Of a stretch of DNA of 50,727 nucleotides, positions 1 through 50,727 are shown piece by piece; position 1 is the first letter of the stretch, and every line of letters begins with the position of its first letter. Below the pieces are notes generated by a model that did no database searches, had not been told where the DNA came from, and saw nothing but the letters and a program-made list of their open reading frames with translations. Location of the stretch: NCBI GenBank assembly GCA_024650045.1, contig JANKMU010000003.1, positions 1 through 50,727 of the forward strand, read 5' to 3'. This DNA comes from Mycoplasmatota bacterium. GTDB taxonomy: Bacteria > Bacillota_I > Bacilli_A > Acholeplasmatales > Acholeplasmataceae. Both the position numbers and the translations under genes were made by a program.

Positions 1-64
1 ACCACAACCCTTTTTAAAGCCTATACTCTACCACAACCTATTTTAAATAACTAAATTAAAAAAT

Positions 65-89
65 AGTTCTTTTTAGAACTGTTTTTTTT
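65..89 (+). terminator. Terminator of a gene lying upstream of the window
   Basis: AGTTCT (65-70) pairs with AGAACT (75-80) around a TTTT loop and is followed by G and a run of eight T. The gene it serves ends before the window. Bases 1-64 hold no recognisable coding sequence, only a short direct repeat ACCACAACC at 1-9 and 31-39. Confidence 0.7.
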
Positions 90-92
90 ACA

Positions 93-101
93 TGATATAA
101 T
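93..101 (+). promoter_or_regulatory. Extended -10 promoter of the racemase gene
   Basis: TGATATAAT (TG at 93-94, TATAAT at 96-101) matches the extended -10 form. No good -35 is visible because the position falls in the preceding terminator. It lies about 28 nt before the chosen start codon. Confidence 0.55.
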
Positions 102-129
102 ATGAGTAAATAGATAGATGAGGATATAT

Positions 130-822
130 ATGAAAACTATTGGTTTATTAGGTGGTATGAGTTGGGAATCAACACTTGAATATTATCGACTTATTAATTT
201 AGAAGTAAAAAATCGATTTGGTGGATCTCATTCTGCTAAAATTTTGATGTATTCATTTGATTATCATGAGTTAGAGTTATTACTTGAACAAGATCGTTGG
301 GATGAGATTACAAAGCTTTTAGTTTATCATGGCAAAAAGTTAAAAGAAAGTGGAGCAGATGTTTTAGTAATATGTGCAAATACCATGCATATTGTCGCTA
401 ATGAGGTTGAAAAACAAGTTGGTCTTCCATTAATTCACATTGCAAAAGCAACACTAAATGAAGTTCAAAATCTAGGTTTAAAGAAAGTTTTGTTAATTGG
501 AACCATGTATACGATGAAAAGCACTCTATATCCCGATATTTTCAGTGATCAAGATGTATCTATTATCACACCTGATACTAGAGACCAAGCATTGATACAC
601 CGTACAATTTATAAAGAACTCATTTTAGGTATATTTTCTAATGAAAGCAAAGAAAATTTTATAGAGATTATTAATAAATCAAAATTGATGGGAGTTCAAG
701 GAGTTATTTTAGGATGCACAGAAATCCCTATGTTAATTCAGCAACAAGATTTAGATATTCCGTTATTTAATACAATGAAAGTTCATGTAAAAGCAGCTGT
801 TGATTTTGCTTTAAATGATTAA
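130..822 (+). CDS. Aspartate/glutamate racemase family protein
   Basis: PLP-independent amino-acid racemase of the Asp/Glu racemase superfamily (RacX/YgeA type), 230 aa, cytosolic. The N-terminus carries the family signature IGLLGGMSWEST, and the two catalytic cysteines sit in CANTMH (Cys82) and GCTEI (Cys196), one in each lobe, so the two-base mechanism looks intact. An ATG at 118 is in frame, but TGAGGA at 119-124 overlaps it and sits 5 nt before the ATG at 130, which also gives the usual family N-terminus, so I choose 130. It stands alone between a promoter and a terminator. Substrate (Asp, Glu or another amino acid) cannot be read from sequence; many members have broad specificity. Confidence 0.9.
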   Translation: MKTIGLLGGMSWESTLEYYRLINLEVKNRFGGSHSAKILMYSFDYHELELLLEQDRWDEITKLLVYHGKKLKESGADVLVICANTMHIVANEVEKQVGLPLIHIAKATLNEVQNLGLKKVLLIGTMYTMKSTLYPDIFSDQDVSIITPDTRDQALIHRTIYKELILGIFSNESKENFIEIINKSKLMGVQGVILGCTEIPMLIQQQDLDIPLFNTMKVHVKAAVDFALND

Positions 823-853
823 GATAGAAAAGAATAGGTATCATTAAATGATA

Positions 854-890
854 GAATCTGACTTATATTCATAGTCAGTTCTTTTCTTTA
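854..890 (+). terminator. Terminator after the racemase gene
   Basis: CTGACT (858-863) pairs with AGTCAG (873-878), extended by GAA/TTC around one bulged T, and is followed by TTTTCTTTA. The stem is moderate, so termination may be incomplete. Confidence 0.6.
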
Positions 891-919
891 TTTACCAACA
901 CATAAATATTTGTTATAAT
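891..919 (+). promoter_or_regulatory. rocD promoter
   Basis: TGTTATAAT (911-919) is a consensus extended -10 element with a weak -35 (TTTACC, 891-896) at 17 nt. Transcription would start near 926, leaving a leader of about 115 nt before the ATG. Confidence 0.7.
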
Positions 920-930
920 GAATTTGTCGA

Positions 931-1005
931 GATGTTGTTAATGTATAAAAGGTTACAACATCTATTACGTTTCAAAAATCTTATGGCAGTAAGAGATTTA
1001 GATGT
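931..1005 (+). promoter_or_regulatory. Leader of rocD with two inverted repeats
   Basis: Between promoter and start codon GATGTTGT (931-938) is complementary to ACAACATC (955-962), and a little further on AAATCT pairs with AGATTT around a TATGGCAGTAAG loop. No U-run follows either stem, so this is not a plain terminator. It could control translation or mRNA stability, or be a regulator-binding dyad. No known riboswitch class is recognised. Confidence 0.4.
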
Positions 1006-1041
1006 AGCATTCCAAAACAATTAGAAAGGAGTAAAGATTTG

Positions 1042-2268
1042 ATGATTCAAATCTTACACAACAAAATGCTATCTTCAAAAGCATATATGGATATCGAAGC
1101 CAAATATGGTGCAAAAAATTATAAGCCAATTCCTGTTGTTATTAAAAGAGCTAAGGGGGTATGGGTGTGGGATCCTGAAGGAAAGAAATATTTAGATTGT
1201 TTGTCTGCATATTCAGCAGTTAATCAAGGACACCTTCATCCTAAAATTATTAAAGCTGTTAAAAAGCAAATGAAATCTGTGACATTAACATCAAGAGCAT
1301 TTTATAATGATCGCTTAGGATCATTTTTACAAAAATTATGTGATGTATCTGGTATGGAAGTAGCTCTACCTATGAATACTGGTGCAGAGGCTGTTGAAAC
1401 AGGTATTAAGATTGCAAGAAGATGGGGATATAGAGTTAAGAAAGTACCAGCTAATCAAGCAGAAATCATTACATGTAATGATAACTTTCATGGAAGAACA
1501 ACAACCATTGTTGGTTTTTCAACAGATCCAGGAGCAAATGAAGATTTTGGTCCTTTCACACCTGGATTTGTAAACATTCCTTTTAATGATACTAAAGCAT
1601 TAGAAAAAGCTATTACTCCAAATACAATTGCTTTTCTTGTGGAACCAATTCAAGGTGAAGCAGGTGTTATCATTCCTAAAGAAGGATACTTGAAAAAAGT
1701 TCGTGAAATATGCACTAAAAATAATGTATTATTGATTACTGATGAGATTCAAACTGGTTTTTGTAGAACTGGTAAGATGTTTTGCTTTATGCATGATGAT
1801 ATTAAACCTGATATCTTATTGGTAGGAAAAGCATTAGGTGGAGGCGTTATGCCAGTATCTGCTGCATTATCGAGTAAAGCTATTATGGATGTGATTACTC
1901 CAGGTTCTCATGGTAGTACATTTGGAGGTAATCCACTTGCTTGTGCAGTAGGAGAAGCTTCACTAGATGTTTTAATTGATGAAGCTTTAGCTGAGCGTTC
2001 AGAAAAATTAGGAAAATATTTTTATGAAGGTATTAAAGCAATCAACTCGCCATTGTTTAAAGAAATAAGAGGAAAAGGATTGTTTATCGCAATTCAGTTA
2101 ACTGATAAAGCAGGGAAGGCTAGAAAATATACTGAACAATTAAAAGAGTTAGGTTTATTAGCGAAAGAAACTCATGAGCATACGATTCGTTTAGCACCAC
2201 CACTTATCATTAAAGAATCTGAAATCGATTGGGCATTAGCAGTATTAAAGAAAGTATTTATAAGTTAA
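1042..2268 (+). CDS. rocD: Ornithine--oxo-acid aminotransferase
   Basis: Class III PLP aminotransferase, 408 aa, the full length of ornithine aminotransferases. It transfers the delta-amino group of ornithine to 2-oxoglutarate, giving glutamate-5-semialdehyde and glutamate. Visible landmarks are the phosphate-binding segment NTGAEAVET (112-120), the PLP-contacting Asp in DEIQTGFCRTG (Asp234), and the Schiff-base lysine in VGKALGGG (Lys263). The N-terminal segment YGAKNYKPIPVV and WVWDPEGKKYLDCLSAYSAV are typical of RocD rather than acetylornithine or GABA transaminases. TTG at 1039 is in frame, but ATG 1042 is better spaced from AAAGGAG (1025-1031). Monocistronic. With glutamate dehydrogenase at 10.5 kb it suggests arginine/ornithine catabolism, although no arginase or deiminase gene is in the window. 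Confidence 0.95.
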   Translation: MIQILHNKMLSSKAYMDIEAKYGAKNYKPIPVVIKRAKGVWVWDPEGKKYLDCLSAYSAVNQGHLHPKIIKAVKKQMKSVTLTSRAFYNDRLGSFLQKLCDVSGMEVALPMNTGAEAVETGIKIARRWGYRVKKVPANQAEIITCNDNFHGRTTTIVGFSTDPGANEDFGPFTPGFVNIPFNDTKALEKAITPNTIAFLVEPIQGEAGVIIPKEGYLKKVREICTKNNVLLITDEIQTGFCRTGKMFCFMHDDIKPDILLVGKALGGGVMPVSAALSSKAIMDVITPGSHGSTFGGNPLACAVGEASLDVLIDEALAERSEKLGKYFYEGIKAINSPLFKEIRGKGLFIAIQLTDKAGKARKYTEQLKELGLLAKETHEHTIRLAPPLIIKESEIDWALAVLKKVFIS

Positions 2269-2283
2269 AATATCTAAAATTAG

Positions 2284-2325
2284 AAAAGACCCTAAAGGTG
2301 AATGATACCTTTAAGGTCTTTTTTT
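2284..2325. terminator. Terminator shared by rocD and the convergent baeRF gene
   Basis: AAAGACC pairs with AGGTCTTT and an inner TAAAGGT pairs with ACCTTTA, followed by T7 on the plus strand. A-rich sequence on the 5' side gives a shorter U-run for the minus-strand gene, so it may serve both. Confidence 0.85.
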
Positions 2326-2338
2326 GATTGAATTTATT

Positions 2339-3487
2339 TTAGTACCTATAAATAGCTGCTACACCAGAATCGGTTGGCATATCTTCTTTATTTAAGATAA
2401 AAACATTTCCACTTTTTTCTAATGTATACTGTGCTAAATCATCTAGTATATCATCTACATCAGGATTGGTTAAAGCTTTTGTTTTCATTTTTTTATTAAT
2501 TGGATCAATTCGTCCAGATATCATTTTGTTTGATTCAATAAATAGCGTTTCAACACGACCATCTATTGCAGCTGATATAATCTCAATAAGTTGATCTGTA
2601 CTTTTTTCTTTAGTTCTTAATTGATGATATTGATCAATTAATTGATTGATTTTTTGATTCAAAATGTCTTTGGTAAAAGATTCGATTTGCTTCATTGTTT
2701 CTTCTTTACCTAAAGTCTCATAAGATCCTGATATTGCTTTTGATTGCAAATATTGATTATTAGATCTTTCAATAAATAATGTATGGTATTCACTAGGAGC
2801 AAGAAGAATTAAAGGATATTTCGATTGTTTAGAAACATTTTCATCAACAATATGATCAACATGTCTAAAAAATCTTTCTAGATCTATTTCTACTTCATCC
2901 TTTTTACCACCGTGTCCATGAAATGTTGATTTTCCAGTTGCTCCACCATAAGTTCCATGTGTTTGATAAGAATCAGTTTTTTCTGTACCAAGTATTTCAT
3001 CCTTTGTAGTTGGGATCTTATCATCTAGTTCAATCTTTTCAATATGATATGGAGTTCCTTCGAATATTTGAAAATGATGTGCATCTAAATCAAGAATTTG
3101 ATAAGTTTTCGCAATTTGGAAATAATGAATTAATGGTTTGATGTGAAAACTATCTGAGACAACTGCAAAAGTATTGATAGGTTTTTTCAGATTGTAAATA
3201 ATGCATTCATCTAAAGATGCAAATATGGCTATCCCATCAAAAGTATGACTCCAAAATGTGCTTGAATTTTCTAGTTCAGAAAACATCTCTACTAAAGGTT
3301 TTATTTCTTTTTTGTCATATTTTTCTAATAGAGATTTTTCAACTTCTTTCACCAGATTTTTAAAAACAAGTGCATCTCGCTTATTTTCTGTAAGGTGTCT
3401 GGATGTTTCTTGATAAATTGATATGAGTGGTGCTTTCTTGTTGTTAAAAAAATCATTAGGGAATGTGTCAACAATTTCATATTTCAT
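2339..3487 (-). CDS. baeRF family 3 protein (bacterial release-factor-like)
   Basis: 382 aa, cytosolic, no signal peptide or membrane segment. It resembles the bacterial archaeo-eukaryotic release factor (baeRF) families, in particular family 3. The N-terminal block PLISIYQETSRHLTENKRDA followed by a KNLVKEVEKSL helix is typical. The centre holds a Gly/His-rich loop (GTYGGATG, then FHGHGGKKDEVEIDLERFF), and the C-terminal third contains IDGRVETLFI. In family terms this loop sits where eRF1 carries its GGQ-type loop, and ribosome binding is the proposed but untested role. It is a single-gene unit preceded by AAGGATG-type RBS and a long structured leader (3488-3632). The family assignment is from pattern recognition; the biochemical function is unknown. 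Confidence 0.8.
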   Translation of the reverse strand: MKYEIVDTFPNDFFNNKKAPLISIYQETSRHLTENKRDALVFKNLVKEVEKSLLEKYDKKEIKPLVEMFSELENSSTFWSHTFDGIAIFASLDECIIYNLKKPINTFAVVSDSFHIKPLIHYFQIAKTYQILDLDAHHFQIFEGTPYHIEKIELDDKIPTTKDEILGTEKTDSYQTHGTYGGATGKSTFHGHGGKKDEVEIDLERFFRHVDHIVDENVSKQSKYPLILLAPSEYHTLFIERSNNQYLQSKAISGSYETLGKEETMKQIESFTKDILNQKINQLIDQYHQLRTKEKSTDQLIEIISAAIDGRVETLFIESNKMISGRIDPINKKMKTKALTNPDVDDILDDLAQYTLEKSGNVFILNKEDMPTDSGVAAIYRY

Positions 3488-3632
3488 GAATCTATCATCC
3501 TTTCTTTTTTTTAACCAAATCAGCTTATGTAATAAAAAGCCGACCTGTTTTGGTCGTCTTAAGATAGGTGTATTCGCAAAATGCGAGTAGAAAAATAGGA
3601 ATACGATTGCTATCTATAGGCAACCATATGGT
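3488..3632 (-). promoter_or_regulatory. Structured 5' leader of the baeRF gene, attenuator-like
   Basis: The predicted transcript starts near 3632 and runs about 145 nt to the start codon. It contains a closing stem of 6 bp (plus-strand AGATAG 3562-3567 with CTATCT 3610-3615), an inner 6-bp stem (GTATTC 3570-3575 with GAATAC 3599-3604), and a short hairpin CGCA-AAA-TGCG (3575-3585) that competes for one base. Next in the RNA comes a CGACC/GGTCG hairpin (3541-3556) followed by a U-rich run (plus-strand AATAAAAAG), which looks like an intrinsic terminator about 50 nt before the ATG. A TTGC/GCAA hairpin overlapping the closing stem gives an alternative fold. I recognise no known riboswitch class. 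Confidence 0.5.
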
Positions 3633-3638
3633 ACTCTT

Positions 3639-3667
3639 ATATTAACATATTCTAAGTGTTTAGTCAA
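3639..3667 (-). promoter_or_regulatory. Promoter of the baeRF gene
   Basis: On the minus strand TTGACT (plus 3662-3667), a 17-nt spacer and TAATAT (plus 3639-3644) with an upstream TGT form a near-consensus vegetative promoter with extended -10. A 10-bp palindrome ACCATATGGT (3623-3632) lies at the predicted start site. Confidence 0.8.
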
Positions 3668-3714
3668 AGAGGCTGACCTGATAGTTATCTGAAAAACAAA
3701 TGGTTTAATAATAA

Positions 3715-3761
3715 CAAAAAAACCCTCGTTACCGCTTAAAGAAGCTATAATGAAGGTTTTT
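3715..3761 (-). terminator. Terminator of the GH81 gene
   Basis: Read on the minus strand, AAAAACCTTCATTATAGCTT folds back on AAGCGGTAACGAGGGTTTTT with two mismatches and G-U pairs, and ends in a run of seven U. It lies directly after the stop codon. Confidence 0.8.
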
Positions 3762-3773
3762 AAAAACTTTATT

Positions 3774-6524
3774 TTAGTTGGACAAACGACGAGCTATTAG
3801 ACTTCTAGATGGTACAGTGATGGAAATAGATTCATTGGATGGTGATCTAAAAGTTATGATTTGTTCTTGATCACTTGGATTCCAAATCATTGCATTCACA
3901 TTCCCTAAGTCATCTTTATAGATAGATGAAGATACACGTTCATGTATTTCCATAACATAGGATGTTTCTCGTTTTCCATAACTTTCAAGAGCATGAATTA
4001 AATAATAAGTTTGAGATAAGTCACTAGGATAATCATCATTTAAAATTTTTGAAGCATCAAATTGATTGATTGCAGTTGATGGGTTAATGAGTGCCTGAAC
4101 GCTCCACATAGTAGCATACCAAGTGTCTATTGTCTGATTTTTGGCAAGTAAGTAGTCAGAGTATATATCATTTAACCGTGCTCTTTCATCATCATTTAAC
4201 GCATAATTTGAAATGTATTCTCCATTTGGTAACCATTGGATACCATAGATGAATGTAGGATTTGCACCAAACCATGTTGCGTAATCATATTTACCGCCCC
4301 AAATCATACCCGCAATAGATGCATACATACTATATTTTTCTGGGAAAATAGTTTCTGAATAATCCATCATATATGTTTTTGCTGCATTAAGTTCTGTAAC
4401 AAACCCATATATTGCTGCATCTCTACGATCGATATCATTTTCTGATAAAGCCCATAAATACCCTCCTACCCAAGATTGTAATGCTTCACTTGAGGATTCG
4501 ATATTATTACCCTCAGCAAATGTTCCAAAACCATGTGCCCAAGTATGACCAGCCCATGGATCAAAAGATCTTAGATAAGCATAATCATAGTCGTCTTTAT
4601 ATGGATACATATAATCGTTTAATAATGCTTCAACAATATCTTTATAATCACTAGAAAATGATTCATCATACATGGATAACACACTAGCGCCATAGATGAG
4701 ATAACCATGGGTAAAACTATGGTCACTTAATTCACTAGCTGTATTAAAATCATTGTTAGAGTAATAAACTGAACCCCAGGCTTCGTTGTAATATAAATAA
4801 CGTTCATCAGTGGTTGAGTCGTAGGTAAACCAATCGGATAATAGATATCTAAGTTTTGATATAAAGGAAGTTTTAAGTGCTTCATCACCAATTTGATCGG
4901 CAATAATAATACCCTGAGCAAGTGGATAAATAGCTTTACCATTCCAATAAGGTCCTTCATCATTTAAGAAATTTTCAGAATCATTAATTTGAGTTCTAGT
5001 ATCTAGATCATTCAAATAAGTTGTCATATGAGTTTCACTGAACTCATCATTATTAGGCAAAGTCATAGCAGGTAGCAAACCGTGAAATGAAAGTGATGTT
5101 TGAAAATGTGAACCTATCATAAGCTTTAATTCACCACGAACAGTATTAAAACTATAATCTGTAACTTCTTGAGTGCTGCTTTGATAGTGATGAGGCATTA
5201 AAAATTGTAAAGGTTCTTTAGTGTTGTTTTCTTTTAAGTATTGAACTGATAAATGGTAATTCGTTTCAACGATACTATCTTCGTGATGAACTTGATAAGA
5301 AACATCACCTTTGAGTGTTGTTGTATATGCATGTTGATGATAAAATGATGCTTCTGATAAAGATTGTATTGTAGCAACAGAAAAGTAATTTTCATCACCT
5401 AAATTCATTGTTATTTTATTTAAAAGGGAAGCGGGATGATTATCTGATGATAAATTAAATAATGTTGTATCCGGGGTACTAATTAAAAAATAACGATCTC
5501 CATAGATAGGTTGACCAACTTGTGCTGGTCTATACGTTTCATAACCTATATGTTTTTGGACTAAGCGAATAACGATCCCACTACCTGTATGTGTAGTTCC
5601 ATTAATCAGGTTTCCATCAGTTGTGAAATATTCGTAACTTGCTACACCATTTGAAGCTAATTTAAGATATGCAGAGTCTGATTTCGCAACTTCAGCAAAT
5701 ACAAAAGGAGACCCTTGTGTGTAAGTCATTACCATTTGATCTTGAGGTTGGCCAGTGTTTCTCATTGCAACTTTAACGTTTGTATCACTATAATCTATAA
5801 CATGAGTTGTATAACCTAAATTTAGGTTTGTCGTTTTTATATGTATATCAGGTAAAGCCAATGAAAAATTAGCCATAGTATTGTACCCATCTGGATTCCA
5901 GTATTGAACAAAACCAGAACCCGGGTTAGTAATTTCAACACCATCATTACTAAATGAAGATCTTAATGGATTTGTATAGATACCATTACCACCACCATAA
6001 TTAGTAGCTAATAATGAAGTCCACCATCCGTTTGACGGTACAGCGTGTTCTAGTAAGTTTGGATTAAGGAGTTGAGGATTTATGGGATGATCAATCTCAG
6101 GTGCGTTGCCTACGCGATATGATCCTGCATTGCTTTGAACGATAGAAGAAGAATGAGTACTTCTTTGGTTTGAAGATCTATTTATTGTCCCATCTATTAC
6201 CTTAACCAATCTGTTTTGATTGATTTCATCATCGCCATAAGTCATTTGGTAATTCAATTCATATTCGCCAATATTACCATAATGAACATTTCCAGTTACA
6301 TTCAATAAATAAGTTATATCATCTTGATTTTGATTTAGTATTTTCACGTCATCAAGTGGATTGAAGTATTCGTTTTTTATAACTTCAATATCGTCTAGTC
6401 CGATGACTTCAGTAATTTCTTGTGGGAGAGTTATACCAGGTGTAGTTTGATCATTGTTGTTTTTACATGCAACTAATGTGAATAGCATAATTAATAATAT
6501 AAACACAAAACTTTTTTTAAACAT
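3774..6524 (-). CDS. Secreted GH81 endo-1,3-beta-glucanase lipoprotein
   Basis: 916 aa. The N-terminus is a lipoprotein signal (MFKKSF, hydrophobic core, lipobox LVAC with Cys20). Residues about 30-110 look like an Ig/cadherin-like module (YFNPLDDVKIL ... GEYELNYQMTY). The rest matches glycoside hydrolase family 81: TNYGGGNGIYTNPLRSSFS near the start, ELSDHSFTHGYLIYGAS around residue 600, and DPWAGHTWAHGFG followed by ESSSEALQSWVGGYLWA around residue 673, which holds the conserved glutamates. GH81 enzymes cut internal beta-1,3-glucosidic bonds in laminarin, callose and fungal or algal glucans, so the protein probably acts on the outer face of the membrane. A TTG at 6536 is in frame, but GGAGG (plus 6530-6534) places the start at 6524. 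It is a single-gene unit; no sugar transporter adjoins it. Confidence 0.93.
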   Translation of the reverse strand: MFKKSFVFILLIMLFTLVACKNNNDQTTPGITLPQEITEVIGLDDIEVIKNEYFNPLDDVKILNQNQDDITYLLNVTGNVHYGNIGEYELNYQMTYGDDEINQNRLVKVIDGTINRSSNQRSTHSSSIVQSNAGSYRVGNAPEIDHPINPQLLNPNLLEHAVPSNGWWTSLLATNYGGGNGIYTNPLRSSFSNDGVEITNPGSGFVQYWNPDGYNTMANFSLALPDIHIKTTNLNLGYTTHVIDYSDTNVKVAMRNTGQPQDQMVMTYTQGSPFVFAEVAKSDSAYLKLASNGVASYEYFTTDGNLINGTTHTGSGIVIRLVQKHIGYETYRPAQVGQPIYGDRYFLISTPDTTLFNLSSDNHPASLLNKITMNLGDENYFSVATIQSLSEASFYHQHAYTTTLKGDVSYQVHHEDSIVETNYHLSVQYLKENNTKEPLQFLMPHHYQSSTQEVTDYSFNTVRGELKLMIGSHFQTSLSFHGLLPAMTLPNNDEFSETHMTTYLNDLDTRTQINDSENFLNDEGPYWNGKAIYPLAQGIIIADQIGDEALKTSFISKLRYLLSDWFTYDSTTDERYLYYNEAWGSVYYSNNDFNTASELSDHSFTHGYLIYGASVLSMYDESFSSDYKDIVEALLNDYMYPYKDDYDYAYLRSFDPWAGHTWAHGFGTFAEGNNIESSSEALQSWVGGYLWALSENDIDRRDAAIYGFVTELNAAKTYMMDYSETIFPEKYSMYASIAGMIWGGKYDYATWFGANPTFIYGIQWLPNGEYISNYALNDDERARLNDIYSDYLLAKNQTIDTWYATMWSVQALINPSTAINQFDASKILNDDYPSDLSQTYYLIHALESYGKRETSYVMEIHERVSSSIYKDDLGNVNAMIWNPSDQEQIITFRSPSNESISITVPSRSLIARRLSN

Positions 6525-6539
6525 AATTACCTCCAAAGG

Positions 6540-6553
6540 TATAACTAGTTATA
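6540..6553. promoter_or_regulatory. 14-bp perfect palindrome before the GH81 gene
   Basis: TATAACTAGTTATA is a perfect palindrome immediately upstream of the GGAGG ribosome binding site of the GH81 gene. Its position in the 5' leader or promoter-proximal region suggests an operator. No regulator gene adjoins, so the binding protein is unknown. Confidence 0.4.
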
Positions 6554-6722
6554 TAGACCAATCATACCATATAAAAATGAAAAAGGAAACCGATTTCTTC
6601 TGCCATTTGTTTCATAGAAAAAGAAGCATTGTAAATAATTTTTAAAAATAAGATTTTATTGTGGTATTTTTTGCATAGAAGGTGTAAAATAAAAATATAA
6701 ATTTAGAAGGGGAGAAATGTGA

Positions 6723-7634
6723 ATGAAAAAGATTTTATTAGTTTTAGTCGTTTTACTTGTGTTCATTGGTATTGCTGGTTGTCAAGGTGAAGAGTATGTT
6801 AATCCAGATGTACTTGAGGTTCAATTGATTCCATCTCGTGATTCAGCAGTATTAGATGCTCAAAGAGGCCCACTTGAAGCTTTGCTAGAGGCTGAGCTTG
6901 ATATGGAAGTTAATGTAACTGTTGCTACAGATTATAATGCACTTATTGAAGGTATGGCATCAGGACAAATCCATGTAGGATTACTCGCTACAACAGCTTA
7001 TGTATTAGCTCACGAAGAAGGTGCAGCAAAAGTTATCCTTAAATCATTGCGTTATGATGTTGATGATAACGGTAATGAGCTTACAGATGAACCTTTAGTT
7101 GATGGTTATAAGTCACAACTAGTTGTTGGTGCTAATTCTGGAATAACAAGCGTTGAAGGTTTAGCAGGTAAAAGAATTGCGATCGCATCATTTACTTCTA
7201 CATCAGGTTTTGTTTGGCCAGCAAACTTACTTGCTGATCATGATTTAGATCCAGAAGAAGATGTAACTTGGGTTAATGCAGGTGGTCATGATAATGCGAT
7301 TCTTGCGATTATAAATGGTGATGCAGACGCTGCATTTACATTTAAAGATGCAAGAACATTATTAGTTGAAGATTATCCTAATATCAATTCACAAGTTTTA
7401 TTTGTAACTGACACTACTGTGATTCCTAATGATACGATTTCAGTTATCCCAAATTTAGATCCTGATCTTGTAGACAGAATTACAGATGCATTCCTAGCTA
7501 TCGCAGCAGATCCAGATGGTTTGGCTATTGTTAATGCTATTTATTCTCATAAAGGTTATGCAATTGCAACTGATGCAGATTATGATATCGTTAGAACATA
7601 TCTAAACAGACAAAAAGAATGGGATTTTAGTTAA
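6723..7634 (+). CDS. phnD: Phosphonate/phosphite-type ABC transporter substrate-binding lipoprotein
   Basis: 303 aa PhnD-family periplasmic-binding-type protein, anchored outside the membrane by lipid. The signal peptide MKKILLVLVVLLVFIGIAGC ends in the lipobox IAGC (Cys20). The mature part has the family features NALIEGMASGQIHVGLLATTAYVLA and the ligand-pocket segment SFTSTSGFVWPANLL, the counterpart of the SSTSGY loop of PhnD. It heads an operon with an ATPase and two permeases. GAAGGGGAG precedes ATG 6723 by 8 nt, and the other ATG at 6718 is closed by TGA at once. PhnD-like proteins bind phosphonates, phosphite, hypophosphite or phosphate; no C-P lyase, phosphonatase or phosphite dehydrogenase gene is present here to decide. 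Confidence 0.88.
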   Translation: MKKILLVLVVLLVFIGIAGCQGEEYVNPDVLEVQLIPSRDSAVLDAQRGPLEALLEAELDMEVNVTVATDYNALIEGMASGQIHVGLLATTAYVLAHEEGAAKVILKSLRYDVDDNGNELTDEPLVDGYKSQLVVGANSGITSVEGLAGKRIAIASFTSTSGFVWPANLLADHDLDPEEDVTWVNAGGHDNAILAIINGDADAAFTFKDARTLLVEDYPNINSQVLFVTDTTVIPNDTISVIPNLDPDLVDRITDAFLAIAADPDGLAIVNAIYSHKGYAIATDADYDIVRTYLNRQKEWDFS

Positions 7635-7665
7635 TATTAAGTCAACTAGAATATGATAAAATAAA

Positions 7666-7690
7666 AATAGCCACCATATTGGTGGCTATT
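7666..7690 (+). promoter_or_regulatory. Intercistronic hairpin between phnD and phnC
   Basis: AATAGCCACC (7666-7675) and GGTGGCTATT (7681-7690) form a perfect 10-bp stem with a five-base loop. No U-run follows on the plus strand and the operon continues, so it is probably a 3'-end protector of the phnD mRNA or a partial attenuator that keeps binding protein in excess over ATPase. Confidence 0.6.
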
Positions 7691-7714
7691 GAATTAAATG
7701 AAGGAGTACTTAAA

Positions 7715-8605
7715 ATGATTAGAATCAACAATGTGTCTAAAACTTATCCCAACGGGACAGAAGCACTAAAAAATGTAAGTTTAGAAATAAAAGAAGGAGA
7801 ATTTGTCGCTATTTTGGGTTTATCAGGGGCAGGGAAGTCAACTCTGTTAAGAACAATAAATCAAATTATCCCTGTATCAAGTGGTCATATTGTTTTCGAT
7901 AATGTAGATAAAAAAACCTTCAAAATGTATGGGGATAATCCACAAAATACAATAGATAAAAAGATTGCCAAAGGCGAGGATATTAACATTGATGAGTTGG
8001 ATTTAGAATCAATTGATATTACAAAGCTAAAAGGTAAAGATTTAAGAAAAATGCGTACACAAATTGGTATGATTTTTCAAAGTTTTAATATAATAAAAAG
8101 AATGTCAGTCTTGCAAAATGTTTTATCTGGACGTGTTGCGTACCACCCAACTTGGAGAACTATTCTAGGAATTTTTCCGGAAGCAGATAAACAAATAGCT
8201 TATCAAGCTTTAAAAAAAGTTGATATTTTAGAGAAGACTTATGGTCGAGCAAGTGAGTTATCTGGTGGACAAATGCAACGTGTTGCAATCGCAAGAAGTT
8301 TAGCACAACAAGCTAAGATCCTTTTAGCTGATGAACCAGTTGCATCATTAGATCCAATTACAACATTTGAAGTTATGGAATTTATTAAAAAAATAAATGT
8401 TGAAGATGGAATTACGACAATAGCTAATCTTCATCATGTCGATTTAGCACTTAAGTATGCCTCACGTATTGTAGGTGTTCGTAATGGCGAAATCGTTTAT
8501 GATATATTGGTCAAATCTAAAAAACAAAATGAAATTATCAAGGATTTAGAAAAAGTTTATGGACGTCCAATAAGCGATGAAGATTTTGTAGGAGAAGAAG
8601 AATGA
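7715..8605 (+). CDS. phnC: Phosphonate/phosphite-type ABC transporter ATPase
   Basis: 296 aa nucleotide-binding subunit. It shows Walker A GLSGAGKST, Q-loop IGMIFQSFN, signature LSGGQMQRVAIARSL, Walker B ILLADEPVASLD and the H-loop NLHHVD. The PhnC-type sequence TKLKGKDLRKMRTQIGMIFQ is clear. Compared with usual PhnC it carries an extra stretch of about 35 polar residues between the first beta sheet and the Q-loop (around DNA 7910-8020, TFKMYGDNPQ ... ELDLESI). AAGGAG at 7701-7706 fixes ATG 7715; the in-frame upstream start at 7679 would lie inside the hairpin loop and has no RBS. The stop codon TGA overlaps the next start as ATGA. Confidence 0.92.
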   Translation: MIRINNVSKTYPNGTEALKNVSLEIKEGEFVAILGLSGAGKSTLLRTINQIIPVSSGHIVFDNVDKKTFKMYGDNPQNTIDKKIAKGEDINIDELDLESIDITKLKGKDLRKMRTQIGMIFQSFNIIKRMSVLQNVLSGRVAYHPTWRTILGIFPEADKQIAYQALKKVDILEKTYGRASELSGGQMQRVAIARSLAQQAKILLADEPVASLDPITTFEVMEFIKKINVEDGITTIANLHHVDLALKYASRIVGVRNGEIVYDILVKSKKQNEIIKDLEKVYGRPISDEDFVGEEE

Positions 8606-9396
8606 TTGAAGGTACAGATGCAATCATACTAAAACGTCCAAGAAGACTCAAGTTTTGGATGAATGTTGCTATCGTGGTATTTCTTATCTTTGGTAGCGCA
8701 ATTTTTGCAGGGTTTAATATATTTGAAGTATTTAGGAATATTTTTTCTAGTACAAGGTTATTGGGAAGAATGTTTTTTCCGCCTGATTGGGATTATATTC
8801 CTAGAATTATACCATCCTTACTAGAGACAATTCAAATGGCAATTGTTGGTTCGTTTGTTGGTGCGATTATGGCTTTTCCGGTGGCATTATTTGCTGCTGA
8901 CAATTTTATTAAGAATAAATGGTTAAATTTACCTACAAGATTTATTCTAAATATTTTTCGTACGATTCCAGCACTTGTATTGGCATCATTATTTGTTGCT
9001 GTTTTTGGAATTGGTAGTTTCGCTGGTATTCTTGCTCTGGTTATTTTTTCTTTTGGTTTAATATCGAAAATGTTATATGAATCTATCGAGTCTATAGATT
9101 ATGGCCAAGTTGAAGCTGTGTTATCACTTGGAGGTAATAAAATTCATGTGTTAAGATATGCAATTATTCCTCAAGTTCTTCCACAATATGCATCATATAC
9201 ACTATATGCTTTTGAAGTAAATGTTAGAGCAGCAGCTGTTTTAGGATATGTTGGTGCTGGTGGTATTGGGCAAATATATGAACGAGCATTGGCTTTTAGA
9301 ATATTTGATCGTGTTGGGATGATTGTTATTATTTCATTTGTTGCAGTTTTGGCAATTGATTTTATATCATCTAGCATTAGAAAGAGGTTGGTATAA
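8602..9396 (+). CDS. phnE: Phosphonate/phosphite-type ABC transporter permease 1
   Basis: 264 aa inner-membrane permease of the PhnE family with about six hydrophobic segments. The cytoplasmic EAA-type loop reads SIDYGQVEAVLSLGGNKIHVLRYAIIPQ, and the region RTIPALVLASLFVAVFGIG is typical of PhnE. It is translationally coupled to phnC (ATGA overlap) and to the second permease (TAATG overlap). With the paralogue downstream it should form the membrane heterodimer of the importer. Confidence 0.92.
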   Translation: MIEGTDAIILKRPRRLKFWMNVAIVVFLIFGSAIFAGFNIFEVFRNIFSSTRLLGRMFFPPDWDYIPRIIPSLLETIQMAIVGSFVGAIMAFPVALFAADNFIKNKWLNLPTRFILNIFRTIPALVLASLFVAVFGIGSFAGILALVIFSFGLISKMLYESIESIDYGQVEAVLSLGGNKIHVLRYAIIPQVLPQYASYTLYAFEVNVRAAAVLGYVGAGGIGQIYERALAFRIFDRVGMIVIISFVAVLAIDFISSSIRKRLV

Positions 9397-10199
9397 TGGA
9401 CAATCAAATGATTATATTACCTAAAAAACCAAAAGAAAATAAATTATACAAAACTTTAATCTATATTATTGTTATCTCAATAATTGTTTGGGGCTTTGAA
9501 TCTATTAATTACAAAGGTATCATGGCGACAGCTGCAGGAACAATTACCGGTATGTTAAGGGGATTAGTCAATCCGGATTGGGCTTATATTACCAATACGA
9601 CTATAGATGGATTGCCTAATGCAGTCTTAGAGACAATAGCAATTGCAATTAGTGGTACTTTTGTATCTGGTGTGCTAGCAATTCCATTTGCTTTGTTAGC
9701 TGCTCAAAACATTGTTGGTGAAAGATGGTCAAAAGTAGGGAAGTTCATCATAACTATGATTAGAACATTTCCTGAACTAATACTAGCACTTATATTTATT
9801 AGTGTGGTAGGACCAGGAGCACCAGCTGGTATATTGGCTTTAGGTGTTCACTCTATTGGCATGTTAGGTAAATTATATAGCGAATCTATTGAAAGTATGG
9901 ATATAGGTGTTAAAGAAGCGATTGAATCATGCGGTGGTAATCGATTAGAAGTACTATTTAGAGCAGTTATTCCTCAAGTTGCACCAGAATTTTTGAGTTA
10001 TACATTGTTTAGATTTGAGATCAATATGAGAGCAGCATCTACTCTAGGTTTGGTAGGAGCAGGTGGTATTGGTGCACCGTTGATATTTGCTATTAGAGCA
10101 AGAGGTTGGGAAAGAGCATTTACAATTGTTATCGTCTTAATTATTACAGTTACAGTTATTGATTTAATCTCGAGTCGAATTAGAAAGAAATTAGTATAA
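9396..10199 (+). CDS. phnE: Phosphonate/phosphite-type ABC transporter permease 2
   Basis: 267 aa paralogue of the preceding permease, with the same segment order: RTFPELILALIFISVVGPG in the core and the EAA-type loop SMDIGVKEAIESCGGNRLEVLFRAVIPQ. The start codon shares one base with the stop of the first permease. Two phnE-like genes in tandem are usual in PhnCDE1E2 systems of Gram-positive bacteria and mollicutes. Last gene of the operon; a terminator follows. Confidence 0.92.
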   Translation: MDNQMIILPKKPKENKLYKTLIYIIVISIIVWGFESINYKGIMATAAGTITGMLRGLVNPDWAYITNTTIDGLPNAVLETIAIAISGTFVSGVLAIPFALLAAQNIVGERWSKVGKFIITMIRTFPELILALIFISVVGPGAPAGILALGVHSIGMLGKLYSESIESMDIGVKEAIESCGGNRLEVLFRAVIPQVAPEFLSYTLFRFEINMRAASTLGLVGAGGIGAPLIFAIRARGWERAFTIVIVLIITVTVIDLISSRIRKKLV

Positions 10200-10226
10200 A
10201 ACACATAATAAATCATGCAGTAATTA

Positions 10227-10260
10227 AATCGCCATGTAGTATGGTGATTTTTTTATTTTT
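10227..10260 (+). terminator. Terminator of the phn operon
   Basis: AATCGCCAT (10227-10235) pairs with ATGGTGATT (10241-10249), one G-U pair, loop GTAGT, followed by TTTTTATTTTT. Confidence 0.85.
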
Positions 10261-10324
10261 TCTAGTAAATACACTTTAAAAAAAGACTACTGTTATATAT
10301 AAATATGTAATATTAAATAAAATA

Positions 10325-10363
10325 AAAAAAGCGCTTTCATTTCTCCTTTGAGTATGTTACAAT
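10325..10363 (+). promoter_or_regulatory. gdh promoter with a cre-like site
   Basis: TGTTACAAT (10355-10363) is an extended -10 element. A cre-like sequence, read on the minus strand as ATGAAAGCGCTTTTTT (10325-10340), covers the -35 region and matches the CcpA consensus except at the CA near its end. This would fit catabolite repression of a degradative glutamate dehydrogenase. CcpA itself is not in the window. Confidence 0.45.
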
Positions 10364-10461
10364 GTAATTGGATTGAAGATGAAATAGACTTCAAGCGTAT
10401 AAAAAAAGTTTATAGATTCATAGGGATTTATAGTCTCTTTTTTATCGCGCGAACTATATAA

Positions 10462-10483
10462 TATAATCAATTAATTGATTATA
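10462..10483. promoter_or_regulatory. 22-bp perfect palindrome before gdh
   Basis: The half-site TATAATCAATT is followed directly by its exact reverse complement AATTGATTATA, ending just upstream of the AAGGAG ribosome binding site. The 5' leader upstream also has a TTGAAG/CTTCAA stem (10373-10394). The palindrome may be an operator, or an mRNA hairpin that controls access to the RBS. Confidence 0.5.
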
Positions 10484-10500
10484 AAAAAAGGAGAATTAAG

Positions 10501-11790
10501 GTGAAGGAAAAAGGTTATAATGCTTATTTGACTGCACAAAAACAATTTGATCATGTTGCTGAAAACATTAATCTAGATGAAGCAACAAGAGATTTGTTGC
10601 GTCAACCAGGAAAAGAGATTCATATTACAATTCCTGTGAAAATGGATGATGGAACAACTAAAATATATAAGGGATATAGAATTCACCACAACGATGCTAG
10701 AGGTCCTGCAAAAGGTGGTATTCGTTTTCACCCAGAAGAAACTGTAGATACTGTAAGAGCACTATCAATGTGGATGACATGGAAATGTGCTGTTGTAAAT
10801 ATACCTCTAGGTGGAGGAAAAGGTGGAGTCATTTGTGATCCACGAGAAATGTCTTTAGGTGAACAAGAACGTTTATGTAGAGGTTATGTAAGAGAATTAT
10901 CAGTAAACGTGGGTCCAGTTATTGATGTTGCTGCACCTGATGTTATGACTAATGCACAACATATGCTTTGGATGCTTGATGAGTTTGAAACTATTTATGG
11001 TGGACATTATCCTGGAGCAATTACAGGAAAACCAGTTGGTATGGGTGGTTCTTTAGGCCGTACAGAAGCAACTGGTTATGGTGTTGTATATACCTTGAGA
11101 GAAGCACTAAAAGTATTAGATATTGATATCAAATCCACAAAAGCAAGTATTCAAGGTTTTGGTAAAGTTGGCAAATATGCGGCGAAATTATATCAAGAAT
11201 ACGGTGGAATTGTTGTAGCTGTTTCTTGTTGGGATATAGATGACAAAAAATCATATACTTTTAAAAATGAAAATGGTATAGATATCCATGCATTAGAAAG
11301 AATATCTAATGGATTTGGTACGATTAATAAAGATAAAGCAGTAAACGAATTAGGTTGTGAGGTTTTAGAAGGTGAAGAATGGATTAAGCAAGATGTAGAT
11401 ATCTTAATGCCATGTGCATTAGAAAATCAAATCACTACTGAAACATTAAAACATGTAAGTAAACGAGTTAAAGTCATTTGTGAAGGTGCAAACGGTCCTA
11501 CTTCAACAGAAGCAGATGAAATTATTCAAAAGAAGAAAATATTTATGATTCCTGACTTTTTATGTAATGCTGGTGGTGTTACTTGTAGTTATTTTGAACA
11601 AGTACAATGTAACACAAATTATTACTGGCCACTCAAAGAAGTTCTTGAAAAGCTTGATCGAAAAATGACTGAGGCTTTTCATGAAGTATACAATTTAGCA
11701 GTAAAAAAAGACCTTTATATGCGTGATGCAGCTTACGGTATCGCAATCAAACGTGTTGCTGATGCTGTTAAGATGAGAGGTTGGGTTTAA
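10501..11790 (+). CDS. gdhA: Glutamate dehydrogenase
   Basis: 429 aa, the length and sequence type of the hexameric NAD-preferring RocG/GudB enzymes of Firmicutes. It oxidatively deaminates glutamate to 2-oxoglutarate and ammonia. Visible are the substrate-binding and catalytic block KGGIRFHPEE ... WKCAVVNIPLGGGKGGV, the catalytic Asp in IDVAAPDV, and the nucleotide-binding motif GFGKVGKYAA. The start is GTG with AAGGAG 8 nt upstream. It is monocistronic between a promoter with a cre-like site and a strong terminator. RocD at 1-2.3 kb supplies glutamate and semialdehyde, so the pair suggests amino-acid catabolism. Cofactor preference cannot be fixed by eye, and rocG or gudB would be equally valid symbols. 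Confidence 0.95.
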   Translation: MKEKGYNAYLTAQKQFDHVAENINLDEATRDLLRQPGKEIHITIPVKMDDGTTKIYKGYRIHHNDARGPAKGGIRFHPEETVDTVRALSMWMTWKCAVVNIPLGGGKGGVICDPREMSLGEQERLCRGYVRELSVNVGPVIDVAAPDVMTNAQHMLWMLDEFETIYGGHYPGAITGKPVGMGGSLGRTEATGYGVVYTLREALKVLDIDIKSTKASIQGFGKVGKYAAKLYQEYGGIVVAVSCWDIDDKKSYTFKNENGIDIHALERISNGFGTINKDKAVNELGCEVLEGEEWIKQDVDILMPCALENQITTETLKHVSKRVKVICEGANGPTSTEADEIIQKKKIFMIPDFLCNAGGVTCSYFEQVQCNTNYYWPLKEVLEKLDRKMTEAFHEVYNLAVKKDLYMRDAAYGIAIKRVADAVKMRGWV

Positions 11791-11801
11791 TCAATAATAA
11801 A

Positions 11802-11837
11802 AAAAGTCTAGAAATCACATTTGATCTCTAGACTTTT
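11802..11837. terminator. Bidirectional terminator between gdh and the ZIP transporter gene
   Basis: AAAAGTCTAGA (11802-11812) pairs with TCTAGACTTTT (11827-11837), and ATCA/TGAT pair inside. The A- and T-rich ends serve both convergent genes. Confidence 0.85.
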
Positions 11838-11854
11838 CATATTGATTTAATTAA

Positions 11855-12652
11855 TTAAATAAATAAAACCAGTGATGCAGCCATAATAATCATTCCGATA
11901 ACAAGACCATAGATGGCAATATGATGCTCACCATGTTTTTCAGCTGTTGGTAAGAGTTCATCAAGTGAAATATAGACCATAATACCAGCAACCATTGCAA
12001 ATACAATACCAAACAAGGATTCACTCAATAATGTATAAAGCAAGAAAAATCCAATAACAGCCCCAACTGGTTCAGCTAAACCTGATAAAAAAGAATACAT
12101 AAAAGCTTTCTTCTTAGATTTTGTAGCATGATAGATTGGTACAGCCACAGCGATACCTTCAGGAATATTATGGATTGCGATTGCTACAGCAATACTAACC
12201 CCTAATACTGGAGATTCAAGTGCTGCGATGAATGTGGCTAACCCTTCTGGGAAATTATGAATTGCGATTGCTAAAGCAGAAAACATGCCCATTCTAAGCA
12301 ATTCGTTTTTCTCAAGAGTTGCATCATCAACGTTTAAGCCTTTTGGCTCATGGGGATTTTGAGCTTTTGGAACGACTTTATCTATAAATGCAATTAAGAA
12401 AACACCTAGAAAAAATGATAAAGTTGTGTAAAGGTATCCTAAGCGAACACCATAAACAAGACTTAAAGAATCAAATGCTTTAGGGAATATTTCAATAAAA
12501 GATACATAAATCATAACTCCAGCACTTAACCCTAGTGCAAAAGCTAAGAATTTTTTTGAAGATGCTTTTTTGTGAAAAGCAATGATACCACCAATACCAG
12601 TAGATAGACCAGCAAATAGTGTAAGTAAAAATGGAAATATATATTGACTCAT
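11855..12652 (-). CDS. zupT: ZIP family metal transporter (ZupT type)
   Basis: 265 aa, eight predicted membrane helices. The two metal-site helices carry HNFPEGLATF and HNIPEGIAVAVP, the canonical ZupT TM4/TM5 motifs, followed by SGLAEPVGAVIG. It imports Zn(II) and often other divalent metals such as Fe(II), Mn(II) or Co(II) down the gradient. The start ATG has AAGGAGA just upstream on the minus strand. It is divergent from the cysteine desulfidase gene, and a 14-bp palindrome in its leader suggests metal-dependent repression. Confidence 0.92.
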   Translation of the reverse strand: MSQYIFPFLLTLFAGLSTGIGGIIAFHKKASSKKFLAFALGLSAGVMIYVSFIEIFPKAFDSLSLVYGVRLGYLYTTLSFFLGVFLIAFIDKVVPKAQNPHEPKGLNVDDATLEKNELLRMGMFSALAIAIHNFPEGLATFIAALESPVLGVSIAVAIAIHNIPEGIAVAVPIYHATKSKKKAFMYSFLSGLAEPVGAVIGFFLLYTLLSESLFGIVFAMVAGIMVYISLDELLPTAEKHGEHHIAIYGLVIGMIIMAASLVLFI

Positions 12653-12684
12653 AACTGTTCTCCTTGTGTAAAAGTCCTAGAAAT

Positions 12685-12698
12685 TAAGGTATACCTTA
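12685..12698. promoter_or_regulatory. 14-bp palindromic operator candidate for zupT
   Basis: TAAGGTATACCTTA is a perfect palindrome placed just downstream of the zupT -10 box, where a bound repressor would block transcription. Its form (TAAGG-N4-CCTTA) recalls metalloregulator half-sites of the DtxR/MntR kind, but this is a resemblance only. Confidence 0.5.
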
Positions 12699-12709
12699 TT
12701 TCTGTATTA

Positions 12710-12738
12710 AGTATAACATTATTAAAAATAAAATTCAA
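12710..12738 (-). promoter_or_regulatory. zupT promoter
   Basis: On the minus strand TTGAAT (plus 12733-12738), a 17-nt spacer and TATACT (plus 12710-12715) preceded by TGT form an extended -10 promoter. Confidence 0.75.
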
Positions 12739-12807
12739 TAAGAAAACAAAAAAAATAAACCATGATAGTCCAAAATAAAAATATCAATCAATTATGAGGT
12801 AAATACA

Positions 12808-14073
12808 ATGGATCAAATGACTGCTAAAAAAATACTAGAAAGCAATATTGCTAGAACTATTGGATGTACGGATATAGGTGTAGTTGGTTATATTGCATCG
12901 ATTGGTGCTTATATTTTACGAAACAAAAAAATCCAGTCCATTCATTTAACTATGAGTGATGAACTATACAAAAATAGTGTCAATGTTGGTGTTCCTGGTC
13001 TTAAAAAAAGCGGTCTCAATCAAGCGCTTGCTTTGGGTGTATTACTAAAAAATCCAAAAGAACAATTAAGCGTTTTTGAAAGTGTAACTAATAATGATAT
13101 TGATCAAATCGAATCTTTACTCAAAGAGATATCTGTCAAAATCGATCACTACAAATATGATGATACTGTCTTATATGAAGAACTATTAATGACATCAACA
13201 GAAGGTGATGAAGTTAAGATCGTGATTAAAGATCACTACGATCATGTCGTGAGTGTTGAAAAAAACGGTGAAAAATTGCATGAGTTTGAGCGTAAAGAAT
13301 TAATAAGTAGAGTTAATAAGTATAAAATACAGTCTTATGATGAAATCTATGATTTTGTGGTTCAAAATGATTTTTCCGGATTAGAAGAATTATTTAGAAT
13401 TGCAGAAATTCAATATGAAAACTCTCGTATTGAACTTAAAAAAGCAGGTAGAAACTTTTTGGTTGAAAACTTGACTGACGTTCAAAAAGCTTGTACTTTT
13501 GAGTTATCCAATTTTCTCAAAGAACATATTGAGGTTTCTTCAAGAAAACGTATGATTGGTGACATATTTACTGTTTACGGTGTTGCCGGGAGTGGCAATT
13601 TAGGTATCGGTACACTTGTAACACCGATGTTTTTAAGCGATGCATTTCAATTGTCACAACAAAAAAGAGAACAACTCATTGTTTTATCTTTTTTAACAAG
13701 TGTTTATGTGAAGCAAGAAATGAACATAGTAACAGTTTTATGTGGTACTGGGCACGCAACAGGTTCAAGCACTGCTGCTAGTTTTGTTTTTAGTAAGAAT
13801 GGAACAAGAACTCAGATAAAAGACGCCATCAACTTATATTTATCAACTTCAATGGGTTTTGTATGTGATGGTGCGAAAGTATCATGTACATATAAAGTAT
13901 CATTTGCAGCAATGAATGGTATGATTACAGGCAATATGGTCATGGATCAATCTATTAGTTGTGATGGATTTGGTTTAAATAAAATTGATGTTGATGAAAC
14001 CATAAAAAATTTAGGCAAACTTAATAATGAGATTCTTAACACAGCCAATAAAGGTATTATTTCGCTTATCTAA
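12808..14073 (+). CDS. cyuA: L-cysteine desulfidase (CyuA/YhaM, UPF0597 family)
   Basis: 421 aa, related to the serine dehydratase alpha chain. The family enzyme breaks L-cysteine into pyruvate, ammonia and hydrogen sulfide with a [4Fe-4S] cluster and no PLP. Cysteines at 20 (IGCTD), 312 (LCGTGHATG), 353 and 360 (VCDGAKVSCTYK) correspond in order and spacing to the conserved cluster and catalytic cysteines. The glycine-rich VAGSGNLGIGTL block is also present. The start ATG is preceded by TGAGGT. It is monocistronic and divergent from zupT. Cysteine desulfidation may serve catabolism, detoxification or sulfide supply; the sequence does not tell which. Confidence 0.88.
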   Translation: MDQMTAKKILESNIARTIGCTDIGVVGYIASIGAYILRNKKIQSIHLTMSDELYKNSVNVGVPGLKKSGLNQALALGVLLKNPKEQLSVFESVTNNDIDQIESLLKEISVKIDHYKYDDTVLYEELLMTSTEGDEVKIVIKDHYDHVVSVEKNGEKLHEFERKELISRVNKYKIQSYDEIYDFVVQNDFSGLEELFRIAEIQYENSRIELKKAGRNFLVENLTDVQKACTFELSNFLKEHIEVSSRKRMIGDIFTVYGVAGSGNLGIGTLVTPMFLSDAFQLSQQKREQLIVLSFLTSVYVKQEMNIVTVLCGTGHATGSSTAASFVFSKNGTRTQIKDAINLYLSTSMGFVCDGAKVSCTYKVSFAAMNGMITGNMVMDQSISCDGFGLNKIDVDETIKNLGKLNNEILNTANKGIISLI

Positions 14074-14087
14074 TAATTTTTCAAATT

Positions 14088-14109
14088 AAGCGGATGTTTC
14101 GCTTTTTTT
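14088..14109 (+). terminator. Terminator of the cysteine desulfidase gene
   Basis: AAGCG (14088-14092) pairs with CGCTT (14100-14104) and T-rich sequence follows. The stem is short. Confidence 0.65.
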
Positions 14110-14212
14110 ACTTTATGAGAATAAAATAACCTTATAAATAACATTAAACTAAAAAAGTATATAGAAAAAACGTTTACATTATTCAAGTATATTGATCAAC
14201 TAAAAAAAGTTC

Positions 14213-14241
14213 TTGAAAGTTGTCTAGGGTTGTGCTATTAT
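14213..14241 (+). promoter_or_regulatory. Promoter of the antiporter gene
   Basis: TTGAAA (14213-14218), 17-nt spacer, TATTAT (14236-14241) with TGC directly upstream: a good vegetative promoter with extended -10. Confidence 0.75.
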
Positions 14242-14276
14242 TGATATGGCATATCCCGAGAAAGAAGATGAATTAA

Positions 14277-15611
14277 ATGCTAATTTTAGCTGCTGAAGCT
14301 ACTTCATGGTCTTACCAACTGATTTTATTGTTAAGTATAACAATTATCATTGGTTTATTTGCAGGTCGCTTTTTTGAGCGTAAAAGAATTCCTAACTTAA
14401 CAGCTTATATATTAATTGGGCTTATTTTTGGTGGTATTATTGTATGGACAGGACATGCAGATATCGTCGAAGCTTTTGAGGTCATCATTAATATTGGTAT
14501 TGGATTTATAGCGTTTAGTATTGGTCTTGAATTGAATTTTAAAAAGATTAAAAAACGTACAAGAGAAGTTATTATTGTTACATTGTTTCAAGCAATGTTT
14601 GCTTTTATACTTACTTTTTTTGCGTTATATATATTGGTCTTACCATTGCATATTGCTTTATTGATTGGATCTCTTGCGATTGCAACCGAACCAGGACCTA
14701 TTTTATTAATTACTAAGAAAATGCATGCATCAGGTCCATTAACGGATACATTAGTTCCGCTTCACGGTGTAGAAGATTCAATTACGATTATGTTATTTGG
14801 AATTACACTATCATATGCTGTATCGGTTGAAAAAGGATCGGCATTTGGATTTATGGAAATTTTAACAGGACCTGTTCTTGAAATTGTTTTTTCTTTAATT
14901 ATTGGTTTAGTTATAGGATATATATTAGTAAGAATTATTCGTTACTTGAAATATGAAGATGTTGAAAAGGATGTTGTTATATTAATTTCAACAATTGCTG
15001 CAATTCTTGCATCAATAGCAATTGCAAGTAGTGGTTTTGATATTTTTGGAATTCATGTACATTTATCTCCAATTTTATTACCAATGGCTACTGGTATTTT
15101 CTTTTCTAATTTATCTTCTGATTTGGCAAAGCATGAAACAGAAAGAATTATGGATTTATTCTCAGCGCCAATTTTAATATTGTTTTTCTCATTGCTAGGT
15201 GCTGAAATTGTTATTCTACTAGCTGTATCACTTGAAATGATTGATCTAATTTTGATTTTAGTTGTATCATTAATATATGTTGTTATGAGATTTTTTGGTA
15301 AACTTGGAGGATCTTGGGTAGGTGGTAAAGTTGCACACTCGGATGCTTCAGTTACACGATACTTAGGTTTTTGCTTATTGCCACAAGCCCAAGCAGCTAT
15401 AGGTTTAGCGTTTTTTGCAAGAAGTAGTTTAGCAGGAACTGTTTACGGGACTATGATCTTAATTGTGATTATGATTTCAACAATTGTTAATGGATTGTTT
15501 GGACCATTAGGAGTTAGACATGCATTGATGCAATGTCATGGTGTTGACGGCAACTTCTGTAATATTGTACATTATGCTAAAGCAGACCCGGAGCGTCATC
15601 ATCATCATTAA
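14277..15611 (+). CDS. CPA2-type cation/proton antiporter
   Basis: 444 aa with about 12 hydrophobic segments, one membrane domain and no TrkA-N or TrkA-C domain. The FFERKRIPNLTAYILIGLIFG start and the paired unwound-helix motifs place it in the CPA2 monovalent cation/proton antiporter group. The usual unwound helix and acidic pair are represented by IATEPGPILLITK and GVEDSITIMLFGI, so the second site is Glu-Asp rather than Asp-Asp. The protein ends in a natural run of four histidines (ERHHHH). A stop codon lies in frame directly before ATG 14277, so the start is firm although the RBS (GAGAAAGAAG) is weak. It probably exchanges Na+ or K+ for protons; the ion is not decided by sequence. Confidence 0.85.
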   Translation: MLILAAEATSWSYQLILLLSITIIIGLFAGRFFERKRIPNLTAYILIGLIFGGIIVWTGHADIVEAFEVIINIGIGFIAFSIGLELNFKKIKKRTREVIIVTLFQAMFAFILTFFALYILVLPLHIALLIGSLAIATEPGPILLITKKMHASGPLTDTLVPLHGVEDSITIMLFGITLSYAVSVEKGSAFGFMEILTGPVLEIVFSLIIGLVIGYILVRIIRYLKYEDVEKDVVILISTIAAILASIAIASSGFDIFGIHVHLSPILLPMATGIFFSNLSSDLAKHETERIMDLFSAPILILFFSLLGAEIVILLAVSLEMIDLILILVVSLIYVVMRFFGKLGGSWVGGKVAHSDASVTRYLGFCLLPQAQAAIGLAFFARSSLAGTVYGTMILIVIMISTIVNGLFGPLGVRHALMQCHGVDGNFCNIVHYAKADPERHHHH

Positions 15612-15640
15612 CTAAAATAAGAAATGATTCATCACATATA

Positions 15641-15661
15641 AAAACCATTCGTGGTTTTTTT
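15641..15661 (+). terminator. Terminator of the antiporter gene
   Basis: AAAACCA and TGGTTTT close on a TTCG tetraloop and run into a T tract. Confidence 0.85.
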
Positions 15662-15743
15662 ATTTTTAGCAATCAAATTGTAAAAATGGTATACTTTATG
15701 TGTACTATTTTTATAATGAAAGATATATAAGGGATGTTAATTT

Positions 15744-16691
15744 ATGATCAAACAAGAACTATATCAAGCGTTCAAAAATAAGTTTGACGTTGTCGGTATT
15801 ATTCATACGAATCGATATTTAAATGAAGCCAAAAAGATGGGTAAAAAGGTTCCAAATGTAATTTATCCTACAATGGTAATTTTAGGTTTAGCTTACCCTA
15901 TGCGAATCATTAAACATACCACATCACATCTTGTTCCGTCATTTTATACCTTTGGTTTAGATTATCACTATGTTTTAAAAACACGTATAGAAGAAGTGAT
16001 GAATAACTTTAATTATGATTATCAACTAGGTGTTGACAATCATCCACATGATGAGCGCTTAGCAGCACAACTTGCTGGCGTTGGATTTTTTGCAAAAAAT
16101 CAGTTAATCATTAATAAAGATCTAGGTAGCTACATGTTTTTAGGTATCGTTTTTATTAATGTTGAATTAGAGCAAGAAGTCATACTTAATATAGATGATG
16201 ATTGTGGAACGTGTCGAATATGTATAGATGCATGTCCTACAAAGGCATTATATGATGACGGGAAATACGATATGGAAAAATGCATGAGTCATTATAATCA
16301 AACTAAACGTGAACTAACAACTCCAGAAATTGAAGCTAATTATAGTTTGTTTGGTTGTGACATATGTCAAATGGTTTGTCCTAAAAACGTTAAAAAAGGT
16401 GTTAAAGTTTATCCGGAATTTGAGTTAAATGGCAAAGAAATGGTTTCAATTGTCGATCTTTTTACAGATTCAGAGAAACAGTTTAAAGAGAAATATGCAG
16501 ATATGTCATACCTATGGAAAGGTAAAACGATATTGATGCGTAATGCCTTAATGGTCATGTTAAGAAAAAAAAATGATAAGTACTTGGATTTGATTGAAGC
16601 ATCAATTAAAAAACATGAAACACCTTGGTATAAAGAAACTGCTACACATATATTTAATCAATTAAAAGCTTTACCAAAGAAAAGGGGATAA
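15744..16691 (+). CDS. queG: Epoxyqueuosine reductase QueG
   Basis: 315 aa, cytosolic. QueG reduces epoxyqueuosine to queuosine in the anticodon of GUN tRNAs, using cobalamin and two [4Fe-4S] clusters. The cluster cysteines are in CGTCRICIDACP (154, 157, 160, 164) and CDICQMVCP (205, 208, 212), with MEKCMSHYNQ (Cys180) between, as in QueG. The segment VDNHPHDERLAAQLAGVGFF corresponds to the active-site Asp region. The protein is shorter than the usual 370-390 aa, with only a stub of the C-terminal HEAT-like region. It is first of a run of tightly spaced genes (1 nt to the next). QueT and Tgt at 36 kb supply the rest of a salvage route; QueA is not in the window, and cobalamin must be acquired elsewhere. 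Confidence 0.9.
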   Translation: MIKQELYQAFKNKFDVVGIIHTNRYLNEAKKMGKKVPNVIYPTMVILGLAYPMRIIKHTTSHLVPSFYTFGLDYHYVLKTRIEEVMNNFNYDYQLGVDNHPHDERLAAQLAGVGFFAKNQLIINKDLGSYMFLGIVFINVELEQEVILNIDDDCGTCRICIDACPTKALYDDGKYDMEKCMSHYNQTKRELTTPEIEANYSLFGCDICQMVCPKNVKKGVKVYPEFELNGKEMVSIVDLFTDSEKQFKEKYADMSYLWKGKTILMRNALMVMLRKKNDKYLDLIEASIKKHETPWYKETATHIFNQLKALPKKRG

Positions 16692-16692
16692 T

Positions 16693-17028
16693 ATGAATAG
16701 ACTCGTTGTATTATGGAAAACTGGAAATTTAATCGATATTAATGAACTGGTCTTTCCTTATGTTTATAATTCTAAATCAAAAAAATGGTGGGACGATGTT
16801 GAAGTTATCATTTGGGGAGATTCTCAAAGAGCAATATCAGAAAATCAAACCATCCAAGATTTAGTTAAAAAAATGATTGATGCAAATATTAAAGTTTATG
16901 CATGCAAAAAATGTGCTGATGATCTTTGTCTCGTCGAACATTTGGATTCATTAGGTATAGATGTTCAATACACGGGTGTTTTATTAACTGAAAGACTACA
17001 AAGTGATGCAAAAGTCATCACATTTTAA
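16693..17028 (+). CDS. DsrE-like small protein
   Basis: 111 aa, cytosolic. The pattern RLVVLWKTGN, KKWWDDVEVIIWGDSQR, YACKKCADDLC and a final VITF fits the DsrE/YchN-like fold family seen in many Firmicutes next to redox or sulfur genes. The clustered cysteines (ACKKCADDLC) could relay sulfur or sense redox state, but no function is established for this subgroup. It starts one base after queG, so the two are translationally coupled; a functional link with QueG is possible but unproven. Confidence 0.75.
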   Translation: MNRLVVLWKTGNLIDINELVFPYVYNSKSKKWWDDVEVIIWGDSQRAISENQTIQDLVKKMIDANIKVYACKKCADDLCLVEHLDSLGIDVQYTGVLLTERLQSDAKVITF

Positions 17029-17039
17029 GGAGAAAAAAA

Positions 17040-17570
17040 ATGGCCTGGATTAAAGAAATCAATCCCAAAGATGATTTAAAACTATCGAAAATTTATGAAA
17101 ATGCAGAAAAAAGGACAGGTGAAAAAGTAGCAAATGTCTTAAAAGTCCATAGCATCAATCCTAAAACACTTGAGATTCATATGAAATTATATGAACATTT
17201 AATGTTTGATACTAGTGAGCTTTCAAGAAAGGAAAGAGAAATGATAGGTGTTGTTGTCTCGAGAACAAATGAGTGTTCATATTGTGTGACACATCATGGG
17301 CAATCACTTTATCACGTTACAGAAAACCTTGAACTTATGAAGTTGATTGCTATTGATTATACACAAGCAAAACTTACATCACGAGAACTTGCGATTTGTA
17401 AATATGCAGAAAAATTAACTCAAACACCTTATCGTATTCAAGAAGAAGATATAGATTTGTTAAGGCAAGAAAAGTTAAACGATCTTGCCATATTTCAAGT
17501 GAATCAAATTTGTGCTTATTTTAATTATGTGAACCGCATTGTTCATGGTCTAGGCGTTGAAATTGAATAG
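17040..17570 (+). CDS. AhpD-like / carboxymuconolactone decarboxylase family protein
   Basis: 176 aa, peroxidase-related member of the CMD/AhpD family. The redox motif is CSYCVTHHGQ (Cys-x-x-Cys followed by His), as in alkylhydroperoxidase AhpD. The C-terminal half has the usual FQVNQICAYFNYVNRIVHGLGV helix. It probably reduces hydroperoxides or a partner disulfide in the cytosol. AAGGAGA lies before ATG 17040, 11 nt after the DsrE-like gene, so it is third in the queG operon. Confidence 0.85.
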   Translation: MAWIKEINPKDDLKLSKIYENAEKRTGEKVANVLKVHSINPKTLEIHMKLYEHLMFDTSELSRKEREMIGVVVSRTNECSYCVTHHGQSLYHVTENLELMKLIAIDYTQAKLTSRELAICKYAEKLTQTPYRIQEEDIDLLRQEKLNDLAIFQVNQICAYFNYVNRIVHGLGVEIE

Positions 17571-17617
17571 TGTCATTGTTTCAATTATAATAATAACAAG
17601 ATAGGGAGGTGTTTCAA

Positions 17618-18352
17618 ATGAAAGTCATGATAACTGGACTCAATGGTACTGTTGCTCCTGAAGTTGCAAAATACTTCTTTTCTAAAGGTGCTGAGATTAT
17701 TCAATATAAAAGAGATGAAGTTACTGTGGAAAATGAAATGGCAATCCATTCTTTTTTACTAGAGCATAAACCAGATTATTTTCTTCATTTTGCTATGGGA
17801 TCCCCGGAATGGGCAGGATTATTAGCTAAGTTGACCAAAGAGTTAAATATTCAGTTTGCTTATATTAGTACAGTTAGTGTATATAGTGGAAAACAAACTG
17901 CTCCAATAACCATAGATCATCAACCAGATGCAGAAGATGAATATGGAGCATATAAAATAGTATCCGAGAAAAAAGTGCTTAAAAATAATCCCAATTCATT
18001 TATTTTAAGAATTGGATGGCAAATTGGAACTAGACCGGGATCCAATAACATGATTGACTTTTTATATAAACAAATGGAAGCACATCAAGTTATCAAAGCA
18101 TCTACGAAATGGTATCCATCTTGCTCATTTATGGAGGATACTTCTGCTGCAATTTTCGATACAATAAATAATTTAAAACCAGATACATATCTTATCAATA
18201 GTAATGACTCATTTTCGTTTTATGAGATTGCGAATTATTTGTCAACAATACATAAAAATTTAAAAGTTGAAAAGACAGATGATTTTGCTCAAGATGTACG
18301 AATGATTGACGAAAGAGTTCATATCAAAAAAATGAGTGAATATATAAAATAA
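17618..18352 (+). CDS. NAD-dependent epimerase / dTDP-4-dehydrorhamnose-reductase-like protein
   Basis: 244 aa extended short-chain dehydrogenase. The N-terminal Rossmann motif is unusual but readable (MKVMITGLNGTVAPEVAKYF). Catalytic features are STVSVYSG and YGAYKIVSEK (Tyr-x3-Lys), and the RmlD-like C-terminal domain is short. The likely substrate is a nucleotide sugar or related compound, unknown here. A GTG at 17609 is in frame, but GGGAGG (17604-17609) overlaps it and serves ATG 17618 at 8 nt. It lies 47 nt after the AhpD-like gene, probably in the same transcript. Confidence 0.82.
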   Translation: MKVMITGLNGTVAPEVAKYFFSKGAEIIQYKRDEVTVENEMAIHSFLLEHKPDYFLHFAMGSPEWAGLLAKLTKELNIQFAYISTVSVYSGKQTAPITIDHQPDAEDEYGAYKIVSEKKVLKNNPNSFILRIGWQIGTRPGSNNMIDFLYKQMEAHQVIKASTKWYPSCSFMEDTSAAIFDTINNLKPDTYLINSNDSFSFYEIANYLSTIHKNLKVEKTDDFAQDVRMIDERVHIKKMSEYIK

Positions 18353-18479
18353 AGCTTTTATATAGCGATTTACTAGCTCTCAACAGAACATAATTAAATG
18401 AAAAATACTGCTTGAAAACAAGTTTAATTATTTATTATAAATTTCTTTATTTTCATGGATACAAATTCTTAAATAAGAG

Positions 18480-18485
18480 TATAAT
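18480..18485 (+). promoter_or_regulatory. -10 element of the leader/peptide transcript
   Basis: A consensus TATAAT at 18480-18485 sits about 170 nt before the 29-codon reading frame; no clear -35 is visible. The upstream stretch 18353-18479 otherwise holds only AT-rich sequence with a weak CTTG-AAAA-CAAG hairpin that may end the epimerase transcript. Confidence 0.45.
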
Positions 18486-18490
18486 TAAGT

Positions 18491-18625
18491 TGAAGGACAA
18501 AACCTTCATATGTTCAGCAAACTAAGATGCTGTAAACTAGATTAAACCTCTTAATCGCACATGATTTTTATATCAAATGGCTATTAACATTTAGCGGTTT
18601 ACCGTATTGTCAAACTGATATAAAA
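18491..18625 (+). ncRNA. Structured leader RNA of unknown class
   Basis: Four consecutive stems can be drawn: TGAAGG/CCTTCA (18491-18508, six-base loop), CAGCA/TGCTG (18515-18532), GATTAA/TTAATC (18540-18556, five-base loop), and a 10-bp closing stem TTTTATATCA/TGATATAAAA (18566-18575 with 18616-18625) enclosing GCTA/TAGC and CGGT/ACCG pairings. The density of pairing in such AT-rich DNA suggests a selected structure. It lies between a TATAAT box and a 29-codon frame with its own terminator. It does not match tmRNA, SRP RNA or RNase P RNA motifs. It may be a cis-regulatory leader or an independent small RNA. Confidence 0.5.
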
Positions 18626-18651
18626 CGATGAGTGAAAGGAAGGTGAATCAA

Positions 18652-18741
18652 ATGAAAGATAAGAAACAGGCTAAAAAAGTTCAAGCAAGCAAACCAGCAC
18701 AACAAGCACCAGTTAAATCAACTAAGACAGTTAAGAAGTAA
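18652..18741 (+). CDS. 29-residue Lys/Ala/Gln-rich basic peptide
   Basis: A 30-codon frame (ATG 18652 to TAA 18741) with a strong purine-rich RBS (AAAGGAAGGTG). The product begins MKDKKQAKKVQASKP and ends STKTVKK; it is very basic, has no hydrophobic, aromatic or cysteine residues, and is predicted to be disordered. It has its own leader and terminator, which argues for real expression. It could bind RNA, DNA or ribosomes, or be a leader peptide, but I do not recognise it. Confidence 0.55.
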   Translation: MKDKKQAKKVQASKPAQQAPVKSTKTVKK

Positions 18742-18808
18742 GAATTAAATTGTGTTTAAAAAACTGACTGTTTAATCACAGTTAGACTATAAAAAATAAA
18801 ACGACCCA

Positions 18809-18841
18809 CATGCCAGTCATTTTGACTGACATGTTTTTTTA
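18809..18841 (+). terminator. Terminator of the 29-aa peptide transcript
   Basis: CATG-C-CAGTCA pairs with TGACTG-A-CATG around a TTT loop, followed by seven T. A weaker CTGACTG/CAGTTAG stem precedes it. Confidence 0.85.
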
Positions 18842-18964
18842 TTAATTAGCTTTACATCTATATAAAATAGGTTTATTTGATAGTTTGATGTATACTACTA
18901 CTATAAGTAAGTTATATATATGCTTATTAATTAAAATCATTTCATAAGAAAGGAGAAAAGAAAA

Positions 18965-19315
18965 ATGTTTAATGAAATTGCTCGAATTATTATTGCATTA
19001 TCAATTTTATTAATATTGTTTTTTGCATATACGAGAAAAGATAAACTACCAACTTTTGTTTCATTCACAATTTTAGGATCAATTGCCTTAAGTATGGCTT
19101 TTTCAGGATTTGCTGGGCTTATATCAGGTATTGATTTTTTAAACTTTTTAGAGAGTATTTTTAGAACTTTAGCAGACTTAGTTGTGTTTGTTGAGATTGT
19201 CATTATATTATTTTTACTATTTTTCTCTAAATTTAAAACCAAATTTATGTTATTAAAAGTTGTTATTATTGTTTATGTAGTATTAACAGCTATTCTCGCA
19301 TTTGGAATTATTTAA
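18965..19315 (+). CDS. Hypothetical membrane protein with four hydrophobic segments
   Basis: 116 aa, mostly hydrophobic. Predicted membrane segments lie near residues 5-22, 28-52, 65-86 and 93-114, with a small polar loop at 22-28 (YTRKDKL) and a basic loop KFKTK. AAGGAG stands 9 nt before ATG 18965. It is a single-gene unit with a terminator. I recognise no family; the size recalls small membrane proteins of stress or lipid functions, but that is not evidence of function. Confidence 0.75.
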   Translation: MFNEIARIIIALSILLILFFAYTRKDKLPTFVSFTILGSIALSMAFSGFAGLISGIDFLNFLESIFRTLADLVVFVEIVIILFLLFFSKFKTKFMLLKVVIIVYVVLTAILAFGII

Positions 19316-19332
19316 ATAATTGATTAATGATA

Positions 19333-19368
19333 AAAACAGCAGCTAATCTTTGGTTGTTGTTTTTTTAA
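19333..19368 (+). terminator. Terminator of the 4-TM protein gene
   Basis: AACAGCAGC pairs with GGTTGTTGTT using G-U pairs and runs into T7. Confidence 0.75.
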
Positions 19369-19443
19369 TATATGCATATGCTTTGCATTTGCTTTTTGAA
19401 ATGATTAAAGTTAAATTATAAAATTAATATAATGGAGGCAAAG

Positions 19444-20010
19444 ATGGATCTTAATCAAACCAAACTTACAGACAAACAAATCAGTGATTTTCTTGAATTA
19501 CTTAAAAATCGCTTTACAAAAAACATGCACCGTCATCATGATATTAGATGGGAAAACATTCATCATAAATTAAAGGATAATCAAAGTCTATTACTTTCAC
19601 TATTCAAAATGGAAGAAACTGGTGGTGAACCAGATGTTGTAGGCTATAATAAAGATACCAATCAGTGTCTATTTATGGATTGTTCGAAAGAAACTCCATC
19701 AGGTAGAAGAAGTATATGTTATGACAGAGAGGCACTCAACTCAAGAAAAACGTATAAGCCAAATGATACTGCAATTGACATGGCTAAAAAAATAGGTATT
19801 GAGTTGTTATCAGAAAAGGAATATCGAGAATTACAAAAACTTGAATCTTTTGATTTAAAAACATCAAGTTGGATACTTACACCATCTGAAGTTAGAAAAC
19901 TTGGTGGAGCACTATTTTGTGATCGTCGTTATGATCAAGTTTTTGTTTATCATAATGGCGCTGAATCATATTATGCATCTAGAGGATTTCGTGGTATTTT
20001 GAAAGTATAA
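19444..20010 (+). CDS. DUF4256 family protein
   Basis: 188 aa, soluble. The sequence follows the DUF4256 pattern: LLKNRFTKNMHRH at the N-terminus, MEETGGEPDVVGY, MDCSKETPSGRRSICYDREAL in the middle, and SSWILTPSEVR ... GGALFCDRRYDQVFVYHNGAESYYASRGFRG at the C-terminus. No biochemical role is known for the family. ATG 19432 is also in frame, but GGAGG (19434-19438) lies inside its first codons and serves ATG 19444. It heads a co-directional run with an AlkD-like gene and a nucleotidyltransferase. Confidence 0.85.
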   Translation: MDLNQTKLTDKQISDFLELLKNRFTKNMHRHHDIRWENIHHKLKDNQSLLLSLFKMEETGGEPDVVGYNKDTNQCLFMDCSKETPSGRRSICYDREALNSRKTYKPNDTAIDMAKKIGIELLSEKEYRELQKLESFDLKTSSWILTPSEVRKLGGALFCDRRYDQVFVYHNGAESYYASRGFRGILKV

Positions 20011-20038
20011 GAAAAATAATAAAAGGGATGTTGTTATA

Positions 20039-20749
20039 ATGAGTCATACGTTAAATGATATAAAAGATTACATGGAAAAACACATGCAGTCGAATCAAAA
20101 AAAAGTTTTATCAACTAAATCAGGATCACTAGATGTTATTGGTGTTTCTATGAAAGATATAAGAGCTCTTGCTAAGCGAATTAAAACAAATCATCAGTTA
20201 GCCAACACACTATTTGAGACATCCACATATGATTACTTAATGTTAGGATCAATCATCGCTGATTATGAGCAACTAGATACCGAAACAACAAAAGAATGGT
20301 TAACTAAAGCGCAATCTACAGCTATTGTTGATCAGGGATTGGCACCATTATTGATGCAACATGAAAAACGTCACCAGATGATAAAGACATTTATTGAAGA
20401 TTCAAACATACATATAAGGTATGCTGGTTATTCATTATTATCTAGTTACTTTAGAAGTGAAGATTTAAAAACATTAGATATTGATTTAGGAATAAAAGCG
20501 TTAGTAAAAATTAAAAAAACTTTAAATGATGAACCACTAACGATTCAAAATGCAATGAATAATGCTGTTGTTATGGCTGGTTTACATGTACCAGACTTAG
20601 TTAGTTTGGCAAAAGAAGTTGCTGATTATATTGGTCATGTCATGCCCTTGGTTGCACGTAATCAATGTAATATTCAAAGTGCAAGCGATTATATTGTTAG
20701 ATATAGTAGTCAACCTAAGTATAGTCGTGTAGCAAGACTTAAAAATTGA
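20039..20749 (+). CDS. DNA alkylation repair protein (AlkD-like)
   Basis: 236 aa, all-helical HEAT-like repeat protein of the AlkC/AlkD family. Typical parts are IGVSMKDIRALAKRI, TYDYLMLGSIIADY, IHIRYAGYSLLSSYF and TIQNAMNNAVVMAG. AlkD enzymes excise N3- and N7-alkylated purines without base flipping. In this copy the catalytic Asp region may be TAIVDQGL, but the flanking tryptophans of AlkD are not evident, so activity is uncertain. Located 28 nt after the DUF4256 gene, so probably co-transcribed. Confidence 0.78.
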   Translation: MSHTLNDIKDYMEKHMQSNQKKVLSTKSGSLDVIGVSMKDIRALAKRIKTNHQLANTLFETSTYDYLMLGSIIADYEQLDTETTKEWLTKAQSTAIVDQGLAPLLMQHEKRHQMIKTFIEDSNIHIRYAGYSLLSSYFRSEDLKTLDIDLGIKALVKIKKTLNDEPLTIQNAMNNAVVMAGLHVPDLVSLAKEVADYIGHVMPLVARNQCNIQSASDYIVRYSSQPKYSRVARLKN

Positions 20750-20775
20750 AAATGTTTTCAATGAAAGGAAAATAA

Positions 20776-21540
20776 ATGAGAAAAGACATATTATTAGATA
20801 GACTCAATGAAATTGGTGAATCCATATCAAAAAAAGATTCGGCTTTAGCCTTACTTGGTCTAGGATCTGTTGGGGTAGAACTAGACCGATTAGATGAATA
20901 TTCCGACTTAGATTTTTTTGTTATAACGACAGATGAAGCAAAACAAGAGTATATAAATGATTTATCTTGGTTAAAAGAAACTTATCCAGTTGGGTATGCA
21001 TTTTTAAATACAAGTGTTGGTTATAAATTTTTCTTTGAAGATGGTATTTATGGTGAATTTGCTGTTTTTGGAATAAGCGAAGTTCCTGGATTATACCAAT
21101 CTCAAGGTCGCATTATTTGGCAAAGAGATGGATTCATTATACCCAATCTAGACTCTAGCAAAGGCAAAAAACCAGTTCTAAAAACCAATGATATAGATTT
21201 TCATATTCAAGAAGCACTTACAAATATATATGTAGGTTTAACAAGATTAAAAAGAGGAGAAAAACTATCAGCTTATCGTTTTATTGAAACACATGCGTTT
21301 AATAATTTGTTGAAAGTTTTGCATTGTTTTGAAGAAGAGAAATCAGGTTTTTTTGATGAATATAATATTGAAAGAAGATTTGAACAGCACTACCCTCAAT
21401 TTTCAAATAACTTATCTAATATGCTAATGGGATATGCGAATATCGAAGAAACTGCAAAAAACATATATTTATATATAGCCAAACATTATCATATTCAACC
21501 TTTTTTAAAGAAAATAATTAATTCGCTATTAGAAATTTAA
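20776..21540 (+). CDS. Nucleotidyltransferase-fold protein
   Basis: 254 aa. The N-terminus contains the polymerase-beta-type motif GLGSVGVELDRLDEYSDLDF, with Gly30-Ser31 and the metal-binding Asp44/Asp46, as in aminoglycoside and lincosamide nucleotidyltransferases and MNT-type proteins. The C-terminal half is helical and could hold the acceptor site. The substrate is unknown: a small molecule, an antibiotic or a protein are all possible. Good RBS (AAAGGAA), 26 nt after the AlkD-like gene. No HEPN-type partner gene is visible beside it, so a toxin-antitoxin role is not supported. Confidence 0.75.
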   Translation: MRKDILLDRLNEIGESISKKDSALALLGLGSVGVELDRLDEYSDLDFFVITTDEAKQEYINDLSWLKETYPVGYAFLNTSVGYKFFFEDGIYGEFAVFGISEVPGLYQSQGRIIWQRDGFIIPNLDSSKGKKPVLKTNDIDFHIQEALTNIYVGLTRLKRGEKLSAYRFIETHAFNNLLKVLHCFEEEKSGFFDEYNIERRFEQHYPQFSNNLSNMLMGYANIEETAKNIYLYIAKHYHIQPFLKKIINSLLEI

Positions 21541-21579
21541 TAAAAAATATAGTAAACTAAAAGAAAAGGAGATTATAAT

Positions 21580-22815
21580 ATGGATCAATTAGAAAAAGCT
21601 ATAAAAGATTCGGTTAAGTATCTCAACTCTAAAGAAGCAAAACAAAGTCTAGACAGAGATGTTTATTGGCCAAAATGGGATTCACCATGGTGGCATATAT
21701 TGCTTTTGAATGAACTGGGTTTAGTTCATCAAGTTCCTAAAAGCACGATGAGGCAACTGATTGAAAATATTCATCGAAACTTTTTACATTTTTTCCCACT
21801 TACTGAAGAAGAAATGCCACTTGAAACCGATCCATATCGACAAACCTTATGTCTTTGTATGGCAGGATCTTTGTATCAAATGCTCCATAATTATGGGTTA
21901 AATGTAGATGCAGAAATACCTTGGTTAAGAGAGTGGTTTACAAAATATCAGTTACCTGATGGCGGTTTTAATTGTAATGAAGAAGCATACGCAAAAGAAA
22001 CACCGAAAAGTTCAATGACTTCAACTTTGCCTGTACTAGAAGCATTATTACTAGCACAAGAGACTGAGGTTAAAGAAGATGAATTAGAAGTTTTAAATCG
22101 TGGTGCTGATTATATTGTGAAGCATAAACTTTTTAGAAAATTATCAAATCAAGAAGTGATGGATCCTAATTTTGTTGAGATTAGATTCCCAAGATTTTAT
22201 GAATATGATTATTTAAGAGGTTTTAAATTCCTTTATGATTTTCGACAAAAATATGGTTATAACTTTCCTGATGCTATCACCAATGAAGTAGAAAAAATGG
22301 TTGAAAAACAACTCGTTGATGGATTTATTAAAACTAAAGGGATTAAGTTTACCGAAAAAAGTTATAATCCAACATCTGAAGGTAAATGGGAATTAGGTCC
22401 CGCATCGTATTTTGAACTTATGAATACTTTAATGGAACCTAACAGAGAATCTCTTTTTCTAACAAAACAATGGAACGACATAAAACCTAAATATTTAAAA
22501 GTGATTAAATCTTATGAAAGTACGACGAATACACCGATTCATATTAAAAGAGGACATGAAGTAAAAATCATTAAAAAAGATTTAGAACATGGATGGTTTT
22601 TATGTAAAACAGAGGATGGTAGAGAGGGTTGGGCACCGAATAAAATTCTAAATGGTTCTATTGTCACTCAAAGCTTTGATGGAACAGAACTCACAGTTCA
22701 AGAAGGAGAAGTTATTAAGGTATATTATGAGGAAACCAACTGGTTGTGGTCAAAAAATAAACAAGGTATTGAAGGATGGGTTCCTAAAGAACATGTTGAA
22801 TCAATTTTAAATTAG
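21580..22815 (+). CDS. Terpenoid-cyclase-like toroid fused to two SH3-like domains
   Basis: 411 aa, no signal peptide. Residues 1 to about 300 form an alpha/alpha-toroid of the squalene-cyclase/prenyltransferase type: DSPWWHILLLNELG, the repeat-like WFTKYQLPDGGFNCNE (PDGGFNC 126-132) and VEIRFPRFYEYDYLRGFKFL. There is no DxDD or QW-rich set as in true hopene cyclases, so an enzyme activity is not assured. Residues about 305-357 and 359-411 are two SH3-like domains, each ending in GWxP (REGWAPNKIL and IEGWVPKEHVE); the second has the SH3-typical FDGTELTVQEGEVIKV and WLWSKN. The combination suggests a binding or scaffold role. AAAGGAG precedes the ATG; a terminator follows. Confidence 0.75.
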   Translation: MDQLEKAIKDSVKYLNSKEAKQSLDRDVYWPKWDSPWWHILLLNELGLVHQVPKSTMRQLIENIHRNFLHFFPLTEEEMPLETDPYRQTLCLCMAGSLYQMLHNYGLNVDAEIPWLREWFTKYQLPDGGFNCNEEAYAKETPKSSMTSTLPVLEALLLAQETEVKEDELEVLNRGADYIVKHKLFRKLSNQEVMDPNFVEIRFPRFYEYDYLRGFKFLYDFRQKYGYNFPDAITNEVEKMVEKQLVDGFIKTKGIKFTEKSYNPTSEGKWELGPASYFELMNTLMEPNRESLFLTKQWNDIKPKYLKVIKSYESTTNTPIHIKRGHEVKIIKKDLEHGWFLCKTEDGREGWAPNKILNGSIVTQSFDGTELTVQEGEVIKVYYEETNWLWSKNKQGIEGWVPKEHVESILN

Positions 22816-22825
22816 TTATCAGATC

Positions 22826-22860
22826 AGGAGAATTTTCATACGGGTTCTCCTTATTTTTTT
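22826..22860 (+). terminator. Terminator after the SH3 fusion gene
   Basis: AGGAGAA (22826-22832) pairs with TTCTCCT (22845-22851) and is followed by TATTTTTTT. Confidence 0.85.
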
Positions 22861-22914
22861 GAACTCTTTTTATATGATAAAATAGTATTAGTAAAGTATA
22901 ACTTGGAGGTTACA

Positions 22915-23661
22915 ATGCGTATTATAAGGGCATTCAGAACATTAATTAAATATTACAATAAGATTATGCCTATTTTTTTGGTTGTCTTAGTCTTAACAAC
23001 GATTTTATCCAATATATTACCATTGTTAGGTATGATCTTATTATTACCTTTAAAGATTAGTGTTGCTTTTGCAATGTTGGTTGCACTGACAAGACCTCAC
23101 AAACTGACTTATATACCAATACATATTGGATTAAGAAGGAAATTTTATATTAGAAACGTCTTTTATATGACGATACAACAAGTTTTGTATCTAGTACCAG
23201 CTTTGATAGGTGCTTTAATATCCGCATATATTTATAGATTTGTTGAAATCGAATCGCAAATATCATTTGTTATAACGAACTTAATTATCTTTTCTATACC
23301 CACTGTGGTCATTTCACTTATGTTAGCAATGGTTCCTTTTTTATTAGCTGATCCTAAATTTAATCAACGTAAAAAAAATCCACTTAACTATAGTGCATAT
23401 ATATTAAAAGGTAGTTATATTAAATTAATATTTATGAGATTATTTTTCGTGCCATGGTTAATATGGTTTAGTTCAGGTTTTCTCGCAACATTATTATCCA
23501 TATATACTATAACATTTGGTGGTGAATCTATCATTCCTCAATGGGTATCATTATCATGGGTATTAAGTCTACCTATTAAAATACTTTTAATTGATCCTTG
23601 GTATCAAATGATGCATGCTGATTTATATGTATCCCTTCGTTACAAAATCCTTAATACTTAA
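22915..23661 (+). CDS. Hypothetical integral membrane protein (DUF975-like?)
   Basis: 248 aa with about five to six hydrophobic segments (near residues 18-60, 85-110, 120-145, 170-200 and 210-225). The C-terminal ILKGSYIKLIFMRLFFVPW and MMHADLYVSLRYK recall DUF975-type proteins, where a conserved amphipathic stretch precedes the last membrane spans, but the match is weak. TTG 22903 is in frame, but GGAGG (22905-22909) falls just inside it and serves ATG 22915. Function unknown. Confidence 0.7.
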   Translation: MRIIRAFRTLIKYYNKIMPIFLVVLVLTTILSNILPLLGMILLLPLKISVAFAMLVALTRPHKLTYIPIHIGLRRKFYIRNVFYMTIQQVLYLVPALIGALISAYIYRFVEIESQISFVITNLIIFSIPTVVISLMLAMVPFLLADPKFNQRKKNPLNYSAYILKGSYIKLIFMRLFFVPWLIWFSSGFLATLLSIYTITFGGESIIPQWVSLSWVLSLPIKILLIDPWYQMMHADLYVSLRYKILNT

Positions 23662-23700
23662 TTACAAAAATGTTTGTATCATTATAAAGATTATTTCTTG

Positions 23701-23709
23701 TGTTATAAT
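23701..23709 (+). promoter_or_regulatory. Extended -10 promoter of the MFS gene
   Basis: TGTTATAAT is a perfect extended -10 element 30 nt before the start codon; no convincing -35 is seen. Confidence 0.6.
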
Positions 23710-23738
23710 ATGAAAGAATTTAAAAAATAGGAGTATAG

Positions 23739-24950
23739 ATGATGAAGAAAAAGCATTATATTATGATTGCAACTAGTTTATTGATGATGTTACTCATGGG
23801 CACCGTTTACTCATATAGTGTTTTTAGAGTACATATTGAAACTCTTTTTAATGTTGGGACATTACAAAGCGGTCTACCTTATATGACTTCACTAGCATTC
23901 TATGCACTTGGAGTTATGGTAACCGGAAGGTTTATGAAACCCTCAAGACTTAGAGGATTTGTCGTTATTGGTACGATATTAATAGCTTTAGGATGGTTTA
24001 TATCGGGGATTGCACCATCTTTAGGTGTTTTGGTCTTTTCTTATGGTGTACTTATTGGTACAGGTGTAGGCATCGTATATGGAATACCTATTTATATTGC
24101 ACAAAAGCAGTTTCCAGAAAAAAGTGGATTAATTACTGGAATTATTCTTTTAGGGTTTGGGATGTCACCTTTGATTACTGCACCACTTGTTAAAGTGCTA
24201 ATTGATTTATTAACGATTCAACCAGCATTTATCGTTTTTGGAGCAATCTTTCTAGTCATACAGCTTCCTATATCATTTATATATGATACAAGTGTTGATG
24301 AAGAAGTAACAACGACAAATGTAGAAATAAAACATTATGGTATTAAACCTTTTAAAAGTATTTATATACTCTTTGTTATGGCAACTACCATTGGTTTGAT
24401 GATGATCGGATTATCCTATCAAATTGGTGTCGTTTATTATGAGTTTAATGTACTTGAAGTTACTGCAGCACTATCATTTTTCGCGATTATGAATGGTATT
24501 GCTAGACCTATTTTTGGAAGGTTAATGGATAAAAAAGGTTTTGTATTTAGTGTTAGACTTAGTTTAGTATTAATAGGAGTTGCATCAATTATTGGTATAT
24601 TAAATCAAGGTAACCTTTTAATTTTATTTATCATGTCATTTTCATTATTTTGGTTTAACTTAGGAGCATGGTTAGCGATTGTACCGGCAGCAATTAAGTC
24701 ATTTTATGGCATGAAGCAATACAGCAAAGTCTATGGCATCATGTTTACAGGTTATGGTATTGGAGCTATTTTAGGTACAGTTGTTTCTGGAATGATTATG
24801 GATTTATTGAAATGGACGACTAATCTTTATATGCTCGTTTTAGTTTTAATTGGTTTATCGTTTGTTATTGTTAGTCTGATTCATAGAAATATTCGAATCA
24901 GTCAATTATATGTTGCAAAACAAACACCGGATATGGTTAAAGAAGTATAA
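23739..24950 (+). CDS. MFS transporter, oxalate/formate antiporter (OFA) type
   Basis: 403 aa with 12 predicted membrane helices and a short cytoplasmic C-terminus. The start MGTVYSYSVFRVHIE, the G-rich helix GTGVGIVYGIPIYIAQKQFPEKSGLITGI and ARPIFGRLMDKKG are typical of the OFA branch of the major facilitator superfamily, which exchanges small carboxylates. Substrates of uncharacterised members vary, so oxalate/formate is only a family label. GGAG lies 7 nt before the first of two adjacent ATGs. Monocistronic. Confidence 0.85.
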   Translation: MMKKKHYIMIATSLLMMLLMGTVYSYSVFRVHIETLFNVGTLQSGLPYMTSLAFYALGVMVTGRFMKPSRLRGFVVIGTILIALGWFISGIAPSLGVLVFSYGVLIGTGVGIVYGIPIYIAQKQFPEKSGLITGIILLGFGMSPLITAPLVKVLIDLLTIQPAFIVFGAIFLVIQLPISFIYDTSVDEEVTTTNVEIKHYGIKPFKSIYILFVMATTIGLMMIGLSYQIGVVYYEFNVLEVTAALSFFAIMNGIARPIFGRLMDKKGFVFSVRLSLVLIGVASIIGILNQGNLLILFIMSFSLFWFNLGAWLAIVPAAIKSFYGMKQYSKVYGIMFTGYGIGAILGTVVSGMIMDLLKWTTNLYMLVLVLIGLSFVIVSLIHRNIRISQLYVAKQTPDMVKEV

Positions 24951-24969
24951 ACATATTTGACGATAAAAA

Positions 24970-24997
24970 AAAACGGTTATGTTAACCGTTTTTTTAT
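24970..24997. terminator. Bidirectional terminator between the MFS gene and the ABC operon
   Basis: AAAACGGTTA pairs with TAACCGTTTT around a TGT loop; flanking A9 and T7 runs serve both strands. Confidence 0.9.
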
Positions 24998-25016
24998 TTA
25001 ATAAACCAAGATATTA

Positions 25017-26063
25017 TTATCCTTTCAAAATTGATATATAGATGATTGCGATGATTATAGGTGTTACAACTGAAGCGAAGTCTATCCAAGTTATTCTAAC
25101 GGATCGACGCATAATAAAATAACCGATAAAGCCAGCAGCTGCTATGATTGTTAGAGAAATAAATGATGTGCTATAGAAAAAAGTATATGTGCTTGCTGAA
25201 ATAAACAATAGATTTAGAGGGATTAAGGATTTATAACCAATTTTGCTTAAGCTTAGTCTTCCGATATTTTCAGATTTTTCAGTACGTATCGATTGGTAAC
25301 TTAATATAAAACCTAAAATAGATAAAGTTATAAAAATGAGGGTGTTGATTAAAACTTGAGTTGGTTCTAAACTATGCGTGATAGGAACAGAACCACCTAT
25401 GTCTGGCCTTGAGATGTATAAAAGAGTGTGTGTTAGTTGGCTAATCGAATAGAAGGGATTGAACATAAATGCATGAGTATAACCAAGCATTCTTATCTGT
25501 GTACTAGCTAAAAATGTTGACAAAAAAAGGAAAGCTGTGTGGAAAATGATAATAAAAGCAATCCCATCAACTAGTGTATTAGCTTTTAGGAATAAATATG
25601 AAGTTAATCCATATAATACTGCAATATAAAAAATAGTGACCAAGTAAAGTAGTAAAAGATATCCAGTTAAAAAGCTACCATCCGTAAGGATAGAAAAAGC
25701 TATAAGACCTATAAAATACATGGTTGTCCAAATAAACAATAGTTGAATAAAACCAAAGAAAAGCTGTGTAAGAAGAAGTTGTTGTCTTGAAACAGGTAGA
25801 CTATAATAAAGATCAACATCTTTCGAATTTCTAAAAATGTATAATCTAAAAATAGTAACAATCGGAATCAATATCATTATAAAAACGAGCGGTGTTGCGA
25901 AAACGTCAGGTGTGCGAAAGGTTGGCCTACCAGGAATGAGTTCATTATAATAACGATATGTATTCATCAAAACTGAAATAACGAAAATGATTGTAGGAAT
26001 TAATGCCATAACTAGAGTTTGTAACCACTTATTTTTTATTAAGTATGTGAGATATAATTTCAT
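25017..26063 (-). CDS. ABC transporter permease (YtrC/D-like, ABC-2 type)
   Basis: 348 aa with about eight to ten hydrophobic segments. The first cytoplasmic region FRNSKDVDLYYSLPVSRQQLL is characteristic of ABC-2 type permeases encoded with YtrA-type regulators. It is last in a three-gene operon (regulator, ATPase, permease) and its start overlaps the ATPase stop as ATGA. In Bacillus the Ytr system responds to cell-wall antibiotics; here the cargo is unknown. Confidence 0.82.
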   Translation of the reverse strand: MKLYLTYLIKNKWLQTLVMALIPTIIFVISVLMNTYRYYNELIPGRPTFRTPDVFATPLVFIMILIPIVTIFRLYIFRNSKDVDLYYSLPVSRQQLLLTQLFFGFIQLLFIWTTMYFIGLIAFSILTDGSFLTGYLLLLYLVTIFYIAVLYGLTSYLFLKANTLVDGIAFIIIFHTAFLFLSTFLASTQIRMLGYTHAFMFNPFYSISQLTHTLLYISRPDIGGSVPITHSLEPTQVLINTLIFITLSILGFILSYQSIRTEKSENIGRLSLSKIGYKSLIPLNLLFISASTYTFFYSTSFISLTIIAAAGFIGYFIMRRSVRITWIDFASVVTPIIIAIIYISILKG

Positions 26064-26935
26064 TTTGAGTCACCACCTTGGTAAACCATAAAATATTCTT
26101 CAAAACCCATTGGTAATTCATCAATAACATGATAATCCTTAGCATCTATCGTATTTTCAAGTGATGAGTGCTCACCTTCAATAACTAGCGTTAATACACG
26201 ACCTTCTTGTTGCTGAAATAAGATTTTTAAAGAGTTTGTAGTTAATTGATAAGGTGAAACATCTTTCAAAATAATGCGATATTTTCTTAGTTTTGATAAT
26301 TCATCACTCAAATGACCAAATCGCTTGAAGCGACCCTCATCTATGATACCAAAAGAATCACAGATGTCTTCGAGCTCTCTAAGAGAATGACTTGTTAATA
26401 TAAATATTTTATCGGTTTGGTTTTCTTCAATCATTAGTTGCTTAAACTTAAGTCTTGCAATAGGATCTAAGCCATCAAATACTTCATCAAGTAATAAATA
26501 TTTTGCATTGGATGCAAAAGCTATTGCAATATAAGCTTGTCTTCTCATCCCTTTAGATATATGACTTAATGACATATTTTCTGATAGGTTAAATAGCGAT
26601 AAGATAGACAAATATTTAGCATCATCAAATGGATAAAAAACGTGGTAAAGGTTTCTTAAATCTTTGATAGTCATCCCGTGTGAATGAATTGGTTGATCTG
26701 ACAAAAAGAAGATATTTTTTTTAACATCTTGATTTTCATCAAGTGATTGATGATCAATTTTGATTACACCATATTCTGGAATCAACACGCCGGATAAAAG
26801 TTTAAGGAAAGTAGATTTACCAGCACCATTTACTCCGACCAAGCCAAAAATAGTCCCTGGTTCAAGCTCTAAATTCATGTTGTTTATGACATCCAATTTT
26901 CCAAATGATTTGTTTAAATTTTTGACATTAATCAT
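26060..26935 (-). CDS. ABC transporter ATP-binding protein (YtrB-like)
   Basis: 291 aa. It has Walker A GVNGAGKST, signature SHISKGMRRQAYIAIA (a degenerate LSGGQ), Walker B YLLLDEVFDGLD and the H-loop TSHSLRE. The SKGM form of the signature is common in YtrB/YhcH-like ATPases. A TTG at 26950 is in frame, but ATG 26935 is the standard start (MINVKNLNKSFG) and follows a GGGGG-type RBS. It overlaps the end of the regulator gene by 8 nt and the permease start by 4 nt. Confidence 0.9.
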   Translation of the reverse strand: MINVKNLNKSFGKLDVINNMNLELEPGTIFGLVGVNGAGKSTFLKLLSGVLIPEYGVIKIDHQSLDENQDVKKNIFFLSDQPIHSHGMTIKDLRNLYHVFYPFDDAKYLSILSLFNLSENMSLSHISKGMRRQAYIAIAFASNAKYLLLDEVFDGLDPIARLKFKQLMIEENQTDKIFILTSHSLRELEDICDSFGIIDEGRFKRFGHLSDELSKLRKYRIILKDVSPYQLTTNSLKILFQQQEGRVLTLVIEGEHSSLENTIDAKDYHVIDELPMGFEEYFMVYQGGDSK

Positions 26936-27272
26936 GTTTTTTACCCCCAAGTAAAGCTTTTATGTATTTGATGATTTCATCATTATTATGATTTTCTTTA
27001 AGTTTGTTAATTATTGGATCAAGAATGGATAGTTCAGACTTTGGTTTGGATTGATAGGACTTAACATACGCACCCTTTTTTGGTATGATTTCAATGAGTC
27101 CATCTGATTCTAATAGCTGGTAACTCTTCATAACAGTATTTGGGTTAACCCCTAAATCCATAGCAATTTTTCTTACACTAGGTAGGGCTTCTCCTTCTAA
27201 ATAAGCACCTGTTTGAATCAGATGCTGAATATCGTTTTTTATACGTAGGTATAGATCTATTTTTTCATTCAT
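26928..27272 (-). CDS. GntR family regulator, YtrA subfamily
   Basis: 114 aa: an N-terminal winged helix (YLRIKNDIQHLIQTGAYLEG, then LPSVRKIAMDLGVNPNTVMKSY as the recognition helix and a GAYV wing) and a short C-terminal dimerisation helix of about 40 residues, the YtrA layout. YtrA repressors sit in front of the ABC genes they control, as here. GGGGAGG lies 5 nt before the ATG. Probably represses its own operon through sequences in the leader. Confidence 0.9.
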   Translation of the reverse strand: MNEKIDLYLRIKNDIQHLIQTGAYLEGEALPSVRKIAMDLGVNPNTVMKSYQLLESDGLIEIIPKKGAYVKSYQSKPKSELSILDPIINKLKENHNNDEIIKYIKALLGGKKHD

Positions 27273-27286
27273 ATAATCCTCCCCAT

Positions 27287-27303
27287 CTGTATTAACTGTA
27301 TTA
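27287..27303. promoter_or_regulatory. Direct repeats in the YtrA-type operon leader (candidate operator)
   Basis: CTGTATTA occurs at 27287-27294 and 27296-27303, a 9-bp period, between the promoter and the RBS. Tandem sites on one face of the helix would suit a repressor, although GntR regulators more often use inverted repeats. Confidence 0.35.
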
Positions 27304-27312
27304 TTTAGATTT

Positions 27313-27340
27313 ATTATATCACATTATTATGAGGATACAA
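27313..27340 (-). promoter_or_regulatory. Promoter of the YtrA-type ABC operon
   Basis: On the minus strand TTGTAT (plus 27335-27340), 16-nt spacer and TATAAT (plus 27313-27318). Confidence 0.75.
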
Positions 27341-27451
27341 TCTTTTTTAGTGATGATAATACGTTTTGCAATTTCATAGGTTTTATTAACGATATCATTT
27401 TAATAAATGTATACATAGATCGAAAGATATAAAAATAATCAATAGAAAAGC

Positions 27452-27477
27452 AAAAAACGGCTAAAATAAGCCGTTTT
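27452..27477 (-). terminator. Terminator of the tmRNA gene
   Basis: On the minus strand AAAACGGCT pairs with AGCCGTTTT around a TATTTT loop, then a U-run. It lies 12 nt after the encoded CCA end. Confidence 0.9.
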
Positions 27478-27489
27478 ATTTCATATGTT

Positions 27490-27829
27490 TGGTGGAGATG
27501 AGGGGAATTGAACCCCTGTGCAAAACACTTCATAAAGCACTTTCTACATGTTTAGTTTGTTTATGATTTAATGCTTTAACCTAAACAAACAAAAGGTTAT
27601 AACACGATCCTATAAGGTTCTTTTATTGTCCTAGGAAAAACAATAAATATAACTTACTAAAATTGGGCCGCATCAGAACCGTAAGTGAATTCAGAATTGG
27701 CTCGCACCTTTTCTTAGGCAGCGAAACTTAAAGATTGGTTTCCGGTTATAATAACCTCGGCTTTTTTACTTGAGCAACCAAGACATGCTTATACTCTACT
27801 CCATGCCGTGACGAATCCAGAACATCCCC
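27490..27829 (-). ncRNA. ssrA: tmRNA (ssrA)
   Basis: Read on the minus strand the RNA starts GGGGATGTTCTGGATTCG and ends GGTTCAATTCCCCTCATCTC followed by CACCA, the tRNA-like domain of tmRNA with an encoded CCA. The 5' GGGGATG pairs with CATCTCC. An internal reading frame begins at GCC after AAGTAAAAAA and encodes the degradation tag AEVIITGNQSLSFAA, then TAA: 15 residues, ending in AA as expected for ClpXP-type or Lon recognition. About 340 nt, one piece, not permuted. It has its own promoter and terminator. Confidence 0.95.
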
Positions 27830-27838
27830 AGCGCATAT

Positions 27839-27867
27839 ATCTTACATCAAAGCAATACATTTGTAAA
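27839..27867 (-). promoter_or_regulatory. ssrA promoter
   Basis: On the minus strand TTTACA (plus 27862-27867), 17-nt spacer and TAAGAT (plus 27839-27844), with start predicted a few bases before the mature tmRNA 5' end. Confidence 0.75.
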
Positions 27868-28000
27868 GACTTAACATTTATTTTATAAAAATAAGGGTGG
27901 TATAATATAAGAAAACAAAGGTTTTACATATTTCACAAATAATTTAAAAGCTTTGAATAAATGAAATACATATATTAACATATATACTACATAACTAAAA

Positions 28001-28009
28001 TGATATAAT
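28001..28009 (+). promoter_or_regulatory. Extended -10 promoter of the HAD/ABC operon
   Basis: TGATATAAT with TATAAT at 28004-28009; no good -35. It implies a start of transcription near 28016, downstream of the in-frame ATG at 28008, supporting the later start at 28038. Confidence 0.6.
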
Positions 28010-28037
28010 GAATAGTGATAAACAAAGGGGACTTCTT

Positions 28038-28697
28038 ATGATAAAAGCAATCATATTTGACATGGATGGAACAATTTTAAACACAATTGAAGATATTACT
28101 GATAGTGTTAATTATGCACTATCTTTGAAAAAATTACCTGAAAAATCAGTTGAAGATATAAAACTTGCTGTTGGTAGCGGTGCATATCAATTAATTGAAA
28201 GAGTAGTACCAGCTAATTACGATGAAAAAGAAACAAAAGAAGTCTATAATATTTATCAAGAATACTACGATCAAAACAGTTCAAATCGAACTGGACCATA
28301 TGATGGTATTTTAGACTTACTTAAGAATTTAAAAGAAAAAGGTTATAAGCTTTCAGTGGTTTCTAATAAACATGAGTATTTAGTTAATGAATTAAATATC
28401 AAAATGTTTAAAAACTATTTTGACGTATCAATAGGGATGGTAGAAGGCATACCAATTAAACCTAAGCCAGATATGTTATTAAAAGCAATCAAACTACTTG
28501 AAGTATCTAAAGATGAAGTCGTATTCATAGGAGATTCTGATGTTGATATATTAACAGCCAGAAATGCCAAAATAACTTCAATAGGAGTAACGTGGGGATT
28601 TAGAGATCGACAGGTTCTAATTGATCATCAAGCAAACTATATAATAGATAGTCCAAAAGAGTTATACCAAATCATTGAGGGGATCAACAAATTATGA
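28038..28697 (+). CDS. HAD family hydrolase (phosphoglycolate-phosphatase-like)
   Basis: 219 aa. HAD motif I is FDMDGTILNT (catalytic Asp pair), motif II VVSNKHE, a conserved Lys in KPKPDMLLKA, and motif IV FIGDSDVDILTARNA. The helical cap after motif I is of the Gph/beta-PGM type. It dephosphorylates small phospho-metabolites in the cytosol; phosphoglycolate is a family guess. AAAGGGG precedes ATG 28038. Its TGA stop overlaps the start of the ABC gene as ATGA, an odd pairing that suggests joint regulation. Confidence 0.88.
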   Translation: MIKAIIFDMDGTILNTIEDITDSVNYALSLKKLPEKSVEDIKLAVGSGAYQLIERVVPANYDEKETKEVYNIYQEYYDQNSSNRTGPYDGILDLLKNLKEKGYKLSVVSNKHEYLVNELNIKMFKNYFDVSIGMVEGIPIKPKPDMLLKAIKLLEVSKDEVVFIGDSDVDILTARNAKITSIGVTWGFRDRQVLIDHQANYIIDSPKELYQIIEGINKL

Positions 28698-30967
28698 GTA
28701 TGATTAGACTAGAGAATGTCTCTAAATATTATAAATCAGAGGAAACTGTATCTGTTGGTATGAAGAAAATAAACCTAGAGTTTAACCTAGGTGAATTTGT
28801 TGCTGTCACAGGTGAATCAGGATCAGGTAAATCTACATTACTTAATGTTATCAGTGGCTTAGATGGTTATGAAGATGGTGAGCTTTATTTATTTGGTGAA
28901 GAGACATCACATTATACAATCGCTGATTGGGAAAAATATCGTGGAACCAACATTGGTTTTGTTTTTCAAAACTATAATATCATCGATTCATATACGGTGC
29001 TTCAAAATGTATTATTAGCACTTGAGGTTCAAGGATACGACCCAAAAACAAGAAAACAAAGAGCTTTAGAATTAATCGAAAAAGTAGGCTTAACAAGCCA
29101 CAAAAATCATAAAGCATCTAAATTATCAGGTGGTCAAAAGCAACGTACAGTCATTGCAAGAGCACTTGCTAAAGATTGTCCAATTATTGTTGCTGACGAA
29201 CCAACTGGAAACCTTGATTCAGCATCAGGTGCGCAAGTTTTAAAAGTATTACATGAATTAAGCAAAGACAAATTAATCATCGTGGTTACACATGAATATA
29301 GTCAAGTTGCAGAATATGCAACAAGACGTATCAAAATGCATGATGGTGAAGTTGTTGAAGATAAAAAAATTAAAAAACCTTTAGAGGTTACTCAAAAAGA
29401 TGCTCCAAAAATCAAAGGGATGCCATTTCATACACTTCTAAGGTTTACATTAAGAAATCTTTTTGCAACACCAAAACGTTTGGTGTTCTTAGTGTTTATG
29501 CAAATGCTTGTTATGGTTGCATTCACATTGTTTTATACCTTTAGATTAAGTTCGATTAGAGAAATGGAAGTTGCTCAATCTCAACGATTCCCAAATGTTC
29601 CTGAAACTAGAGTTCTCATAGAAAAAAGAGATGGCGAGGATTTTGGTGCTGATGATTTAGCATATTTTAATAATATTCGTTATGTTTCCCATGTTTACGA
29701 ACAAGGACTTAATTTTTATAATTCAACAAGACTATATATATTTAAATCAGAAAACATATATTCGCATGGAACGAGCATCTATATGGATGGAAGACAAGTC
29801 GAAGGTACAGATGCTGCCATTACTCTGAGTCCTATCAATGTAGAAGGTACACTTCCAGTAGCAAAAAATGAAATTGTTATCGGTCATAATTGGGTTGATT
29901 ATCAAATTGGTGAAACTGTTAAAATTGGGACATCAAATTATTATAATTACGAAGGTTCACAAATAGATGACGAAGATTTTATTGGTGACTTTATGATTAC
30001 AGGTATCGATAAATCAAGATCACATATTTTATACTTTTCACAAGCATTTTTAGAATCTGAGGATGAAGTTCCCAGATATATAGAAAATGTGAGTGTCAAA
30101 AACTCTTTAAAAGATCAAGCAAATTATGGATTTGGTTTTCAGTATGGATCTAATTATCATAACATAGAGAGAAGCACTATAGATCTTCCAGGTAAAATGA
30201 TTCAATTTGATGATGGTAGTGGTGATCCTATCGAATTTGTAACGACAACCGATATAACACTTGTTGGATACGTCTATAATGAGAGCACTTGGACAGCTGA
30301 AGAAGTCCTTATTACAGTTGAAGACGTTAATATCCATTATAATAACGTAACTTATTATGCCACAATGAGTGATGAGATAGCTGATATCATCGTAGATTAT
30401 TTGTTGGATGAATATGAACATTTTTACTTATCAGAAAATAGATTAGTCTTATCACTTAGTGTTAGTGGATTAAGTGCGGGTAATCGCGTTATTAAATCAG
30501 TTGATTCAGATATATATCGTGTGATTTATCCAGCAAATATTCCTAATCCTAGTCAAGGGATATTCGTCTTTATGCAAGCTTTGTTTACAGGTGTATTTTT
30601 ACTTATATTCGGTATTTTGCTTTATTCCATAGTTCATGCTGTAACTAAAAATATGATGAAAACAAGGAAGAAAGATTTTGCAATCTATCGCTCTATTGGA
30701 ACGAATAAAACAACACTTGCAAGGTTAGTCGTTTTAGAACAAGTTTTTATTGCTTTAATAAGTTCTATTATGATGTTTATTGTATTATATATACTTGGCG
30801 CATATATACCATTTATTTACCGTATTGTTCAATATATGGAAAACATTGATTATGTAATCTTAATTGGCATCTTCTTATTCTTTGGTGCATGGTTAGGTCT
30901 AAGATTCAATAAGAAAATATTCAAGCAATCAGTTATTGAATCAATCGTTTCAAGTCGGGAGGAATAA
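28694..30967 (+). CDS. ABC transporter: ATPase-FtsX permease fusion (MacB-like) 1
   Basis: 757 aa. Residues 1 to about 235 are a LolD/MacB-type ATPase: Walker A GESGSGKST, signature LSGGQKQRTVIARAL, Walker B IIVADEPTGNLD. A first membrane helix near 260-285 is followed by a large extracytoplasmic domain of about 330 residues and three helices of the FtsX type at the C-terminus (IFVFMQALFTGVFLLIFGIL, then two more). MacB-like proteins work as dimers; here a second, similar protein is encoded 2 nt downstream, suggesting a heterodimer. Cargo unknown: peptide or lipid export, or an antibiotic-resistance mechanotransmission role. Confidence 0.88.
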   Translation: MSMIRLENVSKYYKSEETVSVGMKKINLEFNLGEFVAVTGESGSGKSTLLNVISGLDGYEDGELYLFGEETSHYTIADWEKYRGTNIGFVFQNYNIIDSYTVLQNVLLALEVQGYDPKTRKQRALELIEKVGLTSHKNHKASKLSGGQKQRTVIARALAKDCPIIVADEPTGNLDSASGAQVLKVLHELSKDKLIIVVTHEYSQVAEYATRRIKMHDGEVVEDKKIKKPLEVTQKDAPKIKGMPFHTLLRFTLRNLFATPKRLVFLVFMQMLVMVAFTLFYTFRLSSIREMEVAQSQRFPNVPETRVLIEKRDGEDFGADDLAYFNNIRYVSHVYEQGLNFYNSTRLYIFKSENIYSHGTSIYMDGRQVEGTDAAITLSPINVEGTLPVAKNEIVIGHNWVDYQIGETVKIGTSNYYNYEGSQIDDEDFIGDFMITGIDKSRSHILYFSQAFLESEDEVPRYIENVSVKNSLKDQANYGFGFQYGSNYHNIERSTIDLPGKMIQFDDGSGDPIEFVTTTDITLVGYVYNESTWTAEEVLITVEDVNIHYNNVTYYATMSDEIADIIVDYLLDEYEHFYLSENRLVLSLSVSGLSAGNRVIKSVDSDIYRVIYPANIPNPSQGIFVFMQALFTGVFLLIFGILLYSIVHAVTKNMMKTRKKDFAIYRSIGTNKTTLARLVVLEQVFIALISSIMMFIVLYILGAYIPFIYRIVQYMENIDYVILIGIFLFFGAWLGLRFNKKIFKQSVIESIVSSREE

Positions 30968-30969
30968 TC

Positions 30970-33432
30970 ATGATAAAAGTCAAAGGTTTACAAAAATATT
31001 TCTTTAGACATAAACGAAATGAGATTCATGTATTAAATGACATGACGATTGATTTTCCAGAATCTGGACTTGTTGTCTTGTTAGGACCATCTGGATCAGG
31101 TAAAACTACATTATTAAACGTGATTGGTGGACTTGATAGTGTTCAACAAGGTACGATTGAGTTTGATGATCAACAAATTAACCGTTATAAATCAAGTACA
31201 TGGGATAAAATTCGTAATGAATCTGTAGGCTATATCTTCCAAAATTATAATTTGCTACCACAACTATCTGTTTATGAAAACATTGCATTAGTTTTAAAGA
31301 TGCTTGGTATTCATGATACGAATATTATTGATCAAAGGGTTACTTATATTTTAAAAGCTGTTAATATGTATCCTTTTAGAAAAAAGAAGTCAACTCAATT
31401 ATCTGGTGGTCAACAACAAAGGGTTGCTATTGCAAGAGCTCTAGTTAAAAATCCAAGAGTCATCATCGCTGATGAACCAACAGGAAACTTAGATTCAAAA
31501 AATTCGATTGATATTATGAATATCATTAAAGAAATCTCCAAACAAAAATTGGTTGTTTTAGTAACGCATGAAAGAGATTTAGCCAATGTTTATGGTGATC
31601 GAATTATTGAAATTAAAGATGGAAAAATCATTGATGACCATTTAAATGAATCAGATCATGAGCATCATGTATCAGAAGAAAATATTTTATATTTAAAAGA
31701 TATGAATCAATTAACTGAACTTGGAAATGACAATGTTAAATTATCACTTTATCATGATTCAAATCAATCCATTGATCCAGTTAATATTCGTTTGATTGTT
31801 AAAAATAAAACGCTTTACTTAGATGTAGATAGCAGCTTGACTAAAATTAGATTAATTGATGAGTCTAGCAATCTCTTGGTTAAAGATGAACATTACGTCA
31901 AAAAGAACAAAGAACAATTATTAGAGACTGCATTTAAAACGGATATGTTAGATAATAAAGATGTTCATAAGAGTTTTAGAACGATTGTATCGATTAAGCA
32001 AATCTTTATGTTGGCTTTACAAAAGATTTTATATTCATCAAGAAAAGGCAAAATTATGTTGTTTAGTTTTATCATGTCTGGAGCGGTTATCGCATTATCG
32101 ATTGCTATGGTTTCAGCAACCATTATTCCTGATTTATCAAACATGAGATATGAAAGCAATTATGTTAGAGTTAGAGATTCATCATTTAATAAAATGGAAT
32201 ATGAGGACTTAGTAGCTTACGCAGATAACAATAGCAAATTATATGTCAATACATTAGGGGACATTGAAGTATCTGTCCTAGATCCGCTAAACGATGATAG
32301 AGCATTGTTTGAACTATCATATACACAAGGATTTTTCTCACCATCCATTTCCAACTTGACTTTAGATATAGTGGACCATGTCCAAAGATCTAAAATTGTT
32401 AAAGGAAGATTACCTCAGTCACATGATGAATTTATAATAACAAGTGAGCTTGCTGATCAAGCAATTCAAAGTCAAGGAGCAGAATATGGTGTATGGACAT
32501 GGGATCATTTATTATTAGAAAACTTTGAGATTTCAGGCTATCCTGTAAAACTAGTGGGAATTACTAAAAGTGATTTAAATATTGTCTATACCACAAGAGA
32601 GTTTGCTAATATGATTAAACCAACATCTTATGTTACAGCAGTTCCAATTTATGCAGGTACTTTGAATGCTCAAATTATCGGTGACCATTATTTAGATGAG
32701 AACCTATTAGTTCAAGGGCAATTGCCTACAGGAAGCGAAGTGCTTGTATCACAAGCTTTATATGATGCATTGCTCAAATTTCCTTCAGGACAGGATTGGC
32801 CAAAGACCTTTGATGATTTTGATTATACTATTAGTGGTGTGTTTACTGATACAGAAAGATTAATCGTTGGTTCAAATCTAATTGTTGAGAAAGCAAGATT
32901 TGATAAAACAACGAACTTTTATGTCTATTCAAGTCAACCTAGAGATCTAGTCAATGCTCTTGAAGCAGATGATATAGAAGCAATTCTTGAACTCGATGAG
33001 CAAACGAATATATTTAATCAAAGCACTGTTCAAGCGAGAGTTACAACAACGATTGTTGCTTTAGTTATTATCGGTTTTACTTTATTAGGGTTTTACTTCA
33101 TTATGCATTCATCAATGGTATCAAGAATTTATGAGATATCCGTATATCGTGCATTAGGTATGAAGAAAAGTGAGATATTCATTTCATTCATGATCGAAAT
33201 TCTCATATTGTCAACAGTAACTTCATTGATTGGATATGGTATTGCTACACTTGGCTTAGTTCAATCATCGAATACTCTAATAGGTGCTTTTAGAGCATTT
33301 TTAGTGACACCATTAACGATATTTGTTGGTATTATTATCTTATATGGCATTAATTTAATTGGAGGTATGTTTCCAATATTCATGCTCCTTAGAAAAACAC
33401 CAGCGCAAATACTTGCACAATATGATATTTAG
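30970..33432 (+). CDS. ABC transporter: ATPase-FtsX permease fusion (MacB-like) 2
   Basis: 820 aa, same plan as its neighbour. The ATPase has Walker A GPSGSGKTT, signature LSGGQQQRVAIARAL and Walker B IIADEPTGNLD. An insert of about 100 residues (HLNESDHEHH onwards) links it to the first membrane helix near 360-385, then a long extracytoplasmic part and three C-terminal FtsX helices (VALVIIGFTLLGFYFIMHSS, followed by YEISVYRALGMKKSEIF). Start 2 nt after the first fusion. The linker is longer than in the partner. Confidence 0.88.
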   Translation: MIKVKGLQKYFFRHKRNEIHVLNDMTIDFPESGLVVLLGPSGSGKTTLLNVIGGLDSVQQGTIEFDDQQINRYKSSTWDKIRNESVGYIFQNYNLLPQLSVYENIALVLKMLGIHDTNIIDQRVTYILKAVNMYPFRKKKSTQLSGGQQQRVAIARALVKNPRVIIADEPTGNLDSKNSIDIMNIIKEISKQKLVVLVTHERDLANVYGDRIIEIKDGKIIDDHLNESDHEHHVSEENILYLKDMNQLTELGNDNVKLSLYHDSNQSIDPVNIRLIVKNKTLYLDVDSSLTKIRLIDESSNLLVKDEHYVKKNKEQLLETAFKTDMLDNKDVHKSFRTIVSIKQIFMLALQKILYSSRKGKIMLFSFIMSGAVIALSIAMVSATIIPDLSNMRYESNYVRVRDSSFNKMEYEDLVAYADNNSKLYVNTLGDIEVSVLDPLNDDRALFELSYTQGFFSPSISNLTLDIVDHVQRSKIVKGRLPQSHDEFIITSELADQAIQSQGAEYGVWTWDHLLLENFEISGYPVKLVGITKSDLNIVYTTREFANMIKPTSYVTAVPIYAGTLNAQIIGDHYLDENLLVQGQLPTGSEVLVSQALYDALLKFPSGQDWPKTFDDFDYTISGVFTDTERLIVGSNLIVEKARFDKTTNFYVYSSQPRDLVNALEADDIEAILELDEQTNIFNQSTVQARVTTTIVALVIIGFTLLGFYFIMHSSMVSRIYEISVYRALGMKKSEIFISFMIEILILSTVTSLIGYGIATLGLVQSSNTLIGAFRAFLVTPLTIFVGIIILYGINLIGGMFPIFMLLRKTPAQILAQYDI

Positions 33433-33437
33433 CAAAC

Positions 33438-33461
33438 AAAAAGAGCCGATTGGCTCTTTTC
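33438..33461. terminator. Bidirectional terminator between the ABC pair and the nitroreductase gene
   Basis: AAAAAGAGCC pairs with GGCTCTTTT around GATT; A-rich and T-rich flanks serve both directions. Confidence 0.85.
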
Positions 33462-33462
33462 T

Positions 33463-34071
33463 TTACATCCAAGTTGTTATATCGTTAATATCTAATCTTA
33501 CTGATCTATAACCATCTTCAGCTTTTTTTCCGATTGATACAATCATCACTGGTTTGTATCTTTCTTCATCTAGACCTAATGCTTTAACTAGCATTTCGTG
33601 ACGGAAACCACCTATTGAACAGGTATCATAACCATATTCTCTTGCAATGAGCATAAGTTGCATAGCAACCAATCCTCCATCGATCAATCCTGTTTTTTCT
33701 AAACGATCAAGAGAAACAGTATTCACCATATTAGAAATGCTTCTTAATTGTTTTTCTCGAACTTCAATAGGCATAACACCTGCCTCAACAGCTTTATCAT
33801 ATATTTTTTCAGCGTATTCGTATTTCTTTAAATCATTTAAGATAACGATCATCGCTGCTGATGTTTCCAATTGATTGATATTCCCATACAAAGTGGGTCT
33901 TAATCTTTCTTTAGCATCATTAGACTCGACGACAATAAATCTCCATGGTTGCATGTTCATTGATGACGGAGCTCTGGTTGCTTTTTCAAGTATTTCAGTC
34001 ATTTCGTCTTTGCTAATTTTTACATTGGGATCGTATATTCTAATCGATCTGCGTTCTGTAAGTTTTGACAT
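33463..34071 (-). CDS. Nitroreductase family protein
   Basis: 202 aa FMN-dependent NAD(P)H oxidoreductase. The N-terminal RRSIRIYDPNVKISKDEM and ATRAPSSMNMQPWRFIVVE contain the FMN-phosphate-binding Arg/Ser residues, and the C-terminal part has DGGLVAMQLMLIAREYGYDTCSIGGF. It probably reduces nitro compounds, quinones or flavins. TAGGAGGG lies just before ATG 34071; the longer in-frame extension upstream runs through the divergent promoter region and has no RBS support. Divergent from the histidine phosphatase gene. Confidence 0.88.
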   Translation of the reverse strand: MSKLTERRSIRIYDPNVKISKDEMTEILEKATRAPSSMNMQPWRFIVVESNDAKERLRPTLYGNINQLETSAAMIVILNDLKKYEYAEKIYDKAVEAGVMPIEVREKQLRSISNMVNTVSLDRLEKTGLIDGGLVAMQLMLIAREYGYDTCSIGGFRHEMLVKALGLDEERYKPVMIVSIGKKAEDGYRSVRLDINDITTWM

Positions 34072-34096
34072 TTGAATCCCTCCTATATCTAAAATC

Positions 34097-34105
34097 ATTA
34101 TATCA
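34097..34105 (-). promoter_or_regulatory. Extended -10 promoter of the nitroreductase gene
   Basis: On the minus strand TGATATAAT (TATAAT is plus 34097-34102) lies shortly before the nitroreductase start; no -35 is evident. Confidence 0.6.
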
Positions 34106-34145
34106 TGTAAAGTGTTTATATATCCTGTTGATGATTGCTCAAATG

Positions 34146-34154
34146 TGCTATAAT
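34146..34154 (+). promoter_or_regulatory. Extended -10 promoter of the phosphatase-mutY unit
   Basis: TGCTATAAT with TATAAT at 34149-34154. It is back to back with the nitroreductase promoter, about 45 bp apart. Confidence 0.65.
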
Positions 34155-34176
34155 CGTTATAGGAAGGAAGATGATG

Positions 34177-34698
34177 ATGACAAAATTTATATTGGTTCGA
34201 CATGGTGAACCTAGATATGATGAAGTATTAGAAAGAAAATATTTTGGAATGGGTTATGATTTAGGTAGATTAACCGATTTAGGTGTTAAACAAGCAGAAG
34301 AAAGAGCTAAAGATCCAGTTTTTAAAGATGCAGAAATCATTGTTTCCTCACCTTATACAAGAGCATTACAAACTGCAGCAATTATCTCAAGAATTACTGG
34401 TATTCCTTTAACAGTTGAAAATGATTTACATGAATGGATGCCGGATACGACTTTTAAGTTTGAACTAGATGCTAGTCAAGCGTTTGACGAATATGTTTAT
34501 TCTAAAGGAATAAGAAATGACGCAACTGTTTATCATTGGGAATCATATGGTCAGTTGAAGAATCGAGTGAGTTTAGCTTTAAGTAAATATCAAAATTATA
34601 AGAAAGTTATTGTTGTATGTCATGGTATTGTGATATCAACATTAACACGATTTAATGATATGATTGAACATTGTGGTGTTAGGGAAGTTACGCTTTAA
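34177..34698 (+). CDS. Histidine phosphatase family protein (PGM-like)
   Basis: 173 aa. The phosphohistidine motif is LVRHGEP (His9), supported by SSPYTRALQTAAI and the second catalytic His in VVCHGIVIS. Such small enzymes dephosphorylate sugar phosphates, nucleotides or phosphoproteins; this one is not assignable further. Three consecutive in-frame ATGs (34171, 34174, 34177) follow AGGAAGGAAG; 34177 has the best spacing and gives the normal MTKFILVRHGE start. The stop shares one base with the mutY start. Confidence 0.87.
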   Translation: MTKFILVRHGEPRYDEVLERKYFGMGYDLGRLTDLGVKQAEERAKDPVFKDAEIIVSSPYTRALQTAAIISRITGIPLTVENDLHEWMPDTTFKFELDASQAFDEYVYSKGIRNDATVYHWESYGQLKNRVSLALSKYQNYKKVIVVCHGIVISTLTRFNDMIEHCGVREVTL

Positions 34699-35705
34699 TG
34701 AATATTCAAAAATTAGAAGCTTGGTATGTGAAAAATCATCGAAAGCTTAGTTTTAGAGAATCAAATCGTCCTTATGATATATGGGTAAGTGAAGTGATGT
34801 TGCAACAGACACAAGTTGAAACGGTCTTACCTTTTTTTGAACGTTTTATGAAAAAGTATCCTACAGTTATAGAACTTGCAGATGCAAAAGAAGAAAGACT
34901 GCAAAAGGATGTTGAAGGATTAGGATATTATCGTCGTTTTAGAAATATGCATCTAGCAGCCAAAATGATTAAAGATGAATATGATGGCAAGTTTCCAAGC
35001 ACATATGAGGAAGTCATTAAACTACCAGGTATTGGCAAATATACTGCAGGTGCCATTATGTCAATTGCTTATCAAAAGCCTTATAGTGCACTTGATGGAA
35101 ATGTTATTCGTGTGTTATCAAGATATTTAGGCAATGATAAGGATATGAGAATTGAAAGAAACAAAAAAGAGTTAGATCAAATCAATCAATCTTATATTGA
35201 GCAAGCGAATCCAAATGTTTATACTCAAGCGATGATGGAACTTGGTGCTTTAGTATGTAGACCTAAAAATACGAAATGTGAGATATGTCCACTTAACGAA
35301 CATTGTTTTGCTTATCAAAATGATTTGGTTGATGCATACCCAGTATTATCTAAGTTAAACGACAAAAAAGAGTTTCATTATATTACATTATTAATTCATA
35401 ATGAACATGGATTATTTTTAAGAAAAAGAGATGAGGAACTTTTAAAAGGGATGTATGAATATCCTCAATTTGAAAGCGAAAGTATAAATACTGTTATGGA
35501 TATGTTAGAAGATCGAGGTGTGATACTTGATGTCTTCTATAAGCATGATAAAACATACAAGCATGTTTTTACACATCAAGTATGGTATATGGATGTTTAT
35601 GAAGCTAAACTTGTCTCAGGGAAACTAAAAGAATGGGTATGTGTTGATGCTCATCAGTTTAAGCAACTACCGATGGCAATTGCTCATCGGAAGATTAAAA
35701 AATAA
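34698..35705 (+). CDS. mutY: A/G-specific adenine glycosylase
   Basis: 335 aa. MutY removes adenine mispaired with 8-oxoguanine or guanine. Seen are the catalytic Glu32 in SEVMLQQTQV, the helix-hairpin-helix KLPGIGKYTAGAI (108-120), Asp133 in LDGNVIRV, and the [4Fe-4S] cysteines 187, 194, 197 and 203 (C-x6-C-x2-C-x5-C). The C-terminal NUDIX-like domain that recognises 8-oxoG is present (HYITLLIHNEHGLFLRKRDE ... GMYEYPQFE). Translationally coupled to the phosphatase gene (TAATG). Confidence 0.95.
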   Translation: MNIQKLEAWYVKNHRKLSFRESNRPYDIWVSEVMLQQTQVETVLPFFERFMKKYPTVIELADAKEERLQKDVEGLGYYRRFRNMHLAAKMIKDEYDGKFPSTYEEVIKLPGIGKYTAGAIMSIAYQKPYSALDGNVIRVLSRYLGNDKDMRIERNKKELDQINQSYIEQANPNVYTQAMMELGALVCRPKNTKCEICPLNEHCFAYQNDLVDAYPVLSKLNDKKEFHYITLLIHNEHGLFLRKRDEELLKGMYEYPQFESESINTVMDMLEDRGVILDVFYKHDKTYKHVFTHQVWYMDVYEAKLVSGKLKEWVCVDAHQFKQLPMAIAHRKIKK

Positions 35706-35726
35706 AAAAAAAGACCCATAGGGTCA
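35704..35726 (-). terminator. Terminator of queT
   Basis: GACCC-ATA-GGGTC (35713-35725) followed on the minus strand by a run of nine U. The hairpin overlaps the queT stop codon. Confidence 0.85.
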
Positions 35727-36209
35727 ATTTCTAAAGAATTCAAGAAAGTCTTGGTTATCTTTTAGTGAATAATAGATTGGAATACCTAAGGCATATAATA
35801 CTACAAACTCACCTATGAATACTGATGGCATTGTAATATATAATGGTCCTAGTAAATAACCATAAGTTAGAATTAAACCAACTATAATACCATTACTAAC
35901 AGCAGGCCAAATTAATGCAAATAGTGGAACTTTTCTTGTATACCACATGAGTAATCCAGCAATTGTTGTAGCCATAGTTCCGAATACTACATCAATGATT
36001 ATTGCTCCACCTACTAAGTTAGCTATAAAACAACCGACTGTCAGTCCGATGATACTTTTCTTATCGAAGAAAACTAAAATCATTAACACTTCAGCAATTC
36101 TAAATTGAATCAATCCAAAACTAGCAAATTGAAACACATAGACTAAGACAACATACACGGAAGCAATCATTGACTGCTTCAAAAAATCTTTTAATAACAT
36201 TTTATTCAT
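35724..36209 (-). CDS. queT: QueT family ECF transporter S component (queuosine precursor)
   Basis: 161 aa, about five to six membrane helices. The pattern VYVFQFASFGLIQFRIAEVL near the N-terminus and GCFIANLVGGAIIIDVVFGTMATTIAGLL in the middle are the QueT signature. QueT is the substrate-binding S component of an energy-coupling-factor importer and takes up preQ1 or another queuosine precursor; the shared EcfA/EcfT module is encoded elsewhere. A preQ1-I riboswitch in its leader supports this substrate. Stop codon is TGA. Divergent from tgt. Confidence 0.92.
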   Translation of the reverse strand: MNKMLLKDFLKQSMIASVYVVLVYVFQFASFGLIQFRIAEVLMILVFFDKKSIIGLTVGCFIANLVGGAIIIDVVFGTMATTIAGLLMWYTRKVPLFALIWPAVSNGIIVGLILTYGYLLGPLYITMPSVFIGEFVVLYALGIPIYYSLKDNQDFLEFFRN

Positions 36210-36216
36210 TTGTAAT

Positions 36217-36256
36217 CTCCCTGTTTTGTTTTAGCTGGTTTCCTAGGGTACAGCTA
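36217..36256 (-). promoter_or_regulatory. preQ1-I riboswitch of queT
   Basis: Read on the minus strand: P1 TAGCTG/CAGCTA (plus 36251-36256 with 36232-36237), loop TACCCTAGGAAAC, an A-rich L3 tail AAACAAAAC, then AGGGAG. CCCT in the loop can pair with AGGG of the tail to close the H-type pseudoknot of class I preQ1 riboswitches. AGGGAG is also the ribosome binding site, 7 nt before the queT ATG, so ligand binding should hide the RBS: translational control, off when preQ1 is plentiful. Confidence 0.85.
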
Positions 36257-36269
36257 ATATTACTTAAAC

Positions 36270-36298
36270 ATTTTATCAAAGATATGCTATAATTACAA
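36270..36298 (-). promoter_or_regulatory. queT promoter
   Basis: On the minus strand TTGTAA (plus 36293-36298), 17-nt spacer and TAAAAT (plus 36270-36275) with TGA upstream. The riboswitch begins about 7 nt after the predicted start. Confidence 0.75.
36285..36293 (+). promoter_or_regulatory. tgt promoter, overlapping the queT promoter
   Basis: TGCTATAAT (TATAAT 36288-36293) is a perfect extended -10 for tgt. Its last base is also the first base of the queT -35 box on the other strand, so the two polymerases should compete. Confidence 0.7.
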
Positions 36299-36315
36299 GA
36301 TGAAGGATGATAAAC

Positions 36316-37431
36316 ATGGGTATAAATTTTGAAGTCTTGCATGTATGTAAACAAAGTGGAGCACGTTTAGGAAAATTAACAACACCTCACGGGGTTTTTG
36401 AAACGCCTTTTTTTATGCCTGTAGGCACTCAAGCAACAGTTAAGACTTTGGAACCTAAAGAGATAAAAGAAGTCTCTGAAGGGCTTATTTTAGGCAATAC
36501 TTACCACTTATGGCTACAGCCAGGAGAAGAACTTGTTGAAAAACATGGAGGTATCCGCGGTTTTATGAATTGGGATGGAGCTGTTTTAACAGATAGTGGT
36601 GGATATCAAGTGTTTTCGTTAACCGAAATGCGCAAGATTACTGAAGAAGGTGTACATTTTAAGCATCATAAAAATGGATCTGCTTTATTTATGTCTCCAG
36701 AAGATTCGATTAAGGTGCAAGAAAAACTAGGTGCTGATATTATCATGAGCTTTGATGAATGTCCACCACCTTATGAAACATATGAGTATATGAAAGACTC
36801 TGTTGATAGAACTTTACGCTGGGCAAAACGAGGACAAGATGCTTTATCTACTGATCAAGCATTATTCGGTATTGTTCAAGGTGGATTAAATGAAGATTTA
36901 AGAAAGTATTGTGCAGAAAAACTAATCGATATGGATTTTCCTGGATATTCGATTGGCGGATTATCTGTTGGAGAAACCAAAGAAGAGATGTATCAGATGA
37001 CAAAGTATTTAAACCCAATTTTGCCATTTGATAAACCAAGATATTTAATGGGTGTTGGTGCACCTGATGATTTAGTTGAAAATGTGATTCATGGTATTGA
37101 TATGTTTGATTGTGTACTACCTACAAGGATTGCTCGTCACGGAACAGCTTTAACAACTGAAGGTAAAATTGTAATAAAAAATCAAACTTATGAACATGAC
37201 ATGAAACCATTAGATCCTCATTTGAAAACTAAAGTTTCTAAATATACACGTTCATACATCAGACATTTATTTAAGGCTGAAGAAATGTTAGGGATGCGAT
37301 TAGTAACTTATCAAAATTTGGCTTATCTAAAGTATTTAATGCAAGAAATAAGAACAGCAATTAAAGAAGATAGACTTCTTGATTTTAAAGAAGAAATGAA
37401 GAAAAAAACAAATTATTTCAAATCTAGATAA
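36316..37431 (+). CDS. tgt: tRNA-guanine transglycosylase, lacking the zinc ligands
   Basis: 371 aa. Tgt exchanges guanine-34 of GUN tRNAs for preQ1. The core is normal: [11 protein letters not shown] (base-recognition Asp), FDECPPP with the bacterial-type Cys, VQGG, GGLSVGE, and the nucleophile in [13 protein letters not shown]. The structural zinc site is gone: where the family has CxCxxC the protein reads [14 protein letters not shown] (residues 300-313), and the fourth ligand, His in THNL, is Gln333 (TYQNL). All four ligands are lost together, so this looks like an adapted zinc-free form rather than decay. ATG 36307 is in frame, but GAAGGA overlaps it and serves ATG 36316. Confidence 0.93.
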
Positions 37432-37490
37432 AAATCTTTCATTTATAGAGATTATATTGTAAAATAGAGATAGTGCTAGGAGGTATACCT

Positions 37491-38636
37491 ATGGTATTTG
37501 GCGAATCTGATAATTTCAATCAAAAGCCCGTTATAAAAGTTATTGGTGTTGGTGGGGGTGGCGGTAACGCAATCAACAGAATGATAGAAAACGATGTTAA
37601 AGGCGTTGTTTTTGTTGCTATGAACACCGATGCTCAAGTACTAAAAGTATCGAAAGCTGAAACCAGAGTACAACTTGGTAAGTATTTAACAAGAGGACTT
37701 GGAGCTGGTGCGAAATCCGAAGTTGGTCGCCAAGCTGCAGAAGAGTCGATTGAAGAAATAGAAGATGTTTTAAGTGATGCAGATATGGTCTTCATTACTG
37801 CAGGCATGGGTGGTGGTACCGGAACAGGTGCTGCACCAATTATTGCACAAAAAGCTAAGGAAATGGGATGTTTGACGATTGGTATCGTCACAAAACCATT
37901 TGCTTTTGAAGGACCTGCTCGTATGCAAGCAGCAATTTATGGTTTGGAAGAATTAAAACCTCACGTTGATACATTAATCGTTATACCTAATGAAAGATTG
38001 TTAGCTATATCTGGTCCAACAACTCAGTTGTTAGACGCATTTAGAGAATCTGATAATGTGCTTCGTCAAGGTGTACAAGGTATTGCTGAAATTATTGCTA
38101 TTCCTGGTTTGATTAACGTGGACTTTGCTGATGTTAAGACTGTTATGGAAAATAAAGGTACTGCATTAATGGGTATCGGTATTGCTTCTGGTGAAGATCG
38201 TGCAATTGAAGCAGCTAGAAAAGCAATTCACTCTAAATTGTTAGAAGTTAGTATTGATGGAGCAACTGATGCTATTGTTAATATTACTTCTGGGACAAAT
38301 ATTACATTATTTGAAACTGAACAAGCATTATCTGAAATAAGAAATGCAACAGATAGAGATTTAAATATTATTTATGGAACAACCGTAAATCAAGATTTAG
38401 ATGAAGAATTAATTGTAACAGTTATTGCAACTGGTTATGAGTTAAAAGCAAAAGATTCTACGATTGAAAACTTAGCAAGTGAAATTTTCAATAAGTCTTC
38501 TGATGAACAAATGAAACTTACAAAACAAGGATTAAAATCACAAGAATATGAAGAAGATGATTTAGAAAACAATCAACCTTCAGAAGGTAAGAAACGCAAC
38601 CTGCCTTCATGGTTAGTTAAAAAAGGAAAATTTTAA
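37491..38636 (+). CDS. ftsZ: Cell division GTPase FtsZ
   Basis: 381 aa tubulin homologue that forms the division ring. Landmarks: [10 protein letters not shown] at 21-30, tubulin signature [10 protein letters not shown] at 107-116, T7 loop NVDFAD at 209-214, a linker of about 50 residues rich in Asp, Glu and Lys, and a C-terminal peptide [12 protein letters not shown] that resembles the IPxFL-type binding tail for membrane tethers. AGGAGG at 37478-37483 fixes ATG 37491; the upstream in-frame GTG (37473) precedes that RBS and is rejected. It lies 59 nt after tgt and is followed by a small terminator; sepF is three genes downstream. Confidence 0.97.
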
Positions 38637-38654
38637 AAGGCGAAAGCCTTTTTT
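38635..38654 (+). terminator. Terminator of ftsZ
   Basis: AAAAGGC and GCCTTTT close on a GAAA tetraloop with a T-run; the stem overlaps the stop codon. Read-through into ychF is possible. Confidence 0.75.
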
Positions 38655-38672
38655 ACTGGAAGGATATAAAAT

Positions 38673-39770
38673 ATGTTAAAAGCAGGAATAGTTGGCTTAC
38701 CGAATGTAGGAAAATCTACACTCTTTAATGCCATTACAAAAGCAGAAGCACTTGCAGCAAACTATCCGTTTGCTACAATTGAACCCAATGTTGGTATTGT
38801 TTTTGTACAAGATAAAAGATTAGATGTTTTAGCCCAAAAATATAAACCGAAAAAAGTAGTTCCTACTGCATATGAATTTATTGATATTGCAGGTTTAGTT
38901 AAAGGTGCATCGAAAGGTGAAGGATTGGGGAATCAGTTTTTAAGCCATATTCGTGAAGTTGATGCTATTTGTCAAGTGGTGCGTTGTTTTGATGATGAAA
39001 ATGTAACTCACGTTGATGGGAAAGTAGACCCAATTAGAGATATTGAGACCATTAAAATAGAACTTAATTTAGCAGATATTGAATCCATAGAAAAACGCAT
39101 TCAAAGACTAGAAAAAAAGGTTAAAACGAAATCTAAAGAAGCCATTCAAGAACAAGATTTATTAAAACGTATTAAAGATACTTTGGATCTAAATGAAAGT
39201 CCTAGACTTCTAGATTTTACAGAAGAAGAATTAAAGATTATTAAAAACTTCAATTTATTGACAATGAAACCTATGATTTATATTGCTAATGTTGCTGAAG
39301 AAGGTCTTCATGAACCAGAAAAAAACCAACATTATCAAAATGTTTTATCCTATGCGAAAAAAGAAGGTACTGAAGTTGTTTTAATTTCAGCACAAGTAGA
39401 AATGGAAATAGCTTCACTTCAACCTGATGAGCAAGTTAGTTTCTTAGAAGCTTATGGTTTAGAAAAATCAGGATTAAATGAAGTGATTGAAAAAAGTTAT
39501 GAATTACTTGGTTTAAAAACATACTTTACAGCAGGAGAGCCAGAAGTTAGAGCTTGGACATTTAAAAATGGTATGAAAGCGCTTCAATGTGCTGGTATTA
39601 TTCATAGTGACTTTGAAAGAGGATTTATAAAAGCTGAGACATTGGCTTATGATGACCTCATTAAATATGGAACACCTCAAGTTGCCAAAGAAAATGGAAA
39701 AGTTAGATTAGAAGGGAAAGACTATGTTGTCAAAGATGGAGACATCATGCTCTTTAGGTTTAATGTGTAA
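38673..39770 (+). CDS. ychF: Redox-regulated ATPase YchF (EngD, Obg-like)
   Basis: 365 aa. P-loop GLPNVGKST (8-16), switch region NYPFATIEPNVGIV, and DIAGLVKGASKGEGLGNQFL are the Obg/YchF marks. The base-specificity motif is NVAEE instead of NKxD, the feature that makes YchF prefer ATP. The coiled-coil region and C-terminal TGS domain (AWTFKNGMKALQCAGIIHSDF) are complete. It binds ribosomes and is linked to stress responses in other bacteria. Stop shares one base with the yggS start. Confidence 0.95.
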   Translation: MLKAGIVGLPNVGKSTLFNAITKAEALAANYPFATIEPNVGIVFVQDKRLDVLAQKYKPKKVVPTAYEFIDIAGLVKGASKGEGLGNQFLSHIREVDAICQVVRCFDDENVTHVDGKVDPIRDIETIKIELNLADIESIEKRIQRLEKKVKTKSKEAIQEQDLLKRIKDTLDLNESPRLLDFTEEELKIIKNFNLLTMKPMIYIANVAEEGLHEPEKNQHYQNVLSYAKKEGTEVVLISAQVEMEIASLQPDEQVSFLEAYGLEKSGLNEVIEKSYELLGLKTYFTAGEPEVRAWTFKNGMKALQCAGIIHSDFERGFIKAETLAYDDLIKYGTPQVAKENGKVRLEGKDYVVKDGDIMLFRFNV

Positions 39771-40360
39771 TGTTATTTGATATCAATGCGACTGTGATTT
39801 GTGCATCTAAATATTTCGATTCGAATCAAATGAGAACCTTGTATGAAAAAGGTGTCTTTCATTTTGGAGAAAATAGAGCACAAGATTTAATCAAAAAATT
39901 AAAAGATCTTAATGATCTAAACATCACATGGCATTTTATTGGACATCTACAATCCAATAAAGTTAAGGATATCATTAATCAAATTGATTATCTACATACG
40001 CTTGATCGAATCAGTTTAGCAGATAGCATTCAAAAGCACGCAATAAAGCCTATTAAATGCTTTATTCAAGTCAATTTAACCGAAGAAGATCAAAAAAGCG
40101 GTGTTTTACTCTCGAATTTGTCTCAATTTCTTTTAGAAATTAAAAAATATGATAAAATAGAGTTAATCGGTTTTATGACCATTGGTAAAGATGAAGACTT
40201 ACTTGTTACAGAACAAGTTTTTCATCAACTTGATGAGTTAGCTACAACGTACAAGCTACCTTATCGATCCATGGGAATGACCAATGATTACGAACTTGCA
40301 ATCAAGCATCATGCGACACATTTTCGTATTGGTAGAAAATTTCTTGAACTGCTTGAATAG
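39770..40360 (+). CDS. yggS: YggS/PLPBP family pyridoxal-phosphate homeostasis protein
   Basis: 196 aa. The PLP lysine is in ICASKYF (Lys14), followed by HFGENRAQDL, WHFIGHLQSNK, a phosphate-binding SMGMTNDYELAIKH and FRIGRKFL: the fold-type III barrel of the family. It is about 30 residues shorter than usual because the first helix before the PLP strand is missing; no upstream in-frame start is available, as the ychF stop overlaps. Family members buffer free PLP. It sits beside sepF, as yggS (ylmE) does in many Firmicutes. Confidence 0.92.
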   Translation: MLFDINATVICASKYFDSNQMRTLYEKGVFHFGENRAQDLIKKLKDLNDLNITWHFIGHLQSNKVKDIINQIDYLHTLDRISLADSIQKHAIKPIKCFIQVNLTEEDQKSGVLLSNLSQFLLEIKKYDKIELIGFMTIGKDEDLLVTEQVFHQLDELATTYKLPYRSMGMTNDYELAIKHHATHFRIGRKFLELLE

Positions 40361-40368
40361 GAGGAATT

Positions 40369-40710
40369 ATGGGATTATTTAGCTTTGGTAAAAAAAAGAA
40401 AAATGAAGATCAATCAAATGAAGACAATGAAATAATGTCCGACAAAATCATTTTTGAAAATCTTTTAACAGATGAGGATCAATACATTACAGGTCTTGCA
40501 GAAAAAATGATCAATGGACATCCACTAATTCTAAACTTTGAGCCTCTTGATATTGATCAAGCAAACAAAGTTATCGCATTTCTTTCAGGTGTCATTTATG
40601 CCATACATGGAGAAATAGCAAACGTTCAAGAAAAAGTGTTTATGTTTGCAGCTAGCGATGTTTATGATGATGGTTCAATGGAAGAATTTTTAAAAGATGT
40701 TATTGAATAG
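40369..40710 (+). CDS. sepF: Cell division protein SepF
   Basis: 113 aa. The SepF core is clear: MINGHPLILNFEPLDIDQAN, KVIAFLSGVIYAIHGEIANV and EKVFMFAASDV. The first dozen residues (MGLFSFGKKKK) are an amphipathic/basic membrane-targeting stretch, followed by an acidic linker. SepF polymerises, binds the FtsZ C-terminal peptide and anchors the ring to the membrane; it can replace FtsA. AGGAGG precedes the ATG, 8 nt after yggS. Confidence 0.92.
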   Translation: MGLFSFGKKKKNEDQSNEDNEIMSDKIIFENLLTDEDQYITGLAEKMINGHPLILNFEPLDIDQANKVIAFLSGVIYAIHGEIANVQEKVFMFAASDVYDDGSMEEFLKDVIE

Positions 40711-40729
40711 AATATTGCAATGAAAAGGA

Positions 40730-40911
40730 CAAGCAAACTTAATTGAAGTTTCAAGCGATTTAGGGATGGTGTAAGCCTAAAACCACTCGATGAGTATGTA
40801 TCACCTTTGAGCAAACATCAAAAAACGAAGTGCTAGAGTTTTCTCTAGAACTAAGGTGGTACCGCGGAATTTTATTTCGTCCTTAGCGATAAGGGCGAAT
40901 TTTATTTTTAT
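40730..40911 (+). promoter_or_regulatory. T-box leader of ileS
   Basis: The invariant T-box AAGGTGGTACCGCGG lies at 40853-40867. Before it are stem I sequences (GCGATTTAGGGATGGTGTAAGC ending at 40786, cut here into the visible parts GGGATGGTGTAAGCC and ACCACTCGATGAGTATG) with ATC at 40800-40802 as a likely isoleucine specifier. After it is the terminator CGTCCTTA-GCGA-TAAGGGCG (40878-40897) with a U-rich tail. Uncharged tRNA-Ile should favour the antiterminator and allow ileS transcription. Confidence 0.9.
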
Positions 40912-40934
40912 ATATGATGATAAGGAGAGATAGA

Positions 40935-43634
40935 ATGGATTATAAAGACACGTTATTGATGCCAAAAACAGACTTTCAAATGAGAGGGAACTTAGGTGTC
41001 AGAGAGGTAGAATTTCAACAAAGATGGCATGAAATCGATCTCTATAAAAAAGTATTAGAAAAAAATAAAGAATCAATACCTTTTATTTTGCATGATGGAC
41101 CACCATATGCAAATGGAGATATTCATATTGGACACGCACTCAATAAAATCTTAAAGGATTTTGTTTTGCGTTATCAAACAATGAAAGGTAGATATGTCCC
41201 CTATGTGCCAGGATGGGATACACATGGTCTACCTATTGAAACTGCATTAACTAAAAAAGGTGTAAAGCGTAAGGAAATGTCATTAGTTGAGTATAGAAAA
41301 CTGTGTAGAGATTACGCTCTTGATCAAGTAGAAAAACAAAAGGGTCAATTTGCACGATTAGGTATATTAGGTGAATGGGAGAATCCATATATCACTTTAA
41401 CCAATGATTATGAAGCAAATCAAATCAAAATATTCGCGAAGATGGTCGAAAGAGGCTTAATCTATAAAGGCTTAAAGCCTGTATATTGGTCACCATCTTC
41501 AGAATCAGCACTAGCAGAAGCTGAAATTGAATATCAAGATAAACAATCAATTTCAGTATATGTTGCTTTTCCATCAGTCGATGCAAAAGGATCTTTAAAA
41601 GATGCATCGTTTTTGATATGGACAACAACACCATGGACACTTCCAGCAAACTTAGCAATTTCAGTACATCCAAGATTTAATTATACGGTTTTACAAGTTG
41701 GAAAAGAAAAATATGTATGTGCTGAAACTTTAGTTGAGACACTAGCAAATTTATTGAACTGGGAAGATTACAAAGTACTTGATACCGTCAAAGGCAAAGA
41801 TTTAGAGTTTATGAAATATAAACATCCGCTATATGACCGTATTTCACCAATAATCGTTGGCGAACATGTAACAGATTCTGATGGTACTGGACTTGTTCAT
41901 ACAGCTCCAGGTCATGGTGAAGACGATTACCGCATAGGTAAGGTTTATGATTTAGATGTTTTTTGTCCGGTTGACGATAAAGGTTTTATGACTGAAGATG
42001 CAGGCCAGTTTGCAGGTCAGTATTATGAGGTTGCAAATGAAGATATTGTTGCTGCACTTGAAGAAAAAGGTGTGCTACTTAAACATAATAAGTTTACCCA
42101 CTCTTATCCACATGATTGGAGAACAAAAAAACCTGTTATCTTTAGAGCAACACCTCAATGGTTTGCAAGTATTGATCAATTAAAACAAGAATTATTAAGC
42201 GAAGTTAAAAAGGCTGATTGGCTACCATTATGGGGAGAACTTCGTATCTCAAATATGATTACTGGTCGCGAAGACTGGTGTATATCAAGACAACGTGCAT
42301 GGGGTGTTCCAATTCCAGTCTTTTATGCTGAAAATGATGAGCCAATCATGACACAAGAAGTTTTAGAACATGTTAGTAACCTATTTGGAAAATATGGTTC
42401 TGATGTTTGGTATGAAAAAGAAGCTATAGATCTTCTACCTAAAGGTTTTACACATCCAGGTAGTCCGAATAATGTTTTTAGAAAAGAAACTGATATTATG
42501 GATGTTTGGTTTGACTCAGGAACATCACATGCTGTATTACAATCAAGAGACTTACCTTATCCAGCTGATTTATATTTAGAAGGATCAGATCAGTATCGTG
42601 GTTGGTTTAACTCATCACTAATAACAGGTGTAGCAGCTTATGGTCAAGCACCATATAAAAAAGTTGTCTCCCATGGATTTGTATTAGATGGTCAAGGTAA
42701 AAAAATGAGCAAATCAATAGGTAATGCTGTTGATCCATTAGTCGTTATGAAACAGCAAGGTGCTGACTTACTCAGATTATGGGTAGCGACTGTAGATTAT
42801 CAAAGCGATGTAAGAATATCAAAAGAAATGATGAATCAAATTTCTGAAGGTTATAGAAAAATCAGAAATACATTACGTTTTATGTTAGGTAACCTTGATG
42901 GTTTTGATCCCTTAAAACAATATATTGAATATGAAGACCGTAGTAAATTAAACAGAGTCATGACACTTAAATACAACACACTTGTTAAACAAGTTATTAG
43001 TGCTTATGAAAAATATGAGTTTGATAAAGTTTATCGTCTTGTTGTTCCATTTATGACAAATGATTTGAGTGCTTTTTATCTAGACTACACAAAAGATATC
43101 TTATACATTGAAAAAGAAGATGATAAAGAAAGAAAAGGCGTTCAATCAACGTTATATGACATCACTTTAGGCATATTAAAATTATTAACACCTATCTTGC
43201 CACATACGGCGTCAGAAGCATATTTATTATTACCTTATCAAGCTGAAAAAGATGTTTACTTGGAAAACTTACCACAAATCAGTACTAAAAAAGAAGATGA
43301 CTTGATGAAAGCATTTAAAGTATTTGATCACATGAGAGAAAATGTCTTGAAGAAACTAGAACAAGCAAGAGAATTAAAAGTGATTGGTAAATCATTGGCA
43401 GCTCAACTAGATATGGTTGTAACACTAGAACAAAAAGATGCCATAGATTTCCTAGATATGAAAATACATCAAGTCTTAATTGTTTCAAAAGTTAATTTAT
43501 CTGTTGGAAATAAACTAGAAGTTCATGTATCACCTGCATCAGGAGATACATGTGATCGTTGTTGGAACATAGTGGATCATGTTAATGAAAATGGGTTATG
43601 TGATCGCTGTCAACAAGTTATAGGGAGTAAGTAA
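40935..43634 (+). CDS. ileS: Isoleucyl-tRNA synthetase
   Basis: 899 aa class I synthetase. HIGH motif DIHIGHALN (His64 to His67), KMSKS motif GKKMSKSIGN (590-594), editing domain with TTTPWTLPANLA, and a C-terminal zinc site with two Cys pairs (CDRCW and CDRCQ). The N-terminus MDYKDTLLMPKTDFQMRGNL is standard. AAGGAG at 40922-40927 sets ATG 40935; the earlier in-frame ATG at 40914 precedes it and is rejected. Expression is controlled by the T-box leader. It is followed 3 nt later by surE. Confidence 0.97.
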   Translation: MDYKDTLLMPKTDFQMRGNLGVREVEFQQRWHEIDLYKKVLEKNKESIPFILHDGPPYANGDIHIGHALNKILKDFVLRYQTMKGRYVPYVPGWDTHGLPIETALTKKGVKRKEMSLVEYRKLCRDYALDQVEKQKGQFARLGILGEWENPYITLTNDYEANQIKIFAKMVERGLIYKGLKPVYWSPSSESALAEAEIEYQDKQSISVYVAFPSVDAKGSLKDASFLIWTTTPWTLPANLAISVHPRFNYTVLQVGKEKYVCAETLVETLANLLNWEDYKVLDTVKGKDLEFMKYKHPLYDRISPIIVGEHVTDSDGTGLVHTAPGHGEDDYRIGKVYDLDVFCPVDDKGFMTEDAGQFAGQYYEVANEDIVAALEEKGVLLKHNKFTHSYPHDWRTKKPVIFRATPQWFASIDQLKQELLSEVKKADWLPLWGELRISNMITGREDWCISRQRAWGVPIPVFYAENDEPIMTQEVLEHVSNLFGKYGSDVWYEKEAIDLLPKGFTHPGSPNNVFRKETDIMDVWFDSGTSHAVLQSRDLPYPADLYLEGSDQYRGWFNSSLITGVAAYGQAPYKKVVSHGFVLDGQGKKMSKSIGNAVDPLVVMKQQGADLLRLWVATVDYQSDVRISKEMMNQISEGYRKIRNTLRFMLGNLDGFDPLKQYIEYEDRSKLNRVMTLKYNTLVKQVISAYEKYEFDKVYRLVVPFMTNDLSAFYLDYTKDILYIEKEDDKERKGVQSTLYDITLGILKLLTPILPHTASEAYLLLPYQAEKDVYLENLPQISTKKEDDLMKAFKVFDHMRENVLKKLEQARELKVIGKSLAAQLDMVVTLEQKDAIDFLDMKIHQVLIVSKVNLSVGNKLEVHVSPASGDTCDRCWNIVDHVNENGLCDRCQQVIGSK

Positions 43635-43637
43635 CTT

Positions 43638-44372
43638 ATGAATATATTAGTTGTCAACGATGACGGATATCAAGCACAAGGATTAGAAATATTAGTTAGA
43701 GCATTACAACCTTACGGTAATATTTATGTATCTGCACCAAAAGATCATCAAAGTGCTAAAAGTCACTCTATTACGATAAAAAGTCGCATTGAGACTTTTG
43801 TGACTGAACCGATTTTAGGATCAACTGCCACACTTGTTGTTGATGGCACACCTGCAGATGCAACCCGTCTTGGGTTGAAGGTTTTTAATGTTGACTTTGA
43901 TCTTGTTGTTTCAGGAATTAACTATGGTCCAAACATTGCAAAAGATATTTTATATTCAGGAACAGTTGCAGCTGCAATGGAAGCAAAAATTCTAGGTGTT
44001 GATGCAATCGCAATTTCAGCTCCTACGACGAATATACCTTATCTTTATGATGAAACTATAAAGTTGATGGATGAAATTATTGAAGCTAAGCTTTATGAAG
44101 GAGATAGCATCTTAAATATTAATTTTCCTAAAGAATCTTATGCTAGACCCAAAGGTGTAAAAATAACGGTGCAAGGTTTAAGATTACAACATGCAGAATT
44201 TATTAAAAGTGAAAAACCAGATATTTTTCATATTCAATCTAGTATCATTAATTATCAAGAAGATCCAGAATCAGATGTTGTTGCTTTTGATGAGGGATAT
44301 ATTTCAATAACACCTTTAACATTAAATCGCTCAGATTATCAAAGAATTAAAGATATATTAGGTAATCAATAA
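43638..44372 (+). CDS. surE: 5'/3'-nucleotidase SurE
   Basis: 244 aa metal-dependent phosphatase for nucleoside monophosphates and short polyphosphate. Metal ligands are in VNDDGYQ (Asp8, Asp9), Ser39 in DHQSAKSHS and Asn95 in VSGINYGPN, then ILYSGTVAAAMEA. Starts 3 nt after ileS, so it probably shares the T-box-controlled transcript. Together with deoC and deoD downstream it may feed nucleotide breakdown. Confidence 0.95.
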   Translation: MNILVVNDDGYQAQGLEILVRALQPYGNIYVSAPKDHQSAKSHSITIKSRIETFVTEPILGSTATLVVDGTPADATRLGLKVFNVDFDLVVSGINYGPNIAKDILYSGTVAAAMEAKILGVDAIAISAPTTNIPYLYDETIKLMDEIIEAKLYEGDSILNINFPKESYARPKGVKITVQGLRLQHAEFIKSEKPDIFHIQSSIINYQEDPESDVVAFDEGYISITPLTLNRSDYQRIKDILGNQ

Positions 44373-44425
44373 ATTGTTAAACCATATGATTTATGGTAAA
44401 CTTATAACATAGGGTGGGTGAAAAC

Positions 44426-45280
44426 ATGGCGCAATTCAATATACATTTTTTTAAAGAAAAAAGCCGTAAAATAGATCTTGAGCAATTGATTGCTTTCTTT
44501 GAACTCATCGAAGGCATAACGGTTGAAATGGACGAAAAAAGCGTTCGTTTCAAATATCTACACCCAAGATTAAATTATGAAGCTTTATTTATGATTACTC
44601 CGAAATCTCAGGTTCCAGACATTTATCGTTTGAGTCCTAAGTTTTTGGACTTAAATTTTCATTTAGAAATGCCAATATTGACACCTGATTATGTAGCAAG
44701 ACAGTTGTTTGAACTTGTTAGAAAAGTTTGCGATACTTATGACTTTCATATTTATAATGAAATGTTTGAAGATGTACTTCCATTTAAGATGGATGTCGTT
44801 TTCAAAGTTTTTCATATGGTTAAAGAAGCATATATCTCAAAAAACCCTGTTTTATTATCAGACTATCATTTAATGTCAAAAGAAAAGTTGCATCAAATAT
44901 TTAGATATTTAGATGACTTATATGAGTTACAAAATTACTATAAAGAGTTAGATACATATGTCCCTAAATACCATTTTTTAACAACAGAGAAGAAAAAGTT
45001 GGTCATCGGAATTGAGTGGAAAGAACATACACTAACTGTTTTTCCACCACAATTAGATTATATTTTCTATCGTGTTGGTAATGAAATTAAAGTTATTTCT
45101 TATGAAGAAGTACTACCTTTACTTGAAAAGAATCTTCAAGATGTACCTGGTTTTATTAAAGGTACTAAAGTCATTCCTAAGAAAACAGCTAAAAAAGTCT
45201 ATAAGACTATGAAGAAAACAAAATTTATGTTAATTAATCACACCTTTTCAAAAGAAAATGTTAAGAGGTTGTTAGATTAA
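44426..45280 (+). CDS. Conserved hypothetical protein
   Basis: 284 aa, soluble, no signal or membrane segment. The N-terminus has a beta-rich part with DEKSVRFKYLHPRLNYEALF, then alpha-rich sequence, and the C-terminus is strongly basic (GTKVIPKKTAKKVYKTMKKTK). I recognise no family or catalytic motif. A GTG at 44414 is in frame, but it overlaps the GGGTGGG purine tract that serves as RBS for ATG 44426. It lies between surE and a YczE-like gene in a co-directional run; the basic tail could suggest nucleic-acid binding, which is only a guess. Confidence 0.75.
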   Translation: MAQFNIHFFKEKSRKIDLEQLIAFFELIEGITVEMDEKSVRFKYLHPRLNYEALFMITPKSQVPDIYRLSPKFLDLNFHLEMPILTPDYVARQLFELVRKVCDTYDFHIYNEMFEDVLPFKMDVVFKVFHMVKEAYISKNPVLLSDYHLMSKEKLHQIFRYLDDLYELQNYYKELDTYVPKYHFLTTEKKKLVIGIEWKEHTLTVFPPQLDYIFYRVGNEIKVISYEEVLPLLEKNLQDVPGFIKGTKVIPKKTAKKVYKTMKKTKFMLINHTFSKENVKRLLD

Positions 45281-45292
45281 AAGGAGTACGCA

Positions 45293-45934
45293 TTGATTAA
45301 GAAAATCATCATCCATCTTAGTGGATTTATGTTCATCGCTTTAGGCATTGTTGGTGTCATATTCTCAAGAGTAGGAGCAACACCGCTTGATGCCTTTAAT
45401 TACTTTGTTTATACGTTAACACCGTTAACGTTAGGAACAATCGCTGTTATTTCAGGCTTAGTTGTATCAACCATTGCATTTTTATTAGATCCCAAGAAAG
45501 ATATGATAATATCTGTCGGATTTTTGTTTTTAGTGGGACTATTTATTGATGCATGGAAGTTTTTATTTGATTTTATATTTCCATTAGGTATTGATAGCTT
45601 TTTTATTCGAGTACCTTTAGCAGGATTTAGTTTAATCAGCATTACATTTGGTGCTGCGTTAACTTTAACAACAGGACTTGCAAGTTCACCATTTGAAAGA
45701 TTATTAATTATTATTAATAGAAAAGTGAACAATCTGATGTTATCTAAAATCATGATGGAAGGAACTTTTTTGATTTTAGCAGTTATTATGGGTTTAGTAA
45801 CTGGATTATTATTCGAACAAGTTCATGTTTATACAATCATTTTAGTATTAGGTATTGGACCATTTATCTCAATGTTTGTTGATTTGATTAACAAACAAAA
45901 AAGAAAGGGAGTAGAAATACATGGAATTAAATAA
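45293..45934 (+). CDS. YczE/YitT-type integral membrane protein
   Basis: 213 aa with five to six membrane helices. The N-terminal FIALGIVGVIFSRVGATPLDAFNYF and the LTTGLASSPFERLLIIIN region match the YczE/YyaS/YitT group of unknown function. The start codon is TTG: AAGGAG (45281-45286) stands 6 nt before TTG 45293, and no ATG is available nearby. The 3' end overlaps deoC by 14 nt. Confidence 0.82.
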   Translation: MIKKIIIHLSGFMFIALGIVGVIFSRVGATPLDAFNYFVYTLTPLTLGTIAVISGLVVSTIAFLLDPKKDMIISVGFLFLVGLFIDAWKFLFDFIFPLGIDSFFIRVPLAGFSLISITFGAALTLTTGLASSPFERLLIIINRKVNNLMLSKIMMEGTFLILAVIMGLVTGLLFEQVHVYTIILVLGIGPFISMFVDLINKQKRKGVEIHGIK

Positions 45935-46595
45935 AACAATTGATCATACGAAATTAGGAGCTAATGTAGAAAAAATTCAAATTGATCAATTAATTGAAGA
46001 AGCAAAAACATTTGATTTTAAAAGTGTTTGTGTAAATCCTATATGGGTTAAGTATGCTAAACATAAATTAAAGAAAACAAATGTTTTAGTTTGTACAGTG
46101 ATTGGATTTCCTCATGGTACACATCATGCAGATGTGAAAGCATTTGAAGCAAAAAGAGCTATTTTAGATGGTGCAGATGAGTTAGATATGGTGATTAACG
46201 TACATGCACTTAAATCGAAGGATTACCATACGATTATCGAGGAAATCAAAGGTGTTGTCGAACAAGCACAAGGCAAAACCGTAAAAGTTATTATAGAAAC
46301 ATGTTACTTAAGTAACGAGCAAATCGTAAAAGTTTGTGAATTGGTTGTTCAAGCAGGTGCACAATTTGTTAAAACATCAACAGGTTTTGGGACACATGGT
46401 GCTACAGTTGAACATGTAAAACTAATGAAAGATACTGTAAAAGATCAAGCAGAAGTAAAAGCTAGCGGTGGCGTTAGAACTTATGAAGATGCTTTAAAAA
46501 TGATAGAAGCAGGAGCAACTAGAATAGGCACATCAAATGGCGTAGATATTGTCAATAAAAGGAGAAAAGAAAATGATTCCAACACCTCATATTGA
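45921..46595 (+). CDS. deoC: Deoxyribose-phosphate aldolase
   Basis: 224 aa class I aldolase that cleaves 2-deoxyribose-5-phosphate to glyceraldehyde-3-phosphate and acetaldehyde. The Schiff-base lysine is Lys151 in FVKTSTGF, with Asp89 in DELDMVINV and Lys180 in VKASGGVRT. It overlaps the previous gene by 14 nt and deoD by 23 nt, so translation is coupled. Its C-terminus is slightly extended (RRKENDSNTSY) because it runs through the deoD RBS. Confidence 0.95.
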   Translation: MELNKTIDHTKLGANVEKIQIDQLIEEAKTFDFKSVCVNPIWVKYAKHKLKKTNVLVCTVIGFPHGTHHADVKAFEAKRAILDGADELDMVINVHALKSKDYHTIIEEIKGVVEQAQGKTVKVIIETCYLSNEQIVKVCELVVQAGAQFVKTSTGFGTHGATVEHVKLMKDTVKDQAEVKASGGVRTYEDALKMIEAGATRIGTSNGVDIVNKRRKENDSNTSY

Positions 46596-47283
46596 AGTGG
46601 AAAATAAAGATTTAATCGCGAAAACAGTTTTAATGCCTGGAGATCCATTACGTGCAAAGTATATTGCTGATAATTTCTTAACGAAAGTTGAAAAAATCAA
46701 CGATGTCAGAAACATGTGGGGCTATACAGGCTATTATGGAAAGAAGAAAGTAACAGTTATGGGTTCTGGTATGGGCATGCCTAGTATTGGTATATACAGC
46801 TATGAGCTTTATAACTTTTATGGTGTTGAAAACATCATAAGAATTGGCTCTTGCGGAGCTTATTCAAAAGATTTGAATCTTTATGATGTTGTTTTAGTAA
46901 ATCAAGCATATTCAGAATCAAGTTATGCAAAAACAATGGGTGTATCATCAAGAAAAACATTGAGTGCATCTAAACCACTAAACAATAAAATTATAAGAGC
47001 AAGCGAAAAATTAAATATAAAATTACATGTCTGTAATATTCACTCATCTGACGTTTTTTATCGTTTAAAACATGATGAGTTCAAAGAAATTCATGAAAAA
47101 TATGGAGCAGATGCTGTTGAAATGGAGTCTTTTGCTTTATTTGCTAATGCAAAGGCTTTAAAAAAGAAGGCAGCTTGTTTATTGACCGTTTCAGATTCAT
47201 TAGTGACACATGAGGCAACAACATCACTTGAACGTCAAGAAGCTTTTACGAAAATGATGGAAGTTGCATTGCATAGCTTATAA
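46573..47283 (+). CDS. deoD: Purine-nucleoside phosphorylase, DeoD type
   Basis: 236 aa hexameric phosphorylase that splits purine (deoxy)nucleosides with phosphate. Motifs: VLMPGDPLRAKYIA, VMGSGMGMPSIGIYSYEL, IRIGSCGAY, DAVEMESFALFANA and VSDSLVTHE with the catalytic Asp. AAAGGAGA (about 46558-46565) precedes ATG 46573; the longer in-frame start upstream lacks an RBS. Follows deoC and shares one base with the next gene. Confidence 0.95.
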   Translation: MIPTPHIEVENKDLIAKTVLMPGDPLRAKYIADNFLTKVEKINDVRNMWGYTGYYGKKKVTVMGSGMGMPSIGIYSYELYNFYGVENIIRIGSCGAYSKDLNLYDVVLVNQAYSESSYAKTMGVSSRKTLSASKPLNNKIIRASEKLNIKLHVCNIHSSDVFYRLKHDEFKEIHEKYGADAVEMESFALFANAKALKKKAACLLTVSDSLVTHEATTSLERQEAFTKMMEVALHSL

Positions 47284-48503
47284 TGATTCTTATAAAAAAC
47301 GATTTTAAAACGATACAATTTTCTGTATATTTTACAGATTTTGACGAAGAAGATACACGTGTGTATCGTTTTTTGTTGCCTAAATTACTAACGTCACATA
47401 CAAATAAACTAATAAATAGACAAATGATGAGTGAAAAATTAGAGGATCTATATGGTGCTTATTTTAAAGTACGTACTGAACGGATAGCGAATCTAAATAT
47501 AATAAACATTGTATTGACTATTGTTGATCCAAAAATAGTCGATGATTCTAAGTTGCTAGATCAAGCACTTGAGATGTTTCATCAAGTATTGTTTGAACGT
47601 AGTTCATTCAATGAAGATATTTTTAATGAAGAAAAACGCATGTTAATTGAACAATGGGAAACATTGAAAGATAAAAAAAGATTATATGCACAAACGAAGT
47701 TTTTTGAGCATTTCTTTAGTCATGATCCTTATGGATACCCATTGAGTGGAAAACTAAAGGATATAAAAAAAACAACATTACCAAAGCTTATTGATTATTA
47801 CAATAATGTCTTTTTGTCAAATATGAGAAAAGTTGTTATTAATGGTCGTATTGACATTGATGACCAAAAGAAGATTGAAAAACAATTGATACAAGACACT
47901 ATTATGGATATGCCTTTTATATCTAAATTTAGAAAACCAAAAGATGTTCGATTTTTTGAAGAAAAAACGAACATGAAACAAGCAATTATAAAAATTGGAT
48001 ATCATTTCCCTATCTTTAGGAAAGATGAGTTGTATCATGCATCTGTATTGCTAGATACCATTTTAGGTGGTTATCCAGATAGTAGATTATTTAAAGAAAT
48101 TAGAGAAAAATCGGGATTATGTTATGATATCTCATCAAGTTATGATTACTATAAAGGATTTATGATGATTAGCAGTGGTGTTGATGCAGACAATAGAGAA
48201 AATGCTTTGCTTGAGATAAAAAACCAAGTAAATCTATTAATTAATCAAGGCATTACTGAAGTTGAATTAATACAAGCAAAATCATATTTCATACATCAAG
48301 TAAAAAGTAGTTTGGACAGTCAATCTACATTGACAAAAAGAGCATTTATTCGTGATTTACTCAATGAAAATGAAACAGTTGAAGAGAAAATCGAAGCGAT
48401 AAAAGCAGTTACAATCGAAGATGTAGAAAAGGCATTGAAAGAACTTACACTTGATACTATTTACGTGCTTTATGGAGGTACCAATGATAAAGAAATCATA
48501 TGA
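47283..48503 (+). CDS. ymfF: M16-family protein YmfF (inactive partner)
   Basis: 406 aa, M16-type fold without the HxxEH zinc motif: the corresponding region reads LLTSHTNKLINRQMMSEKLEDLYGA, which keeps the typical YmfF MSEKLEDLYGA. C-terminal IREKSGLCYDISSSYDYYKG is the M16 R/Y region. The inactive subunit pairs with YmfH. Start overlaps deoD by one base; 3' end overlaps ymfH by 20 nt. Confidence 0.88.
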   Translation: MILIKNDFKTIQFSVYFTDFDEEDTRVYRFLLPKLLTSHTNKLINRQMMSEKLEDLYGAYFKVRTERIANLNIINIVLTIVDPKIVDDSKLLDQALEMFHQVLFERSSFNEDIFNEEKRMLIEQWETLKDKKRLYAQTKFFEHFFSHDPYGYPLSGKLKDIKKTTLPKLIDYYNNVFLSNMRKVVINGRIDIDDQKKIEKQLIQDTIMDMPFISKFRKPKDVRFFEEKTNMKQAIIKIGYHFPIFRKDELYHASVLLDTILGGYPDSRLFKEIREKSGLCYDISSSYDYYKGFMMISSGVDADNRENALLEIKNQVNLLINQGITEVELIQAKSYFIHQVKSSLDSQSTLTKRAFIRDLLNENETVEEKIEAIKAVTIEDVEKALKELTLDTIYVLYGGTNDKEII

Positions 48504-49758
48504 ACGCTTTAATGAAGAAGTCTATATCATTAAGTTAAAAAATGGTATGCAAGTGCATATCCTTCCAAAAGAAGATCCTTATTTTACTACATATGTTGAA
48601 CTTTCAGTTCCTTATGGTGCCTTAGATTTAGATTATAAAGTTGGGCAAAGTGAAATCAAGACTCCACTGGGCAGTGCACATTTTTTAGAACATAAGATTT
48701 TCGCAATGCCTGAAGGGGATGCATTTGCTAAATTTGCAATGTTAGGTGTTGATGCTAATGCCATGACTTCTTATAATCAAACATCATATCTGTTTGTTGC
48801 AACAGAAAATGTAATGCCTGCATTAAATCATTTAATGGACATGTTGGATACTCCTTATTTCAACAAAGATAATGTTGAAAAAGAGAAAAACATTATTGCA
48901 GAAGAATTGAAAATGTATCTTGATGATCCTAATGTTGTAATGCAAAATCAGTTGATGGAAAACATGTATCACATACATCCAATTAGATATGATATTGGTG
49001 GAACTCTTGAATCTATAATGGATATAACACCAGAGGTATTACATAATATTTATGAAAATTTCTACAATCGTTCAAATCGTTTAATAACAATAGCTGGAAA
49101 AGTTGACTTAAAAGAAATTAGAAGATTTTTTCAAGATTACGATGAGAAATACGCTGAAAAGCATAGAAAACCGAAGACCATATTTCCAAAAGAACCGAAA
49201 AGACTTGTTAATAAACATGTAGTTCAAGAAACAAATAATGGTATTGATAAACTGATGATTGGTATTAAATTACAACCAAAACCTTTATCTAAGTCTGAAC
49301 AAATCAAAAAAGAAATGGCGATGAGCATGATGCTCAACATATTATTGGGTTCATCATCAAAGATGTATACATCATTATTAGAAGATAAATTAATCAATCA
49401 AAGTTTTTATATTCATGCAACGTTTGAGCGTAAAGCTGAAAATATCATCATTTATGCTGAATCTAAAAAAGTTTATAAACTTAAGAAAAAGTTAGTTGAT
49501 TTTTTCACAAGTGATGCTAAAAATCAATTAAACGAAACATCATTTGAACGTTACCGTAAAGTTTACTTAGGTCAATTCATTTATGCATTAAACAATCTTG
49601 AAACGAAAGCTTATCTTTATGGTAAATATTATCATTTAGGGTCATCTCTATTTGAAGTTGTAGACATCCTAACTGAAATCAATTACCAAGATATTTTAGA
49701 TGCATTAGCATTGATTGAGAAAAAATATATTACAACATTAATTCACAAAAAGGCCTAA
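48484..49758 (+). CDS. ymfH: M16-family zinc peptidase YmfH
   Basis: 424 aa. The inverted zinc motif is HFLEH (His66, Glu69, His70), with the third ligand probably in IIAEELKMY (Glu140/141). The N-terminal YIIKLKNGMQVHILPKE and GSAHFLEHKIFAMPEGDAFAKFA are typical of YmfH. GGAGGT at 48475-48480 precedes ATG 48484. The YmfF/YmfH pair is a two-subunit peptidase of poorly known role; in Bacillus the genes lie near EF-P-modification and cell-surface genes. Last gene of the run that starts at ileS. Confidence 0.9.
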   Translation: MIKKSYERFNEEVYIIKLKNGMQVHILPKEDPYFTTYVELSVPYGALDLDYKVGQSEIKTPLGSAHFLEHKIFAMPEGDAFAKFAMLGVDANAMTSYNQTSYLFVATENVMPALNHLMDMLDTPYFNKDNVEKEKNIIAEELKMYLDDPNVVMQNQLMENMYHIHPIRYDIGGTLESIMDITPEVLHNIYENFYNRSNRLITIAGKVDLKEIRRFFQDYDEKYAEKHRKPKTIFPKEPKRLVNKHVVQETNNGIDKLMIGIKLQPKPLSKSEQIKKEMAMSMMLNILLGSSSKMYTSLLEDKLINQSFYIHATFERKAENIIIYAESKKVYKLKKKLVDFFTSDAKNQLNETSFERYRKVYLGQFIYALNNLETKAYLYGKYYHLGSSLFEVVDILTEINYQDILDALALIEKKYITTLIHKKA

Positions 49759-49774
49759 ATAAGGCCTTTTTTTT
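49747..49774 (+). terminator. Terminator of the ymfF-ymfH run
   Basis: AAAAAGGCCT pairs with AGGCCTTTTT around AAATA, with eight T following. It overlaps the ymfH stop codon. Confidence 0.9.
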
Positions 49775-49865
49775 CAAAAAAATATGAGTATGATAAATTA
49801 TTTCTGATGATTATATTCATCATAACCATATTTAAAAAAAAGATTTATCATCATTGAAATGAGAA

Positions 49866-49894
49866 TTGATTTGGCAATTTAGGGAAAGTATAAA
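49866..49894 (+). promoter_or_regulatory. ssb promoter
   Basis: TTGATT (49866-49871), 17-nt spacer, TATAAA (49889-49894). A TGATGA/TCATCA stem (49805-49822) lies in the AT-rich gap upstream. Confidence 0.5.
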
Positions 49895-49928
49895 TCTCAT
49901 ATATACTAAATTAAAAAAAGGAGATTTT

Positions 49929-50285
49929 ATGCTTAATCAAGTCATTTTAATCGGACGTTTAACACATGATCCTGAAGTTAGAATTTTAGAAGATGGAAGA
50001 AAGGTGAGTTACATATCTCTTGCTGTTCAACGTAGTTTTAAAAATATGGATGGAGTCTACGATACAGATTTTATTAAAATATCAGTTTGGGAAGGTTTAG
50101 CAACAGCAATTGAATCATATTGTACAAAAGGAATTATGATTGCTGTTAAAGCGAGAATTCAATGCTGGAAATATGATTTACCAGACGATAAAAAACTTAA
50201 TATGCTTGATGTTATAGCAGAAAGAATAACATATTTGTCATCATCTTCAAAAAATGACACTAAAGTGTCAGAAGAAAGTTCATAA
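49929..50285 (+). CDS. ssb: Single-stranded DNA-binding protein, short type
   Basis: 118 aa: one OB fold (MLNQVILIGRLTHDPEVR, YISLAVQRSFKN, DFIKISVWEGLATAIESYCTKG) and almost no tail. The acidic DDDIPF-type tip that binds partner proteins in replicative SSB is absent; the protein ends KNDTKVSEESS. It resembles the short SsbB/YwpH paralogue of Bacillus linked to competence, so a second full-length SSB is expected elsewhere. AAAAGGAG before ATG 49929 fixes the start. Not in the usual rpsF-ssb-rpsR context. Confidence 0.9.
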   Translation: MLNQVILIGRLTHDPEVRILEDGRKVSYISLAVQRSFKNMDGVYDTDFIKISVWEGLATAIESYCTKGIMIAVKARIQCWKYDLPDDKKLNMLDVIAERITYLSSSSKNDTKVSEESS

Positions 50286-50300
50286 AATTGAACTTTTTTT
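50275..50300 (+). terminator. Terminator of ssb
   Basis: AAAGTTCA pairs with TGAACTTT around TAAAAT, followed by T-rich sequence; the stop codon lies in the loop. A TGACAC-TAAA-GTGTCA hairpin (50255-50270) precedes it inside the gene. Confidence 0.85.
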
Positions 50301-50301
50301 A

Positions 50302-50330
50302 TTGACATTTAATACTATGCATTGTATAAT
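50302..50330 (+). promoter_or_regulatory. padR promoter with overlapping dyad
   Basis: TTGACA (50302-50307), 17-nt spacer, TATAAT (50325-50330): a perfect consensus promoter. ATAC-N8-GTAT (50312-50327) is a dyad in the spacer and -10 that resembles PadR-type operator spacing, suggesting autorepression. Confidence 0.8.
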
Positions 50331-50360
50331 ATAAGGCGTAAAGCAGTATTGAGGTGAATT

Positions 50361-50663
50361 ATGAAAGAGCAAGTTAAAAAAGGTGTTCTAGAAATATTTG
50401 TCTTAGCTATATTAGCTAGAGGCGATTCATATGGGTATAAGATTGTTAATGATCTTATTCAATATATTGAGATTAGTGAATCTACTTTATATCCGATCTT
50501 AAGAAGATTAGAGAAGGCAGATGAACTTAAAACATATAATGTCATCTTTCAAGGAAGAAATAGAAAATACTATCAAATAACTGCAAAAGGAAAGAAGCAT
50601 CTCGATGAGTTTCTAAAGGAATGGGAAGACATTAGAAAAATATATGATATTTTAATGAAATGA
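50361..50663 (+). CDS. PadR family transcriptional regulator
   Basis: 100 aa, the short PadR-s2 type: winged helix with GVLEIFVLAILARGDSYGYKI, SESTLYPILRRLEKADEL and YYQITAKGKKHLDEF, plus a single C-terminal helix. Such regulators repress the downstream HAAS/DUF1700 membrane-protein gene or transporter. Strong promoter, GAGGTG RBS and TGA stop; 8 nt to the next start. Confidence 0.93.
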   Translation: MKEQVKKGVLEIFVLAILARGDSYGYKIVNDLIQYIEISESTLYPILRRLEKADELKTYNVIFQGRNRKYYQITAKGKKHLDEFLKEWEDIRKIYDILMK

Positions 50664-50671
50664 GTGGAAAA

Positions 50672-50727
50672 ATGAAAACGTGGTTAAGAGATTTAGAAAA
50701 AGCATTAAGCAAAAAATTTTATGAGGA
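50672..50727 (+). CDS. HAAS/DUF1700-like protein, cut by the window end
   Basis: Only the first 18 codons are inside the window: MKTWLRDLEKALSKKFYE. The LEKALSKK helix after a short start fits the HAAS domain that begins DUF1700 and related proteins, which are routinely encoded behind padR-s2 genes. GAGTGGA before ATG 50672 could serve as RBS. The rest cannot be judged. Confidence 0.6.
   Translation, partial: MKTWLRDLEKALSKKFYE

Follow-up and report, generated by a model that had tools for sequence, protein, structure and literature searches.

A conserved structured leader and a lysine-rich micro-protein form a free-standing unit, possibly a translational switch, in wall-less bacteria

The autoregulatory leaders of ribosomal-protein genes, such as those for S15 (rpsO) and L20, form competing folds, sometimes with a long-range helix or pseudoknot, beside the Shine–Dalgarno (SD) sequence of a small basic RNA-binding protein. 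The cspA-type cold-shock leader is an RNA of ~160 nt whose alternative folds alter SD access for a small nucleic-acid-binding protein. Histone H1-like tails are low-complexity sequences of Lys, Ala and Pro with KPAPK-like repeats. Here we describe a locus in the window (the whole stretch of 50,727 nucleotides that was analysed) that resembles each of these in part. Judging from comparison of related sequences, the locus is a real, free-standing gene for a tiny Lys-rich protein with a conserved structured leader. This leader, about 165 nt in length, is a new conserved RNA element; no description of the leader or of the peptide turned up in our searches, and both are placed in no family. We favour, with a probability of roughly 0.6, the reading that a single-gene transcription unit makes a cationic, probably disordered micro-protein whose translation is switched by the leader.

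The unit occupies positions 18456–18840 of the forward strand. Its promoter (18456–18485) comprises a −35 element, TGGATA (18456–18461), an 18-nt spacer and a −10 element, TATAAT (18480–18485). A promoter scan alone performed at chance level (4 sites versus 4.1 expected), and support for the promoter therefore comes from the −10 element and its flanks, which are kept in related units. Hairpin H1 (18491–18508), which shows compensatory changes in relatives, lies near the expected 5′ end of the transcript and is followed by a local hairpin, H2 (18515–18532), the 3′ arm of which is re-used by a long-range helix, P2 (18526–18537 with 18597–18608). In the minimum-energy fold for the window species, ACCTCTT at 18546–18552 is a candidate anti-SD strand. 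The SD, GAAAGGAAGGTGA (18634–18646), precedes a frame of 29 codons plus stop (18652–18741) encoding the Lys-rich micro-protein MKDKKQAKKVQASKPAQQAPVKSTKTVKK. Downstream are a 3′ UTR hairpin (18762–18785), seen by eye in many genus relatives, and an intrinsic terminator private to the unit (18808–18840), which was found by a terminator scan; terminator-like sites within 18300–19000 number 3 against 0.1 expected. The TATAAT, 29-codon frame, strong ribosome-binding site and strong terminator proposed in the initial annotation are thus all present at 18480–18840. The 356-nt RNA folds at −71.1 kcal/mol, compared with −56.0 kcal/mol in dinucleotide shuffles (0/100 as stable, z = −3.4), and the leader alone is likewise more stable than its shuffles (z = −3.7, 0/60 as stable).

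Three further features were noted along the transcript. Its start, at 18490–18507 in the window and reading GAAGGTGAGG in many relatives, looks like the main SD and is paired within H1; it might compete with the SD for the anti-SD strand. By eye, several A leaders and some B leaders also contain a short upstream frame, AUG-(AUG/GUG)-CUG-stop, overlapping P2; as this frame lacks an SD and is not constant in length, no claim is attached to it. In many genus units the 3′ UTR hairpin, between frame and terminator, precedes AGAC and a run of A residues, and compensatory changes are apparent by eye.

The unit was found in 16/20 genomes of the genus, in 20/160 genomes of the order and in 3/6 genomes of a distant genus in the class. 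A DNA search of the genus matched it in 14/20 genomes. A peptide profile search reached 16/20 in the genus and 20/160 in the order, the order matches comprising the genus plus 2/5 of another genus and 2/3 of a third; the remaining genera sampled from the window's family gave no peptide profile match. A class sample of 395 genomes yielded one additional unit, G335, the sole peptide match among 34 genomes of its family; together with two units described below (G294 and G511) it makes up the three from the distant genus. A pattern scan of genome contigs returned 49 stretches; a K/P/A-rich frame follows some of these, which belong to the same family of units, and the others are unrelated genes. 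Among these units is that of Peloplasma aerotolerans M4Ah (Acholeplasmataceae), the nearest named relative. Neither the peptide profile nor the leader model described below detected a unit in four of the 20 genus genomes (G001, G008, G009 and G018); completeness is 81–85% in three of these and 92% in G018, so true loss does not follow.

We aligned eight leaders from the −10 element to the ATG without structural information (alignment A5), which placed the P2 strands of the window in the same columns as those of the others, and built from this alignment a covariance model, R1, that stops at the start codon. Searching the 160 order genomes with R1 recovered 15 true units, including G106 and divergent A leaders; only 5/160 genomes matched a fixed DNA pattern of the B leader. 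When the distant family was searched, R1 located two new units, G294 and G511. The next frames after these leaders encode MAELKKAPAKPAGKK and MAQTKAAPAKPAPAKPAPAKPAGKK, each preceded by the same SD and ending in KPAGKK. That a search with the leader only predicted the peptide is our strongest single result. Across 23 loci, R1 recovered 22 end to end at E ≤ 0.001, among them 14/15 of the loci outside model building. R1 matches in G015 (on another contig), G129 and G098 (E 0.002–0.008), G400 and G247 were regarded as chance hits and are not counted. Leader and peptide occur together in every unit seen.

We analysed the conservation of the helices on two alignments and by an alignment-independent test. 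On the eight unfitted rows of A5, P2+P3 pairs in 85.4% of cells versus 31–55% when slid, H2 in 76.2% versus 25–58% and H1 in 73.3% versus 34–69%; covariation of P2+P3 on these eight rows is not clearly above shuffles (42 to 434 of 500). A second alignment, A7, holds 22 rows, without G015, which R1 missed. On A7, which was fitted to P2 and hence leans towards it, 90.2% of P2 cells are paired, with changes on both sides in 4/7 pairs; on the same alignment H1+P2+P3 pairs in 79.5% of cells versus 32–46% when slid, 48 cells are changed on both sides versus 18.9 in shuffles, and 0/500 shuffles reach any of five measures. Independently of any alignment, native P2 strands out-pair swapped ones among 13 clade representatives (median 4/5000 permutations), compared with medians of 297 to 3835 of 5000 for four control strand pairs; with all 21 leaders the figure is 0/20000. 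H2, which is outside the model, pairs in 70.0% of A7 cells versus 25.7–54.5% when slid, and its covariation score is reached by 4/500 shuffles; it is absent or weak in 5/21 leaders (G019, G028, G106, G073 and G074). The fixed SD leaves the anti-SD helix with little covariation.

Because H2 and P2 share four alignment columns (87–90), their full coexistence is impossible, and the leader thus contains two mutually exclusive conserved pairings. Collectively, the comparisons indicate a conserved unit in which H1, H2 and P2 are each kept by compensatory change and H2 competes with P2. Stems and frame are both conserved in relatives; a lack of such conservation is what the initial annotation had named as grounds for abandoning the unit. 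One stem fared differently. The 10-bp closing stem stressed in that annotation is present in the window (18566–18575 with 18616–18625), where it crosses P2, and is not kept beyond the closest species, G005. As it is unchanged between these two and occurs in no other unit compared, it has no covariation support, and it was rejected as the conserved core.

The unpaired parts differ strongly between A and B leaders. Such divergence would be unusual for an aptamer, and it bears on whether the leader could be a riboswitch of a new class that senses a small molecule. An alternative pairing near the SD and some conserved sequence, such as CGCCTNNNNCACCATTTGG in B-type leaders, are what a riboswitch might display; given also that no metabolic-pathway gene is attached and that no Rfam family matches, we regard this identity as very improbable.

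We used predicted folds to examine how the alternative pairings would affect the SD. When P2 is imposed, opening the SD takes less energy in 16/20 leaders, the mean falling from 4.6 to 1.7 kcal/mol; this drop is larger than when the remainder of the leader is shuffled (Wilcoxon p 0.007, a value that is optimistic because the rows are related). L060, which is the same unit as G002, was left out of this comparison, as no P2 core could be named. In these models, P2 formation thus predicts a freer SD. Hiding of the SD in the native leaders is weaker in signal (p 0.06 against shuffles): the opening energy exceeds the shuffled mean in 13/21 leaders, clearly so (≤3/60 shuffles) in 6. The contrast between hidden and open states is therefore favourable on average and uneven among species. 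With temperature, the opening energy falls in 19/21 leaders and rises in G010 and G012, a pattern that singles out no thermosensor. G294 and G511, found later, stand outside the strand-swap, SD-opening, H2-presence and P2-forcing tests.

The energetic cost of P2 bears on a different reading, in which the leader is a permanent structural element whose H1, together with the rod formed by P2, protects or presents the message, with no switching. In 7/20 leaders (G019, G003, G004, G016, L080, G028 and G106) P2 costs ≤2 kcal/mol, placing them near the P2 state, and such an element would also suit both the standing of P2 as the better supported helix and the five leaders in which H2 is missing or weak. 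It would not account for the conservation of H2 in its own right, on an alignment unfitted to it and in overlap with P2. Nor does it sit well with the cost of 8–12 kcal/mol in the window and G005, where the predicted ground state consequently lacks P2; for the window, the free ensemble, with the SD hidden, is predicted to lie 8.4 kcal/mol below the P2 state. We consider a permanent element possible, though doubtful.

The peptide was compared across the family. Its length ranges from 15 to 40 amino acids (28–40 in 20 members, 15 and 25 in the G294 and G511 units), and frames differ in length between members by whole codons. The composition over the 20 members is Lys 25%, Pro 23%, Ala 20%, Gln 11% and Val 9%, with Arg, Leu, Trp, Tyr, Cys and His absent, and KK stands at the C-terminal end in 23/23 units examined. 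The window and G005 peptides are the Lys-richest, Pro-poor members. The initial annotation had called the window peptide highly basic and free of hydrophobic residues: it is indeed Lys-rich and without Leu, Ile, Phe, Trp, Tyr or Cys, and it contains 3 Val and 4 Ala. The product is probably a disordered, cationic micro-protein. A type I toxin–antitoxin system, whose toxin would be a hydrophobic membrane peptide, was rejected on this Lys/Pro/Ala-rich composition with no Leu, Trp or Tyr.

No part of the unit is more constant than the SD and frame, and AAAGNNAGGTGA stands before the start codon in 21/21 leaders compared as well as in G294 and G511. The ratio pN/pS is below 1 (0.00 to 0.66) in all nine of ten pairs that have a synonymous change, the pairs overlapping in membership; the tenth has 0 synonymous and 3 non-synonymous changes, and G106 was left out for two undetermined bases in its frame. 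By this measure the frame is under purifying selection. These observations weigh against a transcript that is mainly a small regulatory RNA with the peptide as second product or relic, as does the return of the RNA-only search to the peptide. A short, free-standing structured RNA with a terminator, and a 3′ UTR hairpin that by eye recurs in the genus, is what a small RNA could look like, and we judge this account improbable. The proposal that the locus encodes a regulated small basic protein is supported by the joint conservation of frame and leader and by the presence, near the SD, of two pairings that overlap and are each conserved.

We next consider the genomic surroundings. By scan, 20/23 units have a private terminator; the other three show, by eye, a hairpin that has mismatches or a less extended T-run. 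Neighbouring genes are common to the window and G005, and other units adjoin different genes. Downstream of the window unit lies what we take to be a membrane protein gene; in G003, G004, G014 and G019 the downstream genes presumably form a hydrogenase/NuoE-like operon, and in G013 and G015 the corresponding gene appears TatD-like. At loci L003–L006 we likewise assume a NuoE/hydrogenase-like operon downstream in 4/4 (L004 being near a contig end), with presumed GntR-like regulator genes upstream on the other strand at L003, L005 and L006. The next gene in the short-peptide units of G294 and G511 (L128 and L129) presumably encodes a U32-family-like peptidase. Among the units compared, no conserved downstream structural gene shares a transcript with the unit. 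The placement of a short frame between structured leader and terminator might recall a leader-peptide attenuator for a downstream gene, as the initial annotation had offered. Private termination in most units, differing downstream genes and a structured part that lies upstream of the frame argue against such a system, which we find barely credible.

Searches of known families agree with the earlier impression that neither RNA nor peptide belongs to a recognised class. At the gathering score, Rfam matched only tmRNA in the whole window, elsewhere than the unit; at the locus (E ≤ 5) it gave sub-threshold matches only, all on the other strand, and in six relatives one sub-threshold match, off the unit. 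Profile searches of four representative peptides found no Pfam or NCBIfam family at E ≤ 1. A literature search found no paper naming the unit, and literal peptide strings returned 0 papers. Length and an internal frame had suggested tmRNA; the tmRNA gene of this genome sits at 27490–27829 on the reverse strand (tag GNQSLSFAA), and this identity was rejected. So was 6S RNA, for which RF00013 matches 0/20 genus genomes, including that of the window, versus 5/14 control genomes; the unit RNA resembles 6S RNA as a long imperfect rod and differs in carrying a frame.

If the leader is a translational switch, its off state would have H2 formed and the middle strand free to cover the SD, and in its on state P2 would form, occupying the middle strand and leaving the SD open. 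Bounded by H1 at its 5′ end and by the terminator at its 3′ end, the message would be short and stable. Candidate signals are the peptide, a protein, temperature or a small molecule. More speculatively, charge may be what lets the peptide act on RNA, DNA or ribosomes, and the peptide itself may move the leader from one state to the other. The boldest reading of the unit is an autogenous switch, in which a disordered polycation of 15–40 amino acids with RNA-annealing or condensing activity, whose synthesis its own leader controls, would bind RNA and in doing so tip that leader from H2 to P2 or back. We think this unlikely; if true, free-living wall-less bacteria would have a translational autoregulator of extremely small size, whose charge and ending are conserved and whose length is not.

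With this unit, a group of wall-less bacteria about whose gene regulation little is known gains a candidate family of cis-regulatory RNA and a family of micro-proteins. The constant association of leader and peptide across a 15–40-residue range offers a clean test of the role of a minimal Lys-only disordered protein in a bacterial cell, and the unit equally suits asking whether so small a product controls its own message.

Compared with known systems, the unit shares with histone H1-like tails a KPAPK-like, repetitive, Lys-only low-complexity composition, and differs in that its peptide is free-standing, only 15–40 amino acids long and without a family match. Its product matches no cold-shock domain family, unlike that of cspA, and its leader is similar in being about 160 nt long with alternative folds near the SD. 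Unlike the products of the S15/rpsO and L20 systems, its product is no ribosomal protein by Pfam or NCBIfam, is without Arg, has 15–40 amino acids and stands alone; the likeness to those systems is that competing folds of a structured leader lie beside the SD and that the gene encodes a small basic protein.
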